A DNA stretch of 59,013 bases from an uncultured Actinomycetes bacterium (GTDB taxonomy: Bacteria; Actinomycetota; Actinomycetes; S36-B12). Each line of letters starts with the position of its first letter. Position 1 is the first letter of the stretch. The notes below the pieces were generated by a model. It was not told the DNA's origin. It did no database searches and worked only from the letters and a program-made list of their open reading frames with translations. The translations under genes were made by a program, and so were the position numbers. The DNA lies in the NCBI GenBank assembly GCA_903960135.1, contig CAJBZP010000128.1, positions 1 through 59,013 on the forward strand, given 5' to 3'. This document shows positions 1 through 59,013 of the stretch, piece after piece.

Positions 1-110
1 AATACCTCGGAGTCGTCGCCGATCAGGTAGACATTGTTATCCACTTCCCAGGTACCACCATCGAGCGAGAACGTGCCGCTCGTGACAAGCACATCAACAC
101 GCGGCGACAT
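1..110 (-). CDS. MBL-fold metallo-hydrolase, partial (5' end only)
   Basis: Only the first 36 codons are inside the window; the gene runs off the left edge. The visible N-terminus contains TSGTFSLDGGTWEVDNNVYL, typical of the metallo-beta-lactamase-fold hydrolase that in many actinobacteria directly follows mycothiol-dependent formaldehyde dehydrogenase. Its ATG shares one base with the TGA stop of that dehydrogenase, so the two are translationally coupled. In this pairing the hydrolase is thought to cleave the S-formylmycothiol produced by the dehydrogenase, giving formate and free mycothiol. The zinc-binding HxHxDH motif lies outside the window and cannot be checked. Confidence 0.8.
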   Translation of the reverse strand, partial: MSPRVDVLVTSGTFSLDGGTWEVDNNVYLIGDDSEV

Positions 111-1195
111 CAGAGTACGACTACTGAACGGAGCACTTCACCGCGGTGCATCTTCTCGAAAGCCGCCTCAACTTGATCAAGGGCAATTTCCTCAGAGACA
201 AATCGGTCCAAAGGAAGTCGACCTTGGAGATAAAGATCAATCAACATCGGGAAGTCCCGCGATGGGAGGCAGTCGCCGTACCAACTCGACTTGAGTGAAC
301 CGCCACGCCCGAAGACATCAATGAGCGGGAGATCCAGCCTCATCGTCGGATCAGGAACACCAACAAGTACGACGGTGCCGGCGAGGTCTCGACCGTAAAA
401 GGCAGCCTCGTAGGTTTCGGGGCGCCCTACCGCGTCGATCACGACATCTGCACCGAAGCCGCTAGTGAATTCTTGGATACCTTCCACGGCGTCACGGTTG
501 CGGGAATTAACGGTGTGAGTTGCCCCGAATTCCCGGGCTAGTTCAAGCTTGCGATCATCTATGTCGACGGCAATGATCGTGCGGGCCCCCGCCAATCTGG
601 CCCCGGCGATGGCGGCGTCGCCGACGCCACCGCAGCCGATCACCGCGACGGTGTCGCCGCGGCTGACATTACCCGTGTTAATTGCTGCGCCGAGCCCAGC
701 CATCACACCGCAGCCGAGGAGCCCCGCAACCTGGGCCGGGGCTCTGCGGTCTACTTTGGTGCATTGGCCGGCCGCTACGAGCGTCTTGTCTGCAAAGGCT
801 CCGATACCAAGTGCTGGGCTCAATTCGGTGCCATCAACAAGTGTCATTTTGGCGTCGGCGTTGTGGGTGTTGAAGCAGTACCACGGCCGGCCGCGCCGGC
901 AAGCGCGACAATCGCCACACACTGCGCGCCAGTTCAAGATGACGTAATCACCGGGTTGTACCTCAAAAACGCCCTCGCCAACTTCATCAACAAAGCCAGC
1001 AGCCTCGTGCCCGAGTAGGTAGGGGAATTGATCGTTGATTGCACCTTCACGGTAATGCAAGTCGGTGTGGCACACCCCGCATGCGGCGATTTTCACCTTT
1101 ACCTCGCCGGGCCCCGGATCGGGAATCACAATGTCCTCGATCAAGACAGGCGCACCTTTTGCCTTGGCGATAACCCCACGAACAATCTCGGACAT
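110..1195 (-). CDS. mscR: S-(hydroxymethyl)mycothiol dehydrogenase-like zinc alcohol dehydrogenase
   Basis: A 361-residue zinc-dependent medium-chain alcohol dehydrogenase. It should oxidise the formaldehyde-mycothiol adduct with NAD+ in the cytoplasm. The catalytic zinc region [13 protein letters not shown] is near residue 40 and GHEAAG follows. The structural zinc loop has four cysteines ([15 protein letters not shown]). The Rossmann motif GCGGVG precedes the NAD-binding IIAVDIDD segment. The ATG at 1195 is chosen over the upstream in-frame start because GGAGG sits six bases before it and the protein then begins like its family ([16 protein letters not shown]). It is coupled to the metallo-hydrolase at the left edge. 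With several demethylases nearby, formaldehyde detoxification is a plausible role. A different alcohol dehydrogenase of the same family cannot be excluded. Confidence 0.85.
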
Positions 1196-1352
1196 CTGTT
1201 TCCTCCACAAGTTGTGCCAAGCCCGCGGAAAACGTGGTCTGGGCGCGGCATCGCGTCTTCGTAGCCTAGCCAGCCCTACGGGTACGCCTGCGACATTGCC
1301 GAAAGTGCGGGAAAGCACCTCGCCGGCCGAGGAATGGCAATATCGTAAAGCC

Positions 1353-2183
1353 GTGGCCAGCCTCTTCGCGTTGCTGTCTAGCCTTACGGGTGGCTCTGCG
1401 AGCTTTCTTGGCGGTTTGACCACACGCCGGTTATCGGTATATGCGGTCACCGGCTTTGGCGCACTGTTCGCCGGCTTGATTTACGCCTTGGTCCTTACCG
1501 GGCAGCACTCATGGTCCCTGTCAGGACCGGAAGTCGCGTGGGGTGCGGTCAGCGGGGTATGTGCACTGATCGGCAACCTCGCTTTTTACACCGCATTGTC
1601 CAAGGGGCGAATGGGGGTGATCTCGGGCATTACCTCGCTATCGGTCCTGGTACCGATTGCCTTTGACGTGGTGCAAGGGATTTACCCAAACCCGGGCCAA
1701 CTACTTGGTATCGCCGCATGTATCGGGGGAGTCATTTTTGTTAGCGCTCCAGAATTACGCGGCAGCCAAACGGGGGCAATGCCACTTGTCCTTGCCGCCG
1801 TTGCAACCGTTTCGTATGGGTTGATCTTCGTCACCCTTGGCTTAGGGAGTGAGAGTAGTGCGCTTGAAACCTCGGCGGTGATGGAGGCCACGATCGTCAT
1901 TCCTTTGGCGATTGCCGCGATATTCACTCGTTCATTGGGTGGGGTCTCGAAGCGCATCATGCTGGTGCTCCTTGCCATTGGCTTTTTGGACGCAGCCTCA
2001 ACTTGGTCGTATTCGTTCTCCACGACGATCGGCATGGTGGCACTTGATTCCGTGCTAGCGTCACTGGCGCCTGTGATTACGACAATCCTGGCGGCGGTGA
2101 TTCTCAAGCAGGTGCTGAAGCCGGTTCAATACATGGCGATTCTGGTAATTCTAGCCGGTGTCGCACTTGTTACCTTGGCTTGA
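1353..2183 (+). CDS. EamA/DMT-family membrane transporter
   Basis: About 276 residues, strongly hydrophobic, with roughly ten predicted membrane segments in two repeats, as in drug/metabolite transporters of the EamA family. Typical features are the small-residue-rich first helix ([13 protein letters not shown]), a mid-protein [19 protein letters not shown] segment and a last repeat ending [15 protein letters not shown]. The substrate cannot be read from sequence; relatives export amino acids, metabolites or drugs. The start is uncertain. The open frame extends upstream, but GTG at 1353 starts the protein just before the first helix; GTG at 1305 is an alternative. It is divergent from the formaldehyde dehydrogenase and 35 bases ahead of the next gene, so it may be co-transcribed with that gene. 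Confidence 0.75.
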
Positions 2184-2218
2184 TTGCGCTGACCCGTAAG
2201 CGCTCCTAGGATTCCAAC

Positions 2219-3097
2219 ATGCTTTCACTTTCGTCTTTGGCAAATATCGAACGGAGGTTTGGCGCTGAGATCCATGCGCCGATAGCCGCGTTCGAGATCG
2301 GCGGCCGGGCATTTGATTTCGATGCTGAGCCGGCAATTATGGGTGTCATCAACCTCTCGCATGACTCTTGGTATCGAGAGAGTATTTCGTTGACAACAAA
2401 GTCGGCGGTTGCCCGAGGTCGCAAGCTAGCCGCCGAGGGAGCCGACATCGTTGATCTGGGGGCGGAAGCGACGATGGCCGAGACGGCGACAGTTAACGCG
2501 GCCGCCCAAATAGCCGTGCTGGTGCCGGTGATCGAAGGGCTGCGCGCTGAAGGAATTCTTGTCTCGGCCGAGACCTATTCACCCACGGTAGTCAAGGCCT
2601 GCCTTGCAGCTGGCGCCAATGTGCTCAACCTGACGGGCCGAGAGCATGAGTCCGAGATATTCCAACTAGCCGCTTCCTACGATGCAACGATAATTATGTG
2701 CTACGTGCAGGGCACCAATATTCGCGAGGTAAGGGATTTCAGTAACGGGATCGATTTCACCGAACGCATGCTTGAGCATTTCGCCACCCGGATTGAAGCA
2801 GCCGAAACCGCCGGGGTGACCAGAGTCTTCATTGATCCATTATTGAGCTCACCACGTGGTGGGCAGGAGCGGTTGGAGCATCAAGTACTGACGCTGCTCA
2901 CAAGCTTTAGGCTCCGTGGGTTGGGCTACCCGGTTTGCAATGCTCTGCTGGCCGGGTATGAGTATTTCGAGGAGCAATATCGCGATATCGAAACCTTCTT
3001 TGCGGTACTCGCGGCCCTCGGGCGTACGAATCTTTATCGCACCCATGAGGTGCCGAAGGTTCGCGCGGTCCTTAGAACGATGCAGGCGCTGTCGTAA
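2219..3097 (+). CDS. Dihydropteroate synthase-like pterin-binding protein
   Basis: A 292-residue TIM-barrel protein related to dihydropteroate synthase (FolP) and other pterin-binding enzymes. Family landmarks appear in order but altered: IMGVINLSHDSWY where FolP has the NVTPDSF loop, ADIVDLGAEAT in place of DIGGEST, VSAETYSPTVV for SVDTY, GANVLNLTG for INDVSG, VFIDPLL for IDPG, and YRTHEV for the terminal RxHDV. The lost or changed substrate-loop residues make ordinary folate synthesis doubtful. It may bind a pterin or folate for another reaction. It ends directly against the convergent methyltransferase gene, with no space between. Function unproven. Confidence 0.7.
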   Translation: MLSLSSLANIERRFGAEIHAPIAAFEIGGRAFDFDAEPAIMGVINLSHDSWYRESISLTTKSAVARGRKLAAEGADIVDLGAEATMAETATVNAAAQIAVLVPVIEGLRAEGILVSAETYSPTVVKACLAAGANVLNLTGREHESEIFQLAASYDATIIMCYVQGTNIREVRDFSNGIDFTERMLEHFATRIEAAETAGVTRVFIDPLLSSPRGGQERLEHQVLTLLTSFRLRGLGYPVCNALLAGYEYFEEQYRDIETFFAVLAALGRTNLYRTHEVPKVRAVLRTMQALS

Positions 3098-4042
3098 TCA
3101 CTTGCGGGCAAGCACCACGCCTTCCTCGCCACTGTCGGACAGCTGCAGGCAGATCAACTTCATGCCTAAGCTTTCGAGGAGATCAGTTAGTGACTCGGAC
3201 GAGTGCCTGTGTGATCTAAAGGTGTCGATAGTCTGGCCAGCCTCGAGTTGGATTGCATGATCGCCGACAGTTGCCACGCAATCTCGCAGCACTTCGGCTT
3301 TCACGCTTACGGTGGCAACTGCGAAAACTTCCGAGGTGTAGGTCGGCGCAACTGACCAACTCAAGGATTCAGTGTCAATCCCCGCGCCGCTGAATACCAG
3401 GGCCATCCAGTTATGCGCAGACCCGGTCGCGTAGAAATCACATAGGCGCTCGATCTCACCTGCCCCGTCGGGCAACATGTTGCCGCTGAAGGCAAAAAGA
3501 TCACCATCGCGCATCAGCGATGCCACGGACTCGAATGCAGACATCGTGGTCAGCCCAGGCAGCACACCGAACATGGTGATGACTCGCCGCCCGGGCAGGT
3601 ACTCGATTAGATCGGCGAGTGAGCCGCCGACCGTGGTGACATCGCAGGCGATCGAATTAAGGACTCGCACATTTTCTATCGCCTCTTGACGTGCGCCGGC
3701 TAACTGAAGTAATGAGGGCGAGATATCCGCAAGGGTGATCGCCACGTCGAGACCGGCTAGGCACAAATTGCGGACAAGGGCTTCCTCTTTGGAGCCATCA
3801 CCGCAGCCGAGTGCGATTACGTGCACTGGAGTTCCCGGGCAGTTATCGGCGATTTCGGTGTAGACGTCATCGAAAGCGCTGCGACCAGGAGCTCGGTCAA
3901 AAAACGAGGTCGCGACCGCACGCCATGCGGCGCTTTGCTCAGGGGTTCGATAATGCGCCAAGCTTGGTATCACACCGCGGGAGAATCCAGCGGCGACAAC
4001 ATCCTGTAATTGCTGGGCACTAGCGGTTGGATGCTCGATCAC
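3098..4042 (-). CDS. SAM-dependent methyltransferase, EgtD-like
   Basis: A 314-residue class I methyltransferase. The SAM-binding glycine motif is VIALGCGDGSKEEAL around residues 75-90, followed by an acidic LADIS segment at the end of the second strand. The C-terminus (FRSHRHSSESLTDLLESLGM, then VVLAR) resembles the histidine-specific methyltransferase family that includes EgtD of ergothioneine synthesis. No ergothioneine partners (EgtB, EgtC, EgtE) are near, and the N-terminal substrate domain differs, so histidine is not assured as substrate. It is convergent with the DHPS-like gene; both end at adjacent bases. No membrane segment is seen, so it should be cytoplasmic. Confidence 0.7.
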   Translation of the reverse strand: MIEHPTASAQQLQDVVAAGFSRGVIPSLAHYRTPEQSAAWRAVATSFFDRAPGRSAFDDVYTEIADNCPGTPVHVIALGCGDGSKEEALVRNLCLAGLDVAITLADISPSLLQLAGARQEAIENVRVLNSIACDVTTVGGSLADLIEYLPGRRVITMFGVLPGLTTMSAFESVASLMRDGDLFAFSGNMLPDGAGEIERLCDFYATGSAHNWMALVFSGAGIDTESLSWSVAPTYTSEVFAVATVSVKAEVLRDCVATVGDHAIQLEAGQTIDTFRSHRHSSESLTDLLESLGMKLICLQLSDSGEEGVVLARK

Positions 4043-4068
4043 TGATCAAGTCTATTTGCGGGGGCTCA

Positions 4069-4725
4069 TTAAGAGGGCTTTACGACCGTCCAGTACGAGG
4101 CGGTATTGAGCGCGGCGAAGTTCGGCGGGACTGCGGCTGACGTGGCAGTGACACTGCATTTGCCTGTCTTCTTGCCGACTTTCAGCAGCCAGCCCTTGCT
4201 TGAATCTTTGACAACGGTGCACAGATTAGATCCCGTTGCGATCTTAAATGTCACCAACTTGCCTTTATTGGTCTTAAGTTTCGGGGCACCCATCACGTAT
4301 GTCTTGCCTTCGGTGACCGTTTGCGGAGTCTTATTCCACACACTTCCGAACTTGGCGGATTGGCCAACCGGGATGGTCGGGATGGTGAAAGTCGCGGTAG
4401 CTGCGTCGAGCCCGTTGCCCGCTGGCGAATTCATCACCAAGACGCAAGGGGTGGCACCAGAGGTCACGGTCAATTGCTTTTGCGAAACGGTGCATCCTCC
4501 ACTTGCGCTGAGCGTGACATTTACGCCGGTTGTGGAGGATGCGTACACATCATTTACTGACGTATACATGATGGCCGGCATCGTCCACGGGTCGGTAAAG
4601 TTTGGTGAGCCCTTACCCCAGCTCGCGGTGATAACTCCGGTTGCGGCGGAGGCGGGTATCGCGGTTACGCCGACTAGCAAGGTGGCGGCGGCAAGGGCGG
4701 CAATGTAACGGGTCATTAGGCGCAT
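4069..4725 (-). CDS. Secreted protein of unknown function
   Basis: A 218-residue protein with a clear Sec signal peptide (basic start, hydrophobic run AALAAATLLVGVTAI, cleavage near PASAA). The mature part is rich in Thr, Ser, Val and Lys, and contains four cysteines in GGCTV, TPCVLV, SNLCTVV and GKCSVTATSA contexts. It resembles extracellular beta-sandwich (Ig-like or bacterial surface repeat) domains in which GxCxVTA motifs are common. I do not recognise a named family. A second in-frame ATG nine bases downstream is an equally good start; neither has a clear ribosome site. It is divergent from the secreted gene at 4801. Confidence 0.65.
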   Translation of the reverse strand: MRLMTRYIAALAAATLLVGVTAIPASAATGVITASWGKGSPNFTDPWTMPAIMYTSVNDVYASSTTGVNVTLSASGGCTVSQKQLTVTSGATPCVLVMNSPAGNGLDAATATFTIPTIPVGQSAKFGSVWNKTPQTVTEGKTYVMGAPKLKTNKGKLVTFKIATGSNLCTVVKDSSKGWLLKVGKKTGKCSVTATSAAVPPNFAALNTASYWTVVKPS

Positions 4726-4765
4726 TACGCGATGATAGTGGTGGTGAGCATCGCGCGCGGCCGAC

Positions 4766-4794
4766 TTGACAGATGGGAAGTCTCAGGATCGAAT
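4766..4794 (+). promoter_or_regulatory. Candidate sigma-70-type promoter, leaderless
   Basis: A perfect TTGACA (4766-4771) is followed after 17 bases by TCGAAT (4789-4794), a four-of-six match to the -10 box. The ATG at 4801 begins only six bases later, so transcription would start at or next to the start codon and give a leaderless message, which is common in actinobacteria. This also supports 4801 as the start of the secreted protein rather than the upstream in-frame codon at 4732. Confidence 0.45.
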
Positions 4795-4800
4795 ACGCCA

Positions 4801-6318
4801 ATGAACTCAAGCCTTCTTGCCGGCACCGCTGTCGCCCTTACCGCTGGACTGGTCTTATCAACCGGTGCTATGGCCAATGCTGAGCCGATACCCGAAGGCA
4901 CCGGGTATAGCAGCGCCACCAAGTTCATTGGCAGCGCGGCGAAAGCGAACCCGGTTTCCATGCCGGTGGTACCGACGAACCCGTACATGGCACCGGTGGG
5001 AAAGTCGAATATCCATAACGACACCTACATGTCGGATTCTTATCAGTGGGCCGGACCGTTGGGGAAGAACACCAAGGTCACTTCGCAGGTTGCTGGCGGT
5101 GAGTGCGCGAGTATCACTTTCAACTCAGCAGGGCAGCTAATTGCAATTTGCTTGACTCCGCAGACTCCTGCCTACTTGAGCCTCCTAGATCCAGATTCGT
5201 TGAAGGTCTTAACTCGATACAACCTAACCAATCGCCCCACCGCGGGTGGCGCTTTGTCGAATCGGGACTACACCGAATTGTCGGGGGGTTACTTCTATCT
5301 CGACAATCAGGACCGGGCAGTCGTGGCGACAGCCGACCGGCACATCATCACCTTCGAATTGGCACGAACCGGCTCTAAGTATTCATTCAAGCCAATCAGC
5401 GATATCGACCTTGCGACATCGATTACTGCAGGTCAACCCACATTCGCGGCCAGTGGAGATTCGATTTTGTCTGCATTGCCAGACTTCAACGGCAATATCT
5501 GGTTCGTCACAACCCAAGGACTTGTCGGTGCCCTAAACCCGCAAACCGGAAAGAGCCAGACCACAAGGCTTTCAGGTGAGGGAATTACGCAGTCATTCTC
5601 GATGGATGAGACTGGGGGCGTCTACATTGTGAGCAACATTGCGATGTATCGCTTTGATGCGGTCGCTGGCTTGCCAACATCGAGTTGGCGCATTGTGTAT
5701 GAAAATGATGGCGTGCAGAAGCCTGGCGCAAAGAGTGCAGGTTCCGGTACCAGTCCGACGGTGATGTCCGGTGGTCGGGTAGCAATTACAGACAACGCCA
5801 ATCCAATGAACGTTGTCGTGTATAACACAGCAGTTAATGCCGCATCTCGCGAAGTCTGCTCAGCGCCCGTTTTCGAAAAGAACGCGAGCATTACCGAGAA
5901 TTCACTCATCTCAATCGGTACTTCGCTAATCGTTGAGAACAATTACGGTAACTTGAACGTCCAATCCGTGGCAAAAGGCAAGACCAGCACCCCCGGCTTT
6001 GCGAGGGTCGATGTCCAAGCTGATGGCACCTGCAAGAAGGTCTGGACCAACTCTGAAGAAAGTGCCCCGAGCGTGGTTCCAAAGTTCTCGGCCGCGACTG
6101 GCTTGATTTACACGTACACCAAGCCGAAAGGGCCTGGCAAAATTGATCGCTGGTACTGGACGGCGCTGGATTACCGCACCGGCGAGGTGGTTTATAGCAA
6201 GCTAGCGGGGACAGGTGGCAAATTCAATAATTCCTACGCGTCTTTGTACCTGGCACCAAACGGTGTTGGCTATGTTGGAGTTCTCAAGGGCTTAATCAGA
6301 GTTGCCGACATGAAGTAG
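4801..6318 (+). CDS. Secreted protein with beta-propeller-like repeats
   Basis: A 505-residue exported protein. The signal peptide is clear (hydrophobic LLAGTAVALTAGLVLSTGAM, cleavage near ANAEP). The mature chain has repeated strand-rich stretches such as LLDPDSLKVLTRYNLTNRP, GALNPQTGKSQTTRLSGEG, GGVYIVSNIAMYRFDA and WTALDYRTGEVVYSKLAG. These look like PQQ-quinoprotein or SMP-30-type propeller blades. No catalytic motif is recognisable. ATG 4801 is preferred to the upstream in-frame start because the signal peptide then begins at the N-terminus and the promoter fits. It faces the convergent amine oxidase with a 16-base gap. Role unknown; binding of an extracellular ligand or a sugar/lactone enzyme are possibilities. 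Confidence 0.65.
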   Translation: MNSSLLAGTAVALTAGLVLSTGAMANAEPIPEGTGYSSATKFIGSAAKANPVSMPVVPTNPYMAPVGKSNIHNDTYMSDSYQWAGPLGKNTKVTSQVAGGECASITFNSAGQLIAICLTPQTPAYLSLLDPDSLKVLTRYNLTNRPTAGGALSNRDYTELSGGYFYLDNQDRAVVATADRHIITFELARTGSKYSFKPISDIDLATSITAGQPTFAASGDSILSALPDFNGNIWFVTTQGLVGALNPQTGKSQTTRLSGEGITQSFSMDETGGVYIVSNIAMYRFDAVAGLPTSSWRIVYENDGVQKPGAKSAGSGTSPTVMSGGRVAITDNANPMNVVVYNTAVNAASREVCSAPVFEKNASITENSLISIGTSLIVENNYGNLNVQSVAKGKTSTPGFARVDVQADGTCKKVWTNSEESAPSVVPKFSAATGLIYTYTKPKGPGKIDRWYWTALDYRTGEVVYSKLAGTGGKFNNSYASLYLAPNGVGYVGVLKGLIRVADMK

Positions 6319-6334
6319 TTGGCCGGCCCAGCAC

Positions 6335-7729
6335 CTATCGAAATGCTGCCTGCAGCATCGCCAAGGCCTCGTCGACGCACGCGGAGTCCGATTTCGGGCG
6401 CTGGCGTGCGGCGCGGCCACCAGAGAAACCAACTAACGCCGGTGCGCCGACGACGTCAGTTAAGTTATAGAACTCCGTCCAACGCAGTGCCGAACCTGGT
6501 TCCAAATTTGAAGACTGCCCGGGCACCCCACCACCCACTATTCCGAACACTGTCTCCTGGCCCCACCACTGTTTGTCATATCGCAAGATAACTTTCTCAA
6601 GATCTCCGGTTGCAATGCCACCAATGGCCGCCTGGATGGCCTTGGATAATCCAGTAATACTTGGAGATTGGGCTTGCAGTAGTGAAACTGGCACCGCGAC
6701 TACCACCGCATCGGCGGTTAGAACGGCACCTGACTCGAGTGTGACATGAACGCCATTCGATTGCGATGCGTCGACATTTGCAACTGGCGAGTTGAGTCGC
6801 ACATCGAGGCCTTCGGCTAATAATTCCGGGATGCGCTGGTAGCCGCCTGAGACAAATGCGTCACCGCCGAGATAATCACCGCCTTCGGTGGGGGCTCGAG
6901 CACCTAATCGCGTTGCATCGAGGCCATACTCCTGCACGATGCCAGTCTCCACAGCCCAAGTGGTAAACCGATTCATTGGTAATCCATGCTGGCGTAACCA
7001 CGAGGCCACTGAAGTGCTCGGATTCGGCCACGAATTTTCAAGCTGGCTCAAGAGTCTAAATAGTTGGTTCGACGAGCGCTCAGCACTGGGTGATGGCCGC
7101 CCGGTCTTGGTGTCACGGAAACTTTCATTGTCGTAGTCGCTCGGGATCAATTTAAGTTGAGCCTGCTGCGCTAGTGGCACTAGCGGGTTGGTCTTAAGTG
7201 CGTGCACCCAAGCGGCACCCATCTCCACAGGCACTCCCCACGTCGAATCGGTATGGACTCGACCTCCGACTCGATTCCGAGCCTCTAACACCACCACCTC
7301 GGCACCATTCATGGTGAGGTCGTGACCTGCGGACACCCCGGCCATGCCAGCTCCGATGACGATGACCTGTGGCCCGGAACCGTTAGCGATCAAGGTGCGC
7401 GATGCGCGCTGGCCTGATCGCAGGGCCCCCTGGACGGTTGCGGGGTAATCGGGGTCGGTGTATTCACCGGCAAAAACCAGTCGATTGTTAATGAGGGCTC
7501 GCGCTAGCGTGCTCCTAATACTTGCGGTTGCACCAACGGGCAGCGCCGAGTACGCCCCCTGTGACCATCGATCGGTGTCCCACCGCGTTACTAGTGTTGC
7601 GGTCGGGTTTGGCAGCTTTGCCCGAGGTAGACTTGCGATTGCAGATTTGTTGCCGGTAGCGATCGCGGTTGCAACTAGCGTGGTGGCACCTAGAAAATTT
7701 CGCCGACTAAGCGGTGAAGGCACTAGCAC
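6335..7729 (-). CDS. Tat-exported flavin amine oxidase, circularly permuted
   Basis: A 464-residue flavin monoamine oxidase with an unusual order. A twin-arginine signal (SRRNFLG, residues 8-14) comes first. Residues about 40-113 then match what is normally the C-terminal end of the family (VTRWDTDRWSQGAYSALPVG, then LVFAGEYTDPDYPATVQGAL). Only after this comes the usual N-terminal FAD-binding fold (VIVIGAGMAGVSA, residues 122-134, then LEARNRVGGRV). The protein ends in EALAMLQAAFR, exactly where a normal member would continue into the NPTATLVTRW segment. All parts appear once, so this is a circular permutation rather than duplication or truncation. It should oxidise an amine with release of aldehyde, ammonia and peroxide outside the membrane. 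It is six bases downstream of the amide hydrolase, so probably the same operon. Confidence 0.85.
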   Translation of the reverse strand: MLVPSPLSRRNFLGATTLVATAIATGNKSAIASLPRAKLPNPTATLVTRWDTDRWSQGAYSALPVGATASIRSTLARALINNRLVFAGEYTDPDYPATVQGALRSGQRASRTLIANGSGPQVIVIGAGMAGVSAGHDLTMNGAEVVVLEARNRVGGRVHTDSTWGVPVEMGAAWVHALKTNPLVPLAQQAQLKLIPSDYDNESFRDTKTGRPSPSAERSSNQLFRLLSQLENSWPNPSTSVASWLRQHGLPMNRFTTWAVETGIVQEYGLDATRLGARAPTEGGDYLGGDAFVSGGYQRIPELLAEGLDVRLNSPVANVDASQSNGVHVTLESGAVLTADAVVVAVPVSLLQAQSPSITGLSKAIQAAIGGIATGDLEKVILRYDKQWWGQETVFGIVGGGVPGQSSNLEPGSALRWTEFYNLTDVVGAPALVGFSGGRAARQRPKSDSACVDEALAMLQAAFR

Positions 7730-7735
7730 TTCGCC

Positions 7736-8755
7736 TTAAATGCTGATGGTCATGAACTCACCGCGGTCCGCGAATGCGTGAAACCGTGAGGTATCACCGG
7801 TGAAGTCAGTCTCATTTAGATCGACCACATACACCGTCGGGTCATCTAGGGCGCGATAGGCGTAGCGTAGATCAGTCAGATTGGCGATCGTGTGGGCGTA
7901 GGATATTTCATTTACGAGGGAGTGGTCGGGTCCAGGCTCTTTGATGATTCCCGGCGGCACGTCAAAGGTATTGAGTACGTGCAGGGCCAGCATTTCAGCA
8001 TCGCGGCTGTCTGTTGGCGTCTCGGCCAAGGTGGTCAGGGCGATGGCACGCACGAACCGGGAAGCGCTGGTGTAGTCGCCTGGCAGCCCATGGAGCCCGG
8101 AGCCGACTCCCAGACTCTTGATGTTCATACCGTCACCCGTGCGAACATGTTGCCCCGGGCGATTTTCGGCTGAGAATCCGGTGTAGTTATTCAAGTTCAG
8201 CAGGTGCCACTCGAGGTAAGGGGAGTTGGTTCCGACACCTGTCGGGTTATCGACAACCACGACACCGTCGGGCCGAAACTCGATGGCCGCAGAGTCTTCG
8301 CGGTCGTGCACGAGTACGTGGACCGGCGGGGTGAAAGGCAGGCCGGCATCCCAGCCCCAGATGTTTATTTCGGCCACCGCTTTGCGCACCTCTTCGATGG
8401 TCGCGCATGTCGAGAGCAGATAAGAGGCCAGTTCGAGCTGGCTGACATCGGTGCCGTCACCGCGGGCTTCCGGCGCAACGAAAAATCCACCTACCATATA
8501 AAGCAGGTGGGCGGAGAGGCCGGCGGTGTTCATTCCGTCCATGATCGCGGCATCGATGCCCGTCACCGCGAGGCCGACCACTCCGTGGCGCGTGGTCCAA
8601 GTCTTGGTTGGGACGCCGGCCGGGCCGAGGGCCACCCTGGGGATGCCACGCGGGGTGGCGCACAGGGAAAAACTCATAAAAAGCGGGAAATCGAGGCTGC
8701 GGCCCACTACTACTGTGCCGTCCTCGGCCGTTGGTACCTTGAAATTCGTGCACAT
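7736..8755 (-). CDS. Linear amide C-N hydrolase, choloylglycine/penicillin V acylase family
   Basis: A 339-residue Ntn-hydrolase. Starting at ATG 8755 the protein begins MCTNF, so removal of Met exposes Cys2, the nucleophile of this family. Arg19 and Asp22 (GRSLDF) match the conserved active-site pair, and later TNSPYLEWHLLNL and SASRFVRA supply the expected Asn and Arg. The start is fixed by the need for an N-terminal Cys and by a GGAG site six bases upstream; the longer frame is not credible. There is no signal peptide. Relatives cleave bile-salt amides, penicillin V, N-acyl homoserine lactones or acylethanolamides. It lies directly upstream of the amine oxidase, suggesting that an N-acylated amine is split and the freed amine oxidised. 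The substrate is inferred only. Confidence 0.8.
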   Translation of the reverse strand: MCTNFKVPTAEDGTVVVGRSLDFPLFMSFSLCATPRGIPRVALGPAGVPTKTWTTRHGVVGLAVTGIDAAIMDGMNTAGLSAHLLYMVGGFFVAPEARGDGTDVSQLELASYLLSTCATIEEVRKAVAEINIWGWDAGLPFTPPVHVLVHDREDSAAIEFRPDGVVVVDNPTGVGTNSPYLEWHLLNLNNYTGFSAENRPGQHVRTGDGMNIKSLGVGSGLHGLPGDYTSASRFVRAIALTTLAETPTDSRDAEMLALHVLNTFDVPPGIIKEPGPDHSLVNEISYAHTIANLTDLRYAYRALDDPTVYVVDLNETDFTGDTSRFHAFADRGEFMTISI

Positions 8756-8813
8756 GATGTCTCCTTTAAGCCCGGTCCGCAGGTTAAGTGAAAAAGGCTT
8801 AAATGGCAAGGCA

Positions 8814-8871
8814 GTGGCCGGCCACCGGCCGACGCATGGGTTAAGGCCATGGGCCACAATGGGTTAGGGCC
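8814..8871. promoter_or_regulatory. Repeat-rich control region between divergent genes
   Basis: The 160-base gap between the amide hydrolase and the aldolase holds a perfect 12-base palindrome, GTGGCCGGCCAC (8814-8825). It also holds two 13-base direct repeats, ATGGGTTAAGGCC (8836-8848) and ATGGGTTAGGGCC (8859-8871), that differ at one base and are spaced 23 bases apart, about two helical turns. This arrangement suggests a protein binding site controlling one or both divergent genes. No known regulator can be assigned. Confidence 0.35.
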
Positions 8872-8915
8872 CGGCACTAAATTGCGGGCGACCACCTGCG
8901 ACGAGGGGATGCATC

Positions 8916-9821
8916 GTGAACAGCATGGGCAGCGCGAACATCGAACAGTTCGACAAGATGAAGAACGCCGATGGCTTCATCGCGGCACTTGATCAAAGCG
9001 GCGGCAGTACCGCAAAAGCCTTGATGCTTTACGGCGTTGCAGAAACTGCATATAGCGGTGAAGGCGAGATGTTCGACGTAATTCATCAGATGCGGGCCCG
9101 CATCATCACTAGCCCGGCTTTCACCGGTGATCGCATCCTTGGGGCGATTTTATTCGAGATGACCATGGATCGTCGGATCGACGGAATCGGAACAGCCGAG
9201 TATTTGTGGAATCAAAAGCGCATCGTGCCGTTCCTGAAAGTCGATAAGGGCTTGGCCGATGAGGTCGATGGCGCTCAGGTGATGAAGCCGATGCCCGACC
9301 TGGCCGACTTGTTGGCGCGGGCGAACTCCCATGGCATGTTTGGCACCAAGATGCGTTCGGTTATCAAGTTGGCGAATCCGACCGGCGTCGACGCGGTCGT
9401 GGGCCAGCAGTTCGAGGTGGGTCGGCAGGTTATTGGTGCCGGCCTGGTGCCGATCATTGAGCCCGAGGTGGACATAAATAGTGCACAGAAGGCGGCGGCC
9501 GAGGATTTGCTCAAGCCGGCGATTTTGGCCGAACTTGATCAACTCAGTGCCGATCAACACATCATGCTGAAACTGACGTTGCCCGAGCAGGATGACTTCT
9601 ACCTTGACTTAATCGAGCACCCACGGGTGCTCCGTGTGGTGGCACTTTCAGGTGGCTACTCGCGTGCCGATGCCAATGCGCGCTTGGCTCGCAATCACGG
9701 CATGACTGCGAGTTTCTCGCGCGCTCTTACCGAAGGTCTGTCGGCGCAGCAAAGTGATGCGGAGTTCAACTCATCTTTGGATACCGCGATCGGCAGCATC
9801 TTTGCGGCATCAACCACCTAG
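8916..9821 (+). CDS. Class I fructose-bisphosphate aldolase
   Basis: A 301-residue protein of the bacterial class I fructose-bisphosphate aldolase family. It should split fructose 1,6-bisphosphate into two triose phosphates through a Schiff-base lysine. Family segments include the N-terminal GFIAALDQSGGSTAKAL, EMTMDRRIDG, RIVPFLKVDKGLADE, LVPIIEPEVDI and the C-terminal ALSGGYSRADANARLARN. The length and Schiff-base lysine context (KVDKG or LKLTLP) fit the family. The start is GTG, preceded by GAGGGG. It stands alone between the amide hydrolase and a TetR gene, with only four bases before the latter's end, and may serve central glycolysis or gluconeogenesis rather than the adjacent amine pathway. 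Confidence 0.85.
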   Translation: MNSMGSANIEQFDKMKNADGFIAALDQSGGSTAKALMLYGVAETAYSGEGEMFDVIHQMRARIITSPAFTGDRILGAILFEMTMDRRIDGIGTAEYLWNQKRIVPFLKVDKGLADEVDGAQVMKPMPDLADLLARANSHGMFGTKMRSVIKLANPTGVDAVVGQQFEVGRQVIGAGLVPIIEPEVDINSAQKAAAEDLLKPAILAELDQLSADQHIMLKLTLPEQDDFYLDLIEHPRVLRVVALSGGYSRADANARLARNHGMTASFSRALTEGLSAQQSDAEFNSSLDTAIGSIFAASTT

Positions 9822-9825
9822 GGCG

Positions 9826-10458
9826 TTATGTGAGCTCACCAGGGGCAGTCGGGTGACTCGCCAAGGTGCCTTCCGCTAGGCCAAGTTCGATCTCGGCACC
9901 ATGGCGTGACCACTTGGTGACTTGTTGACTGGTAACCGAGTCGCCATGCGCGACCTCCTGCAAGTGGAGTCCATCTAATAGCGACAAGATGCGCCAAGCG
10001 GCCGCCACCGGATCGGTGCAGTTCATCACCCCGATGCGCACCCCGTCTTCGATGATGCTGCGGATGAGTTGTTGCCATGCTTGGTTTAATCGTTGTGAGG
10101 TTTGTCTAAGTTCGGGTCGCCTAGCGGCTTCGGCCCAAGCATCTAGCCACAACTGCATCCCGAAATCGTCGCCGGCGCGGGAATAGGAGTCGAAGAAGAA
10201 TCGCAGTTGTTCCAGGGGGCCTTGGCCCTGTTCCACCAAGGCACGGGTTGCGAGCAGGTCAGCCCCGGCCGCCCGCTCGAAGGCTTCGGCGATGAGTTCG
10301 TCCATTGAAGTCATGTAATGGTGGATCAGGCCGCTAGAGGCATCAAGTTCCGCCGCCACATCGCGGACAGTGGTTGCGGCGATGCCCTGGCGCTGCATAA
10401 CCGCCAAGGTGGCGGCGATGATTGCCGCACGCCGGTCATCAGGGGTCATCCGGGCCAT
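9826..10458 (-). CDS. TetR/AcrR-family regulator, BetI-like
   Basis: A 210-residue transcription factor. The N-terminal helix-turn-helix is typical (ATLAVMQRQGIAATTVRDVA, then SSGLIHHYM near residues 40-50). The C-terminal ligand domain has the pattern of BetI-type regulators (LQLWLDAWAEAARRPELR-like segment and RILSLLDGLHLQ). BetI proteins respond to choline or betaine-type ligands. It is divergent from the GcvT-like gene with a 76-base gap that holds a small dyad, so it most likely represses that operon and itself. A role in sensing a methylated amine is inferred from family and neighbours. Confidence 0.8.
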   Translation of the reverse strand: MARMTPDDRRAAIIAATLAVMQRQGIAATTVRDVAAELDASSGLIHHYMTSMDELIAEAFERAAGADLLATRALVEQGQGPLEQLRFFFDSYSRAGDDFGMQLWLDAWAEAARRPELRQTSQRLNQAWQQLIRSIIEDGVRIGVMNCTDPVAAAWRILSLLDGLHLQEVAHGDSVTSQQVTKWSRHGAEIELGLAEGTLASHPTAPGELT

Positions 10459-10474
10459 GTGGATACGTTAGACG

Positions 10475-10488
10475 CTATTGCGCAAATG
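10475..10488. promoter_or_regulatory. Candidate TetR operator
   Basis: The short gap between the divergent TetR and GcvT-like genes contains a perfect TTGCGCAA core (10478-10485) with matching outer C and G, giving CTATTGCGCAAATG. It is correctly placed to let the TetR protein control both genes. The dyad is short, so chance cannot be excluded. Confidence 0.3.
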
Positions 10489-10534
10489 TCCAATAAGCCC
10501 CTAGGGTGAGCCATCGGCCAAGTCAAGGAGAGCG

Positions 10535-11734
10535 ATGATCCGCACGACACCCTTCCACCCGCGCTTGGCGGAGTTGAGCCAATGCCAGATGTGGGGCAAT
10601 TGGTCCGGCTACCTGTCGGCCGTTCGATATGACCTATCGAGTAAGCATGAGTACTTCGGAGTTCGCAATGCGGCTGGCTTCTTCGACACGTCGCCGCTTC
10701 ACAAATACTGGATTCGTGGACGCGATGCTGAACTCTTGTGCTCCTTTGTTTTTGCGCGCGATGTCCGCACCCTAAAACCTGGGCGTGCTCAGTACACGAT
10801 CTGGTGCGATGACGCCGGCTTCATCATGGAAGACGGCGTGCTGTTTCGTTTCTCGGCCGATGAATTCATGCTCACTGCGGCGGAGCCCAACTTTGGCTTC
10901 TTGAGGAAACTAAGTAGCCGGTACGACGTCGAGATAGTCGACGCGACTGAAGATTACGCGTCACTGGCACTCCAAGGGCCAAGGTCGCGTGACATCCTCG
11001 AAGTACTGACCCCAGACATCTTGGGCCTTCGCTACTTCGGATTCACCGAGACGAAAATTGCTAATACCCCGGTGATTATCAGCCGGACCGGGTTCAGTGG
11101 TGACCTTGGCTATGAGGTGATGATTCCCGCCGCTGATGCACTGCGAGTTCTGGATGGGATTCTCGAAGCTGGGCACCCGCATGGAATTCGTCCGTATGGC
11201 GATGAGGCACTTGGTATGACCCGCATTGAGGCGGGCTTGCCGCTTATTGGGGTTGAATTCAACTCCAGTCGTTACGCCTGGACCGCAGAGGAGCGCTTCA
11301 CACCCGATGAGTTAGGCCTCGGCTGGCTTCTGAAGGGTATCGAAGATGACAGTCGACCGTTCATTGGCCGCGACGCGATCTTGCGTGAGCGCGCAGATGG
11401 TTCCTCCCGGTGGCGAACAATAGGCATCACCGTGGCCTGGAGTGATTTCTATGAGCTCTTCGAGTCACGCGGGCACCTTGCGGTGCCCGATGAGCTGCCA
11501 GTAGCTTGGGAGTCAATGCTCTACAACGCCAATGGCAAACGCATTGGCTACGCCACCAGTTTCATGTACTCACCAATTCTTCAGCGTCATATCGGCATCG
11601 CCCGAGTCAAGCCGAAGTACGCCGAGCCGGGTACCGACATCTACCTTGAGCAAACGGTGAACCACGAATACATAAACGTGCGGGCCACGGTAACCACATT
11701 GCCTTTTTACAACCCCGAGAGGAAGACCGCCTGA
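10535..11734 (+). CDS. GcvT-family aminomethyltransferase/demethylase
   Basis: A 399-residue stand-alone member of the GcvT fold (glycine-cleavage T protein, DmdA and demethylase relatives), which moves one-carbon groups to tetrahydrofolate. Landmarks are VRNAAGFFDTSPLHKYWI near the N-terminus, RAQYTIWCDDAGFIMEDGV, SLALQGPRSRDILEVL, RTGFSGDLGYEVMIP (the family's TGExGYE-like region) and the C-terminal barrel with HIGIARVKP. It is longer than ordinary GcvT and is not beside gcvP or gcvH, so it is probably a substrate-specific demethylase or methyltransferase. It heads a two-gene unit with the flavoprotein one base downstream and is divergent from a BetI-like regulator. The substrate is unknown; a methylated amine or sulfur compound fits. 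Confidence 0.75.
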   Translation: MIRTTPFHPRLAELSQCQMWGNWSGYLSAVRYDLSSKHEYFGVRNAAGFFDTSPLHKYWIRGRDAELLCSFVFARDVRTLKPGRAQYTIWCDDAGFIMEDGVLFRFSADEFMLTAAEPNFGFLRKLSSRYDVEIVDATEDYASLALQGPRSRDILEVLTPDILGLRYFGFTETKIANTPVIISRTGFSGDLGYEVMIPAADALRVLDGILEAGHPHGIRPYGDEALGMTRIEAGLPLIGVEFNSSRYAWTAEERFTPDELGLGWLLKGIEDDSRPFIGRDAILRERADGSSRWRTIGITVAWSDFYELFESRGHLAVPDELPVAWESMLYNANGKRIGYATSFMYSPILQRHIGIARVKPKYAEPGTDIYLEQTVNHEYINVRATVTTLPFYNPERKTA

Positions 11735-11735
11735 C

Positions 11736-13334
11736 ATGTCGGACATCTTTAGCTACGACGCGATCGTCATCGGCGGTGGCCACAATGGGCTGACCAATGC
11801 GGCCTACCTTGCCAAGGCCGGAAAGAAGGTGTTGGTACTCGAGCAGCGCCACCTGGTAGGTGGTGCAGCAATCACCGAGGAGTTGCGCCCAGGCTTCCAG
11901 TTCACAACTTTTTCCTACGCGCTGAGTCTGCTGCGTCCTGAGATCATTCAGGAACTTGATCTAGTGAGTTACGGATTCATGCCCCTGCTGATGCGCTCGC
12001 ATTTCGCGCCAATGGAAAACGGTGACTACTTCTTGCTTGGACCCGATGCGGGTCTTAATCGCCGGGAAATAGCGCGACACTCAAAAGCCGATGTTGATGG
12101 CATGGAGCGATTTGAGCATGACACCGCACGCGTACGCCAATTCATCAGACCGCTGTTTGATTCGATTCCTCCTAATCTGTTCAGCAATGATCCGGCCGAT
12201 ACCGAAAAGATGGCGTGGTTACTAAAGCATTTAGGCACCGGCGACAAGAAGGTCATCCACGACACGGTGCGCCTGCTGACGGGGAGTATCGCGGACTTTT
12301 GTGATGACTATCTGGAGTCCGACATCATCAAAGCCACCATCTGCTCGGCGGCTTGTGTGGGAATCAAATTGGGCCCAATGTCACCGGGCAGCGGCATGAA
12401 CTGGCTGTACCTGTCAATGGGGGAGCACGACGGTGTCGGTGGATCCTGGTCCTTCCACAAGGGCGGCAACGGCGGCTTCACCCAGGTGCTGGCCCGGGCG
12501 GCTACGGCCTATGGCGCCGAGATCAGGCTGGACTCGCATGTTGATCACCTCATCACCGAAAAGGGTGAGGTGAAGGGTGTGGCCCTGCGCGACGGCACTG
12601 AATTTCGGGCACCGGTCGTGGTGAGCTCCCTAGATCCGCGGCGCACCTTCCTCGAGATTGCCGACCCACGCGAACTGCCGTCCGATCTGGTGGAGACCAT
12701 TCAGCGGTTCCGCTTCCAGGGCGTGGCATCAAAGGTGAACTTCGCCCTCGACGGCGTCCCGGAGTACCCGGCACTAAGTGGCCGCACCGATCAGTATCTC
12801 GGGTTCATGAATCTGGCTCCGACTGTTGAATATATGGAGCGGGCCTATGACGCTGCCAAGTACGGTTGGTACTCCGAGCACCCGTACATAGATGCGTGTA
12901 TTCAATCCTTCGTGGATCCTGACATGGCACCTCCCGGAAAGCATGTGCTGTCGTGCTTTGTGATGTACACCCCGTATGAACTCAAAGGCAGCACCTGGGA
13001 GGCGGAGCGGGAGAACATGGCCGACCGCGTGCAGGCGACACTCCAGGGTTTCTTCCCGAACTTCAACGACCTGGTACTTCAGCGCGAGGTAGTCTCACCA
13101 GACATTATCGAAGCGAAGACCGGTCTGTCGGAGGGCAATATCTACGCCGGTGAGTTCTTCCCGCATCAGATGTATTTCTTCCGGCCGGCGCCTGGTTACA
13201 GCGACTACCGCACGCCCATCCGCGGGTACTACCAGTGTGGTTCTGGCACCCACCCGGGCGGTTGTGTGATCGGCGCGCCCGGCCGGTTAGCCAGCAGGGA
13301 GGTACTTAAAGACTTGGGTGGGGGAAAGGCTTAG
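11736..13334 (+). CDS. Phytoene desaturase-like/PYROXD2-like FAD oxidoreductase
   Basis: A 532-residue FAD-dependent oxidoreductase. The N-terminal Rossmann motif is AIVIGGGHNGLTNAAYLAKA (about residues 10-29), followed by VLEQRHLVGGAA, the RxGG-type signature. The C-terminus has YYQCGSGTHPGGCVIGAPG, the FAD-closing motif of the phytoene desaturase/PYROXD2 group. Carotenoid genes are absent nearby, so a carotenoid role is unlikely. It starts one base after the GcvT-like gene and shares its transcript. Pairing a flavoprotein with a GcvT protein suggests oxidation of a C-N bond and transfer of the released carbon to tetrahydrofolate as one process. This is inference from context. Confidence 0.75.
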   Translation: MSDIFSYDAIVIGGGHNGLTNAAYLAKAGKKVLVLEQRHLVGGAAITEELRPGFQFTTFSYALSLLRPEIIQELDLVSYGFMPLLMRSHFAPMENGDYFLLGPDAGLNRREIARHSKADVDGMERFEHDTARVRQFIRPLFDSIPPNLFSNDPADTEKMAWLLKHLGTGDKKVIHDTVRLLTGSIADFCDDYLESDIIKATICSAACVGIKLGPMSPGSGMNWLYLSMGEHDGVGGSWSFHKGGNGGFTQVLARAATAYGAEIRLDSHVDHLITEKGEVKGVALRDGTEFRAPVVVSSLDPRRTFLEIADPRELPSDLVETIQRFRFQGVASKVNFALDGVPEYPALSGRTDQYLGFMNLAPTVEYMERAYDAAKYGWYSEHPYIDACIQSFVDPDMAPPGKHVLSCFVMYTPYELKGSTWEAERENMADRVQATLQGFFPNFNDLVLQREVVSPDIIEAKTGLSEGNIYAGEFFPHQMYFFRPAPGYSDYRTPIRGYYQCGSGTHPGGCVIGAPGRLASREVLKDLGGGKA

Positions 13335-13354
13335 TTGATAACTCAGCGGGTGGC

Positions 13355-15805
13355 CTAACCGAGTACTCGGCTGCGATCTGGATCGTAGAAGGGACGCAGC
13401 TGCAGGCGGGCCGAGTACTTCTGGCCGGCGACCACCACCTCGAACCCGTCTTCGGCCAGCCAATCGGCGGTGACCCCGTCTGCATTGTCGATGGTGGCAA
13501 GGCCAACCGACGCGCCAAGGGTGTGTCCGAAGCCGCCAACCTGCAGGTAACCAACCCACTTTCCGTCTTTTAGTACTGGCTCGCTGCCATGCAGCACCGG
13601 CTCGGGGGAGTCCAGCAGCAAACACACCAATCTGCTGGTGCGATCGGTGCGCATTTTTTCGAGAGCGGCCTTGCCGCGGAACTCGGTTGGTTTATCCCAG
13701 GCCACCGCGAAGGCCAAGCCAGCCGTGATCGGGGTATCGGTGTTATCGATATCTATCCCGTAGTCGCGGTAGCCCTTTTCAAGACGCAGACTATGCAGTG
13801 CACCGAGTCCCACTGGTCGCAGCCCTAGATCCCCCCCGGCGTCTTCGAGGGTTTGCCACACCGATACCGCTTGATCTGTGGGTATGTAGAGCTCAAAACC
13901 CAGTTCGCCAACATAGGTGACCCGCAAAACCAGAACCCGTGAATAACCGATCTCAATTTCGCGGCCGGTTAGGTACGGAAAGGCAGCATTGGAAAGATCA
14001 TCTGGACTTACACGCTGAAGTAGCTCACGTGACTTAGGCCCTTGTACCGTAAGGATCACGAATCCGGCGGTGACATCAGTGACCGTGGCGAACTCGCCAT
14101 CGCGGATTTCATCGAGCAGCATTCGCTCAACGCGCCGATGCGTAACGTCGGAAACGACCACCATGAACTTTTCGGCAGCGAGCCGGGTCACGGTTAGATC
14201 GGCTTGAATGCCACCACGGTCATTGCACCATTGGGTATACACCACCCGGCCAACGGCACCAGCAACATCATTGGCGCTGAGTCGATCCAAAATATCAGCG
14301 GCGTTTGGCCCCTGGACGAGGAATTTAGACATCACGGTCATATCCATCACGCCAACGTTCTCGCGAACGGTTTTGTGCTCAGTGGCGATCCACGGGGTCC
14401 AGTGGCCGCGCTCCCAGGTCCATGGCACCGCCGGGTTCTCGCCGGTTGGCGAAAACCACTCGGGGAACTCCCAGCCGGCTGATACCCCGAAGTAGGCTCC
14501 GGCTCGCTCCCATGTTTCATGAAGTGGTGATCTGCGGATCCCGCGTGCGGTGTGCTGGTGGAAGGTCGGGAAGGAGCCATCGCCGAAGAGGACTCCTAGT
14601 TGCTCCACGGTGCGTTCCGTGCGAAAGCGCAGGGAGTTTTCAAATGGTAATGCGCGCTCGATACTAAATGCCGCAATATCAACCGGGCACAAGCCGTCAA
14701 CGATCCAACTTGCCATGGCATTTCCGATTCCACCGCCGAGCAAAATACCTACCGAATTCAAGCCAGCGGCCACAAATAGCCCATCGACTTCGGGGGCCGG
14801 GCCGAGCAACGGCAATACGTCGGCGGTGAAACTCTCTGGGCCGCAAAACAAGGTTCGAATCCCGGCTTCGGAGAGGCTAGGGATGCGGGCCATGGCTTTC
14901 TCCAGGTGCGGAGTCATCCGATCCCAATCCGGGGCGATCGTGCCGAAGGCGAAATCCTCCGGTGCCTCTTTCGGGTACCAAGGGGCAGCGACCGGCTCGA
15001 AGAGCCCGACCAGCATGCCATCGCCCTCTTCGCGGAAATACCCGTAGCACTCCAGGTCTTCGATAATGGGCAGGTCTCGATGCACCCCGGCCATCGGCTC
15101 GGTAAGTAGGTAGTAATGCTCCGCAGCCTGCAGCGGCACATCAACGCCGGCCTTGCGGGCCAGTTGCCTGGTCCACAGCCCAGCGCACAGGACGACGGTT
15201 TCGGCCTCGACATTGCCAGCATCGGTCGTGACACCGGTAATCCGGCGCCCGGTGCGCGTGAATCCGGTAACCGAAATCCCCTCAAGGATGGTGGCCCCGC
15301 CTAACCGCGCGCCTTTAGCCATGGACGTTGCCACCCCAACCGGGTCGGCGCGGCCCTCGTCTACGACATATGAAGCGCCGATTAGGTCATCAACCCTGGC
15401 GAGCGGAAAGAGCTCACTTACTTCGCGCGGTGAAATGATTTCATTGGGGACGCCATAGCCGACCTGGAAGTCGCGCTCGCGGAGCAAGGTTTCGAAGCGA
15501 GCCGGGTTGGTAGCGACCGAGAGGTGGCCGACCGGGCGAAATCCAGTTGAGTGGCCCGTCTCCTCCTCGAGTCGTGCATAAAGATCACGGGAGTAGCGTG
15601 CCATCCAAAGTGAGGTGTCATCGTGGTACCCGGCGCTGGTGATCAGGCCGGCAGCATGCCAGGTGGTGCCGGCGGTCAGTTGATCCTTCTCGATGAGCAG
15701 CACATCTTTTACGCCAAGTTTGGTGAGGTGGTAGGCGATGGAACAACCAATGACACCGCCACCGACTATTACAACCTGAGCCCGTGCGGGCAGCGTGTTC
15801 ACCAT
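13355..15805 (-). CDS. Dimethylglycine/sarcosine/4-methylaminobutyrate oxidative demethylase (DAO-GcvT fusion)
   Basis: An 816-residue flavoprotein with a D-amino-acid-oxidase-type FAD domain at the N-terminus (VVIVGGGVIGCSIAYHL, residues 11-27), a middle FAO_M-like region, and a GcvT plus GcvT_C barrel from about residue 430 to the end. TTWHAAGL places Trp49-His50 at the position used for covalent FAD in dimethylglycine oxidase and 4-methylaminobutyrate oxidase. The enzyme should oxidise an N-methyl amino acid and pass the methylene to tetrahydrofolate. Its length matches both dimethylglycine dehydrogenases and MabO (about 820 residues); sequence alone does not decide. It lies 31 bases after the transporter permease potC, so import and demethylation are co-transcribed. 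A GGAG site precedes the ATG. Confidence 0.8.
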   Translation of the reverse strand: MVNTLPARAQVVIVGGGVIGCSIAYHLTKLGVKDVLLIEKDQLTAGTTWHAAGLITSAGYHDDTSLWMARYSRDLYARLEEETGHSTGFRPVGHLSVATNPARFETLLRERDFQVGYGVPNEIISPREVSELFPLARVDDLIGASYVVDEGRADPVGVATSMAKGARLGGATILEGISVTGFTRTGRRITGVTTDAGNVEAETVVLCAGLWTRQLARKAGVDVPLQAAEHYYLLTEPMAGVHRDLPIIEDLECYGYFREEGDGMLVGLFEPVAAPWYPKEAPEDFAFGTIAPDWDRMTPHLEKAMARIPSLSEAGIRTLFCGPESFTADVLPLLGPAPEVDGLFVAAGLNSVGILLGGGIGNAMASWIVDGLCPVDIAAFSIERALPFENSLRFRTERTVEQLGVLFGDGSFPTFHQHTARGIRRSPLHETWERAGAYFGVSAGWEFPEWFSPTGENPAVPWTWERGHWTPWIATEHKTVRENVGVMDMTVMSKFLVQGPNAADILDRLSANDVAGAVGRVVYTQWCNDRGGIQADLTVTRLAAEKFMVVVSDVTHRRVERMLLDEIRDGEFATVTDVTAGFVILTVQGPKSRELLQRVSPDDLSNAAFPYLTGREIEIGYSRVLVLRVTYVGELGFELYIPTDQAVSVWQTLEDAGGDLGLRPVGLGALHSLRLEKGYRDYGIDIDNTDTPITAGLAFAVAWDKPTEFRGKAALEKMRTDRTSRLVCLLLDSPEPVLHGSEPVLKDGKWVGYLQVGGFGHTLGASVGLATIDNADGVTADWLAEDGFEVVVAGQKYSARLQLRPFYDPDRSRVLG

Positions 15806-15836
15806 TTCTCCTTGTCGCTACGAGGTGTTTCAAGGC

Positions 15837-16763
15837 TTACAGATTGCCGGCGAAGGAACTGAGATCGGTGGATTCACCTTGGCGCTTGGACCATCTGCGA
15901 TACAGCAACCAACCTACCACTATGACTAGCGTCGAGACCACCAGAATTATTGTCGCCATTGCATTCAGCGCGGGAGTTGGTGCGGCGCGCGCAACCTGAT
16001 AAATCCGCATGGAGGTGGTCTCGGTACTGGCATCTGAGGATAGGTAGCGAACTAGGACGAAGTTGTCGAGTACATCGGCGAACACCAAAATGGCGCTTAC
16101 GAGGATCGCAGGAAACAGCATTGGCAAAATCACTCTTCGGACGGCCCCGAGTGCCGTTGCTCCTAGGTCACGTGCCGCTTCCTCATAGTGCGCGCTAATC
16201 GTCAAGAGTCGGGCCCGACAAATGACGATGGGATAAGCCAATTGGAAGGTAACCAGCCCGATGATCTGGGCGGTGGTGCCTAAGCCGAAGGGTGTTGCGA
16301 GGTAGGTCACCATGAACAGCAGCCCGATCGCTAGGGCGATCTCGGGGATCACGAAAGTTATGAGAGCCAAGAAGTTGGCTCCGGCTGGCAATCGTCCGCG
16401 CCATCGATCCAGCGCCAAGGCGAAGAGCACGCCCAACGGGACGGTGATAGCAGTGGCGATTACCGCAAGCAGCACAGTGTGCGTCAGTGCATTTCGAATT
16501 GACTCATCATTGATTACCGAGCCATCGGGATCCCAGGTGTACCAGCGCAGTGAAAACCCTTGCCAGGTACTCCTCGATCGGCCGGCATTGAACGAGAAGA
16601 GCACAACAACCGCGACTGGTACGAGCGACCAAAGCAGGTAAACCGCGGTGATGGCGGCCAGCCCATGTGCCCGCGCACCAGACATTCCTCGAGGCGCGCG
16701 ATCGCGACCAGGCTCCTGCGCCTCTGAGAGCAGTGCCTCGGCCGGGGCTGGTGACACCGTCAT
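15837..16763 (-). CDS. potC: ABC transporter permease, spermidine/putrescine type (PotC-like)
   Basis: A 308-residue inner-membrane permease with about six membrane segments and the coupling motif EEAARDLGATALGAVRRVILP (EAA loop) that contacts the ATPase. It has a longer, charged N-terminal tail than usual before the first helix (LAAITAVYLLWSLVPVAVVV). It overlaps potB by four bases (ATGA), so the two are coupled. Together with PotB, PotD and the divergent PotA it forms a polyamine-family importer; members of this family also carry opines, betaines and other cationic amines. Location upstream of a demethylase suggests that the cargo is a methylated amine. Confidence 0.85.
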   Translation of the reverse strand: MTVSPAPAEALLSEAQEPGRDRAPRGMSGARAHGLAAITAVYLLWSLVPVAVVVLFSFNAGRSRSTWQGFSLRWYTWDPDGSVINDESIRNALTHTVLLAVIATAITVPLGVLFALALDRWRGRLPAGANFLALITFVIPEIALAIGLLFMVTYLATPFGLGTTAQIIGLVTFQLAYPIVICRARLLTISAHYEEAARDLGATALGAVRRVILPMLFPAILVSAILVFADVLDNFVLVRYLSSDASTETTSMRIYQVARAAPTPALNAMATIILVVSTLVIVVGWLLYRRWSKRQGESTDLSSFAGNL

Positions 16764-17656
16764 GAGCGCACCTCGGCCTTCGCGTTACTGCGGGTGTACC
16801 AAATCATCGGGGCCAGCAGCACTAGAAGTACCAAGATAAGCAGGGCGCCGGCCTGCCCGGACTGGCCCGGTGTAGCGATAGATAGGTTGATCAGATTGCC
16901 GATCATCGAGGTATTCGGTGACTTAGACAGCATGTCACTGGTGAAGTAATCGCCCATCATGGGCAGTGCGATGAGCAAAGTGCCAGCGACAATGCCGGGC
17001 ACGCTCATCGGGAGGATCACGCGGCGGAAGAGCTCAAACCCACTGGCGCCAAGATCGCGGCCGGCTTCGATGAGACTTGGGCTGATGCGGTCAAGGGCCG
17101 CAAATAGCGGCAGGAGCATGTAGGGCACATAGCCATAGATCAAGCCCATAACGACGGTGAACGGGTTGCCGCTCAGCCAATTGACTTCCAGCGGAATTAT
17201 GCCCCCGAGCGTAATAATGGAATTGACGAGTCCGTCGGGCTGCAGCAGATTAATCCATGCCAGCATCCGCATCATGTACGAGATCCAAAATGGCGCCACC
17301 AATAGGGCGAGAATCAGTGCGCGGTGCCGGCCGGCGTAGCGTGCGGTGAAGTAGGCCACCGGAAAGGCGATGATCATGCAGGCGACGACTGCTACGACTA
17401 CGTAGAGCAGGGTGCGCAGCACCGGTGGCAGGTAGAAGTTGTTCGGACCGACGAGTCGATCCCAAACGACCACCACCTGCTCGAACTGCCACTCCAGTGG
17501 GTTCCACGCTGGTACGGGCGACCGGAAGATGGGGTCGACCGTGCCGAAGGTAACGCAGAAGACAACGTAGAGAGGTACCAAGAAGAACAGCGCGATCCAC
17601 ACGATGCCGGGGAGGCCAAGGATCGGCCAGATGAAGCGCGAAGTGCGGTCGGGCAA
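16760..17656 (-). CDS. potB: ABC transporter permease, spermidine/putrescine type (PotB-like)
   Basis: A 298-residue permease with six predicted membrane segments. The first is GLPGIVWIALFFLVPLYVVF and the EAA loop reads EAGRDLGASGFELFRRVILP. It is the partner of the following PotC-like permease, which overlaps it by four bases, and begins one base after the binding-protein gene ends. The two permeases would form the membrane channel of the importer. Nothing suggests damage. Confidence 0.85.
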   Translation of the reverse strand: MPDRTSRFIWPILGLPGIVWIALFFLVPLYVVFCVTFGTVDPIFRSPVPAWNPLEWQFEQVVVVWDRLVGPNNFYLPPVLRTLLYVVVAVVACMIIAFPVAYFTARYAGRHRALILALLVAPFWISYMMRMLAWINLLQPDGLVNSIITLGGIIPLEVNWLSGNPFTVVMGLIYGYVPYMLLPLFAALDRISPSLIEAGRDLGASGFELFRRVILPMSVPGIVAGTLLIALPMMGDYFTSDMLSKSPNTSMIGNLINLSIATPGQSGQAGALLILVLLVLLAPMIWYTRSNAKAEVRS

Positions 17657-17657
17657 G

Positions 17658-18956
17658 TCAGCCCCCCGATTTGAACTGCTGCCAAATTGCCTGATATTCG
17701 CCTTCGACTGCCACCGGGAGCTCCAATAGCGGGTAGCCCACCTGGAACCATTCTGGTTTGACGATGGCTCCGGCGAGGTTCGCGGGGAGCAATCCGTCGG
17801 CCACCATGGCCTCAGGGGTCAATGAGCGCAGCGGCGGTTGATATCCAACGAAGCTGAGGTTCTTCATCGCTACTTCACTCTTCAACATGTAGTTGAGGAA
17901 GTGGTGCGCCATGACCGGGTTCTCACCGCCCTTGAGCACGCAGAGGAAGTCATTGCCGATCACCCCTTGGCCGGTCGGCGGACTCCAGTAGCGCAGCAAT
18001 CCGGGATCGACGCCTTCGGGTAGGTAGTACTGGCCGGTGATCATGTCACCAGACCAGCATTGCGACAGCGACATCGTGCCCTCGGGAATATCTGTGTACC
18101 CGGTGATTGTTACTCGCGGTTGGCTGACCGACAGCATCTCCAGCATCGAATCACGTGTTTGCCCAAGGACCGCAGGGTCACCGCTATTTACGTCGGTACC
18201 GCCATTGCGCAAAATCGTCATGGCAATAACCTCACGGTCATCGTCAAGAACAGCGATTGCGCCGGCGTACTTGGTATCCCAGAACACGTCATACGGGTTA
18301 GCCCGAGCACCTATGTCCTCGGAGATGAGGTCGTGCCGCCAGCCAATACCGGTGGTGTAGATCGTGTAGGGCACCGTGTATTGCCAGCCCTGGTCATAGA
18401 ACGGGTTCTGGAACTCCTCCCATACATCGCTGATGTTCGGGATGTAGTCATGGTTCAGGGGTCGAATCAGATCACCGTAAACCAATTTGCCCATGTAGTT
18501 GTAGGTCAGGAATCCGACGTCAAATGGGACGCTGCCCGATCGAATCTTGGTCAGGGCCTCGGGCAGGTCATTAAATGTTGACAGCTCGACCTTGACGTTG
18601 TAATCGGCATACTCCGCTTGGAAATCCTTAAGCACGCGTTTGTAAACGTAGTCGGGGTAGTTGTAGACGCGAAGGGTGGCGTTCATCTCCGGTTCGAGCC
18701 CGGACGTAATGGGTTCATTGCCCGGGTTGATTGGCCATTTCACCGGATTCTGCGGTGAGGCAATTGGGATCTCAGTCAAGGGTGGCAACGAAGCCGCCGC
18801 GGAGGCCGAGCCGCCGCCGGCCGATGCTGCTGGCGCGGGGCTACCGAGGGGCTGAGCGCGTGCGCACGAACTCAAAACCCAGGCGCCGGGCACCCCCAAG
18901 GCGGAGGCTTGGAGCAGGCGCCGCCGGGAGATCGGGGGGCGGGGGCGATCAGCCAT
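17658..18956 (-). CDS. potD: Periplasmic spermidine/putrescine-type binding protein (PotD-like), Tat lipoprotein
   Basis: A 432-residue solute-binding protein. The N-terminus has a twin-arginine motif (SRRRLLQASALG) and a lipobox-like VLSSC near residue 31, so it is probably exported folded and anchored to the outer face of the membrane. An Ala/Ser-rich linker follows. The mature domain matches the PotD family: LRVYNYPDYVYKRVLKDFQ, YNVKVELSTFND and YWSPPTGQGVIGNDFLCVLK. It is the first gene of potD-potB-potC-demethylase. A GGAG site precedes the ATG. The divergent PotA-like gene supplies the ATPase. Ligand specificity cannot be read; a methylated amine is likely from context. Confidence 0.85.
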   Translation of the reverse strand: MADRPRPPISRRRLLQASALGVPGAWVLSSCARAQPLGSPAPAASAGGGSASAAASLPPLTEIPIASPQNPVKWPINPGNEPITSGLEPEMNATLRVYNYPDYVYKRVLKDFQAEYADYNVKVELSTFNDLPEALTKIRSGSVPFDVGFLTYNYMGKLVYGDLIRPLNHDYIPNISDVWEEFQNPFYDQGWQYTVPYTIYTTGIGWRHDLISEDIGARANPYDVFWDTKYAGAIAVLDDDREVIAMTILRNGGTDVNSGDPAVLGQTRDSMLEMLSVSQPRVTITGYTDIPEGTMSLSQCWSGDMITGQYYLPEGVDPGLLRYWSPPTGQGVIGNDFLCVLKGGENPVMAHHFLNYMLKSEVAMKNLSFVGYQPPLRSLTPEAMVADGLLPANLAGAIVKPEWFQVGYPLLELPVAVEGEYQAIWQQFKSGG

Positions 18957-19105
18957 GGCAACTCCTTGGGTAGACCGGTCGGGGATGTGCTTCCTACCCT
19001 GACCGATGACTTAGGTTCTGACAAGAGAATTCGCAGTATTGGTGCACAAAGGACTATCGACCAGCAAGATTAGCACCGAGTGCTACTGCAAATGAGGGAG
19101 TTTCG

Positions 19106-20197
19106 TTGACTGATGGCAGCGTGAATGTGCGAAAGCTAGCCAAAAGCTACGGCGAGGTCGAGGCGGTTCGCGGTATCGATCTCGATATCGCAGGTGGTGA
19201 GTTTTTCAGCCTCCTCGGGCCATCGGGTTGTGGTAAGACCACCACTTTGAGGATGATCGCTGGCTTCGAGACGCCAACTAGCGGAGAGATCCGAATAGAC
19301 GGTGTCGATGTGGTTCGAACATCAGCGCACGAGCGCCCCGTCAACACCGTCTTCCAAAACTATGCCCTCTTCCCTTTCTTATCCGTAGCCGACAACGTGG
19401 CTTTCGGGCTGCGTTATCAACAGGTAGATAAGGCCGGCGTCAAGCGCAAGGTGGCCGAGGCCCTTGAAATGGTTCGCATGGGCCAGTTTGCCAAGCGCAA
19501 ACCGGGTCAACTCTCCGGCGGGCAACAGCAGCGCGTGGCACTAGCCCGCGCTATCGTGCTCGGCCCCAGAGTGCTGTTACTCGATGAACCACTTGGTGCG
19601 CTGGATGCCAAGCTCCGCAAGACTTTGCAAGTCGAACTTAAGTCCCTGCAGCAGTCGGTAGGTATTACGTTCGTTTACGTCACCCATGATCAAGAGGAAG
19701 CACTCACCATGAGTGATCGGATGGCGGTCATGGCGGCCGGCAAGGTCGAGCAGATCGGTTCACCGGCAGATGTGTACGAAAATCCGGAAACTGCTTATGT
19801 CGCGGACTTCCTCGGGAGCGCGAATGTTGTCAATGTGGAGGTGATCGGGGCCGGCGCACCCGGCCGCACGGTATTTCGCCTAGGGTCGGTAACACTCGAA
19901 GCCAGCGGGCCAACCATGGCACCGGGCCCGGGAACCTTGGTCATCAGGCCGGAACGCATTTACCTAGATTCAACCGCTGATGACGCCGTCGCCATTGCGG
20001 CAACCGTTGAACGCACCGTGTACCTCGGGGCGATGTCAGATGTAATAGTTCGCCTGGATTCGGGGCAAGAGTTGGTCGTGCGTAGGCCGAGCGAATTATC
20101 TGGGAGCCATCACCGTGATGAAAAAGTCATGGTGCACCTGCGCCCTAATGCAATGCGCTTGGTGCCAGCTGGCTCACTTCCCGCGGCCGTTGATTAG
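19106..20197 (+). CDS. potA: ABC transporter ATPase, spermidine/putrescine type (PotA-like)
   Basis: A 363-residue ATPase. The Walker A motif is GPSGCGKTT, the Q-loop is FQNYALFPFLSV, the signature is LSGGQQQRVALARA and the Walker B is VLLLDEPLGALDAK, followed by the H-loop VYVTHDQEEA. The C-terminal third is a TOBE/regulatory domain, normal for PotA and other import ATPases. The start is TTG at 19106 with GAGGGAG just upstream. It is divergent from potDBC across a 149-base gap that must hold both promoters. Its stop overlaps the stop of the convergent cupin gene by four bases. Confidence 0.85.
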   Translation: MTDGSVNVRKLAKSYGEVEAVRGIDLDIAGGEFFSLLGPSGCGKTTTLRMIAGFETPTSGEIRIDGVDVVRTSAHERPVNTVFQNYALFPFLSVADNVAFGLRYQQVDKAGVKRKVAEALEMVRMGQFAKRKPGQLSGGQQQRVALARAIVLGPRVLLLDEPLGALDAKLRKTLQVELKSLQQSVGITFVYVTHDQEEALTMSDRMAVMAAGKVEQIGSPADVYENPETAYVADFLGSANVVNVEVIGAGAPGRTVFRLGSVTLEASGPTMAPGPGTLVIRPERIYLDSTADDAVAIAATVERTVYLGAMSDVIVRLDSGQELVVRRPSELSGSHHRDEKVMVHLRPNAMRLVPAGSLPAAVD

Positions 20198-20538
20198 AAA
20201 AGCACGTACAGCTTGCGGATGGTTTCGTGAATCTCCCAAGTGCCCTTCCAGCCAACAGGTACCAAGAAGGTAACTCCCGGGCCGGCTACAAATGCCTCGC
20301 CTTCATCGGGGGTCACTGTCATGCTGCCGGATAAAATATGCACAAATTCGTTTTGTTCCAAACTCCAGTAGGACGGGCCTGCGGTGCACTCCCAGATCCC
20401 AGCTTCGGAATTGTTTTCGCCAGACCACATCGTGTGCCCGGAGGTTTGCATCGGGGCGCCGGTCGCTTCGGCCAGCGGCCCCCAGTCCTCGAGGTCTGAT
20501 ACTTCATTGGCAGCTTGGATGAACGGGGCAGTTATCAA
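20194..20538 (-). CDS. Cupin protein, DUF861 (ureidoglycine aminohydrolase-like) family
   Basis: A 114-residue single cupin of the Cupin_3/DUF861 group. Typical parts are GIWECTAGPSYWSLEQNEFV, HILSGSMTVTPDEGE and FLVPVGWKGTWEIHETIRKLY. Small proteins of this type often sit beside amine and polyamine catabolic genes, but their function is mostly unknown. The start is a TTG overlapping the stop of the Rieske oxygenase, so it is coupled to that gene and is the last gene of the four-gene minus-strand operon beginning at 25019. Confidence 0.75.
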   Translation of the reverse strand: MITAPFIQAANEVSDLEDWGPLAEATGAPMQTSGHTMWSGENNSEAGIWECTAGPSYWSLEQNEFVHILSGSMTVTPDEGEAFVAGPGVTFLVPVGWKGTWEIHETIRKLYVLF

Positions 20539-21743
20539 TGGTCCACCTTTTCGGTTTGAGAGTTCGGTGCCGCGGCCTTTAACGGTGATAGCGGTTGTCC
20601 GAGGTAGCCGCGGGCAACCATCGTGACAAATTGATAGATGGCGTCCTCGGCCGGTGATAGCGGCCCGGCCTTGGCAAACCCAGATTCGAGCCCGCGCTGC
20701 ACTGATTCGCAGGCGGTCCAGTCTTCACGGTTGGTGATATCCCAGAAGTCAACCGCGTAGGCGGGATCAAATGTTGGTGAGGCAATTGCCTCCGGGGGGA
20801 ACGCCCAGGAGCATTCAACCCAGGTTCGCCCTGGTGACAAGGGAATTGCCCGGTGCGTCATTATGTAATCTGGGTGCAGGCTGACCAGCAGATTCGGGAA
20901 AACCCCGATGTAGTCAATGCGCCTGAGTTCAGTCGCTGACAGGTTCGGTATCGGCACTCCATCGCTGTGACCGTCGAGTGACATCGTCATAGCGTGCTCG
21001 CGGAGGTCTTGCCATCCCCCTACCCACGAGCCAAGGGTCGGCGCCCAATTCTCGCCGCTTTCCGGTGGGCTGACCCGACAGAGCTCTGGATGGATCGAAC
21101 TGCAGTGGTAGCACTCTTGGTAGTTCTCAATGATGATTTTCCAGTTGGCCTCGATGACGTACTCGTGGGTGGCCATCACAACCAGTCGTTCAGGTTGATA
21201 TTGGCCGATGCGCTCCTCTAATCCCGCAAGGTGCATCTCAAGGGGGCCGGCGGTCCCTGATGGATCGAGGAAGATCCACCCGTGCCACTCCTGCACACAA
21301 AGTGCCGCGAGCGGAAATTCGGATACATCGAAATTTGACTCACCTTGGTAGCCGGCTGCGCTGAAAAGATCGCCGTCTAGCCGATAAGACCATGAGTGGT
21401 AGGGGCAAGTTATTGCCCGAGCCGTAGTGGACCCACCGCACGGAAGAATCTCGTGGCCGCGGTGGCGGCAGACATTGGCAAACGCACGCAAGACCAGATC
21501 CTCGCCGCGGACAAGCAGCACGGTGGTTTCACCGACTTTGTCGGCTCGTTGCATGCCAGCGGCGGCAATGTCTGCACTGCGCCCGATGCAGTGCCAGCCG
21601 GAAAAGAAGTTGGCACTCTCCCAAGCGAAAACCTCATCGGAGGTGTATGCCGCTGGCGGCAGCATTCGGCTTTCGCCAAATGGTGCTAGTGACTTAGCTA
21701 AGGCAGCCGGATCAAGTGGAGCAGGGGTTCTCGGGTTGGCCAT
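20535..21743 (-). CDS. Rieske non-heme iron oxygenase alpha subunit, quaternary-amine demethylase type
   Basis: About 402 residues. The Rieske [2Fe-2S] site is CRHRGHEILP plus CPYHSW (CxH and CxxH), and the mononuclear iron site is ENYQECYHCSSIHPEL with the two histidines. This arrangement matches the GbcA/stachydrine demethylase/CntA branch that hydroxylates N-methyl groups of betaines and releases formaldehyde. No reductase gene is adjacent, so electrons must come from elsewhere. ATG 21743 gives a family-like N-terminus; an upstream ATG at 21815 would add 24 residues and overlap the synthetase gene. It is downstream of an acyl-CoA synthetase and dehydrogenase in one operon. The exact substrate (glycine betaine, proline betaine, butyrobetaine) is not determined. 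Confidence 0.8.
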   Translation of the reverse strand: MANPRTPAPLDPAALAKSLAPFGESRMLPPAAYTSDEVFAWESANFFSGWHCIGRSADIAAAGMQRADKVGETTVLLVRGEDLVLRAFANVCRHRGHEILPCGGSTTARAITCPYHSWSYRLDGDLFSAAGYQGESNFDVSEFPLAALCVQEWHGWIFLDPSGTAGPLEMHLAGLEERIGQYQPERLVVMATHEYVIEANWKIIIENYQECYHCSSIHPELCRVSPPESGENWAPTLGSWVGGWQDLREHAMTMSLDGHSDGVPIPNLSATELRRIDYIGVFPNLLVSLHPDYIMTHRAIPLSPGRTWVECSWAFPPEAIASPTFDPAYAVDFWDITNREDWTACESVQRGLESGFAKAGPLSPAEDAIYQFVTMVARGYLGQPLSPLKAAAPNSQTEKVDH

Positions 21744-21795
21744 TTTGAAATCATAGGCAATGGGGGAATTACCGTCCAGTTGGCGGGCCAATTCA

Positions 21796-23817
21796 TTAGG
21801 TACAAATAACGGCATCGACCGCTATTGCGGTTGAGTTATTAACGATTACGGGATTGAGTTCAATCATCGCCAAGTGCCCATCCATGAGAAGGTTTGCGGT
21901 TTTGACCACGAGTTGGGCCAATTCGTGGATTGCATAGCCCTGTTGGCCGCGCCCGCCCATAAGTAATGCGGCACCTCGAAGTCGGCCGATTTCCTGAACT
22001 ATTCGATTGCTGTCAGTGGGTAACGGGATAACCGCGACATCATTCATAATCTCGGCCCAGATACCACCTAGCCCGACGACAACGCAGGGCACGATGCCCA
22101 ATCGATGGGCGGCAACGAAGATTTCGACACCGGGGTCGACCATGGCCTCAACCAACAATTCGGGATCAGCTGGCAGGTCCGTAATTTGCAATATCCTTGC
22201 GCTGGCTTGTTCAACGGCTTCCGGATTGGTCAAGCCAAGGGCCAGGGCACCAATGTCGCTTTTGTGGAGGAGCCCGGGGGCGCTCAGCTTCACGGCAACC
22301 GGGAAACCAATTTCGACGGCTGCTGTTGCCGCCGCCGCCGCAGAGTTTGTAACAACTTTGGCGTTCGGCACTGTGATTCCGGCGGCGCTTAATAACGCTT
22401 TTGCCGAGTGCTCGGCAAGGTACTGATTACCTACCGTTGCCGGAGCCTGGTTGGCGCAGTCGACAATTTGCAGCAGTCGAGCAGGATCTGGTGCGGGCAG
22501 TTGGAGTGCGGCAACCGCTTTCATCGCCGAGGCCAGTCCACCTACTGCATCATCTGGTTCCTGCCCGGGCATTGAACTGACCAGCATTGTCGAAAGCTGT
22601 GCCCGCACGCCTCCGGCAATGCCGCCCGCCCGGGTGGCATCCCATTCGGAACGTGGTCCGGCGGGCAGCCCAGGCGGTAGGTCCTGCACATAAAGCAGAT
22701 GGCCAACCCCGGGGTCCAGGGCCACAGTTTCACAAATCGCGGCAACTGCTTCGGTGTCGGCCCAGACCAAATTAGTGTGGTCAAGGGGGTTAGTCGCGGT
22801 CGCGGTTTCGGGCAGCAGGGCGGCAAGTGCCTGCAGCGTCGGGGCAGCAAAGTCGGCAAGTATTGCCCCGGCGTCATCGGCGAGATCCGCCGCGAGGGTG
22901 GCATCGCCACCTGAGCAGGTAACCACCGCCGCGCCGCGCGCATCACGTCGACCAATCGCCAAGGCGCGTGCTGTCTCGATCAGTTCAACCGGCTCTCGAA
23001 CAAGGACCCCACCGGCCTCTTCAATAAGTGCATTGAAAACTCTTTGATCACCGGCAACCGCTGCCGTGTGTGCTGCACCAGCTGCTTGGCCGCGCGAACT
23101 TCGGCCAGCCTTTAAGCAAACCACTCTTACGTCATTTTGGGCGCACTTGGCCAGTGCCTGAGCGAGTCTGGCCCCGTCGCCGTCACCTTCAAGGTAGGCA
23201 CCTATTACTCGGACGCCGTCGGTGGTGGCAAGTGAATCTATCAACAATGCGGTGTCGACCACCGCGGAGTTGCCGACCGAGAAGATGGAGTGCAGACCGA
23301 GGCCTTGCCGATGGGCGAGCAAGACGACACCGATATTGCCGCTCTGCGTTATTAAGGCAATTGGTCCCGCGTCAGTTGGTAGCTGAGCGGCATCCCCCCA
23401 CAGCGCTGCTCTGGCGGGCACGGATACCAAGCCGTTGCCGTTGGGCCCGATGACCGGCAGGTCACCGGCCGCCGAGATCAACTCCACTTGGGCTCGATCA
23501 TTTCCGATCTCGGCGAAGCCGGCAGCAAAAACCACGGCGCCGCCGCAGCCTAGATCGCGCGACTGCAAAAGGTACCCCGGCACCGAGTCAGCCGGCGTCG
23601 CGATCACCACCGCATCTACCGGCTGGCTTAGGTCCGCAAGGCTAGGTACACATCGAAAACTAAGTACCTCCTGCCGAGTTGGGTGCACACCGACAACGGT
23701 CCCTGCATACCCATTTCGAATGAGGTTAAGCAAGGTGGTGTGCGCATAGGAGCCCGGGCGTTCGGTTGCCCCAACGACGGCGATAGAGCGCGGGTTAATG
23801 AGCCGTGAAATATCCAT
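21796..23817 (-). CDS. ADP-forming acyl-CoA synthetase (acetate-CoA ligase family)
   Basis: A 673-residue fusion with a CoA-binding domain (SIAVVGATERPGSY), two succinyl-CoA-ligase-type domains and a C-terminal ATP-grasp domain (FPVAVKLSAPGLLHKSDIGA, then VVVGLGGIWAEIMND). The likely phosphohistidine is in GAAHTAAVAG. Such enzymes make acyl-CoA from a carboxylate, ATP and CoA, giving ADP. It follows the acyl-CoA dehydrogenase gene by 17 bases, so activation and dehydrogenation of the same acid is likely. In this setting the acid may carry a quaternary or methylated amino group, as in butyrobetaine or carnitine catabolism, but this is inference. Confidence 0.8.
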   Translation of the reverse strand: MDISRLINPRSIAVVGATERPGSYAHTTLLNLIRNGYAGTVVGVHPTRQEVLSFRCVPSLADLSQPVDAVVIATPADSVPGYLLQSRDLGCGGAVVFAAGFAEIGNDRAQVELISAAGDLPVIGPNGNGLVSVPARAALWGDAAQLPTDAGPIALITQSGNIGVVLLAHRQGLGLHSIFSVGNSAVVDTALLIDSLATTDGVRVIGAYLEGDGDGARLAQALAKCAQNDVRVVCLKAGRSSRGQAAGAAHTAAVAGDQRVFNALIEEAGGVLVREPVELIETARALAIGRRDARGAAVVTCSGGDATLAADLADDAGAILADFAAPTLQALAALLPETATATNPLDHTNLVWADTEAVAAICETVALDPGVGHLLYVQDLPPGLPAGPRSEWDATRAGGIAGGVRAQLSTMLVSSMPGQEPDDAVGGLASAMKAVAALQLPAPDPARLLQIVDCANQAPATVGNQYLAEHSAKALLSAAGITVPNAKVVTNSAAAAATAAVEIGFPVAVKLSAPGLLHKSDIGALALGLTNPEAVEQASARILQITDLPADPELLVEAMVDPGVEIFVAAHRLGIVPCVVVGLGGIWAEIMNDVAVIPLPTDSNRIVQEIGRLRGAALLMGGRGQQGYAIHELAQLVVKTANLLMDGHLAMIELNPVIVNNSTAIAVDAVICT

Positions 23818-23834
23818 GTAGAAGGTAGAGCCGC

Positions 23835-25019
23835 TCAGGTAAGCATTGACTTGACGCCGCGGCGCTCAAGGGAGCGGACCACCACGAGCCGCTGGATCTC
23901 CGAGGTTCCTTCCCAGATTCGATCGACCCTAAGTTCGCGCCAGAATCGCTCGGCCGCTGTGGTGCGCATGTACCCGCGACCCCCGAAGATCTGAACCGCG
24001 CGGTCGGCGCACCGGCCCGCCGCTTCCGAGCAAAAAAGTTTCGCCATTGACGCTTTGCCATGCACCAGTTTGGGGTCGGCGCCCGCATCAGATAACCGGG
24101 CAACAGCCAGGCCGAGGAGGCGCCCGGCGGCAGCGTCAGCCGCACTGTCGGCCAACGGAAAACTCACCCCTTGATGGTCGATGAGCCTGGCACCGCCTTG
24201 TTCGCGGTGTGCGGCCCAATCAACGGACTCTTCGATTAGTCGCTGCATTGCGCCAACACAGCGCGCGGCAATCCCGAGCCTTTCCTCGGTGAACCAAAGG
24301 CGCTGCAAATCGTCGCCGTTACCAAGTCCGCCGAGGATGTCAGCATCTGCCAGTTCAACGTCGGTGAATCGCATGGTCGGGTGCCCATGCGGGTAGTTGT
24401 GGGTGAAAGGTACGTCAGCAATGATCTCAATACCGGGGGCGTCGGCCGGAACTGCGAACAAAGTAGGCAGCAACTGACCACCGTCATCTGCCAGCGCCAT
24501 CACAACTATTACTTTGGCAACCGACCCAAATGTCACGAACCACTTCTCGCCATTTAGTAACCACCTGCCGGCACCAGACCGGACCGCGGTTGTTTTTATC
24601 CCCGATGGGTCACTTCCTGCATCAGCCTCAGTTACCGCATAGGCATCGTGTAGTTCACCGCGAAGGGCCGGCTTGAGCCAACGTTCGATCTGCTCGGGAG
24701 TGCCGGCTTTCCAGACGTTGTATGCGTTCGGGATATACCAAGAGACACCGTTAGTTGAGCGCCCAAGTTGCTCTTCGACGAGAAACCACTCGGTGGTCGT
24801 CCAACTATTGCCACCATGCTCATGCAAGTGCAACCCACCATGTAGACCATGCTCGAGCGCCCGCTGCGCTATTTCACGCTGCGTTGCTACGGGCAACGGA
24901 CCGCCGGCCAACTCGGCCGTAACTTCGTGCGGGATCAACACCTCGTCGACGAAAGCCGCCGCGCGCTCACTTAACTCAGCAAGGTGCTTTGGGTCACTCG
25001 GGTCGGGGGCAGTAGACAT
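23835..25019 (-). CDS. Acyl-CoA dehydrogenase
   Basis: A 394-residue FAD enzyme of the acyl-CoA dehydrogenase family. Signatures are AVTEADAGSDPSGIKT, the FAD/substrate loop WLLNGEKWFVTFGS and the C-terminal RIWEGTSEIQRLVV. It should introduce an alpha-beta double bond into an acyl-CoA and pass electrons to ETF. It heads the minus-strand operon with the acyl-CoA synthetase, Rieske oxygenase and DUF861 cupin. Its upstream region, shared with the divergent TetR gene, contains a TetR-type dyad at 25067. The acyl chain is unknown. Confidence 0.85.
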   Translation of the reverse strand: MSTAPDPSDPKHLAELSERAAAFVDEVLIPHEVTAELAGGPLPVATQREIAQRALEHGLHGGLHLHEHGGNSWTTTEWFLVEEQLGRSTNGVSWYIPNAYNVWKAGTPEQIERWLKPALRGELHDAYAVTEADAGSDPSGIKTTAVRSGAGRWLLNGEKWFVTFGSVAKVIVVMALADDGGQLLPTLFAVPADAPGIEIIADVPFTHNYPHGHPTMRFTDVELADADILGGLGNGDDLQRLWFTEERLGIAARCVGAMQRLIEESVDWAAHREQGGARLIDHQGVSFPLADSAADAAAGRLLGLAVARLSDAGADPKLVHGKASMAKLFCSEAAGRCADRAVQIFGGRGYMRTTAAERFWRELRVDRIWEGTSEIQRLVVVRSLERRGVKSMLT

Positions 25020-25066
25020 CTGGTTGGCTCTCCTACACTGGTGCGCAGTTTCGACAGCAGCCTAAC

Positions 25067-25082
25067 CTGAATGACCGTTCAA
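25067..25082. promoter_or_regulatory. Candidate TetR operator (site 1)
   Basis: CTGAATGACCGTTCAA lies between the divergent acyl-CoA dehydrogenase and TetR genes. It matches the perfect dyad at 25845 at 14 of 16 bases. The position suits repression of the catabolic operon and autoregulation of the TetR gene. Confidence 0.6.
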
Positions 25083-25137
25083 TATCCGCACCGGTTGGAA
25101 TTCCGATAGTCGAACCCAAGTTCGGAAAAGGAGTTAG

Positions 25138-25788
25138 ATGGCAAAAACGGCCTTGGCGGCAAAAGCGCCCGAGGAGCGGCGCGAGCGAATTTTGCGGGCC
25201 ACCATCGCCGTCGTGCGTGAGCGTGGGTTCGCTGGGACAAGGGTCACCGACATTGCCGCGGCGGCCGGAACTTCACAGGGCTTGATTCTCTATCACTTCG
25301 GTTCCCTGGCCGGCGCCTTCGCAGCCAGCCTGACCTTGCTCGAGGACGAGTTCTATGAGGAATTGGACCGCAACCTCAGCGAGGTGGTTGGCCCGGTGCC
25401 GCGCCTTCGCCATATAGCTGAACTCGGCGCCGGATATGGCCCAGCCGTGGGTGATTGGCGGCTCTGGCTGGAATTGTGGGTGCGGGCGATTCGCGATGAC
25501 GATGCCCGAGCGGCGAGGGAGTCCTTGGATACCCGGTGGCGGGGTGCTTTGCGCCAAGTAGTGGACGAAGGATTGGCCGCCGGGGTATTTGCGGCAAGGG
25601 ATCCGAAAGCCTCGGTCCTTAGGTTGGCCGCCTTGATGGATGGCCTCGCGATCCAGCTGGCCTTGGCTGAGCCGGGCATGACAACCGGCAAATTCACCGA
25701 ACTGTGGTGGCAATCGGCGGTATTGGAGCTCGGGATATCCCCGTCCGGCGCGAAAATCGGCCCTACCGGGGGTGTGCGGAAAAAATAG
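25138..25788 (+). CDS. TetR-family regulator
   Basis: A 216-residue repressor with an N-terminal helix-turn-helix (AGTRVTDIAAAAGTSQGLIL, then YHFGS) and a BetI-like C-terminal domain (DWRLWLELWVRAIRDDDARA; LAALMDGLAIQLAL). It lies between the minus-strand operon that starts at 25019 and the plus-strand aminotransferase, and near-identical dyads occur before both, so it probably represses all three transcripts and is released by a pathway intermediate. A GGAG site precedes its ATG. Its relation to the first TetR gene at 9826 suggests parallel control of the two halves of the island. Confidence 0.8.
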   Translation: MAKTALAAKAPEERRERILRATIAVVRERGFAGTRVTDIAAAAGTSQGLILYHFGSLAGAFAASLTLLEDEFYEELDRNLSEVVGPVPRLRHIAELGAGYGPAVGDWRLWLELWVRAIRDDDARAARESLDTRWRGALRQVVDEGLAAGVFAARDPKASVLRLAALMDGLAIQLALAEPGMTTGKFTELWWQSAVLELGISPSGAKIGPTGGVRKK

Positions 25789-25808
25789 ACGCGCCCGGGC
25801 GGTACTTG

Positions 25809-25824
25809 CTGAATGCTCACTCAG
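25809..25824. promoter_or_regulatory. Degenerate TetR operator-like dyad
   Basis: CTGAATGCTCACTCAG keeps the CTGAATG left arm of site 1 and the terminal TCAG of site 2 but is imperfect inside. It is 36 bases upstream of site 2 and could be an auxiliary site or a relic. Confidence 0.3.
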
Positions 25825-25844
25825 GATGCTATCCTCCGGTTATT

Positions 25845-25860
25845 CTGAACGACCGTTCAG
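25845..25860. promoter_or_regulatory. Candidate TetR operator (site 2)
   Basis: CTGAACGACCGTTCAG is a perfect dyad of seven-base arms around a two-base centre, 18 bases before the aminotransferase ATG. The near match to the site at 25067 supports a common regulator, the TetR protein encoded between them. Confidence 0.65.
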
Positions 25861-25878
25861 GATAAAAGGGTGTGAGAA

Positions 25879-27324
25879 ATGTTTGCCAACCAGCGCCTGG
25901 GCGCTAGTGCGGACCAAGATTCAGCAAGGGCGCACCTGCTCTTGAATTTCACTGATTTAAGTAACTTCGATGATCGGCCCATCCCGATGATGGTTCGCGG
26001 CGACGGCTGCGAAGTCATCGACGCTAGCGGACGCCGCTATCTAGATGGGCTATCCGGCCTCTTCTGCACCAACCTGGGTCACGCTCATGGGGCTGAAGTC
26101 GGCGCCGCAGCCCAGCAGCAACTTTCGGAAATGGTGTATTCGCCGAACTGGTCGCTGACCCACCCCACCGCAGTACATCTCGCGGAACGGTTAACCACAG
26201 CAGCCGAGCCACTGGGGATGACGAGGCTATTTCTCACCAGCGGTGGCGGCGAAGCGGTTGAAGCCGCATGGAAGCTGGTTCGTCAATGGCATATTGCCAA
26301 TGGCCAACCGCAGCGACGAAAGGCAATTGCCCGCGACCTTGCGTATCACGGGACTTCGCTCGGCGCGCTCAGTTTCACCGGGCTCGATGATTGTCGGGAG
26401 CCATTCTTGCCGCTGCCGATCCCGGTATCTTTCGTCAGCAACACCAATGCATATCGCCACCCGGATGGCGCGAATGAAGCCGCATTCACCAAGTCGTTGC
26501 TGGACGAAATTCACCGCACGATTATTCGTGAAGGCGCCGACGAAATCGCGATGCTGATCGCTGAGCCGGTGCAGAACTCCGGTGGGGCGTTCACGCCACC
26601 CGCGGGCTACTGGTCTGGGCTGCGCGAGTTATGCGATCGGTACGGGATTTTGTTGGTGGCCGACGAAACCATCAGCGCTTTTGGCCGGGTCGGTGAGTGG
26701 TTTGGCTCGATGCGATTTGCTGCTCGGCCCGACCTCATTACTTTTGCCAAAGGGGCGACGGCGGGCCATGCGCCATTAGGTGGCGTTCTCATGAATGACC
26801 GGGTAGCCGAACCTTTTGCGACCGGAGCGGTGACCTACATGCACGGACTAACTTTCAGTGGGCACCCGCTTTCGACTGCCATCGCGCTAAAGGTCATGGA
26901 TATTTACGACCGTGAGCAGGTGTTCGAAAATGTGCGCGCCCTCGAAGGGTATTTTGAAAATAGGCTGCAGGAGTTGCGCGCCAACCCACTAGTTGGCGAT
27001 ATCCGCGGTGCCGGTTTCTTCTGGGCAATCGAGTTGGTAAAGGATCGTGAAACCCGTGAGATGTTTGACGAAGCAGAGGCAAATTGGCTCCTGCGCGATG
27101 AGCTATCTGGGCACATGGACGAATTGGGACTGCTCTGTCGATTAGATGATCGCGGTGAACCCGTTATTCAACTTTCGCCCCCGTTGGTCTCTGGCGCGAA
27201 GGAGATAGACCGCATGGTGTCGATCATTGGCGAGGCCACCGACCGCGCCTACAAATCTTGGGCCAAGGACCGCGCCCGGCTAATTAAGTCGGCTGGGCGG
27301 CGACCAAAGATTAATGTCGCCTAG
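25879..27324 (+). CDS. Class III (omega) aminotransferase, PLP-dependent
   Basis: A 481-residue PLP enzyme of the ornithine/beta-alanine/GABA aminotransferase group. Landmarks are YLDGLSGLFCTNLGHA near residue 60, TSGGGEAVEAAWKLVRQ, the PLP-contact ADETISAFGRVGEWF and the Schiff-base lysine in ITFAKGAT. It should transaminate an omega-amino acid or diamine to a semialdehyde. It is preceded by a TetR-type operator, and would act after demethylation if the substrate becomes beta-alanine, GABA or a related amine. Nothing is missing from the core. Which amine it uses is not decided by sequence. Confidence 0.8.
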   Translation: MFANQRLGASADQDSARAHLLLNFTDLSNFDDRPIPMMVRGDGCEVIDASGRRYLDGLSGLFCTNLGHAHGAEVGAAAQQQLSEMVYSPNWSLTHPTAVHLAERLTTAAEPLGMTRLFLTSGGGEAVEAAWKLVRQWHIANGQPQRRKAIARDLAYHGTSLGALSFTGLDDCREPFLPLPIPVSFVSNTNAYRHPDGANEAAFTKSLLDEIHRTIIREGADEIAMLIAEPVQNSGGAFTPPAGYWSGLRELCDRYGILLVADETISAFGRVGEWFGSMRFAARPDLITFAKGATAGHAPLGGVLMNDRVAEPFATGAVTYMHGLTFSGHPLSTAIALKVMDIYDREQVFENVRALEGYFENRLQELRANPLVGDIRGAGFFWAIELVKDRETREMFDEAEANWLLRDELSGHMDELGLLCRLDDRGEPVIQLSPPLVSGAKEIDRMVSIIGEATDRAYKSWAKDRARLIKSAGRRPKINVA

Positions 27325-29280
27325 CTAAACTTGCGCGCCGACCCGAAGCCCGTCAAGTACTGCCTCCTCGGCCGTACGCGGTGCGAGTGCATCGCCAATT
27401 AGCCGCACGTTTGCTCCGCGTTCGGCAAGTTCATGGAAGAGCGAGTCATTAGCGCGGTGGCCGGTGGCCAGCACAATTGCCGAGACCCCGGATATCTCCA
27501 CGACCTCTTCGGTCAGCGTGTGGCCTAAGTAGACCGTGTCACCGGAGAGACCGCGGATCCGCAGATCGTTACGGATACTGACCCTGTGCCTGATGGCGTC
27601 CGCCACCATTTCCTTGCGCACATATTGCTGCAGGGCATGCCCCGCAGCCCAACCCTGAACACAAAGGGTTACCTGGTGCCCACGCTCGGCGACCAAGGTG
27701 GCGACCCCGAGGCCGATCCAGTCACCGCGCCAGTCAGCGACGAGAATGGCGCCGGCAGGTAATTGGGCTCCACGCAGCACTTCCCAGGAATCGAAGATCG
27801 GGCTGTTCACCTCAGCATCGAGGGTTTCGATGAGCGGGGCATAGGGCAAGGCGCCCGTTGCGAGCACCACAAGATCGGCCTGATACTCGGTAATTGATTT
27901 GCAGTCCGCGGTTTTGTTGGTTGAAATTCGCGCGCCGGCGCGTGTTGCCTCGCCGACAAGATTTGGCACAATCCCACCGAACTCGGCGCGCCCCGGCAGC
28001 AGTTGCGCTAACTGGGTCTGACCACCAAGGGTTGCCGCGGTTTCCCAGAGTTCAACGTCATGTCCACGTGCGGCCGCAACTGCGGCGGCCTTCAGGCCGG
28101 CCGGTCCGCCACCGACAATGAGCACCCGCTTCACGTTGTCGGTCATCGGTAAATTTCCGAACTCGCGCTCGCGGCCACTCTCAGGATATTGAATACAGGA
28201 GATGGGTACGCCTAGGTGGAAGTGCCCGATACAGGCCTGATTACAGCCAATGCACAGCCGGATAGTTTCGGTTTCGCCGTCATGGGCTTTATTGGGCAGT
28301 AGTGGATCGCAGATGAGCGCACGGGTCATCGCTACCGCATCTGCCTTGCCGGAGGAGATGATGCGCTCGGCTTCAGCCGGGGTGTTTACCCGACCGGTAA
28401 GGAAGACGGGTACATCAACGGCGGCGCGTAGTTGCGAGGATAGGTCCGCGAGATAGCCGGGTGGGTAGTTCATGGGCGGCACAATGTGCACGCTGCCCGA
28501 ATAAGTCGCGCTGCTGCCAGCGGTCACCGAGAGGTAATCCACGTGATTGGCAAGGTACTGGCAGGCCTGCATTGACTCAGGCGGCGTCAGGCCGTCCTGA
28601 TCTCGCTCGCCCAGGCTGATCCGAAGGCCGACGACGAATCCATCGGGGGTTGCTGCGCGCACGGCGTCAACTACCTCGTGCGTGAAGCGCATGCGATTCT
28701 CGAACGAGCCGCCGTAAATGTCATCACGAATATTGGTACGGGGGTTGATGAATTGCGAAGGCAGGTATCCATGACTGGCAACGATCTCAACCCCGTCGAT
28801 ACCAGCTGTTGCCATTCGCGCCGCGGTCAGGCCAAAGCCGTGCACGATTTCCTCGATCAAGGGGATGTGCAACGCCCGCGGCATCACGTGGAATCTCTCA
28901 TTGGGTATGGCCGATGGCGCCCAGGCGACTGCGAGAAGCCCGTCGGGAGTGGTCATCACCTCGCGCCCACCATGAAATAGCTGTGCGAAAACATGGCAGT
29001 CATGTGCATGAATTGCTTCCGCGATTTTGCGGTACCCGGGGATCACTTCATCGCTGGTAGCCATTAACTCGCTGTCCGTGTACTCAGCAGTCTCGTGCAC
29101 CCCGGAGACCTGAAGCACGATGTGACCGACCCCGCCGGCCGCGCGAGCGCTTTGATAGGCGATCAATTGATCGCCAACTCGACCCCGTTCGGCCATCACG
29201 GTGTCATGGCCTGAAGAAAATATCCGGTTCTTGAGGGTGATGGAACCTAGACTCAGTGGGCTAAATAGGCTCGGAAACAC
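27325..29280 (-). CDS. Old Yellow Enzyme/trimethylamine dehydrogenase-type flavoprotein
   Basis: A 651-residue multidomain oxidoreductase. The N-terminal 360 residues form an FMN barrel (PLSLGSITLKNRIFSSGHDT, FAQLFHGGRE, RMRFTHEVVDAVR). A [4Fe-4S] cluster site follows (CIGCNQACIGHF plus a later Cys, the CX2CX3CX11C pattern). The C-terminal half binds NAD(P) or ADP and FAD (VLIVGGGPAGLKAAA). This is the design of 2,4-dienoyl-CoA reductase, trimethylamine dehydrogenase and N-methylproline or dimethylamine demethylases. In this island a demethylase role is more likely than dienoyl-CoA reduction, but both stand. The start is GTG. It ends next to the stop of the convergent aminotransferase. Confidence 0.75.
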   Translation of the reverse strand: MFPSLFSPLSLGSITLKNRIFSSGHDTVMAERGRVGDQLIAYQSARAAGGVGHIVLQVSGVHETAEYTDSELMATSDEVIPGYRKIAEAIHAHDCHVFAQLFHGGREVMTTPDGLLAVAWAPSAIPNERFHVMPRALHIPLIEEIVHGFGLTAARMATAGIDGVEIVASHGYLPSQFINPRTNIRDDIYGGSFENRMRFTHEVVDAVRAATPDGFVVGLRISLGERDQDGLTPPESMQACQYLANHVDYLSVTAGSSATYSGSVHIVPPMNYPPGYLADLSSQLRAAVDVPVFLTGRVNTPAEAERIISSGKADAVAMTRALICDPLLPNKAHDGETETIRLCIGCNQACIGHFHLGVPISCIQYPESGREREFGNLPMTDNVKRVLIVGGGPAGLKAAAVAAARGHDVELWETAATLGGQTQLAQLLPGRAEFGGIVPNLVGEATRAGARISTNKTADCKSITEYQADLVVLATGALPYAPLIETLDAEVNSPIFDSWEVLRGAQLPAGAILVADWRGDWIGLGVATLVAERGHQVTLCVQGWAAGHALQQYVRKEMVADAIRHRVSIRNDLRIRGLSGDTVYLGHTLTEEVVEISGVSAIVLATGHRANDSLFHELAERGANVRLIGDALAPRTAEEAVLDGLRVGAQV

Positions 29281-29306
29281 TTATTCAGTTTACGCGGGAG
29301 GGCATC

Positions 29307-29696
29307 ATGGCGCGGGTCATAAGGGCGGGCGAGGGTGTTTTCTTCTATGAGGATCTGCACGATGGGGTTGGCAATATTTCAGTCCAACGTTATTTCGAGG
29401 GCGCGCACCCGTGGAAAATGGACCTAGAAATCTGGGAGCTACCGGTCGGGGCAACCGAAGGCGCGCACTCGCATGACGAATCTGAGCCCGAGTATGGGGC
29501 GATGGCCGAGATTTACCTTGTAATTGAGGGTAATGCTCAGGTCACGATGGACAAGGTGACGGTGGAGTTGGGTCCAGGGGACGCCGTGCTTGCCGATCCG
29601 GGGGTCGAGCACAATTTAGTGAATACCGGCTCAATACCTTTACGGATTCTGGTGATCACCGGCCCAGCCAAGCCAGATGACCAAGGAACCGCATGA
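29307..29696 (+). CDS. Cupin-domain protein
   Basis: A 129-residue single cupin. The metal-binding histidines appear in EGAHSHDESEPEY (first motif) and DPGVEHNLVN (second motif), with the turn VELGPGDAVLADP. It is divergent from the OYE-type gene across 26 bases and has a strong GGGAGG site. It could be a sensor or small metalloenzyme accompanying the catabolic genes. Its stop overlaps the first bases of the decayed channel gene remnant. Function unknown. Confidence 0.7.
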   Translation: MARVIRAGEGVFFYEDLHDGVGNISVQRYFEGAHPWKMDLEIWELPVGATEGAHSHDESEPEYGAMAEIYLVIEGNAQVTMDKVTVELGPGDAVLADPGVEHNLVNTGSIPLRILVITGPAKPDDQGTA

Positions 29697-30598
29697 CCGC
29701 GCGGTATCTGGGTCGTCCTGATCTGGCTCGGAGCCGTGACCACCGTGCTAGTGCGGCTGGTTTCGACGGTTACCTGGCTCCTGCGACTCGGGCCAGGCGA
29801 TGAGCCGACCAGCTTCCCCGAAGGGGTGTGGCTCGCGATGGGCTGCTATCTCGATGCCGGTACGTTCACCGGTGATCATCGGTTTGATTTCCAGTGCCAT
29901 CGAACGGCGGCTCGAAGAATTAAGGCGTGGCCAGTCGGCGGTCATCTCAGAACTTGTTTAGGCCAATCGCAGTACTCGCGGCCATGTGATAGTCGTCCTT
30001 AGCCCCGATGATCATTGATGAGATCGAGTCGCATGTGACTACTAACTCAGAGTTAGTGGTGCTGATAGATGGCGATCTGCACGATTCCGCAGCTGTGAGT
30101 TCCACGATCAGCAGCATCGGGGGTTTTTGATCACTACTTAATCCTTTGCGAAAATCCGCCGTATGGAGTGGACGAAGCAGATGCCCGGGTGCTCCTGAGT
30201 CTCATGCACCTGCGATCGGTTGGTTCGGTGCAGAACGGCAATATTGTCGCTGAGTTGCGCGATCCGAATGACGTTGAATTGGCCAATGATGGAGCAGGTG
30301 ACGATTTCATCGTCAGCCAGCGTTTGATCAGTCTGCTGCTGGCATCACCAAGCACCCAGCCGAGCGGTATGTGCCCATGGGAGCCACCACCTTTGGGGCG
30401 GTGGTCGCGGAGGCGCGAAATTGGGGCGTGATAGCCATTGGTTACCAGAGCGTTGATTGGGTTGATGGGGTTGATGGGGTTGATGGGCCGGTGGCGGCCG
30501 GAAAACTGTCGCCCGGGCTGCGCCTTAACCCAGCCAAGGATGAGTCCGTGACCTTTGGGCCGGGGGATCAGATCATCGTAATTAGTCGCACCGGCTAA
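29697..30598 (+). pseudogene. Decayed CASTOR/POLLUX (SYM8)-type ion channel gene
   Basis: Homology to bacterial CASTOR/POLLUX-like channels continues through several broken frames. From 29709 one frame reads WVVLIWLGAV, then LGPGDEPTSF and LDAGTFTGDH (last membrane segment and pore region). The next piece is in another frame, GLISSAIERRLEELRRGQSA, after an apparent deletion, and is interrupted by a TAG near 29957 and by TGA TGA near 30010. From 30129 frame one resumes (DHYLILCENPPY, EADARVLLSLMHLRS, DDFIVSQRLISLLL). Near 30350 it shifts again to ERYVPMGATTFGAVVAEARN and ends VTFGPGDQIIVISRTG at a TAA. The N-terminal membrane part is missing. Several independent lesions make sequencing error unlikely. 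The longer minus-strand frame here is not a gene. Confidence 0.75.
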
Positions 30599-30693
30599 GG
30601 ATTGCGGCGCGTCAACTAGGTGCGCAGGGGCGGGCGTGCAAAGGTTGGGCGAAACATTTGGGCCCAGTCTCGACAACGGAATAGAGGTTAGAC

Positions 30694-31074
30694 ATGGCAA
30701 ACGGCGTATCTCGGCCAGCTGGAGTGACCCTTGTTGGGGTCATCATCGTCCTCAGCGGATTACTCGGTGTGCTCCTTGGGGTACTTGGGTTGTTCAATCT
30801 CAATGATGCGGTCGGCGCCGGCATTTGGGGCGTGATTGTTTCAATTGTCATTGGGGTCATCTACCTACTGGTCGCCAAGGGCATCTTCGACGGTAACCGG
30901 GTCTCAAGGATCATTGTGGCGATCTTTACGGTGATAAATCTACTTAAAGGAATTTCGTACCTATTCGCGGGCCGCGAAATTATTGTCAACGGGATAATTG
31001 ACATCATCATCGCGCTGATAATTCTCTACCTGCTTTATGGTGGCAAGGCGCGCATGTTCTTCGCCAGCTCCTAA
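30694..31074 (+). CDS. Small four-helix membrane protein (DUF7144-like)
   Basis: A 126-residue hydrophobic protein with four predicted membrane helices (ending in VILSGLLGVLLGV, VIVSIVIGVIYLLVAKGIF, IIVAIFTVINLLKG and DIIIALIILYLLYG) and short polar loops. It resembles small actinobacterial membrane proteins of unknown function. It stands alone after the pseudogene and before a strong hairpin. A weak AGAGG site precedes the ATG. No function can be given. Confidence 0.65.
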   Translation: MANGVSRPAGVTLVGVIIVLSGLLGVLLGVLGLFNLNDAVGAGIWGVIVSIVIGVIYLLVAKGIFDGNRVSRIIVAIFTVINLLKGISYLFAGREIIVNGIIDIIIALIILYLLYGGKARMFFASS

Positions 31075-31086
31075 GTAAAGGCCAAC

Positions 31087-31128
31087 CAGCAGGTGGGGTG
31101 GTGGAATAATCCACCACCCCACCTGCTG
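31087..31128. terminator. Strong stem-loop between convergent genes
   Basis: Perfect 19-base arms (31087-31105 and 31110-31128) enclose a four-base AATA-type loop. The stem is G/C-rich and symmetric, and lies between the ends of the membrane-protein gene and the convergent chitinase gene, so it probably terminates transcripts from both sides. There is no clear run of T after the stem. Confidence 0.7.
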
Positions 31129-31135
31129 TGCTTTC

Positions 31136-32980
31136 CTATGGCCTAGGAGCTAGGTCCTTGACCACGCAGGAGCCGGCCACTTGGGTGCAGGTGGTGGGCA
31201 GGGTCAAAGTACCCGCGTCATTGAACCCGACAGTTACTGATGCACCGGGTGCCAGCTGTCCGTTCCAGTCGGCGTTGGTCGCGGTCAACCGGCCGCCGGC
31301 AAGGGAGCCCTTGGCGTTCCACATCTCAAGGGCGCTACCTGTCCACGGCATGGTTACTGACCAAGTGGACACCGATCTAGTACCGGTGTTGGTGATCACC
31401 AGATCCATGGTGCGACCGGTACCCCAATCGGAGCTAACCGCCAAGGAGATAGCAAGTGCCGAGGTACCTACGGGCGCAGATGCTGTTGGTGTAGCCGTCG
31501 GTACCGGATTCGGTGGGACCGTCCCACCCATACCCGCGATGAACGCCTTAGCGAATGCCCACTGCCGTTCATTGATTTTCGTGCAGAGGTACAGGCCCTG
31601 GCTGGTGGAGGTGCACGGCGTATCGCGTGTCATCTCCCACCAGGCGAGCGTGCCAACGCCATTGTCCTTTACGAACTTAGCGACCTTAGCCGTATCAGCG
31701 ATGGTGAAGATTTCGCTGGCGATGTCATTTTGCCCGATCATTGGCGTGATCCCAACAAGTGATAGCAACGCCGAATTCGAAAGGTTCGAGTAGTTCGGGA
31801 TCGTCTTCAATGCGCTGGCGGTGTTCTGGGCCGCGGTAATGGCGTGCGTGCCCATGTCGGTCCACTCGGTGCCGTAGTCCATGGCCATTACGTTTACTGA
31901 CGCAAGGTTCACCCCTGCGGCGGCAAACTCTTTAACGGTGCGCAGGCCATTGTTATCGAGGCCGTACGGCATTACTGGAACTGTTAGGGAGACCTCAACA
32001 GTCTTTCCTTGGGCTGCATAGTCCTTTTGCAATTGCGCAACTACCTTTGCGCGCCGCTGGTTCGACACCGCGTTGGCAATATCAGCGCCCTCGATATCGA
32101 AGTCGATACGGTCAGAGCCGAATCGGTCGACCACCTTCTTATAGGCAGCTAGCAGGCTGGCCTCATTCGTGCAGGCATTGGCCAGCTCGGATCCGGAAGC
32201 TCCACCAAATGATGGGATCACCCGGCCACCTTGTCTCTGGAAGTCGCCGATGACATCGTAAAAGTCATTGGTACCGCCAACTGTGTAAGCGGAATACCCA
32301 CCCCAGGCGGGTGAGCACACCTTTCCGGCTTCCTGCACCACGAATGCGGCGGTCACGGCCTGAACGCCGGTAGCCGCGGACATGTTCACCAGGTTCGCCG
32401 TTGGCCACAATCCCATATCCACATACGGTGCGATCACGGTCTTGCCTGGCGTGCCGGTTATCGGTGCAACGGTTGGTGCAACGGTTGGTGCAACGGTTGG
32501 TGCAACGGTTGGTGCAACGGTTGGCGCAACGGTTGGTGCAACGGTGGGCGCAACGGTTGGTGCCACCGTTGGCGTCACGGTGGGAACCGGTGTGGGTGTA
32601 ACCGCGGCAGCTCGGGTGGCGCAGTAGCCGAATGATGTTGGAGTACCCGCGTTAACCGTCGGGTTCCAAGCCGCTCCCTTGATTACGACACTACCGCCGG
32701 CGTCGATGGATTTCTTGGCATTCCACAGGCTATTAATCGTGATATCGGTTGGCAGAGGTGTACTCCACGTTTGTGGCGTGGTTGCGGTGGTGGTAATTGC
32801 CACATCAGCGCAATATCCCGAACTCCAATCGGTATTTATCGTGGTGGTCGCGGTAACTCCATTCGTCACCACCGGATTCGTGGCAGCGTTCACCGACACG
32901 GCAGGGATTACTGCCAGCGCAGAAATTGTGGTTGCCGCGATGACAACAGCTGTTGCAGTTCGGCTTTTAACCGGGGACAT
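31136..32980 (-). CDS. Secreted GH18 chitinase-like protein with CBM2 domains
   Basis: A 614-residue extracellular enzyme. A signal peptide (to about residue 32) is followed by a CBM2-type cellulose/chitin-binding module (WSSGYCADV to FGYC, with paired Cys), a Pro/Thr/Val linker of nine PTVA repeats (residues about 137-172), a GH18 barrel (about 183-475) and a C-terminal CBM2 (SSDWGTGRTMDLVITNTG). The catalytic motif DxxDxDxE is present as DRIDFDIE at residues 290-297, with Glu297 the acid. It should hydrolyse chitin or related N-acetylglucosamine polymers outside the cell. No other chitin genes are in the window. Confidence 0.85.
   Translation of the reverse strand: MSPVKSRTATAVVIAATTISALAVIPAVSVNAATNPVVTNGVTATTTINTDWSSGYCADVAITTTATTPQTWSTPLPTDITINSLWNAKKSIDAGGSVVIKGAAWNPTVNAGTPTSFGYCATRAAAVTPTPVPTVTPTVAPTVAPTVAPTVAPTVAPTVAPTVAPTVAPTVAPITGTPGKTVIAPYVDMGLWPTANLVNMSAATGVQAVTAAFVVQEAGKVCSPAWGGYSAYTVGGTNDFYDVIGDFQRQGGRVIPSFGGASGSELANACTNEASLLAAYKKVVDRFGSDRIDFDIEGADIANAVSNQRRAKVVAQLQKDYAAQGKTVEVSLTVPVMPYGLDNNGLRTVKEFAAAGVNLASVNVMAMDYGTEWTDMGTHAITAAQNTASALKTIPNYSNLSNSALLSLVGITPMIGQNDIASEIFTIADTAKVAKFVKDNGVGTLAWWEMTRDTPCTSTSQGLYLCTKINERQWAFAKAFIAGMGGTVPPNPVPTATPTASAPVGTSALAISLAVSSDWGTGRTMDLVITNTGTRSVSTWSVTMPWTGSALEMWNAKGSLAGGRLTATNADWNGQLAPGASVTVGFNDAGTLTLPTTCTQVAGSCVVKDLAPRP
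32463..32582. repeat. 12-base tandem repeat coding the PTVA linker
   Basis: About ten 12-base units, mostly GGTTGGTGCAAC on this strand, encode nine PTVA repeats plus one PTVT in the chitinase linker. The units are nearly identical at the distal end and drift toward the other end, a sign of recent slippage expansion. Confidence 0.85.
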
Positions 32981-33123
32981 CAGAACTTCCTTAATTTGGG
33001 CAGGCCAGTGTGCGGCCTGCGGCTTTTATCGGATGGAACTCGTGATTAGGACGGACGAGCCCACTTGAAAGTTCCCAGCTAGGAGCCGCGGACGGTTGAT
33101 TTCCTTGTGTATTTCTGGACACT

Positions 33124-33183
33124 TGTAGAAAACGTGAGGTTATCTACACTTCTCGGCACTGGGTGGTTGTCACCTCAAGTGCC
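33124..33183. promoter_or_regulatory. Dyads in the chitinase/VOC-cupin intergenic region
   Basis: The 226-base gap between divergent genes holds TGTAGA (33124) with its complement TCTACA (33143), and a larger hairpin from 33155 to 33183 (GGCACT with AGTGCC, inner GGTG with CACC). These could be operators or a leader hairpin for the plus-strand gene. Otherwise I see no gene here. Confidence 0.3.
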
Positions 33184-33206
33184 TCCTTATGCCATAAAGT
33201 TTGACC

Positions 33207-34343
33207 ATGGCACTGGATACTCAGAATTCCACCACCGGGGTAGTAGTCATTGAGTGCAATGGGCTTGATGCGACCCTGGCTTTTTTCGTCAAGAGTCTTG
33301 GTTTTCGACTTGAGGTGATCTCACCGGCCGATAGCCCGTCAATGGCGGTGATTTTCGGCTACGGGCTGCGCTTGCGGTTGCAGGAAGTAACTGGTGAATG
33401 TGCTCCGAGTCGCCTTCGATTGACTTACCGTGATCTGGACCTGCTGCCCTCGGGTGTCCTAGATGCTGGCCCGACACTTATCGCCCCCAATGGCACGCTG
33501 ATCGACATTGTCGAAGCCGCCCCGGGCATGGTGTTGCCGCCGGTTGCCCAGTCACTTGTTGTCAGCAAAGTCTTTGGCAATGCCCGCTGGGGTACCGGGC
33601 GCGCTGGCATGCAATACCGCGATCTTGAGCCGGGGCGCCAAGGTGGTCGCTTCATCGCATCGCACATCAGAATTCCAGGTGGTGGTCCCGTTCCTGATTA
33701 CGTTCACTTCCACCAGGTGCGCTTCCAACTCATCTTCTGCTATCGCGGTTGGGTGAAAGTCGTATACGAAGATCAAGGTGAGCCATTTGTTCTGCACGCC
33801 GGGGATTGCGTGCTGCAGCCCCCGCAGATCCGTCACCGTGTTCTAGAAAGCTCACCGGGGCTTGAAGTCATTGAAATCGGCTGCCCGGCTGAGCACGACA
33901 CCTTGGCGGAGCACACGATTACCTTGCCCACCACGCAAGTATTGCCGGACCGGATTTTCGATGGCCAATTATTCGTGCGGCATCAAGCTGAATTTGCGAC
34001 GTGGCAGCCGTGGCGTCATGAGGGGTTCGAATATCGGGACTTGGGCATCGCGAACGCCACCTTCGGGCTGGCTGGCGCGCGGGTGATCCGGCCAACAACC
34101 GGGGCCGCCACCCCGATGTCGCTGGTGGAAAATGAATTCTTCTTCACTTTCGTGATGGCTGGCTCGGTGACATTAGTAATGCCCGGTCATGCCGATCAGC
34201 CCTTGGAAGCTGGGGATTCATTCGTGATGCCGGCCGATCAAGAGCACGCGTTCACGGGGGTTTCCGCGGATGCGCAACTCCTTGAAGTCTCACTGCCTGG
34301 TGAACTTACCGCGGTCAGTTCCCCGCCGAGCCTTCGCGCCTAA
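33207..34343 (+). CDS. VOC-cupin-cupin fusion protein
   Basis: About 378 residues. The N-terminal 115 residues look like one half of a glyoxalase/VOC domain (GVVVIECNGLDATLAFFVKS). Two cupin modules follow: the first (YVHFHQVRFQLIFCYRGWVK, then HAGDCVLQPPQIRHRV) has metal-binding His residues, the second is weaker (ENEFFFTFVMAGSVTLVMPG, DSFVMPADQEHAF). ATG 33207 is preferred to TTG 33201. It is two bases ahead of a 2-oxoglutarate oxygenase, so both should act in one pathway. The substrate is unknown. Fused VOC-cupin proteins can be dioxygenases or isomerases. Confidence 0.65.
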   Translation: MALDTQNSTTGVVVIECNGLDATLAFFVKSLGFRLEVISPADSPSMAVIFGYGLRLRLQEVTGECAPSRLRLTYRDLDLLPSGVLDAGPTLIAPNGTLIDIVEAAPGMVLPPVAQSLVVSKVFGNARWGTGRAGMQYRDLEPGRQGGRFIASHIRIPGGGPVPDYVHFHQVRFQLIFCYRGWVKVVYEDQGEPFVLHAGDCVLQPPQIRHRVLESSPGLEVIEIGCPAEHDTLAEHTITLPTTQVLPDRIFDGQLFVRHQAEFATWQPWRHEGFEYRDLGIANATFGLAGARVIRPTTGAATPMSLVENEFFFTFVMAGSVTLVMPGHADQPLEAGDSFVMPADQEHAFTGVSADAQLLEVSLPGELTAVSSPPSLRA

Positions 34344-34345
34344 CC

Positions 34346-35311
34346 ATGTCCGATATCCCGGTAATTGACCTAAGCGGTCTCGGTGACTCGGCGGCTGCCG
34401 ACAACCAAATCAGTCAAGACCTGCTCGACGCATACAGCGAGGTCGGCTTCGGCTATGTAATCAATCACCCAGTTTCCCCAGACCTGCTGGCTGCCGTATT
34501 CGAGCAATCCCGCAAATTTCATGACCTGCCCTTAGCCCGCAAACTCGCGATCAAGCTCGACACATCGCACCGCGGATACATACCTTTCAAGGCGTCGACC
34601 GACGTGAACTCATCGCTCGAGAAAGTCACTAAGCCAAATCTGAGTGAATCATTCATGATGATGCGAGACCTTGGGCCAGCACATGTCGACGTAATCGCGG
34701 GGGAGTATTTATCCGGACCCAACCAGTGGCCGGCCGACCTACCCGGGTTCCAAGAGACCATGCTTGAGTATCACGATGCAATGAGCGCTTTTGGCCGGTC
34801 GCTAATCGGGGTTATCGCAACCGGCCTTGGCGATGACGGGCAACTGGCAGAATCCTTTGACTCACCCACCACTTGGCTCAGGTTGCTGCATTATCCGCCC
34901 CAGGAGCCAGCAGCCCCGGCCGACGAATATGGATCAGCGCCGCATCGTGATTTCGGGGCGATCACCTTGTTAGCCCAGGACGATGTTGGCGGGCTAAGTG
35001 TCAAAACTACCGATGGCCGGTGGGCTGATGTCACGCCGATGCCGGGCGCCTTTGTGCTAAACGTGGGCGACATGCTCAGCCGGTGGAGTAATGGGCGCTT
35101 GCTCTCGACTCCGCACCGCGTAACAAACCGCAGCGGCCGGGAGCGGTACTCGGTCCCATTTTTCTTTGACCCACATGTCCGCACGGTGATCGCGCCATTG
35201 ACAAGTTGTGTGCCCCCGGGGCAGACCCCCGCATTCCCGCCACTAGTTTTCGGTGATTTCCTGCGGGCCGAGTTGGAGTCGGCGTATTTAGCCCACCAAC
35301 CGGCCGGTTGA
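34346..35311 (+). CDS. 2-oxoglutarate/Fe(II) dioxygenase, isopenicillin N synthase-like
   Basis: A 321-residue member of the IPNS/2OG oxygenase family. The N-terminal domain (IPVIDLSGL; GFGYVINHPV) is followed by the iron-binding triad: His and Asp in SAPHRDFGAITLL and a distal His in STPHRVTNR. The Arg of RYSVPFFFDP should bind 2-oxoglutarate. It should hydroxylate or oxidise a small metabolite. It is co-transcribed with the VOC-cupin gene, two bases apart. The substrate cannot be read. Confidence 0.8.
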   Translation: MSDIPVIDLSGLGDSAAADNQISQDLLDAYSEVGFGYVINHPVSPDLLAAVFEQSRKFHDLPLARKLAIKLDTSHRGYIPFKASTDVNSSLEKVTKPNLSESFMMMRDLGPAHVDVIAGEYLSGPNQWPADLPGFQETMLEYHDAMSAFGRSLIGVIATGLGDDGQLAESFDSPTTWLRLLHYPPQEPAAPADEYGSAPHRDFGAITLLAQDDVGGLSVKTTDGRWADVTPMPGAFVLNVGDMLSRWSNGRLLSTPHRVTNRSGRERYSVPFFFDPHVRTVIAPLTSCVPPGQTPAFPPLVFGDFLRAELESAYLAHQPAG

Positions 35312-35322
35312 ATTGCTTCCGT

Positions 35323-35340
35323 GATACCCCATGGGGTATC
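35323..35340. promoter_or_regulatory. Perfect CsoR/CstR-type operator
   Basis: GATACCCCATGGGGTATC is an 18-base perfect palindrome with the C- and G-tracts typical of DNA sites for the CsoR/RcnR/CstR family. It lies 40 bases before the start of a gene for exactly that family, so autoregulation of the repressor-CoADR operon is very likely. Confidence 0.75.
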
Positions 35341-35379
35341 CTGCGGAGACAGTATTAATCCGCGGATCCGGGAGGTCAA

Positions 35380-35679
35380 GTGGCTACAAAGAAGGCAGCA
35401 GCGCCAATAGCCCACGTGTTATCGGATCAAGAGCGCCTTGCGGAGATCATCAAGCGCCTGTCGCGGGCCCAGGGCCAACTTGGCGGCATCATCAAGATGC
35501 TTGAGACCGGCCGCAGTTGCGATGAGGTCATCACGCAGATTGCGGCGGTTGGCAAGGCCATCGATACCGCTGCTTTTACGCTGATTTCATCGAGCCTCAA
35601 GGAATGCATACAAGAGGATCGTTCCGATGCCGATGCGGTTTCGGCTCAACTTCAACGCCTCTTCCTGATATTGGCCTAA
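35380..35679 (+). CDS. CsoR-family repressor, CstR-like persulfide sensor
   Basis: A 99-residue all-helical DUF156 protein. Two cysteines, Cys47 (GRSCDEVITQ) and Cys76 (SLKECIQE), occupy the family's sensing positions. The copper-binding His four residues before the second Cys is Ser72 here, so a copper site is unlikely. A cysteine pair without this His is the pattern of CstR-type repressors that react with persulfides. The next gene encodes a CoA-disulfide reductase-rhodanese, which fits sulfur handling. The start is GTG with GGGAGG just upstream, and a perfect palindrome lies before it. Confidence 0.8.
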   Translation: MATKKAAAPIAHVLSDQERLAEIIKRLSRAQGQLGGIIKMLETGRSCDEVITQIAAVGKAIDTAAFTLISSSLKECIQEDRSDADAVSAQLQRLFLILA

Positions 35680-35689
35680 GGAGCACGAA

Positions 35690-37378
35690 GTGCAAAGGCG
35701 AGTAGTAATCGTGGGCGGGGTCGCGGGCGGGATGTCCGCGGCTACTCGATTGCGCCGACTAGATGCCACCGCATCCATTGTGGTTCTCGAGCGCAGTTCA
35801 TATGTCTCTTATGCCAATTGCGGGCTGCCCTACTTCGTTGGCGGTGTCATAGCCTCGCAAAGTGACCTTCTCCTACAGACTCCCGCCAGTTTGCATGCCA
35901 GGTTTGATCTAGATGTGCGGGTCATGAACGAGGTGCTAGGCATCGATCGTGCGGCCAAGACCGTGTTAGTTCGCGATCTGGAAGCCGAGCACGACTATGA
36001 ACTTTCCTATGATGAATTAATTCTTAGCCCGGGAGCTCAACCCGTGGTCCCGCCCATTCCTGGTATCGAGCGGGCATTGACTTTGCGCACAGTGGAGGAT
36101 GTCGAACGCATCGTCGCGGCCGTAAATTCCGCGCCCAAGAGCGCCGTCGTTATCGGCGGTGGATTTATTGGTGTCGAGACGGCCGAAAATCTGGCACATC
36201 GTCGCATCCCCACGACGATTGTTGAGGCAATGGCGCAAGTACTTGCCCCGCTGGACCCAGAGATGGCAATACCGGTTGCAAATGAAATTCGTCGACACGG
36301 TGTCGAGTTGCGTTTAGGAGTTTCGGTAGCTGCCATCCATGGTGCTGAAGTCGAATTGTCTGATGGCTCCAGGGTCCCTGCTGAGATGGTGATTTTGGCA
36401 ATTGGGGTGCGCCCGGACGTCACATTGGCTCGCGCTGCCGGCCTCGACATCGGTCCGCGTGGCGGGATTCAAGTTGATGACATGAATCGGACGAGTGACC
36501 ATTTCATCTATGCCGTAGGTGATGCCGCCGAGAAGAGTGATGCACTCGATGGCCAGTCAGCGCTGGTCCCATTGGCTAATATTGCAAACCGCCAAGGTCG
36601 CGTGGTCGCAGATCACATCATGGGCCGACCGGTGCGGCCGGTCACTACCATCGGCACGGCTATCGTCAAGGTCTTCGATCTGGCAATCGCGACGACCGGG
36701 TGGAACGAGAAACGACTTATTGCTGCTGGGTTGCCCTTCCAGATCATCCATACCCACCCGGGCTCGCACGCCGGCTACTACCCAGGTGCCAAGACAATGG
36801 CGCTCAAGTTGATTATCAGTCCCGTTGATGGGGCAATTCTCGGTGCGCAAGGGGTCGGACGCGAAGGCGTCGATAAGCGCATCGACGTCGTCGCCACTGC
36901 TATTCGAGCCGGGCTCACCGCTCCCGACCTCGCTGACCTTGAGCTGGCATACGCACCACCATTTGGATCAGCCAAGGATCCGGTCAACATGCTCGGCTAC
37001 ATCGCCGAGAACCTACTGTCTGGACTGACCGTGAATGCACAGTGGAGTGAGGTAGCAAAGCTCAGCGCACTCGGTTACCAGATCATTGATGTGCGATCGG
37101 CAAGTGAATTTAGTGCCGGCACGATCCCCGGAGCGATCAGCATTCCAGTTGATGAGATCCGCGCGAGGCTTGCTGAAATCACGGCCCCAAATGTGCTGAT
37201 CACCTGCCAAGTTGGCCACCGCGGCCATACCGCAACCATGTTCTTACGCGAGCAGGGAATAAACGCGGTGAACCTCGATGGCGGCTACCAGACTTGGCGG
37301 CATTCCCCAGCTTTTGTTCTGAGCAGCAAGTCAATGTCAATCCAGCCAACCATCGAAATGGAGCCCGTTCGTGTGTAG
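35690..37378 (+). CDS. CoA-disulfide reductase with C-terminal rhodanese domain
   Basis: A 562-residue flavoprotein. The FAD motif is VVIVGGVAGGMSAATRLRRL, and the single redox Cys44 is in SYANCGLPYF, as in CoA-disulfide and CoA-persulfide reductases. A second NAD(P)-binding motif (AVVIGGGFIGVETAEN) and the dimer domain follow. From about residue 465 is a rhodanese domain with active Cys506 (LITCQVGHRGHTA). It should reduce CoA disulfides or persulfides and handle sulfane sulfur. It is ten bases after the CstR-like gene. The end overlaps the start of a small Cys-rich gene. Confidence 0.85.
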   Translation: MQRRVVIVGGVAGGMSAATRLRRLDATASIVVLERSSYVSYANCGLPYFVGGVIASQSDLLLQTPASLHARFDLDVRVMNEVLGIDRAAKTVLVRDLEAEHDYELSYDELILSPGAQPVVPPIPGIERALTLRTVEDVERIVAAVNSAPKSAVVIGGGFIGVETAENLAHRRIPTTIVEAMAQVLAPLDPEMAIPVANEIRRHGVELRLGVSVAAIHGAEVELSDGSRVPAEMVILAIGVRPDVTLARAAGLDIGPRGGIQVDDMNRTSDHFIYAVGDAAEKSDALDGQSALVPLANIANRQGRVVADHIMGRPVRPVTTIGTAIVKVFDLAIATTGWNEKRLIAAGLPFQIIHTHPGSHAGYYPGAKTMALKLIISPVDGAILGAQGVGREGVDKRIDVVATAIRAGLTAPDLADLELAYAPPFGSAKDPVNMLGYIAENLLSGLTVNAQWSEVAKLSALGYQIIDVRSASEFSAGTIPGAISIPVDEIRARLAEITAPNVLITCQVGHRGHTATMFLREQGINAVNLDGGYQTWRHSPAFVLSSKSMSIQPTIEMEPVRV

Positions 37379-37505
37379 CCCCGCCACCTGTTCAACCTGC
37401 AAGAAGATCACCTACACCGGCTGCGGCGAGCATGTCGAGCAGGTGCTGGGGAGTTTCCCGGCAAGTGCCCGCTGTGATTGTCACATAGGAACTTCAGCGA
37501 GGTAG
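37371..37505 (+). CDS. Small Cys-rich protein (44 residues)
   Basis: A GTG-started frame of 44 codons overlaps the last eight bases of the reductase gene and is read in a different frame. The product (MCSPATCSTCKKITYTGCGE to ARCDCH) has six cysteines: Cys2, Cys7, Cys10, Cys18, Cys35 and Cys37. It resembles short actinobacterial proteins of the MCxxxTCxxCxKxTxxGCGxHV type found near sulfur genes. The CxxC and CDC patterns suggest metal or persulfide binding. No separate ribosome site is visible, so coupling to the reductase is likely. Confidence 0.6.
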   Translation: MCSPATCSTCKKITYTGCGEHVEQVLGSFPASARCDCHIGTSAR

Positions 37506-37542
37506 AGTCTCGACTGCTCAGGTAACCACCAGGAGGAGTCGA

Positions 37543-38313
37543 ATGGATTCATCAGCGGGAAACTTGCGCGGTAAGCGCGCCCTCGTGACCGGTGCATCGC
37601 GAGGTATTGGGCGCGAAATTTCCTTGTCTTACGCGCGTGCCGGCGCCGATGTTGCGGTAGCGGCGCGAAATGCGGAGGCCCTGCTCGAGCTTCAAGGTGA
37701 GATATCAGCATTGGGGCGCAAATGTGTAGTCATCGCGGCCGACGTCACCCAAGATGGGGCTGCGTCAGACATTGTCGAGCAGGCGGTCATGGGTCTTGGC
37801 GGCCTCGATATTTTGGTCAACAATGCCGGCGGCAATAGTTTTTCAGTAGCCCTGCAATCAATGAAGTTCAGCGGCTGGCAAAAAACGATGACGCTAAATG
37901 TCGATTCAATTGTGCTGCTCATTCAATCCGCTCTTCCAGCCCTCATCGAAAGTGGAAACGCATCCATCATTAACGTCGCCTCGGTCGCCGGCCTGCGGGG
38001 TGCGCCGTTAATGTCGCACTACGGTGCCGCTAAGGCCGCCTTAATTTCATTGACGCAGAGCCTGGCGATTGAGGTTGCAGCGCAAGGGGTGCGGGTCAAC
38101 GCCTTGGTACCCGGCTGGATCGAGACCGACCTCACGGGTTTCTTAAGGTCTGAAGACACCATTGAGCAAGGGCTGTTGAGTCAAGTGCCGATGGGGCGCT
38201 GGGGCCGATCAAGTGAGATCGCCGAGGGGGCGCTCTTCTTGGCAAGTGATGCATCGTCGTTTATGACCGGGCAGTTACTCGTGTTGGATGGTGGGCTGAG
38301 CGCTCGCCCCTAG
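37543..38313 (+). CDS. Short-chain dehydrogenase/reductase
   Basis: A 256-residue classical SDR. The nucleotide motif is ALVTGASRGIGREI near residue 12, followed by NNAGG, a catalytic Ser and the active-site YGAAKAAL (YxxxK). The closing LVLDGGLSARP is common in 3-oxoacyl-ACP reductase and glucose dehydrogenase-like members. An AGGAGGAG site sits just before the ATG. It is a separate unit from the sulfur operon by 37 bases. The substrate is unknown. Confidence 0.8.
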   Translation: MDSSAGNLRGKRALVTGASRGIGREISLSYARAGADVAVAARNAEALLELQGEISALGRKCVVIAADVTQDGAASDIVEQAVMGLGGLDILVNNAGGNSFSVALQSMKFSGWQKTMTLNVDSIVLLIQSALPALIESGNASIINVASVAGLRGAPLMSHYGAAKAALISLTQSLAIEVAAQGVRVNALVPGWIETDLTGFLRSEDTIEQGLLSQVPMGRWGRSSEIAEGALFLASDASSFMTGQLLVLDGGLSARP

Positions 38314-38323
38314 GTCATTGTGA

Positions 38324-38776
38324 TCACATGCGGTTGGAGTAGTCCCAAGAGGTGATCACCAGGTGGTCAATTCGGATGGCGACTTCGTGCTCAATGCGTG
38401 AAAGTAGCCAAGCCGCCAGCTGCGAATCACTTGAAATCGAATACCGCTCGAACAGTTTCGGCAGCAGATCGGCGGCATCGGGGGCACTGAGACTTGCCAG
38501 GCCGGTGCCCCGAAGGCCGCGGTAAGGGGGTTGGTCGGCAGATATCTCGAATCCACAATTCGGGTTCCGGCGGAGGCGCTTTGCGACTACGGAGTCGGCC
38601 TGGGTGCAGCACCAAAGGGCGTCGTCATCGAATAGATACCAAAGTGATTGCACCAACGGGCTGGCTTTGCCTGCGGTGGCGAGCCTTATTGGGATACAGG
38701 TGCGGCGCAGATAGGTGCGGATTTCGGCCTCGGTCCATGGTCCTGAGCGCAGCGTTACACCAACTTGGCCACTCAT
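38324..38776 (-). CDS. Pyridoxamine 5'-phosphate oxidase-fold flavin protein
   Basis: A 150-residue split-barrel flavoprotein of the PPOX class. Relevant parts are IRLATAGKASPLVQSLWYLF, ALWCCTQADSVVAKRLRRN and PYRGLRGTGLASL. Such proteins bind FMN, heme or F420. It is the last gene of a three-gene minus-strand group with a strong GGGGG site that overlaps the end of the preceding small membrane gene. The reaction cannot be assigned. Confidence 0.7.
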   Translation of the reverse strand: MSGQVGVTLRSGPWTEAEIRTYLRRTCIPIRLATAGKASPLVQSLWYLFDDDALWCCTQADSVVAKRLRRNPNCGFEISADQPPYRGLRGTGLASLSAPDAADLLPKLFERYSISSDSQLAAWLLSRIEHEVAIRIDHLVITSWDYSNRM

Positions 38777-38781
38777 CCCCC

Positions 38782-38973
38782 TTAGCTCCGCAACTTACGC
38801 TGGGTGAAGAAGAAGGCCGCAATGACAATCGCCAGCACGATGATGAACAGCAAGGTCCAAAGATCGAACATTTGATTCACGAGCCGCACCGCGAGGGCAA
38901 GGCCGATCATGCAGGCGGCGAAGCCCTGTAGAAAGAGGGAGAATCGCAATTGCCGACGGGTCACCGGATCCAC
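38782..38973 (-). CDS. Small two-helix membrane protein
   Basis: A 63-residue protein with two hydrophobic helices (FLQGFAACMIGLALAVRL and LWTLLFIIVLAIVIAAFFF), an N-terminal basic stretch (VTRRQLRFS) and a basic tail (TQRKLRS). It is squeezed between the phosphatase and PPOX genes on the same strand, five bases before the latter. The start is GTG without a clear ribosome site. Function unknown; it may be missed by automated calling because of its size. Confidence 0.5.
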   Translation of the reverse strand: MDPVTRRQLRFSLFLQGFAACMIGLALAVRLVNQMFDLWTLLFIIVLAIVIAAFFFTQRKLRS

Positions 38974-39018
38974 GATGTGAGCGTACTTTGTGCGGGTAGT
39001 CGGTGCGTCCTTGGTGGG

Positions 39019-39609
39019 TTATTCGGCGTTCCATTGCCGAATAACTTGCTGCTCATGCTCGAACCCGAGGGCGGATAGTCGGGCCGGATCAAGTGCGAAG
39101 AGCCGGCCGTCGATGGGTGGTAAGCCCAACCAAGTCGCTGTCAGGATGCGCAGGACATGCCCGTGCGCGACGAGCACGCAGTCCTGACCTGCCGACACCG
39201 TTGGCCGACATTTATCGATAACCCGGGCTGTTCGCCTGGCCACATCGGTTAGTTGTTCACCCGGGGTTTGGCCCGGTGTTACCTGGTGGCGCCAAACCAC
39301 CCAATTCGGATCACCCTGTTCAGCTCGAATTTCCCTGGTGGTTCGGCCCTCCCAGGAACCGTAATCCCACTCGAGGAGGTCATCGGTGAATTCATCCGGA
39401 TGCAGGCCGGCAAGCTCGGCGGTCCTCCGACTTCGAGATAGTGGGCTGCAAAGCACCAAACCGGGGGTGACACCGGCTAACTCTTGGCCGGCAATTCGAG
39501 CTTGGGCTTCGCCGATCTCGGTGAGCGGGACGTCGGTGCGCCCGGTATGGCGAAGATCTCGACTCCACGCTGTCTCGCCATGTCTAATCAGCCATATTTT
39601 TCCCGTCAT
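39019..39609 (-). CDS. Histidine phosphatase-superfamily protein
   Basis: A 196-residue phosphoglycerate mutase-like phosphatase. The phosphohistidine motif is LIRHGETAWS at residues 7-16. A conserved Arg follows (SPLSRSRRTAEL), then Glu in LEWDYGSWEGRT and the second His in VLVAHGHVLRIL. It should remove phosphate from a sugar or nucleotide; the exact substrate is not clear. It is divergent from the amino-acid permease by 17 bases. Confidence 0.8.
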   Translation of the reverse strand: MTGKIWLIRHGETAWSRDLRHTGRTDVPLTEIGEAQARIAGQELAGVTPGLVLCSPLSRSRRTAELAGLHPDEFTDDLLEWDYGSWEGRTTREIRAEQGDPNWVVWRHQVTPGQTPGEQLTDVARRTARVIDKCRPTVSAGQDCVLVAHGHVLRILTATWLGLPPIDGRLFALDPARLSALGFEHEQQVIRQWNAE

Positions 39610-39626
39610 GGGGATAGCGTTTCACC

Positions 39627-41144
39627 GTGACATCCGAAACCGCAACTACCCCGGCTCAGCCCAGGCTCAAGGCCAATTCGCTGACCTTCGTGGATGCACT
39701 GGCGATTGGCTTGAATTCCACTTCTCCGGCCTATTCACTTGCTGCAGTACTTGGACCGATTGTCGTGTTGGTCGGTGTCAATGCACCCGGCGTGCTAATC
39801 GCATCCTTCGTGCCAATGCTGCTGATTGCCTCAGCATTTAACTACTTGAACAAAGTTGATCAGGACTGCGGAACCACATTCTCGTGGGTTGCGCGGGCGA
39901 TGGGTCCGTGGATGGGGTGGTTGGGTGGTTGGGCCATCGCCATGACCGGCGTACTTGTTGTCGGCTCACTCGCTGATGTAGCAGTTCGTTTCACTTTATT
40001 GATGTTCGGTCAGGATGAGATGGCCGAAAATCGATATCTGGTAATGGGTATCGCGGTGGTCGTCATAATCTTCATGACCTGGATTTGTGTAGTTGGAACG
40101 GAAGCGACCTCGAAACTGCAAAATGTCTTGGTGCTTGCGCAGATCGGCGGACTGCTAATTCTGGTCGCCGTCGCGCTGATCCGGGCGTTCACCGGTTCGG
40201 GTATACCGGGTGCTCCGTTGCCGGAGTGGTCCTGGCTTAATCCCTTTGGGCAAGGCTCCGGTGCGCTCACCGGTGGCCTGCTACTTGGGGTTTTTGCTTA
40301 TTGGGGTTGGGAGTCAGCTTTCAACCTAAGTGAGGAGACGAAAGATTCGTCGCGAATTCCCGGCCTTGCCGGGTTGGCGTCAACGGGGATTTTACTTGTC
40401 ACTTATGTCGGGACGGCCATTGCCGTTTTGGCATTCCTTGGTCCGAGTGTGCTAGCAGCCCACTCCGATCAGCAGGAAATGATTTTTGCCACTGTTGCCG
40501 GTGAAGCCCTAGGTGGCTGGAAGTGGATTGTCCTTGCGGCGGTCGCAACATCGGCGTTGGCGTCCACTCAGACCACGATCATCCCGGCCTCGCGCACCGC
40601 TCTATCGATGGCCCGCAATCAAGCCATCCCGAAATATTTCGGCAAGATTTCCGCGACGCGCCAAACTCCGAGTGTGTCGACCTGGTGGGTTGCGGCGATT
40701 GCAATCGTTTGGTACGTCGTAGTTAATCTCATCAGCACGAATGCGCTAATTGACTCCGTGACTGCACTTTCCATGCTGATTGCCTTTTACTACTCGCTCA
40801 CCGGATTTGCTTGCGCCGTGTACTACCGCCGCCAAGTGCTGCATAATCGCCGAGCCTTCTTCTTGATTGGCGTTGGGCCGGTCATTGGCTCAATCATGCT
40901 GGTGGCTCTATTGGTGTTGTCCGGAATGAGTATGGCGGACCCGACGAACTCCGCGACCGGTGAATCCTGGTTCGGAGTGGGCCCACCGCTGTTAATCGGC
41001 GCCTTCATCTTCTTGATGGGGATTATCTTCATGGTGGCCTCGCGCGTGTCGAACTCACCGTTTTGGCACCGCAAGCCGTGCGTTGTTGATCCGGCACTGG
41101 TACCGGTGGCTGATGGGGGTACCAAGGCGCACCACGCCAGTTGA
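39627..41144 (+). CDS. APC-family amino acid permease
   Basis: A 505-residue transporter with about twelve membrane segments. The N-terminal helix ALAIGLNSTSPAYSLAAVLG resembles the amino-acid/polyamine/organocation superfamily, as do DCGTTFSWVARAMGPWMGWL and the GWESAFNLSEETKDSSRIPG region. It should import an amino acid or amine with a coupled ion. The start is GTG. The gene stands alone, divergent from the phosphatase. Confidence 0.8.
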   Translation: MTSETATTPAQPRLKANSLTFVDALAIGLNSTSPAYSLAAVLGPIVVLVGVNAPGVLIASFVPMLLIASAFNYLNKVDQDCGTTFSWVARAMGPWMGWLGGWAIAMTGVLVVGSLADVAVRFTLLMFGQDEMAENRYLVMGIAVVVIIFMTWICVVGTEATSKLQNVLVLAQIGGLLILVAVALIRAFTGSGIPGAPLPEWSWLNPFGQGSGALTGGLLLGVFAYWGWESAFNLSEETKDSSRIPGLAGLASTGILLVTYVGTAIAVLAFLGPSVLAAHSDQQEMIFATVAGEALGGWKWIVLAAVATSALASTQTTIIPASRTALSMARNQAIPKYFGKISATRQTPSVSTWWVAAIAIVWYVVVNLISTNALIDSVTALSMLIAFYYSLTGFACAVYYRRQVLHNRRAFFLIGVGPVIGSIMLVALLVLSGMSMADPTNSATGESWFGVGPPLLIGAFIFLMGIIFMVASRVSNSPFWHRKPCVVDPALVPVADGGTKAHHAS

Positions 41145-41282
41145 TTCAACGGATTTCGTGTTTTCGGCGCAATGGCGTAGATTGCGGAGTCCGTAATACA
41201 TCTGCACGCGAGTCTTGGCACCATCGAGGTCGATTCCGGACCACAATCGAGACGCGCTTGTCGTCTTGATTGGATATTTTTA

Positions 41283-42659
41283 ATGAGTTCGAAATCTTCG
41301 AAGAGTGCTGTGCAATTTTCCGATTTGGGCATTGCTTCCGTTCTGGTTGATGTGCTCAAACGTGCCGGTATTAAGGAGCCATTCCCGATTCAGGCGGCGA
41401 CGATTCCTGATGCGGTTGCCGGCCGCGATGTGCTGGCCCGGGCCCAGACCGGATCCGGCAAGACCCTAGCTTTTGGCCTCGCGATGCTCACCAAGCTCGG
41501 TGGCCGTCGCGCCGAACCCCGTCAGCCCTTTGGCCTGATCTTGGTGCCAACTCGTGAACTCGCTATGCAGGTCAGCGATGCGTTGCAGCCGCTGTCCGAT
41601 GCCTGCGGGGTCCGTGGGCGGTTGATCGCCGGTGGCATGCCGTACATCAAGCAGATTCAGGCTCTTGACCGTGGCGTCCATTATCTCGTTGCCACCCCTG
41701 GGCGCTTAGTCGATTTGGTAAACCGCGGATCAGTCGACCTCTCGAAAGTAACCTTCACGGTACTTGATGAGGCAGACCAGATGGCCGACATGGGTTTCAT
41801 GCCGATCGTTCGTGAAATCCTCGACCTCACCAGTCGAGGCAGCCAACGGCTACTTTTCAGTGCGACACTCGATGGCGATGTCGATGCGTTGATCAAGCGC
41901 TATATGAAGGATCCGGTTCGGCATTCGCTGTCACCGGCTCAGGCATCAGTCGACACCATGGACCACCACGTCCTGCTTGTGCACCCGGCTGATAAGAACG
42001 AAGTTGTCACGCAAATCGGTGCTCGTGATGGTCGCACCATTTTCTTCGTCCGCACTCAAGCGGGCGTTGACCGACTAGCTGACTACATGACGTCGCAGGG
42101 TGTTGCTGCTGGTGCGCTGCACGGTGGTAAATCACAGGCGGTGCGTACGCGCACCCTCGCCGATTTCCGCGCCGGCGTCACCCCGGCACTCGTGGCAACA
42201 GATGTCGCTGCCCGCGGCATCCACGTCGACGGTATTAGTTTGGTAGTCCATGTGGATGCGCCCAATGATCCAAAGGATTACCTCCACCGCGCGGGCCGCA
42301 CCGCACGCGCCGGTGAATCCGGCACGGTGGTGACTTTGGGTTCACCCCGCCAGCAGCGTCACATCAGCGCACTTACCTCGAAGGCCGGGGTGAAACCGGC
42401 GGTGGCTCGGGTGCGTCCGGGTGATGCGCAGTTAATTTCAATTACGGGTGCGCAGGAGCCATCGGGTATCGCTTGGTTCCCGCCGAAAGAAAAGCCGGCA
42501 AAGCCGGCATTTCGCCAAGGCCAAGGTCGAGGTGGCCCTCGAGGACAACGTGGCCCGCGCCAACACTCAAATGATCGCCCATCCGGTGGACGTCCCGGTG
42601 GGCATCGCAAAGCGGCAAAAAGCGGTACCGCCCGTAATAGCAAACAAAGCCCTAGATAA
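41283..42659 (+). CDS. DEAD-box RNA helicase
   Basis: A 458-residue ATP-dependent RNA helicase. Motifs in order: FPIQAATIP (Q motif), AQTGSGKT (I), PTRELA (Ia), DEAD (II), FSAT (III), and the second RecA domain with ARGIHVDG (V) and HRAGRTAR (VI). The C-terminal tail is rich in Gly, Arg and Lys (GQGRGGPRGQRGPRQ), a likely RNA-binding extension. It should remodel RNA, as in ribosome assembly or cold response. No Shine-Dalgarno sequence precedes the ATG, so the message may be leaderless. Its end overlaps the convergent gene by eight bases. The 138-base upstream gap shows nothing clear. Confidence 0.9.
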   Translation: MSSKSSKSAVQFSDLGIASVLVDVLKRAGIKEPFPIQAATIPDAVAGRDVLARAQTGSGKTLAFGLAMLTKLGGRRAEPRQPFGLILVPTRELAMQVSDALQPLSDACGVRGRLIAGGMPYIKQIQALDRGVHYLVATPGRLVDLVNRGSVDLSKVTFTVLDEADQMADMGFMPIVREILDLTSRGSQRLLFSATLDGDVDALIKRYMKDPVRHSLSPAQASVDTMDHHVLLVHPADKNEVVTQIGARDGRTIFFVRTQAGVDRLADYMTSQGVAAGALHGGKSQAVRTRTLADFRAGVTPALVATDVAARGIHVDGISLVVHVDAPNDPKDYLHRAGRTARAGESGTVVTLGSPRQQRHISALTSKAGVKPAVARVRPGDAQLISITGAQEPSGIAWFPPKEKPAKPAFRQGQGRGGPRGQRGPRQHSNDRPSGGRPGGHRKAAKSGTARNSKQSPR

Positions 42660-43731
42660 GGCTTTCATCAACGAGTAGGTGTCCTTTTTGTTGACGCCGG
42701 CGATCCCACCAATAGATCCCGAGCGCACCGAGGCCCACAAGTAATTGCGGTAGGAACCAAGCCAATCGCCAGATTAGGTCGGCCGCGATGGCGGTTGAGC
42801 TATCGAGACCGAAACCAATCAGGAGCGCGACGAGTGCGGCGTCGACTGTGCCCAAACCGCCGGGGGTCAGTGGAACCGCGGTCAGTAGTAGCGCAATCGA
42901 GAACGCAGCGAAAACCTCCAAGAACGATAAATCACCCGGATATGCGCCAAGGCCGGCTAGGGCGACAATGAGCACGCCGATCGGGGCTAATTGCGCGCCG
43001 AAGTTGGCTACTGTCAACTGGGGCCAGCGTGTTGCGATCATCTCGGCTGCCTGGGTGTGGAAGGTGACCAATGAGCCGGTGATGTTAGGCGCTGGCTTCT
43101 TGAACTTCGTAAAGATTGCGCCAACTGGCTTGCTGACGAATGCGCCGATGCGGCGGGCGCCATCCTCACTTCGCAAGATGATGATGACGAAGATCAGGGA
43201 GACAATAACGACAACGACCCCGATCATTGCTAGCACGTTGTATGCGGTAGCTGATTCGCCGTTGAAGTTCAAGAGCAGAAGTGCGACGGCCGGCGTACCG
43301 AAAGTGAACAGGTAGGTAAATACCGCGTCCGCGGACACAGCAGCAGCAGCGCGAGCTGAGTTCACCCCGTACTTGGCCAAAATCGCGTACTGCGTTGCCA
43401 CGGCCACTGCGCCGCCACCGGGAACCACATTAGAGAGTAGGAAACCGGATTGGCGCGACACGAACGTCGCGCGATAGGACAACTTAGGGATCGCTGCTAT
43501 TCCGGTATATGGGTAAATGATGATGTTGGCCAGCGAGGCGGCACCGAGTGCTGCGATCCACCACGGCCCCATTGCAGCGACCTTGGTAAGTGCCGTCTGG
43601 TAATCCCCGAACTGCGGGAAGAGGAAGGCGAAGACCAAAACCATCACAGCAATGCCCACCAAAGCGAAGATGATCTTGCTCCACGGGTTCTTCTTGCGGG
43701 TTTTAGATGTGCTAGGTGGGGCCGTGGTCAT
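42652..43731 (-). CDS. Lysylphosphatidylglycerol synthase-type membrane protein (UPF0104/YbhN)
   Basis: A 359-residue integral membrane protein with about eight hydrophobic segments, typical of the transmembrane part of lysylphosphatidylglycerol synthase/UPF0104 proteins. Examples are SLANIIIYPYTGIAAIPKLS, LLSNVVPGGGAVAVATQYAI, AVPLTPGGLGTVDAALVALL and the basic C-terminus YWWDRRRQQKG. There is no soluble aminoacyl-transferase domain, so its role in lipid or glycan flipping is open. It overlaps the helicase stop by eight bases. Confidence 0.75.
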   Translation of the reverse strand: MTTAPPSTSKTRKKNPWSKIIFALVGIAVMVLVFAFLFPQFGDYQTALTKVAAMGPWWIAALGAASLANIIIYPYTGIAAIPKLSYRATFVSRQSGFLLSNVVPGGGAVAVATQYAILAKYGVNSARAAAAVSADAVFTYLFTFGTPAVALLLLNFNGESATAYNVLAMIGVVVVIVSLIFVIIILRSEDGARRIGAFVSKPVGAIFTKFKKPAPNITGSLVTFHTQAAEMIATRWPQLTVANFGAQLAPIGVLIVALAGLGAYPGDLSFLEVFAAFSIALLLTAVPLTPGGLGTVDAALVALLIGFGLDSSTAIAADLIWRLAWFLPQLLVGLGALGIYWWDRRRQQKGHLLVDESLI

Positions 43732-43795
43732 ATGACAACTCTACGTGCTGGCGCAGGGCTGATGCTTGAGTTGCGTCTTCGCTGGGCACCGGGGA

Positions 43796-44500
43796 TTAGG
43801 CATCAAGTTCGGGAAACTCATCCTCGCTGATGTCCTCCGCGGGTTTCGTGCGGTCGCGGCCAAACGTACCCACAATCATCAGGCCGTACCCCACCGATGG
43901 CCCGATGAGTAAGGCAAATAGCACGGTGCCAAGCCCAACTACACCACCCAACAACCAGCCGATGCCAAGGACAACGACCTCAATCGACAGTCGCACGGCG
44001 GGAACGGGCCAGCCGGTGCGCTGATGAATTCCGGTCATCCAGCCGTCTCGTGGTCCCGGTCCGAGGTTCGTGGTCAGGTAAAGCCCACTGCCGAGTCCGA
44101 TCGCGGCGATCCCGATGAGCACCTCCGCCAACTGCAGCGCGAATATTTCAGGCCTTGGCAGGAAAACAAGTGAGACTTGTAAAGCGAGTGCGATGACGAT
44201 CGCATTGCTGATGGTGCCAAGCCCTGGGCGCTCGCGCAATGGAATCCACAGCAGCAGTACGAGGACGCTTACTAGAAAGGTGGCAAGCCCAATTGACATC
44301 GGCAATTTCGTGGACAGTCCTTGCGCGAGTACAGTCCACGGGCTAACCCCTAGACCGGCCGCCACCAGCATGCCGTCACCGGTGCCAAAGAGCCAAAGGC
44401 CGATAATGAGGATGGTGAAGGTGGATGGCTTGGTGCGCCATCTCGAGGGGGCTCGCCACCTGGTCACGGGGATGGTTCTTGAGGGTTTCAGCCAACTCAT
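43796..44500 (-). CDS. YczE/YitT-like membrane protein
   Basis: About 234 residues with five or six membrane helices (ILIIGLWLFGTGDGMLVAAG, LATFLVSVLVLLLWIPL and others) and an acidic C-terminal tail (EDISEDEFPELDA). It resembles the YczE/YyaS membrane family; the GLYLTTNLGPGPRDGWMTGI segment is diagnostic. ATG 44500 is preferred because an earlier start would overlap the divergent lipoprotein gene. Function unknown. Confidence 0.65.
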   Translation of the reverse strand: MSWLKPSRTIPVTRWRAPSRWRTKPSTFTILIIGLWLFGTGDGMLVAAGLGVSPWTVLAQGLSTKLPMSIGLATFLVSVLVLLLWIPLRERPGLGTISNAIVIALALQVSLVFLPRPEIFALQLAEVLIGIAAIGLGSGLYLTTNLGPGPRDGWMTGIHQRTGWPVPAVRLSIEVVVLGIGWLLGGVVGLGTVLFALLIGPSVGYGLMIVGTFGRDRTKPAEDISEDEFPELDA

Positions 44501-44571
44501 GATGTCGGAAATGCTGAACACCCCTTTATCTAAGGCTTCTAAGATATAGCGTTTGATTTCTTGGAGGTCTG

Positions 44572-45060
44572 ATGAAATCACAAGTGCGAGCCGGAGTTTG
44601 GCTGGCCCCAGGGTTAGTCGCCGCGCTACTTTTGATCACTGGTTGCGGATCAGGTGAAGAGGCGGCAATTCCCGCGGCCCCAAGCGCAGTAGCTGCAGCG
44701 TCCGCGGTAGCTGGGGATCCGGATGTTTTACTCGAGGCGCAGGCATTAACCGTACTTGATCAACCGGTGCGATACCCGAAAAAGAAGTCCGCGGAGATCA
44801 CGAGCGAGATTCTTGCCCTGGATCCAGGTCAGGAAACCGGCTGGCACAAATACCGCACCCCGTTGTACGCATACATTTTGGAGGGCACGCTCACGGTCGA
44901 GTATGACGCCGGGGTAGTCAAGGAGTTCGCGGCCGGCACGGCCTTTATTGATGCCATGAACGTTTGGCTAAATGGTTCCAATCGGAGCGAAGCTCCGGTG
45001 CGGGTCTTGATGGTCCACCTAGGGGCGGCCGGGGTGACCAATAGCGTGCAACGCCCCTAA
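44572..45060 (+). CDS. Cupin-domain lipoprotein
   Basis: A 162-residue secreted lipoprotein. The signal peptide ends at the lipobox LLITGC (Cys near residue 25), followed by an Ala-rich spacer. The rest is a cupin with GWHKYRTPLYAYILEGTLTV and FAAGTAFIDAMNVWLNG; His is present in the first motif but the second is weak, so metal binding may be partial. A GGAGG site precedes the ATG. A cell-surface cupin suggests ligand sensing rather than catalysis. Unknown role. Confidence 0.7.
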   Translation: MKSQVRAGVWLAPGLVAALLLITGCGSGEEAAIPAAPSAVAAASAVAGDPDVLLEAQALTVLDQPVRYPKKKSAEITSEILALDPGQETGWHKYRTPLYAYILEGTLTVEYDAGVVKEFAAGTAFIDAMNVWLNGSNRSEAPVRVLMVHLGAAGVTNSVQRP

Positions 45061-45119
45061 CCCTTAGCAGCAATTCGCAAACCGGCATTGCGGTTTGGGG
45101 AGATGCCCCATAGCCTGCG

Positions 45120-45833
45120 GTGGTGAGCGTCGCAGCTGCCCCGGTTGGGGTGAACGACGCCCGACGCGTGCTGCCACTTGTCCTGGTCGTTGTTGCGCTT
45201 TCGTGGTGTGCCTTGGCACTCATGCCGATGAGCCACGATCAGATGAGTCACGGTCAATTGGGATTTGTTGCCATGTGGACCCTGATGGTTATGGCCATGA
45301 TGATTCCGACCGCCTTGCGACCATTGGTGCGAATAGCCGGGGGATCCGCATTGCGCGCTTGGGCCTTCTTGGGTGGCTATTTAATGATCTGGGCGGCGAT
45401 GGCAGTGCCGGCTACAGTTTTAGTCAATGTGATTCCTTGGTCCGGCCCGCTCATCACACTGGGCTGGATTGCGGTGGGGCTTTATCAACTGACTCCTTGG
45501 GCCCAGCGAGCGTTACGGCGCTGTCGGTCCTTGCGCGCCGCGGATCCGGCGTTTGCGTCGGGGACAAAGGAGGGGGTTGCCTGCGTGACCGCCTGCTTCC
45601 CGCTCATGTTGATCGGGGTGGTCACTTTGACCGGTTTGCATACAGCCGTTTCGCTGCTGGCGATGTTGGCGCTTGCAGTATTTATGACCTGGGAGAAGTC
45701 ACCGCGTGTTGGCGCGGGCGCCCTGCGGGCCAGCGGAATTGCAATAGTGCTCGGTGCCAGCCTGCTGCTGGCACTAGGTGGGCCGGCAACCGGTCACCAG
45801 CATTCGGTGAGCCATCCAGCCCAACCAGGTTAG
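45120..45833 (+). CDS. DUF2182 integral membrane protein
   Basis: A 237-residue protein of the DUF2182 family, described as predicted metal-binding membrane proteins. It shows five or six membrane segments, and conserved segments MWTLMVMAMMIPTALRPLVR, GYLMIWAAMAVPATV, YQLTPWAQRALRRCR and TACFPLMLIGVVTLTGL. Met- and His-rich loops (MPMSHDQMSHGQ near the N-terminus) may bind metal such as copper. The start is GTG at 45120 or 45123. It is not linked to the molybdenum cluster that follows on the opposite strand. Confidence 0.7.
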   Translation: MVSVAAAPVGVNDARRVLPLVLVVVALSWCALALMPMSHDQMSHGQLGFVAMWTLMVMAMMIPTALRPLVRIAGGSALRAWAFLGGYLMIWAAMAVPATVLVNVIPWSGPLITLGWIAVGLYQLTPWAQRALRRCRSLRAADPAFASGTKEGVACVTACFPLMLIGVVTLTGLHTAVSLLAMLALAVFMTWEKSPRVGAGALRASGIAIVLGASLLLALGGPATGHQHSVSHPAQPG

Positions 45834-45849
45834 CCAGAGGCCGGTTGAT

Positions 45850-46476
45850 TTATCTGGGATCTTCGTGAATGTTGTAGTCCAGGTCGACACCTGACGCGAC
45901 GTCGGCAATCTCAATCAACTCAACGTCTTCTCGCCCGCGTAGGTAGGCCCGCGCACCTTCGTCACCACGGGCGATCTCGATAATCCCTGCCCAATGCTCC
46001 CGGCTGAACTTCACCGGGTGCCCGCGCTCACCTTGGAAGGTTGCGGCGGCGACCCCGGCGTGTGACTGGGCGATACGAGCACACCCAACTGCAGTTAGCC
46101 CCGGGAGATCAACCAAGGTGATGAGCGCACTGGTTGCTGAGGTGGTGAGTAAGTAGTCGAGGCCGGTGCGTAGCGATGAGCCCATGCCTTCTTGCCAATG
46201 CGAGTTGATAACAGGGATGGCGCCTGGCACCTCGCCGATCCAAGCGCCAAGCACGACCACAATTGGCGTGCAGCCGGCACCTTGCAGGATGCGAACGGAT
46301 CGATCCACCAACCGCTCACCGCCTACGACCGCTGGGGCTTTCGGGCCGCCGAATCTTTGGCCCGCGCCGGCGGCCAGGATTAGTCCAGCGGTCGGATTGG
46401 GTGCGCCGGTCAGCGTGGGGCCCCCGGATGAATTGGGCCAGTGCTGGTGGTGAGCGATGCGCCGCTGCCACCCCAA
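45850..46476 (-). CDS. mocA: MobA-like NTP transferase (MocA/CoxC-type molybdopterin cytidylyltransferase)
   Basis: About 208 residues including a poorly conserved N-terminus. The nucleotide-binding signature is GLILAAGAGQRFGGPKAP, followed by VVVLGAWIGEV, GMGSSLRTGLD and LVDLPGLT. In aerobic CO dehydrogenase clusters this enzyme attaches CMP to molybdopterin to make the cytosine dinucleotide form of the cofactor. It overlaps the upstream xdhC stop region by 67 bases on the minus strand. The only visible start is TTG at 46476, so the true N-terminus is uncertain. Confidence 0.75.
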   Translation of the reverse strand: MGWQRRIAHHQHWPNSSGGPTLTGAPNPTAGLILAAGAGQRFGGPKAPAVVGGERLVDRSVRILQGAGCTPIVVVLGAWIGEVPGAIPVINSHWQEGMGSSLRTGLDYLLTTSATSALITLVDLPGLTAVGCARIAQSHAGVAAATFQGERGHPVKFSREHWAGIIEIARGDEGARAYLRGREDVELIEIADVASGVDLDYNIHEDPR

Positions 46477-47516
46477 CGACTTTGTACCAATTGAGCGGCT
46501 ATCGAGATAGCGGTCTCCTCCGGGGTACGAGCTCCCAGATCAAGGCCGATTGGTGAGTGCAAGCGCTCGAGTTCTGCACTTGTTAGCCCAGCTTCCTTGA
46601 GGCGGATCAGCCGATCCTCATGAGTGCGGCGCGAGCCCATCGCACCGACGTACCCGGCGTTTGTTCGCAAGGCAACTACTAACGCCGGGACATCGAACTT
46701 GGCATCATGTGTTAGCACGGCGATTACGGTTCGCGGATCAACATGCTGCTTTTCCAGCCAACGGTGCGGCCAGTCAACGACAACTTCGTCGGCCTCCTGG
46801 AAGCGCTTCTTGGTGGCGAAAATGGGGCGTGCGTCAACAACGGTGACTTTGAACCCGAGAAGCTTTCCGACTCGCACGAGGGCCGCCGAGAAATCAATGG
46901 CCCCAAAAATGAACATCTGTGGAGCCGGTGCGTAACTGGCGACAAATACGTCAAGGCCTTCACCGAGGCGTTCCCCTGCGGGACCGTAATGCAAGAAGCC
47001 GGTCGCACCGGATGCGAGCATGCCGATTACGTCTTCACGAACAGTGTCATCAAGTCGAACGGTGCCGAGCGAGCCCTCTGCATGATCGGGTCTAACTACC
47101 AAGTGCCGGCCCACATGGTGGGGTCCCCGCACGATTGTCGCCACAGCAACTGGTTGCTCGTCAGCGATACTGGCTGCGATCCCGGTGAGCTCTGGCCAAG
47201 TGTCACTATTTACTTTCTCCACGAAGACCTCGAGGATGCCGCCGCAGGTCAGGCCAACAGCGAAGGCATCGTCATCGCTGACCCCATAGGTCTCATATCT
47301 GAAGGCGCCATCGGCTAGCACCTGCTGCCCGACCTCAAAAAGTGCGCCCTCAACGCAGCCGCCGCTAACCGAGCCGACCGCTTCGCCGGTATCGGTGACG
47401 AGCATCGAGGCGCCAGCGGGCCTCGGAGCTGAGCGCCAGGTTCGAACGACGGTGGCCATGGCGGCGCTTCCGCCGTCGTTAGTAGCGGCCACTAATTCGC
47501 TGAGGACTTCACGCAC
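46410..47516 (-). CDS. XdhC-family maturation protein (CoxI-like)
   Basis: A 368-residue protein with XdhC/CoxI domains at both ends. The N-terminal domain has SVSGGCVEGALFEVGQQVL and LTCGGILEVFVEK, binding molybdopterin in the family. The C-terminal Rossmann domain includes APQMFIFGAIDFSAALVRVG and YVGAMGSRRTHEDRLIRLKE, and closes with GLDLGARTPEETAISIAAQL. XdhC proteins insert the sulfurated cofactor into xanthine- or CO-dehydrogenase-type enzymes. It is upstream of and overlapping mocA. The start is GTG. A second XdhC-type protein lies after coxL. Confidence 0.8.
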   Translation of the reverse strand: MREVLSELVAATNDGGSAAMATVVRTWRSAPRPAGASMLVTDTGEAVGSVSGGCVEGALFEVGQQVLADGAFRYETYGVSDDDAFAVGLTCGGILEVFVEKVNSDTWPELTGIAASIADEQPVAVATIVRGPHHVGRHLVVRPDHAEGSLGTVRLDDTVREDVIGMLASGATGFLHYGPAGERLGEGLDVFVASYAPAPQMFIFGAIDFSAALVRVGKLLGFKVTVVDARPIFATKKRFQEADEVVVDWPHRWLEKQHVDPRTVIAVLTHDAKFDVPALVVALRTNAGYVGAMGSRRTHEDRLIRLKEAGLTSAELERLHSPIGLDLGARTPEETAISIAAQLVQSRWGGSGASLTTSTGPIHPGAPR

Positions 47517-47574
47517 GGCACTACTTTCGCCTATCCGATGCGCGGTTGCACACCGAACCCCTGATAATGGTGCC

Positions 47575-47997
47575 GTGGATGTAATTCGGCTCGTTCAAGT
47601 CACTGAGCAGCCCCTTGACGCCAGTTTGATGCAGTCGTTGGTCGCAGATCCGGCTGCCGGTGCTGTGGTGACTTTCAGCGGCGATGTGCGCGGCGTTGAC
47701 CATGGGCGTCAAGTTCACGCCCTGACTTACGAAGGGCACCCGAGCGCGGCCGAGGTTTTGCGGGAGGTGGCCGAGCAGATTGCCGCCGAGTTCGACTTGA
47801 TCGGCTTGGCGGTTGCCCACCGGATCGGCGAACTGCAGGTATCGGATGCGGCTTTGGTGGCCGTGGTGTCGACCGCCCATCGTGGTCCGGCGTTCACAGC
47901 CTGTCAGGCGTTAGTGGATCTAACCAAAGCCAAGCTGCCGGTTTGGAAGCACCAAGTTTTCGCTGACGGTACCGATGAATGGGTGAACTGCGCATGA
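47575..47997 (+). CDS. moaE: Molybdopterin synthase catalytic subunit MoaE
   Basis: A 140-residue MoaE. It converts cyclic pyranopterin phosphate to molybdopterin with MoaD supplying sulfur. Landmarks are GAVVTFSGDVRGVDHGRQV, LTYEGHPSAAEVL, VAHRIGELQVSDAALV and the C-terminal LPVWKHQVFADGTDEWV containing the active-site Lys. GTG 47575 is the start that gives a normal MoaE N-terminus (MDVIRL). It overlaps moaA by four bases (ATGA) and is divergent from the xdhC gene across 58 bases. Confidence 0.88.
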   Translation: MDVIRLVQVTEQPLDASLMQSLVADPAAGAVVTFSGDVRGVDHGRQVHALTYEGHPSAAEVLREVAEQIAAEFDLIGLAVAHRIGELQVSDAALVAVVSTAHRGPAFTACQALVDLTKAKLPVWKHQVFADGTDEWVNCA

Positions 47998-48995
47998 GCA
48001 TGCTGATCGATACCTTCGGTCGGGTGCACCGCGACCTGCGGGTGTCGTTAACAGACAGGTGCAATCTGCGGTGCACCTATTGCATGCCCAATGATTTTTC
48101 TGACTGGATCCCAGGGGATCACCTATTAAGTACGGACGAACTGATGACGGTGCTAGAAGTTGCCACCTCGCAGGGGATCACGGGTATCAGGCTCACCGGT
48201 GGCGAGCCGCTGCTACGCCCAGACATCGTCGATATTGTTCGTCGAATCAAAGCTTTGCCATCGGCGCCAAAAATCGCGTTGACGACCAATGGCTTGCGGT
48301 TACCCGAGATGGCGCAGGATCTCGCCGACGCCGGGCTTGGGCGCGTCAACATCAGCCTTGACACCCTACGCCGCGATCGCTTCAAGGAACTTACCTTTCG
48401 TGATCGGTTCGATGATGTGCTTGCGGGGATTGATGCGGCCAAGGCCGCGGGCCTGTTGCCGGTAAAGATCAATAGCGTGTTGATGCGGGGGGTGAACGAG
48501 GACGAAGCTTTGCCATTACTAAGACATAGTTTGGCTAGTGGCTGGAGCCTGCGTTTCATCGAGCAAATGCCACTTGATGCTGGTGGATCATGGGAGAAGT
48601 CATCGATGGTGACCGCGGCGGAGATTTTCGAGCTGCTGTCGACCGAGTTTGAACTTACGCCGGTGCCCAACCGCGGTTCGGCTCCCGCCGAGGAGTTTTT
48701 GGTAAACGGCGGTCCGGCAACCGTCGGCATCATTGCCAGTGTTTCGAAGCCGTTTTGCGCATCCTGTGACCGGTTGCGGCTTACGGCGGATGGGCAAATC
48801 CGCAATTGCCTATTTGCCCGTGATGAGACCGACGTTCGCGCGACCCTGCGCAATCCGCTGCTCTCAGATCAAGACCGCCGCGCCAGTATCGCGTCCTTAT
48901 TCGGGAGCTCGGTGCTGGCCAAATTACCCGGGCATGGCATCAACGACCCGTCGTTTATCCAGCCGGATCGGCCGATGTCGGCAATCGGGGGCTAG
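47994..48995 (+). CDS. moaA: GTP 3',8-cyclase MoaA
   Basis: A 333-residue radical-SAM enzyme for the first step of molybdenum cofactor synthesis. The radical-SAM cysteines Cys23, Cys27 and Cys30 are in CNLRCTYC. A second cluster site is at the C-terminus (FCASCDRLRLTADGQIRNC). The protein ends in Ile-Gly-Gly, the GG tail needed for activity. ATG 47994 overlaps the moaE stop by ATGA. The end shares CTAG with the end of the convergent moaD. Confidence 0.9.
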   Translation: MSMLIDTFGRVHRDLRVSLTDRCNLRCTYCMPNDFSDWIPGDHLLSTDELMTVLEVATSQGITGIRLTGGEPLLRPDIVDIVRRIKALPSAPKIALTTNGLRLPEMAQDLADAGLGRVNISLDTLRRDRFKELTFRDRFDDVLAGIDAAKAAGLLPVKINSVLMRGVNEDEALPLLRHSLASGWSLRFIEQMPLDAGGSWEKSSMVTAAEIFELLSTEFELTPVPNRGSAPAEEFLVNGGPATVGIIASVSKPFCASCDRLRLTADGQIRNCLFARDETDVRATLRNPLLSDQDRRASIASLFGSSVLAKLPGHGINDPSFIQPDRPMSAIGG

Positions 48996-49240
48996 CCGCC
49001 GGCAAATGGTGGGAGCACGTCAACTCGGGCACCGGCCGCTAGGTGCACTAGGGCTAGGTCACCGTGGGCGGCCAAGCCGTCGACCAAGTAACTGCAGCGG
49101 GGGGCTACTTGGGCAAAGGCTGGGTAGGACCTAACCAGCGAGTCCACGACTTCGCCCAAAGATGCCCCCGTGGCAGTGACGGTTGGGTAGCCGACCGCCG
49201 ATCGTGCGGCGGCAAAGAGGTGCACTTCGACTTGTTGCAT
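48992..49240 (-). CDS. moaD: Molybdopterin synthase sulfur-carrier subunit MoaD
   Basis: An 82-residue ubiquitin-like protein (MQQVEVHLFAAARSAVGY start) ending in PPFAGG, the Gly-Gly tail that is thiocarboxylated. It supplies sulfur to MoaE. ATG 49240 gives the normal size; the longer upstream frame is not conserved. It is on the opposite strand to moaE and moaA, and shares stop bases CTAG with moaA. The activating enzyme (MoeB/MoeZ) is not in the window. Confidence 0.85.
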   Translation of the reverse strand: MQQVEVHLFAAARSAVGYPTVTATGASLGEVVDSLVRSYPAFAQVAPRCSYLVDGLAAHGDLALVHLAAGARVDVLPPFAGG

Positions 49241-49414
49241 GAGGCCGACATTACGCGGCCTGGACCAGCAATCACCCCAGTGCCGGTCAATTTCGAGTTG
49301 TGGATGCGCATTGGGACTTTTCACCCTATTCTCAAGCCCACTCACTTCAAGTCAGCAACCGCGAATCGGGTACCGGGTTCGAGCACGGCCCGGGTGGCAT
49401 TATTTGGAGGCTTA

Positions 49415-50047
49415 GTGGATTTACAGAACTCTTTCACGGTACCGGCTGATATCGATACCGCGTGGAAGACCTTGTTGGACGTGGAGTCCATCGCACCATG
49501 CATGCCAGGGGCCACCTTGGAGTCGGTTAATGGTGATGAGTTCACCGCGAGTGTCAAAGTCAAGCTCGGTCCGGTATCCATGACGTATAACGGTGAAGCG
49601 CGCTTCCTAAGCAAGGACGAAGCAAGCCACACCGCGGTTATCGAAGGTACCGGCAAGGAGACCCGTGGCGCGGGAACTGCAAAAGCGCTGATTACAACCA
49701 ACCTCGTTGCCGAATCACCGGACCGAACCCGGGTGGACGTGACCACTGCACTGATTATCACGGGTAAGGCCGCGCAATTCGGTCGTGGCGTAATGCAGGA
49801 TGTTGCCGGTCGAATAATTGATCAATTTGCGGGAAACCTCGAACAGGTCATCGGCGCACGCGGCGAGCATGCAGCAGCAGCGGCATCGGGTGATTCTTCA
49901 ACCATCGTGACTGCTCCCGTGATCAAGGCTGCCGACAGCATCGATCTGCTCGGGACCGCGGGTGCACCTGTTCTAAAACGGGCCCTTCCGGTGATCATTG
50001 GGGTGATTGTTGCCGTCGCGATTGTTTGGTGGCTAATCGCTCGTTGA
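49415..50047 (+). CDS. coxG: CO dehydrogenase accessory protein CoxG (SRPBCC/membrane anchor)
   Basis: A 210-residue CoxG. The N-terminal 150 residues form an SRPBCC hydrophobic-pocket domain (LQNSFTVPADIDTAWKTLLD, APCMPGATLESV, GTAKALITTNLV), and the C-terminus is a membrane helix (VIIGVIVAVAIVWWLIA). CoxG recruits CO dehydrogenase to the membrane and may shuttle electrons to a quinone. The start is GTG with GGAGG upstream. It heads the coxGMSL operon 59 bases ahead of coxM. The 174-base gap before it, shared with moaD, holds no clear promoter consensus. Confidence 0.85.
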   Translation: MDLQNSFTVPADIDTAWKTLLDVESIAPCMPGATLESVNGDEFTASVKVKLGPVSMTYNGEARFLSKDEASHTAVIEGTGKETRGAGTAKALITTNLVAESPDRTRVDVTTALIITGKAAQFGRGVMQDVAGRIIDQFAGNLEQVIGARGEHAAAAASGDSSTIVTAPVIKAADSIDLLGTAGAPVLKRALPVIIGVIVAVAIVWWLIAR

Positions 50048-50106
50048 GCTAATCATTTATCCATGTGTCATTCCTAGAACTAGCCGGTATGGAAAAGGGG
50101 TAGGTA

Positions 50107-50976
50107 ATGCAAACACCAGCGCCCGTTGATTATGCGCGAGCCACTTCGGTAGCCGATGCGATTGCCTTGTTGGAAAAGCATGGCGAGGAAGCCCGACTGC
50201 TGGCCGGTGGCCACAGTTTGTTACCAATGATGAAGTTGCGTCTGGCCAGACCGGAGATCCTGATTGACCTAAATGATCTCGATGAGCTTCGTGGGATCCG
50301 GATAGAGGGTGACGAAATTGTCGTTGGTGCAATGGTCACCCACGCTGAAATCCTTGACTCACCCGTGCTCGCCGAGCACTACGCCATCTTCCGGGAGGCC
50401 GAGAAGGTAATTGCGGACCCGATCGTACGCAATAAGGGCACGATCGGTGGCTCCATGTGTCAAGCGGATCCGTCGGAGGATCTGTCAGCTGTCGGCTCCG
50501 CCCTCAAAGGATCCGTGGTCATTCAAGGCAGTGGCGGCAAGCGCACCTTGGCACTGCGCGAGTTTCACGAAGGCCCATATGAAACCAAGGTAGGTGACGC
50601 GGAAATCCTCACCGAGGTGCGGTTTCCGATCAGGCCAGGCGCGGGTAGCGCCTATGAGAAAGTCGAGCGTCGAGTTGGCGACTGGCCGGTGGCCTCGGTC
50701 GGGGTATTCGTCGTAGTCGCAGGCGGTGTCGTTACGGATTGTGGGATCGGCCTGACGGCTGTTGGTGCCGAGCACTTCTGCGCTCCTGACGCCGAGGCGT
50801 ACCTGATCGGCAAAGCTCCTACCGAGGAAAACTTGGCGGCCGCGGCGCAACTGGCTGCGGATGCTTGTACTCCTTATGCCGATCAGCGTGGCCCGGTCGA
50901 CTACAAGTTGCATCTTGCTTGCGAACTAACCCTCCGCGCGTTGCGCAAAGCCGCCGCGTCTAGCCAAGGAGCCTGA
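50107..50976 (+). CDS. coxM: Aerobic CO dehydrogenase medium (FAD) subunit
   Basis: A 289-residue flavoprotein of the CO/xanthine dehydrogenase medium-subunit family. FAD-binding motifs are LLAGGHSLLPMMKLRL and RNKGTIGGSMCQADPSEDL. It accepts electrons from the iron-sulfur subunit and passes them to the chain. It precedes coxS by one base. A GGGG-rich ribosome site precedes the ATG. Full length and intact. Confidence 0.88.
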   Translation: MQTPAPVDYARATSVADAIALLEKHGEEARLLAGGHSLLPMMKLRLARPEILIDLNDLDELRGIRIEGDEIVVGAMVTHAEILDSPVLAEHYAIFREAEKVIADPIVRNKGTIGGSMCQADPSEDLSAVGSALKGSVVIQGSGGKRTLALREFHEGPYETKVGDAEILTEVRFPIRPGAGSAYEKVERRVGDWPVASVGVFVVVAGGVVTDCGIGLTAVGAEHFCAPDAEAYLIGKAPTEENLAAAAQLAADACTPYADQRGPVDYKLHLACELTLRALRKAAASSQGA

Positions 50977-50977
50977 C

Positions 50978-51457
50978 ATGGAAGTAACCATCACGATTAA
51001 CGGCACTCCGGTAACCAGCGAGATTGAGCCCCGGACGCTGTTGGTGCATTTTGTGCGTGAAAACGCCGGCCTTCGCGGTACCCACTGGGGCTGTGATACC
51101 TCAAATTGCGGAACCTGCGTGCTCTGGGTCGATGGCTCACCGGTAAAAAGCTGCACCATGCTGGCTGCCCAGGCCGATGGCCATGAGGTCACAACCGTCG
51201 AGGGGCTGGAGCAAGGTGGTGTCCTTGACCCGATTCAGCAGGGATTCATTGAGTGCCATGGCCTCCAGTGCGGGTTCTGCACTCCCGGCATGATGATGAC
51301 CGGGCGCTGGCTCTTGGATAACAATCCAAATCCGTCTGAAGCAGAGATTCGCGACTGCATTTCCGGCCAAATCTGCCGGTGCACCGGCTATAAAAACATT
51401 GTTGCCTCCATCCAGTGGGCGGCGGAGCATCCAGCGACAAGTGAGGTGACAGCATGA
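50978..51457 (+). CDS. coxS: Aerobic CO dehydrogenase small (2Fe-2S) subunit
   Basis: A 159-residue protein with two [2Fe-2S] clusters. The first is plant-ferredoxin-like (CDTSNCGTC with a further Cys in VKSC). The second is in the four-helix domain (CGFCTPGMMM and CRCTGY). It links the molybdenum site in CoxL to the FAD of CoxM. It overlaps coxL by four bases (ATGA) and begins after GGAG. Confidence 0.9.
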   Translation: MEVTITINGTPVTSEIEPRTLLVHFVRENAGLRGTHWGCDTSNCGTCVLWVDGSPVKSCTMLAAQADGHEVTTVEGLEQGGVLDPIQQGFIECHGLQCGFCTPGMMMTGRWLLDNNPNPSEAEIRDCISGQICRCTGYKNIVASIQWAAEHPATSEVTA

Positions 51458-53901
51458 CCGCTGTAGAGGAAGTGCCGCTGAGTGCGGCTGGCAACCCGAT
51501 TGGTTTTGGTTCTATGCGCCGGGTTGAAGACGCGCGGTTTGTGCGTGGCCAGGGCAACTATGTGGACGATGTAAATCTTCCGGGCATGCTGCACAGCGCC
51601 ATTCTCCGCAGCCCCCATGCGCACGCCCGCATAGTTTCGATCGATGCGTCTGCGGCAGAAGCGCTGCCGGGTGTGGTGGCCGTGATAACCGGAAAGATCT
51701 TGGAAGGTATTCCGCGGCCGTCTTTGCTAGGAGACAACTTCGCGTGGATGCCCACCTTGTCTTATGACACCCAGGCCGTGCTCGCCACGGACAAAGTGCG
51801 TTTTCAGGGCCAGGAGGTGGCTTATGTCATTGCCGAAAGCCGTTACATTGCCAAGGATGCACTTGAGCTGATAGATGTCGAGTACGAAATCCTCGAACCT
51901 GTCATGGACGCTAAGCGGGCTCTTGATGCTGGAGCACCGATTATCCGCGATGACAAAGGTCAAACGGATAACAGCATCACCGATGTGCATGGGAATAAAA
52001 CTTGGGAGTCTGGCAACGCGGAGTCGACGGCGGCGGCCATCGCAGCCGCGAAGGCAGACCCGAATTGTGTCGTGGTCACGCAGGAGATCATGTATCCACG
52101 CGTGCATCCAGCACCGATGGAGACTTGCGGCTCGGTGTCGTATCTTGACAAGGTAACCGGTCAATTGACCATGTACACGACCACGCAGGCACCACATGCC
52201 CACCGCACGGTGTACGCAATGGTCGCTGGGCTGCCGGAGCAGAAGATCCGAATCATCAGCCCTGATATCGGTGGTGGCTTCGGCAATAAGGTTCCGGTTT
52301 ACCCAGGGTACGTACTTTCTGTGATTGGCACGATCGTGACCGGCAAGCCGGTTAAGTGGATGGAAGACCGCAACGAGAATCTAGTCTCGACGGGCTTTGC
52401 TCGTGATTACCACATGACGGCATCCATTGCGGCAACCAAGGAAGGCAAAATCCTGGCCGTCGACGTGGATGTACTCGCCGATCACGGTGCCTTCAATGGG
52501 GTGGCCCAGCCGACCAACTACCCGGCGGGATTCTTCAATATCTTCTCGGGTTCTTATGATTACCCGGACGCGCACTGCAAAGTGACCCCGGTGTACACCA
52601 ATAAGGCCCCGGGCGGTGTCGCATATGCGTGCTCCTTCAGAATCACCGAGGCGGCATATGTCATCGAGCGGGTAGTGGATTGCCTCGCCCAGGAATTACA
52701 GATGGACCCCGCCGATCTTCGGTTGAAGAACCTGCTGCGTCCGGAGCAATTCCCGTACATGTCGCCAACGGGTTGGGAGTACGACTCCGGGGAATATGAG
52801 AAGACGATGCGGGTAGCCATGGACATCGCCGGCTACGACGAACTGCGGCGCGAACAGGCGGAAAAGCGCGCCAAGGGTGAGTACATGGGAATCGGTATCT
52901 CCTTCTTCACCGAAGGCGTGGGCGCTGGACCGCGCCGGGACATGGACATCCTCGGGTTGGGGATGGCCGATGGCATTGAATTGCGGGTGCACCCAACCGG
53001 CAAGGCGCAGTTGCGCTTGTCGGTGCAAAGCCAAGGCCAAGGCCATGAGACCACATTCGCCCAGATTGTGGCCCATGAACTCGGAATCCCACCGGAGGAT
53101 ATTGAGGTTCTGCACGGTGATACCGACAACACGCCATTTGGCCTTGGCACCTATGGGTCAAGGTCCACCCCGGTATCAGGTGCGGCGGCATCGGTGGTGG
53201 CGCGCAAGGTGCGTGACCGAGCCCGAATTGTTGCGGCTGCGGCTTTGGAGTGTGCACCCGATGACCTGGACTGGGAGTTGGGTCGTTGGTACGTAAAGGG
53301 TGATAGAGAACGTGGCAAGACGATTGCCGAAATCGCCCTGCTTTCGCACAGTTCACTCGAACTGCCCGAGGGCGTCGAAGGCCATCTTGATGCGACGGCG
53401 GTTTACAACCCGCCGAATCTTACCTACCCGTATGGGTGTTACATCTGCGTTGTCGATGTTGATCCGGGCACCGGACAGGTGAAAATTCGTCGTTTCATCG
53501 CGGTTGATGACTGCGGCACCCGTATTAACCCGATGATTGTCGAAGGCCAAGTGCACGGTGGTTTGGCCGACGGTGTCGGGATGGCACTGATGGAGCTGAT
53601 CGCCTTCGATACCGATGGCAATAACCTCGGTGGTTCCTTCATGGATTATCTGCTGCCAACGGCGGTGGAGTGCCCGGATTGGGAGTTGGGTGAGACGGTA
53701 ACGCCGTCACCCCATCACCCAATTGGCGCCAAGGGCGTAGGCGAGTCGGCCACTGTTGGCTCCCCGGCCGCGGTGGTGAACGCGGTTATCGATGCGCTCA
53801 GCCCATTTGGCGTGCGGCACGCGGACATGCCGCTAACTCCGGCAAATGTTTGGCGGGCTATCCAGGGCAATGCCATTCGCGTTGATATGGCAGTCGAGTA
53901 G
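51454..53901 (+). CDS. coxL: Aerobic CO dehydrogenase large subunit, form I
   Basis: An 815-residue molybdenum subunit. The form I signature AYxCSFR is present as AYACSFR, with Cys393 at the position of the Cys that holds copper in Oligotropha CODH (Cys388). The later GVGESATVG motif has Glu764 at the position of its active-site Glu. Both support a true CO-oxidising enzyme rather than a form II homologue. It oxidises CO to CO2 with electrons going through CoxS and CoxM. The residue before the Cys is Ala where well-studied enzymes have Arg. It overlaps coxS and is followed by maturation genes. Confidence 0.9.
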   Translation: MTAVEEVPLSAAGNPIGFGSMRRVEDARFVRGQGNYVDDVNLPGMLHSAILRSPHAHARIVSIDASAAEALPGVVAVITGKILEGIPRPSLLGDNFAWMPTLSYDTQAVLATDKVRFQGQEVAYVIAESRYIAKDALELIDVEYEILEPVMDAKRALDAGAPIIRDDKGQTDNSITDVHGNKTWESGNAESTAAAIAAAKADPNCVVVTQEIMYPRVHPAPMETCGSVSYLDKVTGQLTMYTTTQAPHAHRTVYAMVAGLPEQKIRIISPDIGGGFGNKVPVYPGYVLSVIGTIVTGKPVKWMEDRNENLVSTGFARDYHMTASIAATKEGKILAVDVDVLADHGAFNGVAQPTNYPAGFFNIFSGSYDYPDAHCKVTPVYTNKAPGGVAYACSFRITEAAYVIERVVDCLAQELQMDPADLRLKNLLRPEQFPYMSPTGWEYDSGEYEKTMRVAMDIAGYDELRREQAEKRAKGEYMGIGISFFTEGVGAGPRRDMDILGLGMADGIELRVHPTGKAQLRLSVQSQGQGHETTFAQIVAHELGIPPEDIEVLHGDTDNTPFGLGTYGSRSTPVSGAAASVVARKVRDRARIVAAAALECAPDDLDWELGRWYVKGDRERGKTIAEIALLSHSSLELPEGVEGHLDATAVYNPPNLTYPYGCYICVVDVDPGTGQVKIRRFIAVDDCGTRINPMIVEGQVHGGLADGVGMALMELIAFDTDGNNLGGSFMDYLLPTAVECPDWELGETVTPSPHHPIGAKGVGESATVGSPAAVVNAVIDALSPFGVRHADMPLTPANVWRAIQGNAIRVDMAVE

Positions 53902-53918
53902 CCGAAGCGAAATTGAGT

Positions 53919-54815
53919 ATGACAAGACGGGCGCTGCGCGAAAGGGCCGATCGGCTGATGGCTGAGCGGATTCCTTTCGTGCACGCCCGTGTTGTTTTCG
54001 CTGAGAAGCCCACTTCCGCGAAGCCTGGTGACGAAGCCCTCATCCTCGGCGATGGCACCATGGTGGGGTTTGTGGGTGGGCAATGCGCTGAATCGACGGT
54101 GCGAGCCCAGGGCCTGGCCGCCTTGCAAAGTGGCGATTGCGTGCTGCTTCGAATCGCACCAACCCCTGAACCTGATCAGCATGGCAAGATGGTGGTTCAC
54201 AACCCGTGCCTATCCGGTGGCACTTTGGAGATCTTTATGGAGCCGGTGTTGCCAGTACCGCAGGTGTTAATTCTTGGTGATAGCCCGATTGCTTTGGCGC
54301 TAGCCGAAATCGGCTCGACTTTGGGTTATGAGGTTGCTGCTTGGGCAACTGGTCCGTTGACCAACGTTGATGCGGTCGTCCTCGCCTCGCATGGCGACGA
54401 GGAGGAGGCGGCAATAATCGCGGCGTTGAAGGCAAATGTGCCATATGTAGGGCTGGTAGCCAGCCCGAAGCGTGGGGCGGCGGTCCTTGATTCCTTGGAT
54501 GTGACACCCAGCATGCGCGCTCGTGTCCATGCCCCCGCCGGCTTGAATATCGGTGCGCAATCCCCGGAAGAAATCGCGGTGTCAATCTTCGCCCAGATTA
54601 TTCAAGAGCGTAAGGCTTCGCACCACGCAAGTGGGATTGCTATGGAGAGTGCGGCCGGAGCCCTTGATGCCGTTGACCCGATTTGCCAGATGAGTGTCGC
54701 GGCAGTCGAATCGAGTATTCATTCGGACTTTGACGGTGGCCGCTGGTACTTCTGCTGCCTTGGGTGCAAGGAGAAGTTCTTAACTGATCCGGCGAAGTTT
54801 GCTGGCGTGATGTGA
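53919..54815 (+). CDS. XdhC-type maturation protein with C-terminal YHS domain
   Basis: About 298 residues. The first 90 residues are the XdhC domain (FVGGQCAES, NPCLSGGTLEIFMEPV). A Rossmann XdhC_C domain follows (VLILGDSPIALALAEIG to GAQSPEEIAVSIFAQ). The last 45 residues are a YHS-type metal-binding domain (DPICQMSVAA, then FCCLGCKEKFL). XdhC proteins insert molybdenum cofactor. YHS domains bind metal, and form I CODH needs copper, so copper delivery is a possible role, not shown. ATG 53919 is preferred to TTG 53913. It overlaps coxD by four bases. Confidence 0.8.
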   Translation: MTRRALRERADRLMAERIPFVHARVVFAEKPTSAKPGDEALILGDGTMVGFVGGQCAESTVRAQGLAALQSGDCVLLRIAPTPEPDQHGKMVVHNPCLSGGTLEIFMEPVLPVPQVLILGDSPIALALAEIGSTLGYEVAAWATGPLTNVDAVVLASHGDEEEAAIIAALKANVPYVGLVASPKRGAAVLDSLDVTPSMRARVHAPAGLNIGAQSPEEIAVSIFAQIIQERKASHHASGIAMESAAGALDAVDPICQMSVAAVESSIHSDFDGGRWYFCCLGCKEKFLTDPAKFAGVM

Positions 54816-55696
54816 ACATCGCGGACAAAATCGGCTCACCGCAGGATCTGATCACCGGGCTAGCCGAGCATGATTATCTGACCGAGGTAGGTCTGGCTAC
54901 GGCCCTGTTTTGCGCGGTGCGGCTACCCCAGCCACTGCTACTTGAAGGTGAGGCCGGGGTCGGCAAAACTCAAGCTGCTAAGGCATTGGCCAGCTTGCTC
55001 GATACTCCGCTAATTCGACTGCAGTGCTTCGAGGGGATTGACGCCGCAGAGGCTTTATATGAGTGGAATTATCCGCGACAACTCCTTGGCATTCGGCTCG
55101 CTGAGGCGCGGGGTTCGGATTTAGCCGAGGAGTCATTGTTCAGTCGTGAATACCTAGTCGAGCGACCACTGCTGCGGGCCCTTGAGCATCAAGGTCCAAA
55201 TCCCGCGGTCTTGTTGATCGACGAAATCGATCGCGCTGATGAGGAGTTTGAAGCATTCCTGTTGGAGATGTTGGCGGAGTCCACCGTGACGGTTCCCGAG
55301 ATCGGCACCTTGCGGGCTACCATCGCGCCAGTTGTCATCCTGACCTCGAATCGGACCCGAGATCTTCATGACGCACTAAAGCGCCGCTGCCTGTACCACT
55401 GGATTGATTACCCGAGCTTGGAACACGCAATTTCAATTGTCCGTTTGCGGGTGCCCGCGGCCTCGCCGGAACTTGCAGAGCAGATTGCGGGTGCGGTGCA
55501 GCGATTGCGTGGGCTAGATGTGCAAAAGCCGCCCGGTGTTGCTGAAGCGATTGATTGGGTGCACGCCGCAATGTTGTTAGGGATTGACCGCCTCAGCGCA
55601 GACTCGGTCTCGCAGACTTTGGGTTCGGTGCTGAAATATCGAGAAGACCAGGATTTAGTGCGCGAGCAAGGCTATGCCTGGGTCGCCGGTGCCTGA
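54812..55696 (+). CDS. coxD: MoxR-family AAA ATPase CoxD
   Basis: A 294-residue AAA+ ATPase. Walker A is EGEAGVGKTQAAKAL, Walker B is AVLLIDEIDRADEEF, and sensor/arginine residues follow (TSNRTRDLHDALKRR). CoxD proteins help assemble the Cu-S-Mo site of CODH. The GTG start overlaps the stop of the XdhC-YHS gene. It overlaps coxE by 23 bases. Confidence 0.85.
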   Translation: MNIADKIGSPQDLITGLAEHDYLTEVGLATALFCAVRLPQPLLLEGEAGVGKTQAAKALASLLDTPLIRLQCFEGIDAAEALYEWNYPRQLLGIRLAEARGSDLAEESLFSREYLVERPLLRALEHQGPNPAVLLIDEIDRADEEFEAFLLEMLAESTVTVPEIGTLRATIAPVVILTSNRTRDLHDALKRRCLYHWIDYPSLEHAISIVRLRVPAASPELAEQIAGAVQRLRGLDVQKPPGVAEAIDWVHAAMLLGIDRLSADSVSQTLGSVLKYREDQDLVREQGYAWVAGA

Positions 55697-56927
55697 ACTC
55701 CCGCAAATTGCGGCGTCGTTCGGTCACCTACTGCATGCCGCCGGGGTGCCGGTCACTCCTGAGCGAAGCGCGAGATTCGCCATCGCGATCACCCTGGCGG
55801 AACCGCAAAATCTGACCCAGTTGTATTGGCTGGGTCGGGTTAACCTAATTACGGCTCATGACCAGATAGATGTCTATGATCGCGTTTTTGCCCAGATATT
55901 TCGCGGCATCATTGATATGGCCGACTTTCGCGGCGATAGCGCTAACCAAGCACCGCCGACCGCTGCACCCACCGGTGACCGCAAGCCGGGTGATCCAAAT
56001 CGCGGTGGCGAGTCGGATAACACTCCGCGCGGAACCAGTGCCACCCCAGGTGCGCGCGATGACAGTGATGACGACACCGACGAGGCCAGCATGATCGCGG
56101 CGATGAGCACCGATGAGCGGCTTGCGAATAAGGACTTCTCGGCGGTAACCGAAGAAGAGCTACTTCTGATTAGGCGGCTGATCGAGCAGTTGCCGTTGGT
56201 GCCGCCGATGCGCAAAGGTCGACGCCAGAGGGCGAATTTCGCCGGCCGACGATTGGATATCCGAAAGACTTTGCGGCGGTCGCACCGAACCGGCGGCGAC
56301 CCGGTAAAGCTCATTAAGCGCGCCCGGGTGCCACGCCCGCGGCGCATTGTCTTCATCGCAGATATATCTGGCTCCATGGAGCCCTACGCCCGGGTGTATT
56401 TGCACCTTGCGCGGGGCGGGGTTCTCGCGATCGGCGCTGAAGCATTTGTATTCGCAACCCGGCTGACCCGCCTAACGCGCGCGTTGTCAATAAACGATCC
56501 CGATTTCGCCTATCGAAAGGCTGCTGCTGCGGCGCCAGATTGGTCGGGCGGCACTCGGATAGGTGAAACTTTGATGCGTTTCCTCAATGAATACGGTCGC
56601 CGCGGCGTGGCGCGCGGAGCCGTCATAGTGATAATTTCAGATGGCTGGGAGATCGAGGACCCAGCACTCGTGCGGATTGCAATGGAACGGCTCTCGCGGT
56701 TGTCCCATCACATTATTTGGGTGAATCCGAGAAAGGCCGTCGCCTCCTTTGAGCCATTAACCGGTGGAATGGCCGCTGCTTTGCCGTATGTGGATACTTT
56801 CGTTAGTGGGCACTCGGTGCGGGCGTTGGCGGATGTAGTGCGCGCGATTCGTGCCGTATCCGGTAACGGTCTGCCACACGGGGGGCAAAATAGTAGAGCC
56901 ATAGGCTTAACCCATGCTCAGCGTTGA
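55674..56927 (+). CDS. coxE: von Willebrand A-domain protein CoxE
   Basis: A 417-residue CoxE. The N-terminal 90 residues are helical, then a Pro/Gly/Asp-rich linker, then a basic segment and a VWA domain with the metal-site motif IADISGSM (Asp230). VWA partners of MoxR ATPases work with CoxD in CODH maturation. The start is ATG 55674 or GTG 55689. It overlaps moeA by 14 bases. Confidence 0.85.
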   Translation: MPGSPVPELPQIAASFGHLLHAAGVPVTPERSARFAIAITLAEPQNLTQLYWLGRVNLITAHDQIDVYDRVFAQIFRGIIDMADFRGDSANQAPPTAAPTGDRKPGDPNRGGESDNTPRGTSATPGARDDSDDDTDEASMIAAMSTDERLANKDFSAVTEEELLLIRRLIEQLPLVPPMRKGRRQRANFAGRRLDIRKTLRRSHRTGGDPVKLIKRARVPRPRRIVFIADISGSMEPYARVYLHLARGGVLAIGAEAFVFATRLTRLTRALSINDPDFAYRKAAAAAPDWSGGTRIGETLMRFLNEYGRRGVARGAVIVIISDGWEIEDPALVRIAMERLSRLSHHIIWVNPRKAVASFEPLTGGMAAALPYVDTFVSGHSVRALADVVRAIRAVSGNGLPHGGQNSRAIGLTHAQR

Positions 56928-58128
56928 GGACTACCGCGCCCAGGTATTGACCGGGATCAAGGCGCTTACGCCAATCGAAATGCCACTGATCGACGCACAT
57001 GGCTGCGTGCTGGCCACGGAGGTTACCGCGCCCTGGCCGCTGCCCTCCTTCGATAACTCCTCGATGGATGGCTATGCGGTGGTAGCGGCTGACATAGCCG
57101 CCACCAGCAGCGAGCACCCGGTGCAACTAAGAGTGATTGACGATGTGCCGGCGGGCTTTCGAGCCACCGAGGTGGTTGGGCCGGGAGTCGCGATTCGCAT
57201 TATGACCGGAGCGCCGATGCCCGAGGGCGCGGACGCCGTCGTGCCGGTTGAGAAAACCGATGGTGGCACCGACCTGGTGCAGGTAACTGAGCCAGTGAGT
57301 ATGGGTGCGAATATCCGGTTGGCGGGCGAGGATGTGTTGCTGGGTGATGTGGTCATGTATCCGGGTACCTACCTCACCGCTCGGCAACTATCGCTGCTTG
57401 CCTCAGTAGGCAAGGGCTCGGTGCTGGTGCATCCGAAGCCGCGGGTGGTGGTGCTTTCAACCGGCAGTGAACTTGTCGAGCCGGGTACTGAACTTCGAAA
57501 AGGGCTAATAACCGATTCCAATAGCTACTTACTTGTTGCGGCGGCGCAGGAGGCGGGTGCGGTGGCTTTTCGGGTGCCGCCGGTGATTGACGATGAGGGC
57601 GTCTTCATGTCGACCTTGGAAGATCAATTGCACTTCGCGGATCTGATCATCACCAGTGGCGGCGTGAGCATGGGGGCGTACGACACGGTCAAGGCGGTTT
57701 TGAGCAAGCTGGGTACTGTCACTTTTGCGAAAGTTGCCATGAACCCGGGAATGCCACAGGGCTACGGGCGCATTGGCCCAAGTGACACGCCAATCATCAC
57801 CTTGCCGGGCAATCCGGTTAGTGCATATGTGTCATTTGAGACGTTCGTGCGCCCGGTCATTCGGACAATGCAAGGCCGCCAAGATATTTACCGTCCTTAT
57901 GTGCAGGCAGTCTGCGAGGTGGAGTTAGCCTCGCCACCGGCTAAGCGCCAGTTTGTGCGTGCCAAATTTGGCGGTGCTGACAAGGCAACGGTCACCCCGG
58001 TGCGCGGCCAAGGATCGCATGCAGTCGGCGGGCTCTCTCAGGCCGATTGCTTCATCGTGATTCCGGCCGGGCAAGCGGCCGTGGCCGCGGGCACTACCGT
58101 TGACGTCATCGATCTAAGGAATTGGTGA
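56914..58128 (+). CDS. moeA: Molybdopterin molybdotransferase MoeA
   Basis: A 404-residue enzyme that inserts molybdate into adenylated molybdopterin. The signature SFDNSSMDGYAVVAADI is near residue 50, the DADAVVPVEKT-like GADAVVPVEKT follows, and the MoeA C-terminal part has SSG-type loops (VVLSTGSELVEPGT, ITSGGVSMGAYDTV, TLPGNPVSAYVSFE). It overlaps coxE and moaC. Full length. Confidence 0.9.
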   Translation: MLSVEDYRAQVLTGIKALTPIEMPLIDAHGCVLATEVTAPWPLPSFDNSSMDGYAVVAADIAATSSEHPVQLRVIDDVPAGFRATEVVGPGVAIRIMTGAPMPEGADAVVPVEKTDGGTDLVQVTEPVSMGANIRLAGEDVLLGDVVMYPGTYLTARQLSLLASVGKGSVLVHPKPRVVVLSTGSELVEPGTELRKGLITDSNSYLLVAAAQEAGAVAFRVPPVIDDEGVFMSTLEDQLHFADLIITSGGVSMGAYDTVKAVLSKLGTVTFAKVAMNPGMPQGYGRIGPSDTPIITLPGNPVSAYVSFETFVRPVIRTMQGRQDIYRPYVQAVCEVELASPPAKRQFVRAKFGGADKATVTPVRGQGSHAVGGLSQADCFIVIPAGQAAVAAGTTVDVIDLRNW

Positions 58129-58130
58129 CC

Positions 58131-58610
58131 ATGGCGGAAAAATCCTTCACCCATTTAAATGAGCGTGGTGATGCGCACATGGTCGACGTCACGGCAAAGG
58201 AAGTCACCGTGCGGTCAGCCACCGCTCGCGGGCGTGTCCTGGTGTCAGACGAGGTGGTGGGCCTGCTGCGTGGTGTTGGAATGCCAAAGGGTGATGCATT
58301 AGCCGTGGCCCGAATCGCCGGAATTCAAGGAGCCAAGCGCACCCCCGATCTCATCCCGCTGTGCCATCCACTCGCCATCCATGCGGTCGAGGTGGAGTTA
58401 GTCGTAGTTGACACTGGAGTGGACATCACGGTAACGGTGCGCACGGCTGATCGGACCGGGGTTGAGATGGAAGCCCTCACCGGGGTTTCGGTGGCGGCTC
58501 TTGCCTTGATCGACATGGTCAAAGGGGTTGATCGCATGGCATCGATTGCCAGCGTCGAACTTCTGGAAAAGCAGGGGGGCCGTTCGGGGCATTGGGTGCG
58601 GGGCCAATGA
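58131..58610 (+). CDS. moaC: Cyclic pyranopterin monophosphate synthase MoaC
   Basis: A 159-residue MoaC that completes cyclic pyranopterin formation after MoaA. The signature AKRTPDLIPLCHPLAIHAVE is present with the active-site His, and the conserved RTGVEMEALTGVSVAALALI follows. ATG 58131 is chosen over an upstream TTG because it gives the usual start (MAEKSFTHLNERGDAHMVDV). It overlaps the next gene by four bases. Confidence 0.9.
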   Translation: MAEKSFTHLNERGDAHMVDVTAKEVTVRSATARGRVLVSDEVVGLLRGVGMPKGDALAVARIAGIQGAKRTPDLIPLCHPLAIHAVEVELVVVDTGVDITVTVRTADRTGVEMEALTGVSVAALALIDMVKGVDRMASIASVELLEKQGGRSGHWVRGQ

Positions 58611-59013
58611 GCTACCGCGCACTGGTTATTACGGTTTCAACACGTACGGCGGCCGGTGTTTGGCAGGACACGTCCGGCCCAATTCTGGTCGCGGGTTTGC
58701 AGCAATTGGGCTTGGTGGTCGAGGGCCCGGTGGTGGTTGCCGATGGTGATCCGGTAGGTGCTGCCCTGCGCGCTGGCATTGACTCCGGGTTTGACTTGAT
58801 CATGACCACCGGCGGCACCGGGCTCAGCCCAACCGACCACACCCCCGAGCAAACGGCCTCGCTCTTGGATCGCCAGATCCCCGGGCTCCCCGAAGCGATC
58901 CGAGCCCAAGGGATCGCCGCCGGGATCCCTAATGCGTCCCTATCTAGGGGTCTGGCCGGCCTGGCCGGCAACACCTTGGTGATAAATGCACCGGGCTCAG
59001 CAGGTGGGGCCCG
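58607..59013 (+). CDS. MogA/MoaB-family molybdopterin adenylyltransferase, partial (3' end cut)
   Basis: The first 135 codons are present; the gene runs off the right edge. The N-terminus (RALVITVSTRTAAGVWQDTS) and the MPT-binding motif MTTGGTGLSPTDHTPEQTA are those of the MogA/MoaB family, which adenylates molybdopterin before MoeA. Near the right edge NAPGSAGG matches the family's LPGSPGG loop. The ATG overlaps the moaC stop (ATGA). Which of MogA or MoaB it is cannot be said from the fragment. Confidence 0.85.
   Translation, partial: MSYRALVITVSTRTAAGVWQDTSGPILVAGLQQLGLVVEGPVVVADGDPVGAALRAGIDSGFDLIMTTGGTGLSPTDHTPEQTASLLDRQIPGLPEAIRAQGIAAGIPNASLSRGLAGLAGNTLVINAPGSAGGA

Follow-up and report, generated by a model that had tools for sequence, protein, structure and literature searches.

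A CsoR-family repressor gene lying directly behind a perfect palindrome raises the question of whether its product senses copper or sulfane sulfur. The gene (35380..35679, + strand, GTG start) lies in the window, meaning the whole 59,013-nucleotide stretch of DNA analysed here, which is contig C128 of a 2.32 Mb genome in 152 contigs (95.5% complete). Its 99-residue product, cstR-like and of the CsoR/DUF156 family, matched PF02583 (CsoR/RcnR, DUF156) with 74.3 bits against a cut-off of 22.8 and was the sole CsoR-family match found in the genome. The protein has two cysteines (Cys47 and Cys76) and one histidine (His12), and Ser72 occupies the position of the CsoR histidine. A preliminary description of this DNA had named Cys47, Cys76 and Ser72, and the three residues were found in the open reading frame as described. 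Two conserved cysteines without the histidine ligand are the arrangement of CstR-type proteins, whereas the Cys-His-Cys site of copper CsoR/RicR proteins is interrupted by the serine. The best solved-structure matches were 7mq1 and 7mq3, deposited as 'copper-sensing transcriptional repressor csoR', which we take to be the pneumococcal persulfide sensor CstR; in the alignment the 7mq1 chain has Asn at the histidine position where the host repressor has Ser.

The predicted operator, GATACCCCATGGGGTATC (35323..35340, without strand), is an exact 18-bp palindrome that encloses a 16-bp core ATACCCCATGGGGTAT (35324-35339) and ends 39 bases before the gene start, in agreement with the earlier placement of a perfect palindrome just upstream of the CsoR-family gene. 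A possible -10 element TATCCT (35337..35342, + strand) overlaps the right half of the operator, and a candidate -35 element TTGCTT (35313-35318) would stand at an 18-bp spacer from it. Of 55 oriented sites, counted with the window site left out, 29 had TATNNT starting at the operator's gene-side TAT and 12 had it on the far side. Measured against the window only, the palindrome is no more than mildly unusual. The sequence GATACCCCATGGGGTATC with up to 3 mismatches matched once against 0.04 expected for that sequence, while 18-bp perfect palindromes as a class occurred twice (29158 and 35323), where 50 first-order Markov simulations gave 0.32 on average, and a proof of significance from the window by itself was set aside as weak. 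The other 18-bp palindrome (29158-29175) is within the minus-strand frame of an old-yellow-enzyme-like flavoprotein (label by eye).

Behind the operator the repressor gene is followed, 10 bp past its stop codon, by a gene (35690..37378, + strand) that had been described as a CoADR-rhodanese and is by its domain matches (PF07992, PF02852 and PF00581) a fusion of this kind, namely a predicted CoA-disulfide/CoA-persulfide reductase with a C-terminal rhodanese domain. Its sole cysteines, C44 and C506, fall one in each expected active site, as the architecture requires. The best solved match was 3icr (coenzyme A-disulfide reductase) and 8a56 ('Coenzyme A-persulfide reductase') was also matched (1.9e-152), while the score was under the NCBIfam equivalog cut-off for CoA-disulfide reductase (447.9 vs 578.8). 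The third gene of the operon (37371..37505, + strand) overlaps the end of the second and encodes a small Cys-rich protein of 44 residues that is absent from the preliminary description; it has no operator of its own, and a second genomic copy on contig C53 has one.

The core ATACCCCNNGGGGTAT was located at six sites in the host genome, four exact and two with one mismatch, compared with none at 0-1 mismatch for a reversed-pattern control. A search for the palindrome elsewhere, which the preliminary description had proposed as a check, thus returned five further places. At two mismatches the pattern gave nine sites and the control three, and the three two-mismatch sites (C20, C87 and C102) were regarded as background since the control also gives three; those on C20 and C102 are inside long open reading frames. 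On contig C95 the operator precedes a thioredoxin-like ORF, a rhodanese, a metallo-beta-lactamase/rhodanese protein that is of the PDO or CstB type by architecture (best solved match 3tp9) and a TauE exporter. On C106 it precedes a type III SQR (607.6 bits, cut-off 525), DsrC/TusE and DsrE2 and extends into the likely SQR start codon. The remaining sites are at a lipoprotein rhodanese with a YbaK-type gene (by eye) across the operator (C68), at the second small Cys-rich gene with an aldehyde dehydrogenase (by eye) across it (C53), and at a membrane protein with a GCPVCNK segment followed by an MFS-like transporter (by eye) on C122. A GC-tract palindrome at genes of sulfide and persulfide enzymes is what a CstR-type regulator would be expected to have, and regulation of these genes is predicted from the operator.

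Several features of these loci were noted in passing. The thioredoxin-like ORF of C95 (L009:3987-4268) is without the CGPC segment, which may stem from a deletion in frame or from faulty assembly, and the seven other thioredoxin-like ORFs at site loci have CGPC or CAPC. The best NCBIfam model for the C106 SQR was the selenoprotein subtype of type III SQR; selenocysteine was rejected for the host protein, which is read through with Cys and has no internal stop. Another genome of the same genus (G003, L126:4022-4614) has kept the operator, DsrC and DsrE2, but its SQR gene behind that operator is disrupted by a stop and by missing segments. The membrane protein of C122 had no Pfam match and a weak similarity to MerT (E 0.0014), below the cut-off.

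In an order-level sample of 59 genomes of the order of the host, the host genome included (numbered with G), the 16-bp core at up to one mismatch occurred at 199 sites in 48 genomes and the reversed control at 1. Among the matches listed, 74 sites were read, five in the host (the window site apart) and 69 in other genomes, and an ORF similar to a host site-linked protein was within 250 bp at 63 of the 74 and at 58 of the 69. The host sites are circular in this count and the other 69 are not, because the query proteins came from the host genome. The eleven leftover sites were at two SQR-like flavoproteins (by eye; Pfam Pyr_redox_2), one TusA, four methyltransferases of one type, two DUF2202 proteins, one amino-acid permease and one TetR-type regulator beside a secreted protein; nine of the loci were scanned with Pfam at one ORF each and two were assigned by eye. 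Small Cys-rich genes were present at 20 of the 74 sites. A chance palindrome in a coincidental gene neighbourhood, for which the two palindromes in the window against 0.32 expected might be cited, is given a negligible probability, as it is opposed by the ratio of 199 sites to one in the 59 genomes and by the consistent placement of the sites before related genes.

Four genomes, belonging to two genera, had the SAM-methyltransferase of one type behind a 16-bp operator (L100, L106, L114 and L122, with L100 and L114 scanned); the enzyme might methylate thiols or sulfide. The GCPVCNK membrane protein was at the operator or in its cluster at seven loci (L008:1730-2206, L080, L087, L112, L119, L132 and L137), the two members scanned were without a Pfam match, and the protein may transport sulfur or thiols.

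The histidine position was read in each of the 67 CsoR-family matches from the 59 genomes, and 20 had the Cys-His-Cys site while 47 were without the histidine. Both cysteines were accompanied by Gly in 34 of the latter, by Ser in nine and by Ala and Glu in one each; two had Gly together with His for the second Cys. A tree separated the 47 non-His proteins and 7mq1 from the 20 His-type proteins, 4m1p ('CsoR'), 5fmn ('INRS') and 6ahx at a branch supported by 100/99. The repressor therefore groups with CstR and apart from copper CsoR as judged against one CstR reference, 7mq1, presumably the pneumococcal CstR, whose exact place is unsure, since it entered the tree as a 72-residue stretch and sits on a very long branch (4.09). 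With the two protein groups on two sides of the tree, they are therefore old paralogues.

The paralogues differed in the length of the operator before their genes. The 16-bp form (4C-2-4G) was upstream of 33 of the 47 non-His genes and of none of the 20 His-type genes at up to two mismatches, while the 17-bp form (5C-2-4G or its mirror) was upstream of 0/47 and 19/20, respectively; at up to one mismatch the counts were 24/47 and 0/20 for the shorter form and 0/47 and 15/20 for the longer. Fisher p-values for this comparison (e.g. 8e-16) are inflated, since each protein group is a clade of its own, and 14 of the 47 non-His genes had no upstream 16-bp site even at two mismatches. Genome-wide at up to one mismatch, every one of the 19 genomes with a His-type gene had the 17-bp form, as did one of the 40 others, and the three genomes with a His-type gene only had no 16-bp site. 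The 16-bp operator is nonetheless carried by seven of the 14 genomes in which no non-His gene was detected (G001, G005, G023, G030, G033, G043 and G054), perhaps owing to incomplete assemblies. Four of the 45 genomes with a non-His gene had no 16-bp site at up to one mismatch (G016, G042, G046 and G058), and in G046 and G058 a His replaces the second Cys of the non-His protein.

When the sample was widened to 296 genomes of the phylum, exact 17-bp operators were present in 71 and exact 16-bp operators in 39. Loci among the matches listed were scored by motif up to 1.5 kb on each side; 30 loci of the 17-bp form comprised 14 with a copper marker, one with a rhodanese, five with a CsoR of ambiguous site and ten with none of these, and 29 loci of the 16-bp form comprised 11 with a non-His CsoR or sulfur enzyme, two with a copper marker, one with an ambiguous CsoR and 15 with none. 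Exceptions outside the order included a 16-bp site before a His-type CsoR (L388), a 16-bp site with a copper marker (L387) and L344, so that the length rule, strong within the order, is not absolute outside it. In the phylum sample the genome G137 had 22 exact 16-bp sites, the next highest among the matches listed having nine.

The published operators of ScCsoR from Streptomyces coelicolor, ATACCn6GGTAT (PMC7533328), and of the copper CsoR of S. lividans, with the consensus ATATACCCCTNAGGGGTATAT or TAC-X9-GTA (PMC3902906), correspond to the 16-bp and 17-bp forms, respectively. Sensitivity to operator length has a precedent in the family, since in Thermus thermophilus the repeat spacing matters for high-affinity binding by TTHA1953 and this protein and the copper CsoR TTHA1719 recognise different DNA (PMC10318464). 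Operator length is not used as a discriminator in the available portions of PMC7533328 or PMC3902906, and the 16/17-bp rule was not stated in the titles and abstracts searched, many journals lying outside that search; a check of PMC4938975 found no sulfur terms in it. Taken together, the regulator is of a known kind, CstR-type repressors having already been described, also in actinobacteria, and the newer points are the dispersed regulon, the difference of one base pair between operators and the small Cys-rich family as a frequent regulon member. The clean partition of operator lengths between paralogues in the order and the operator-tied Cys-rich family may be unexpected to a specialist. The rule could help in re-assigning 'copper-sensing' and 'metal-sensitive' annotations in related Actinomycetota, with the exceptions known.

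These data bear on the reading of the host protein as a copper-responsive CsoR/RicR-like repressor that lost one ligand and still senses Cu(I) with its two cysteines, in which case the small Cys-rich proteins would be copper-binding and metallothionein-like. The family is the same, the operator is GC-rich and similar to that of the S. lividans protein (PMC3902906), and copper would otherwise be without a CsoR sensor in a genome with one CsoR-family match. Since the 16-bp operator is close to that of copper CsoR, the motif alone is no proof of the ligand. The histidine is however missing from 47 of 47 proteins on the repressor's side of the tree, the 17-bp copper-type operator is absent from the host genome at up to one mismatch, and no copper family was seen in the nine of eleven otherwise unassigned site-linked loci that were scanned at one ORF each. 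A CopA-like ATPase, the single HMA-domain protein located in the host genome, is on a contig (C50) carrying neither the 16-bp site at up to two mismatches nor the 17-bp site at up to one, and the linkage of the operator to copA or copZ that marks copper CsoR/RicR systems was absent from the host genome. Copper sensing is accordingly considered highly improbable, and the proposal in the preliminary description of a CstR-type rather than a copper sensor gained support from the best solved-structure matches, from the tree, from the operator at sulfur genes and from the operator-free ATPase. The repressor very probably senses reactive sulfur and not copper.

A general thiol-redox or electrophile sensor responding to disulfide, HNO, hypochlorite or aldehyde, and not specific to persulfide, would also have two reactive cysteines able to form disulfides. 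With HNO, CstR from Staphylococcus aureus forms a C31-C60' disulfide (PMC5480029), and TTHA1953 answers to disulfide formation and not to NaHS (PMC10318464). Thioredoxins are among the site-linked genes, and an aldehyde dehydrogenase is across the operator from a small Cys-rich gene in the host and two genomes of the same genus (L006, L123 and L127). The site-linked genes are nevertheless mainly those of sulfide and persulfide metabolism (SQR, PDO-type, CoADR-Rhd, rhodaneses and TauE), and the reading of the sites, although not aimed at such enzymes, turned up neither a peroxidase nor a catalase, which makes a sensor of this general type unlikely.

The operator and its recurrence, the genes beside it, the cysteine-only site and the clade were each directly observed, and their best explanation is a CstR-type persulfide-responsive repressor that probably shuts down the operon it belongs to and about five further promoters, a reading to which we assign a probability of about 0.87 on sequence evidence. 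In the mechanism that we infer, covering DNA binding, reaction with persulfide, derepression, regulation and enzyme activities, the reduced repressor would bind the 16-bp palindrome ATACCCCNNGGGGTAT, overlapping the -10 element in many promoters, and silence these genes. Upon a rise in sulfane sulfur, as hydropolysulfides or CoA or mycothiol persulfide, Cys47 would become persulfidated, Cys76 would bridge to it or stabilise it, and the repressor would leave the DNA. SQR would then oxidise sulfide to persulfide, DsrC/DsrE, rhodaneses and perhaps the small Cys-rich proteins would relay the sulfur, CoADR-Rhd would reduce CoA persulfide and restore CoA, and the PDO-type enzyme would oxidise persulfide to sulfite for export by TauE. 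Repression would return as persulfide falls. A poorly known actinobacterial lineage would thereby gain a concrete and testable persulfide stress regulon under the sole CsoR-family protein found.

Comparable systems have been described. ScCsoR is released from DNA by polysulfide and requires both cysteines (PMC7533328). The host repressor resembles it in being actinobacterial, in its two cysteines (37 and 66 in ScCsoR), in the 16-bp length of the operator and in the site at its own promoter, and the PDO, TauE and rhodanese genes that ScCsoR controls are of types also found at the host sites (PMC7533328). Unlike ScCsoR, which acts on three promoters in one cluster, the host has six scattered sites, which additionally include SQR-DsrC-DsrE, CoADR-Rhd, the lipoprotein rhodanese and small Cys-rich proteins (PMC7533328). 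The crosslink between Cys47 and Cys76, which had been proposed as a readout of persulfide sensing, may be the wrong choice because in ScCsoR Cys37 becomes persulfidated and no polysulfide bridge forms (PMC7533328). The CstR proteins of S. aureus and Enterococcus faecalis are likewise two-Cys CsoR paralogues (PMC5480029, PMC9405070). E. faecalis CstR controls two rhodaneses and coaP, a CoA persulfide reductase with the same architecture as the host CoADR-rhodanese (PMC9405070), while S. aureus CstR is believed to act directly on just one operon (PMC5480029), unlike the dispersed host regulon. TTHA1953 (C39, C68) is a two-Cys regulator of the family with a dispersed sulfur regulon and differs in its operator TACNNTACNNNNGTANNGTA, its Sox targets and the lack of an NaHS response in vitro (PMC10318464). 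S. lividans CsoR shares the protein family and the TAC...GTA operator ends with C/G tracts, and differs in being a copper member that controls copZA and in an operator one base pair longer (PMC3902906).

The small Cys-rich proteins formed a family with the pattern M-C-x4-C-x2-C-x7-C-G-x-H-x13-C and lengths of 37-63 residues that occurred in 50 of the 59 order-level genomes. In an alignment of 70 members M1, C2, C7, C10, G17, C18, G19, H21 and C35 are shared, the conservation of C2, C7, C10, C18 and H21 being partly by construction because the collection patterns demand these positions. Sixty genes (31 + 29) from 77 rows were examined for upstream operators, and at up to one mismatch within 250 bp an operator was found at 24 of 31 and 19 of 29, with none for the reversed pattern or the downstream stretch. 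Three rows (L310, L311 and L312) had no motif match, and the remaining rows, many of them in site loci already read, were not recounted; L155, which has 6 bases upstream only, was counted as a miss. In 79 named loci, mostly labelled Actinomycetota, the operator was upstream of 54 of 91 genes (reversed 0, downstream 2); one further of the 80 named loci, L194, had no motif match. Named loci and G genomes overlap (e.g. L168 resembles a contig of G008 and L169 one of G002) and are thus not independent sets. Two deltaproteobacterial MAGs (L203 and L211) had no operator at the small Cys-rich gene, with only 78 bases searchable in L211. The closest named matches of the window's gene were in actinobacterial MAGs, one of them acI-Baikal, and Candidatus Nanopelagicales MAGs were farther.

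Pfam gave nothing better than E = 0.013 for 21 members of the family, NCBIfam no match at E 0.1 for two members, and a PDB sequence profile match at E = 0.097 was taken as chance. An AlphaFold2 model from 70 sequences had two short strands and two helices (mean pLDDT 77.8, pTM 0.47), and Foldseek against the PDB returned nothing better than E = 2.2. C7/C10 and C18/H21 could form a zinc knuckle that leaves C2, C35 and C37 free, an idea that is no more than suggestive in view of the moderate model confidence and the absence of a PDB match. The family was not mentioned in the titles and abstracts searched, a search that many journals fall outside. A wider reading, possible rather than probable, is that these proteins are an unnamed core component of persulfide defence in Actinomycetota, acting as a zinc-knuckle-like fold whose additional free cysteines would accept or pass on sulfane sulfur, in combination with the separation of the repressors by 16-bp and 17-bp operators. 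As an orphan family tied to sulfane sulfur genes, its function is directly testable. Elsewhere in the window, a secreted glycoside-hydrolase-like protein (31136-32980, label by eye) has a long PTVAPTVA linker repeat.
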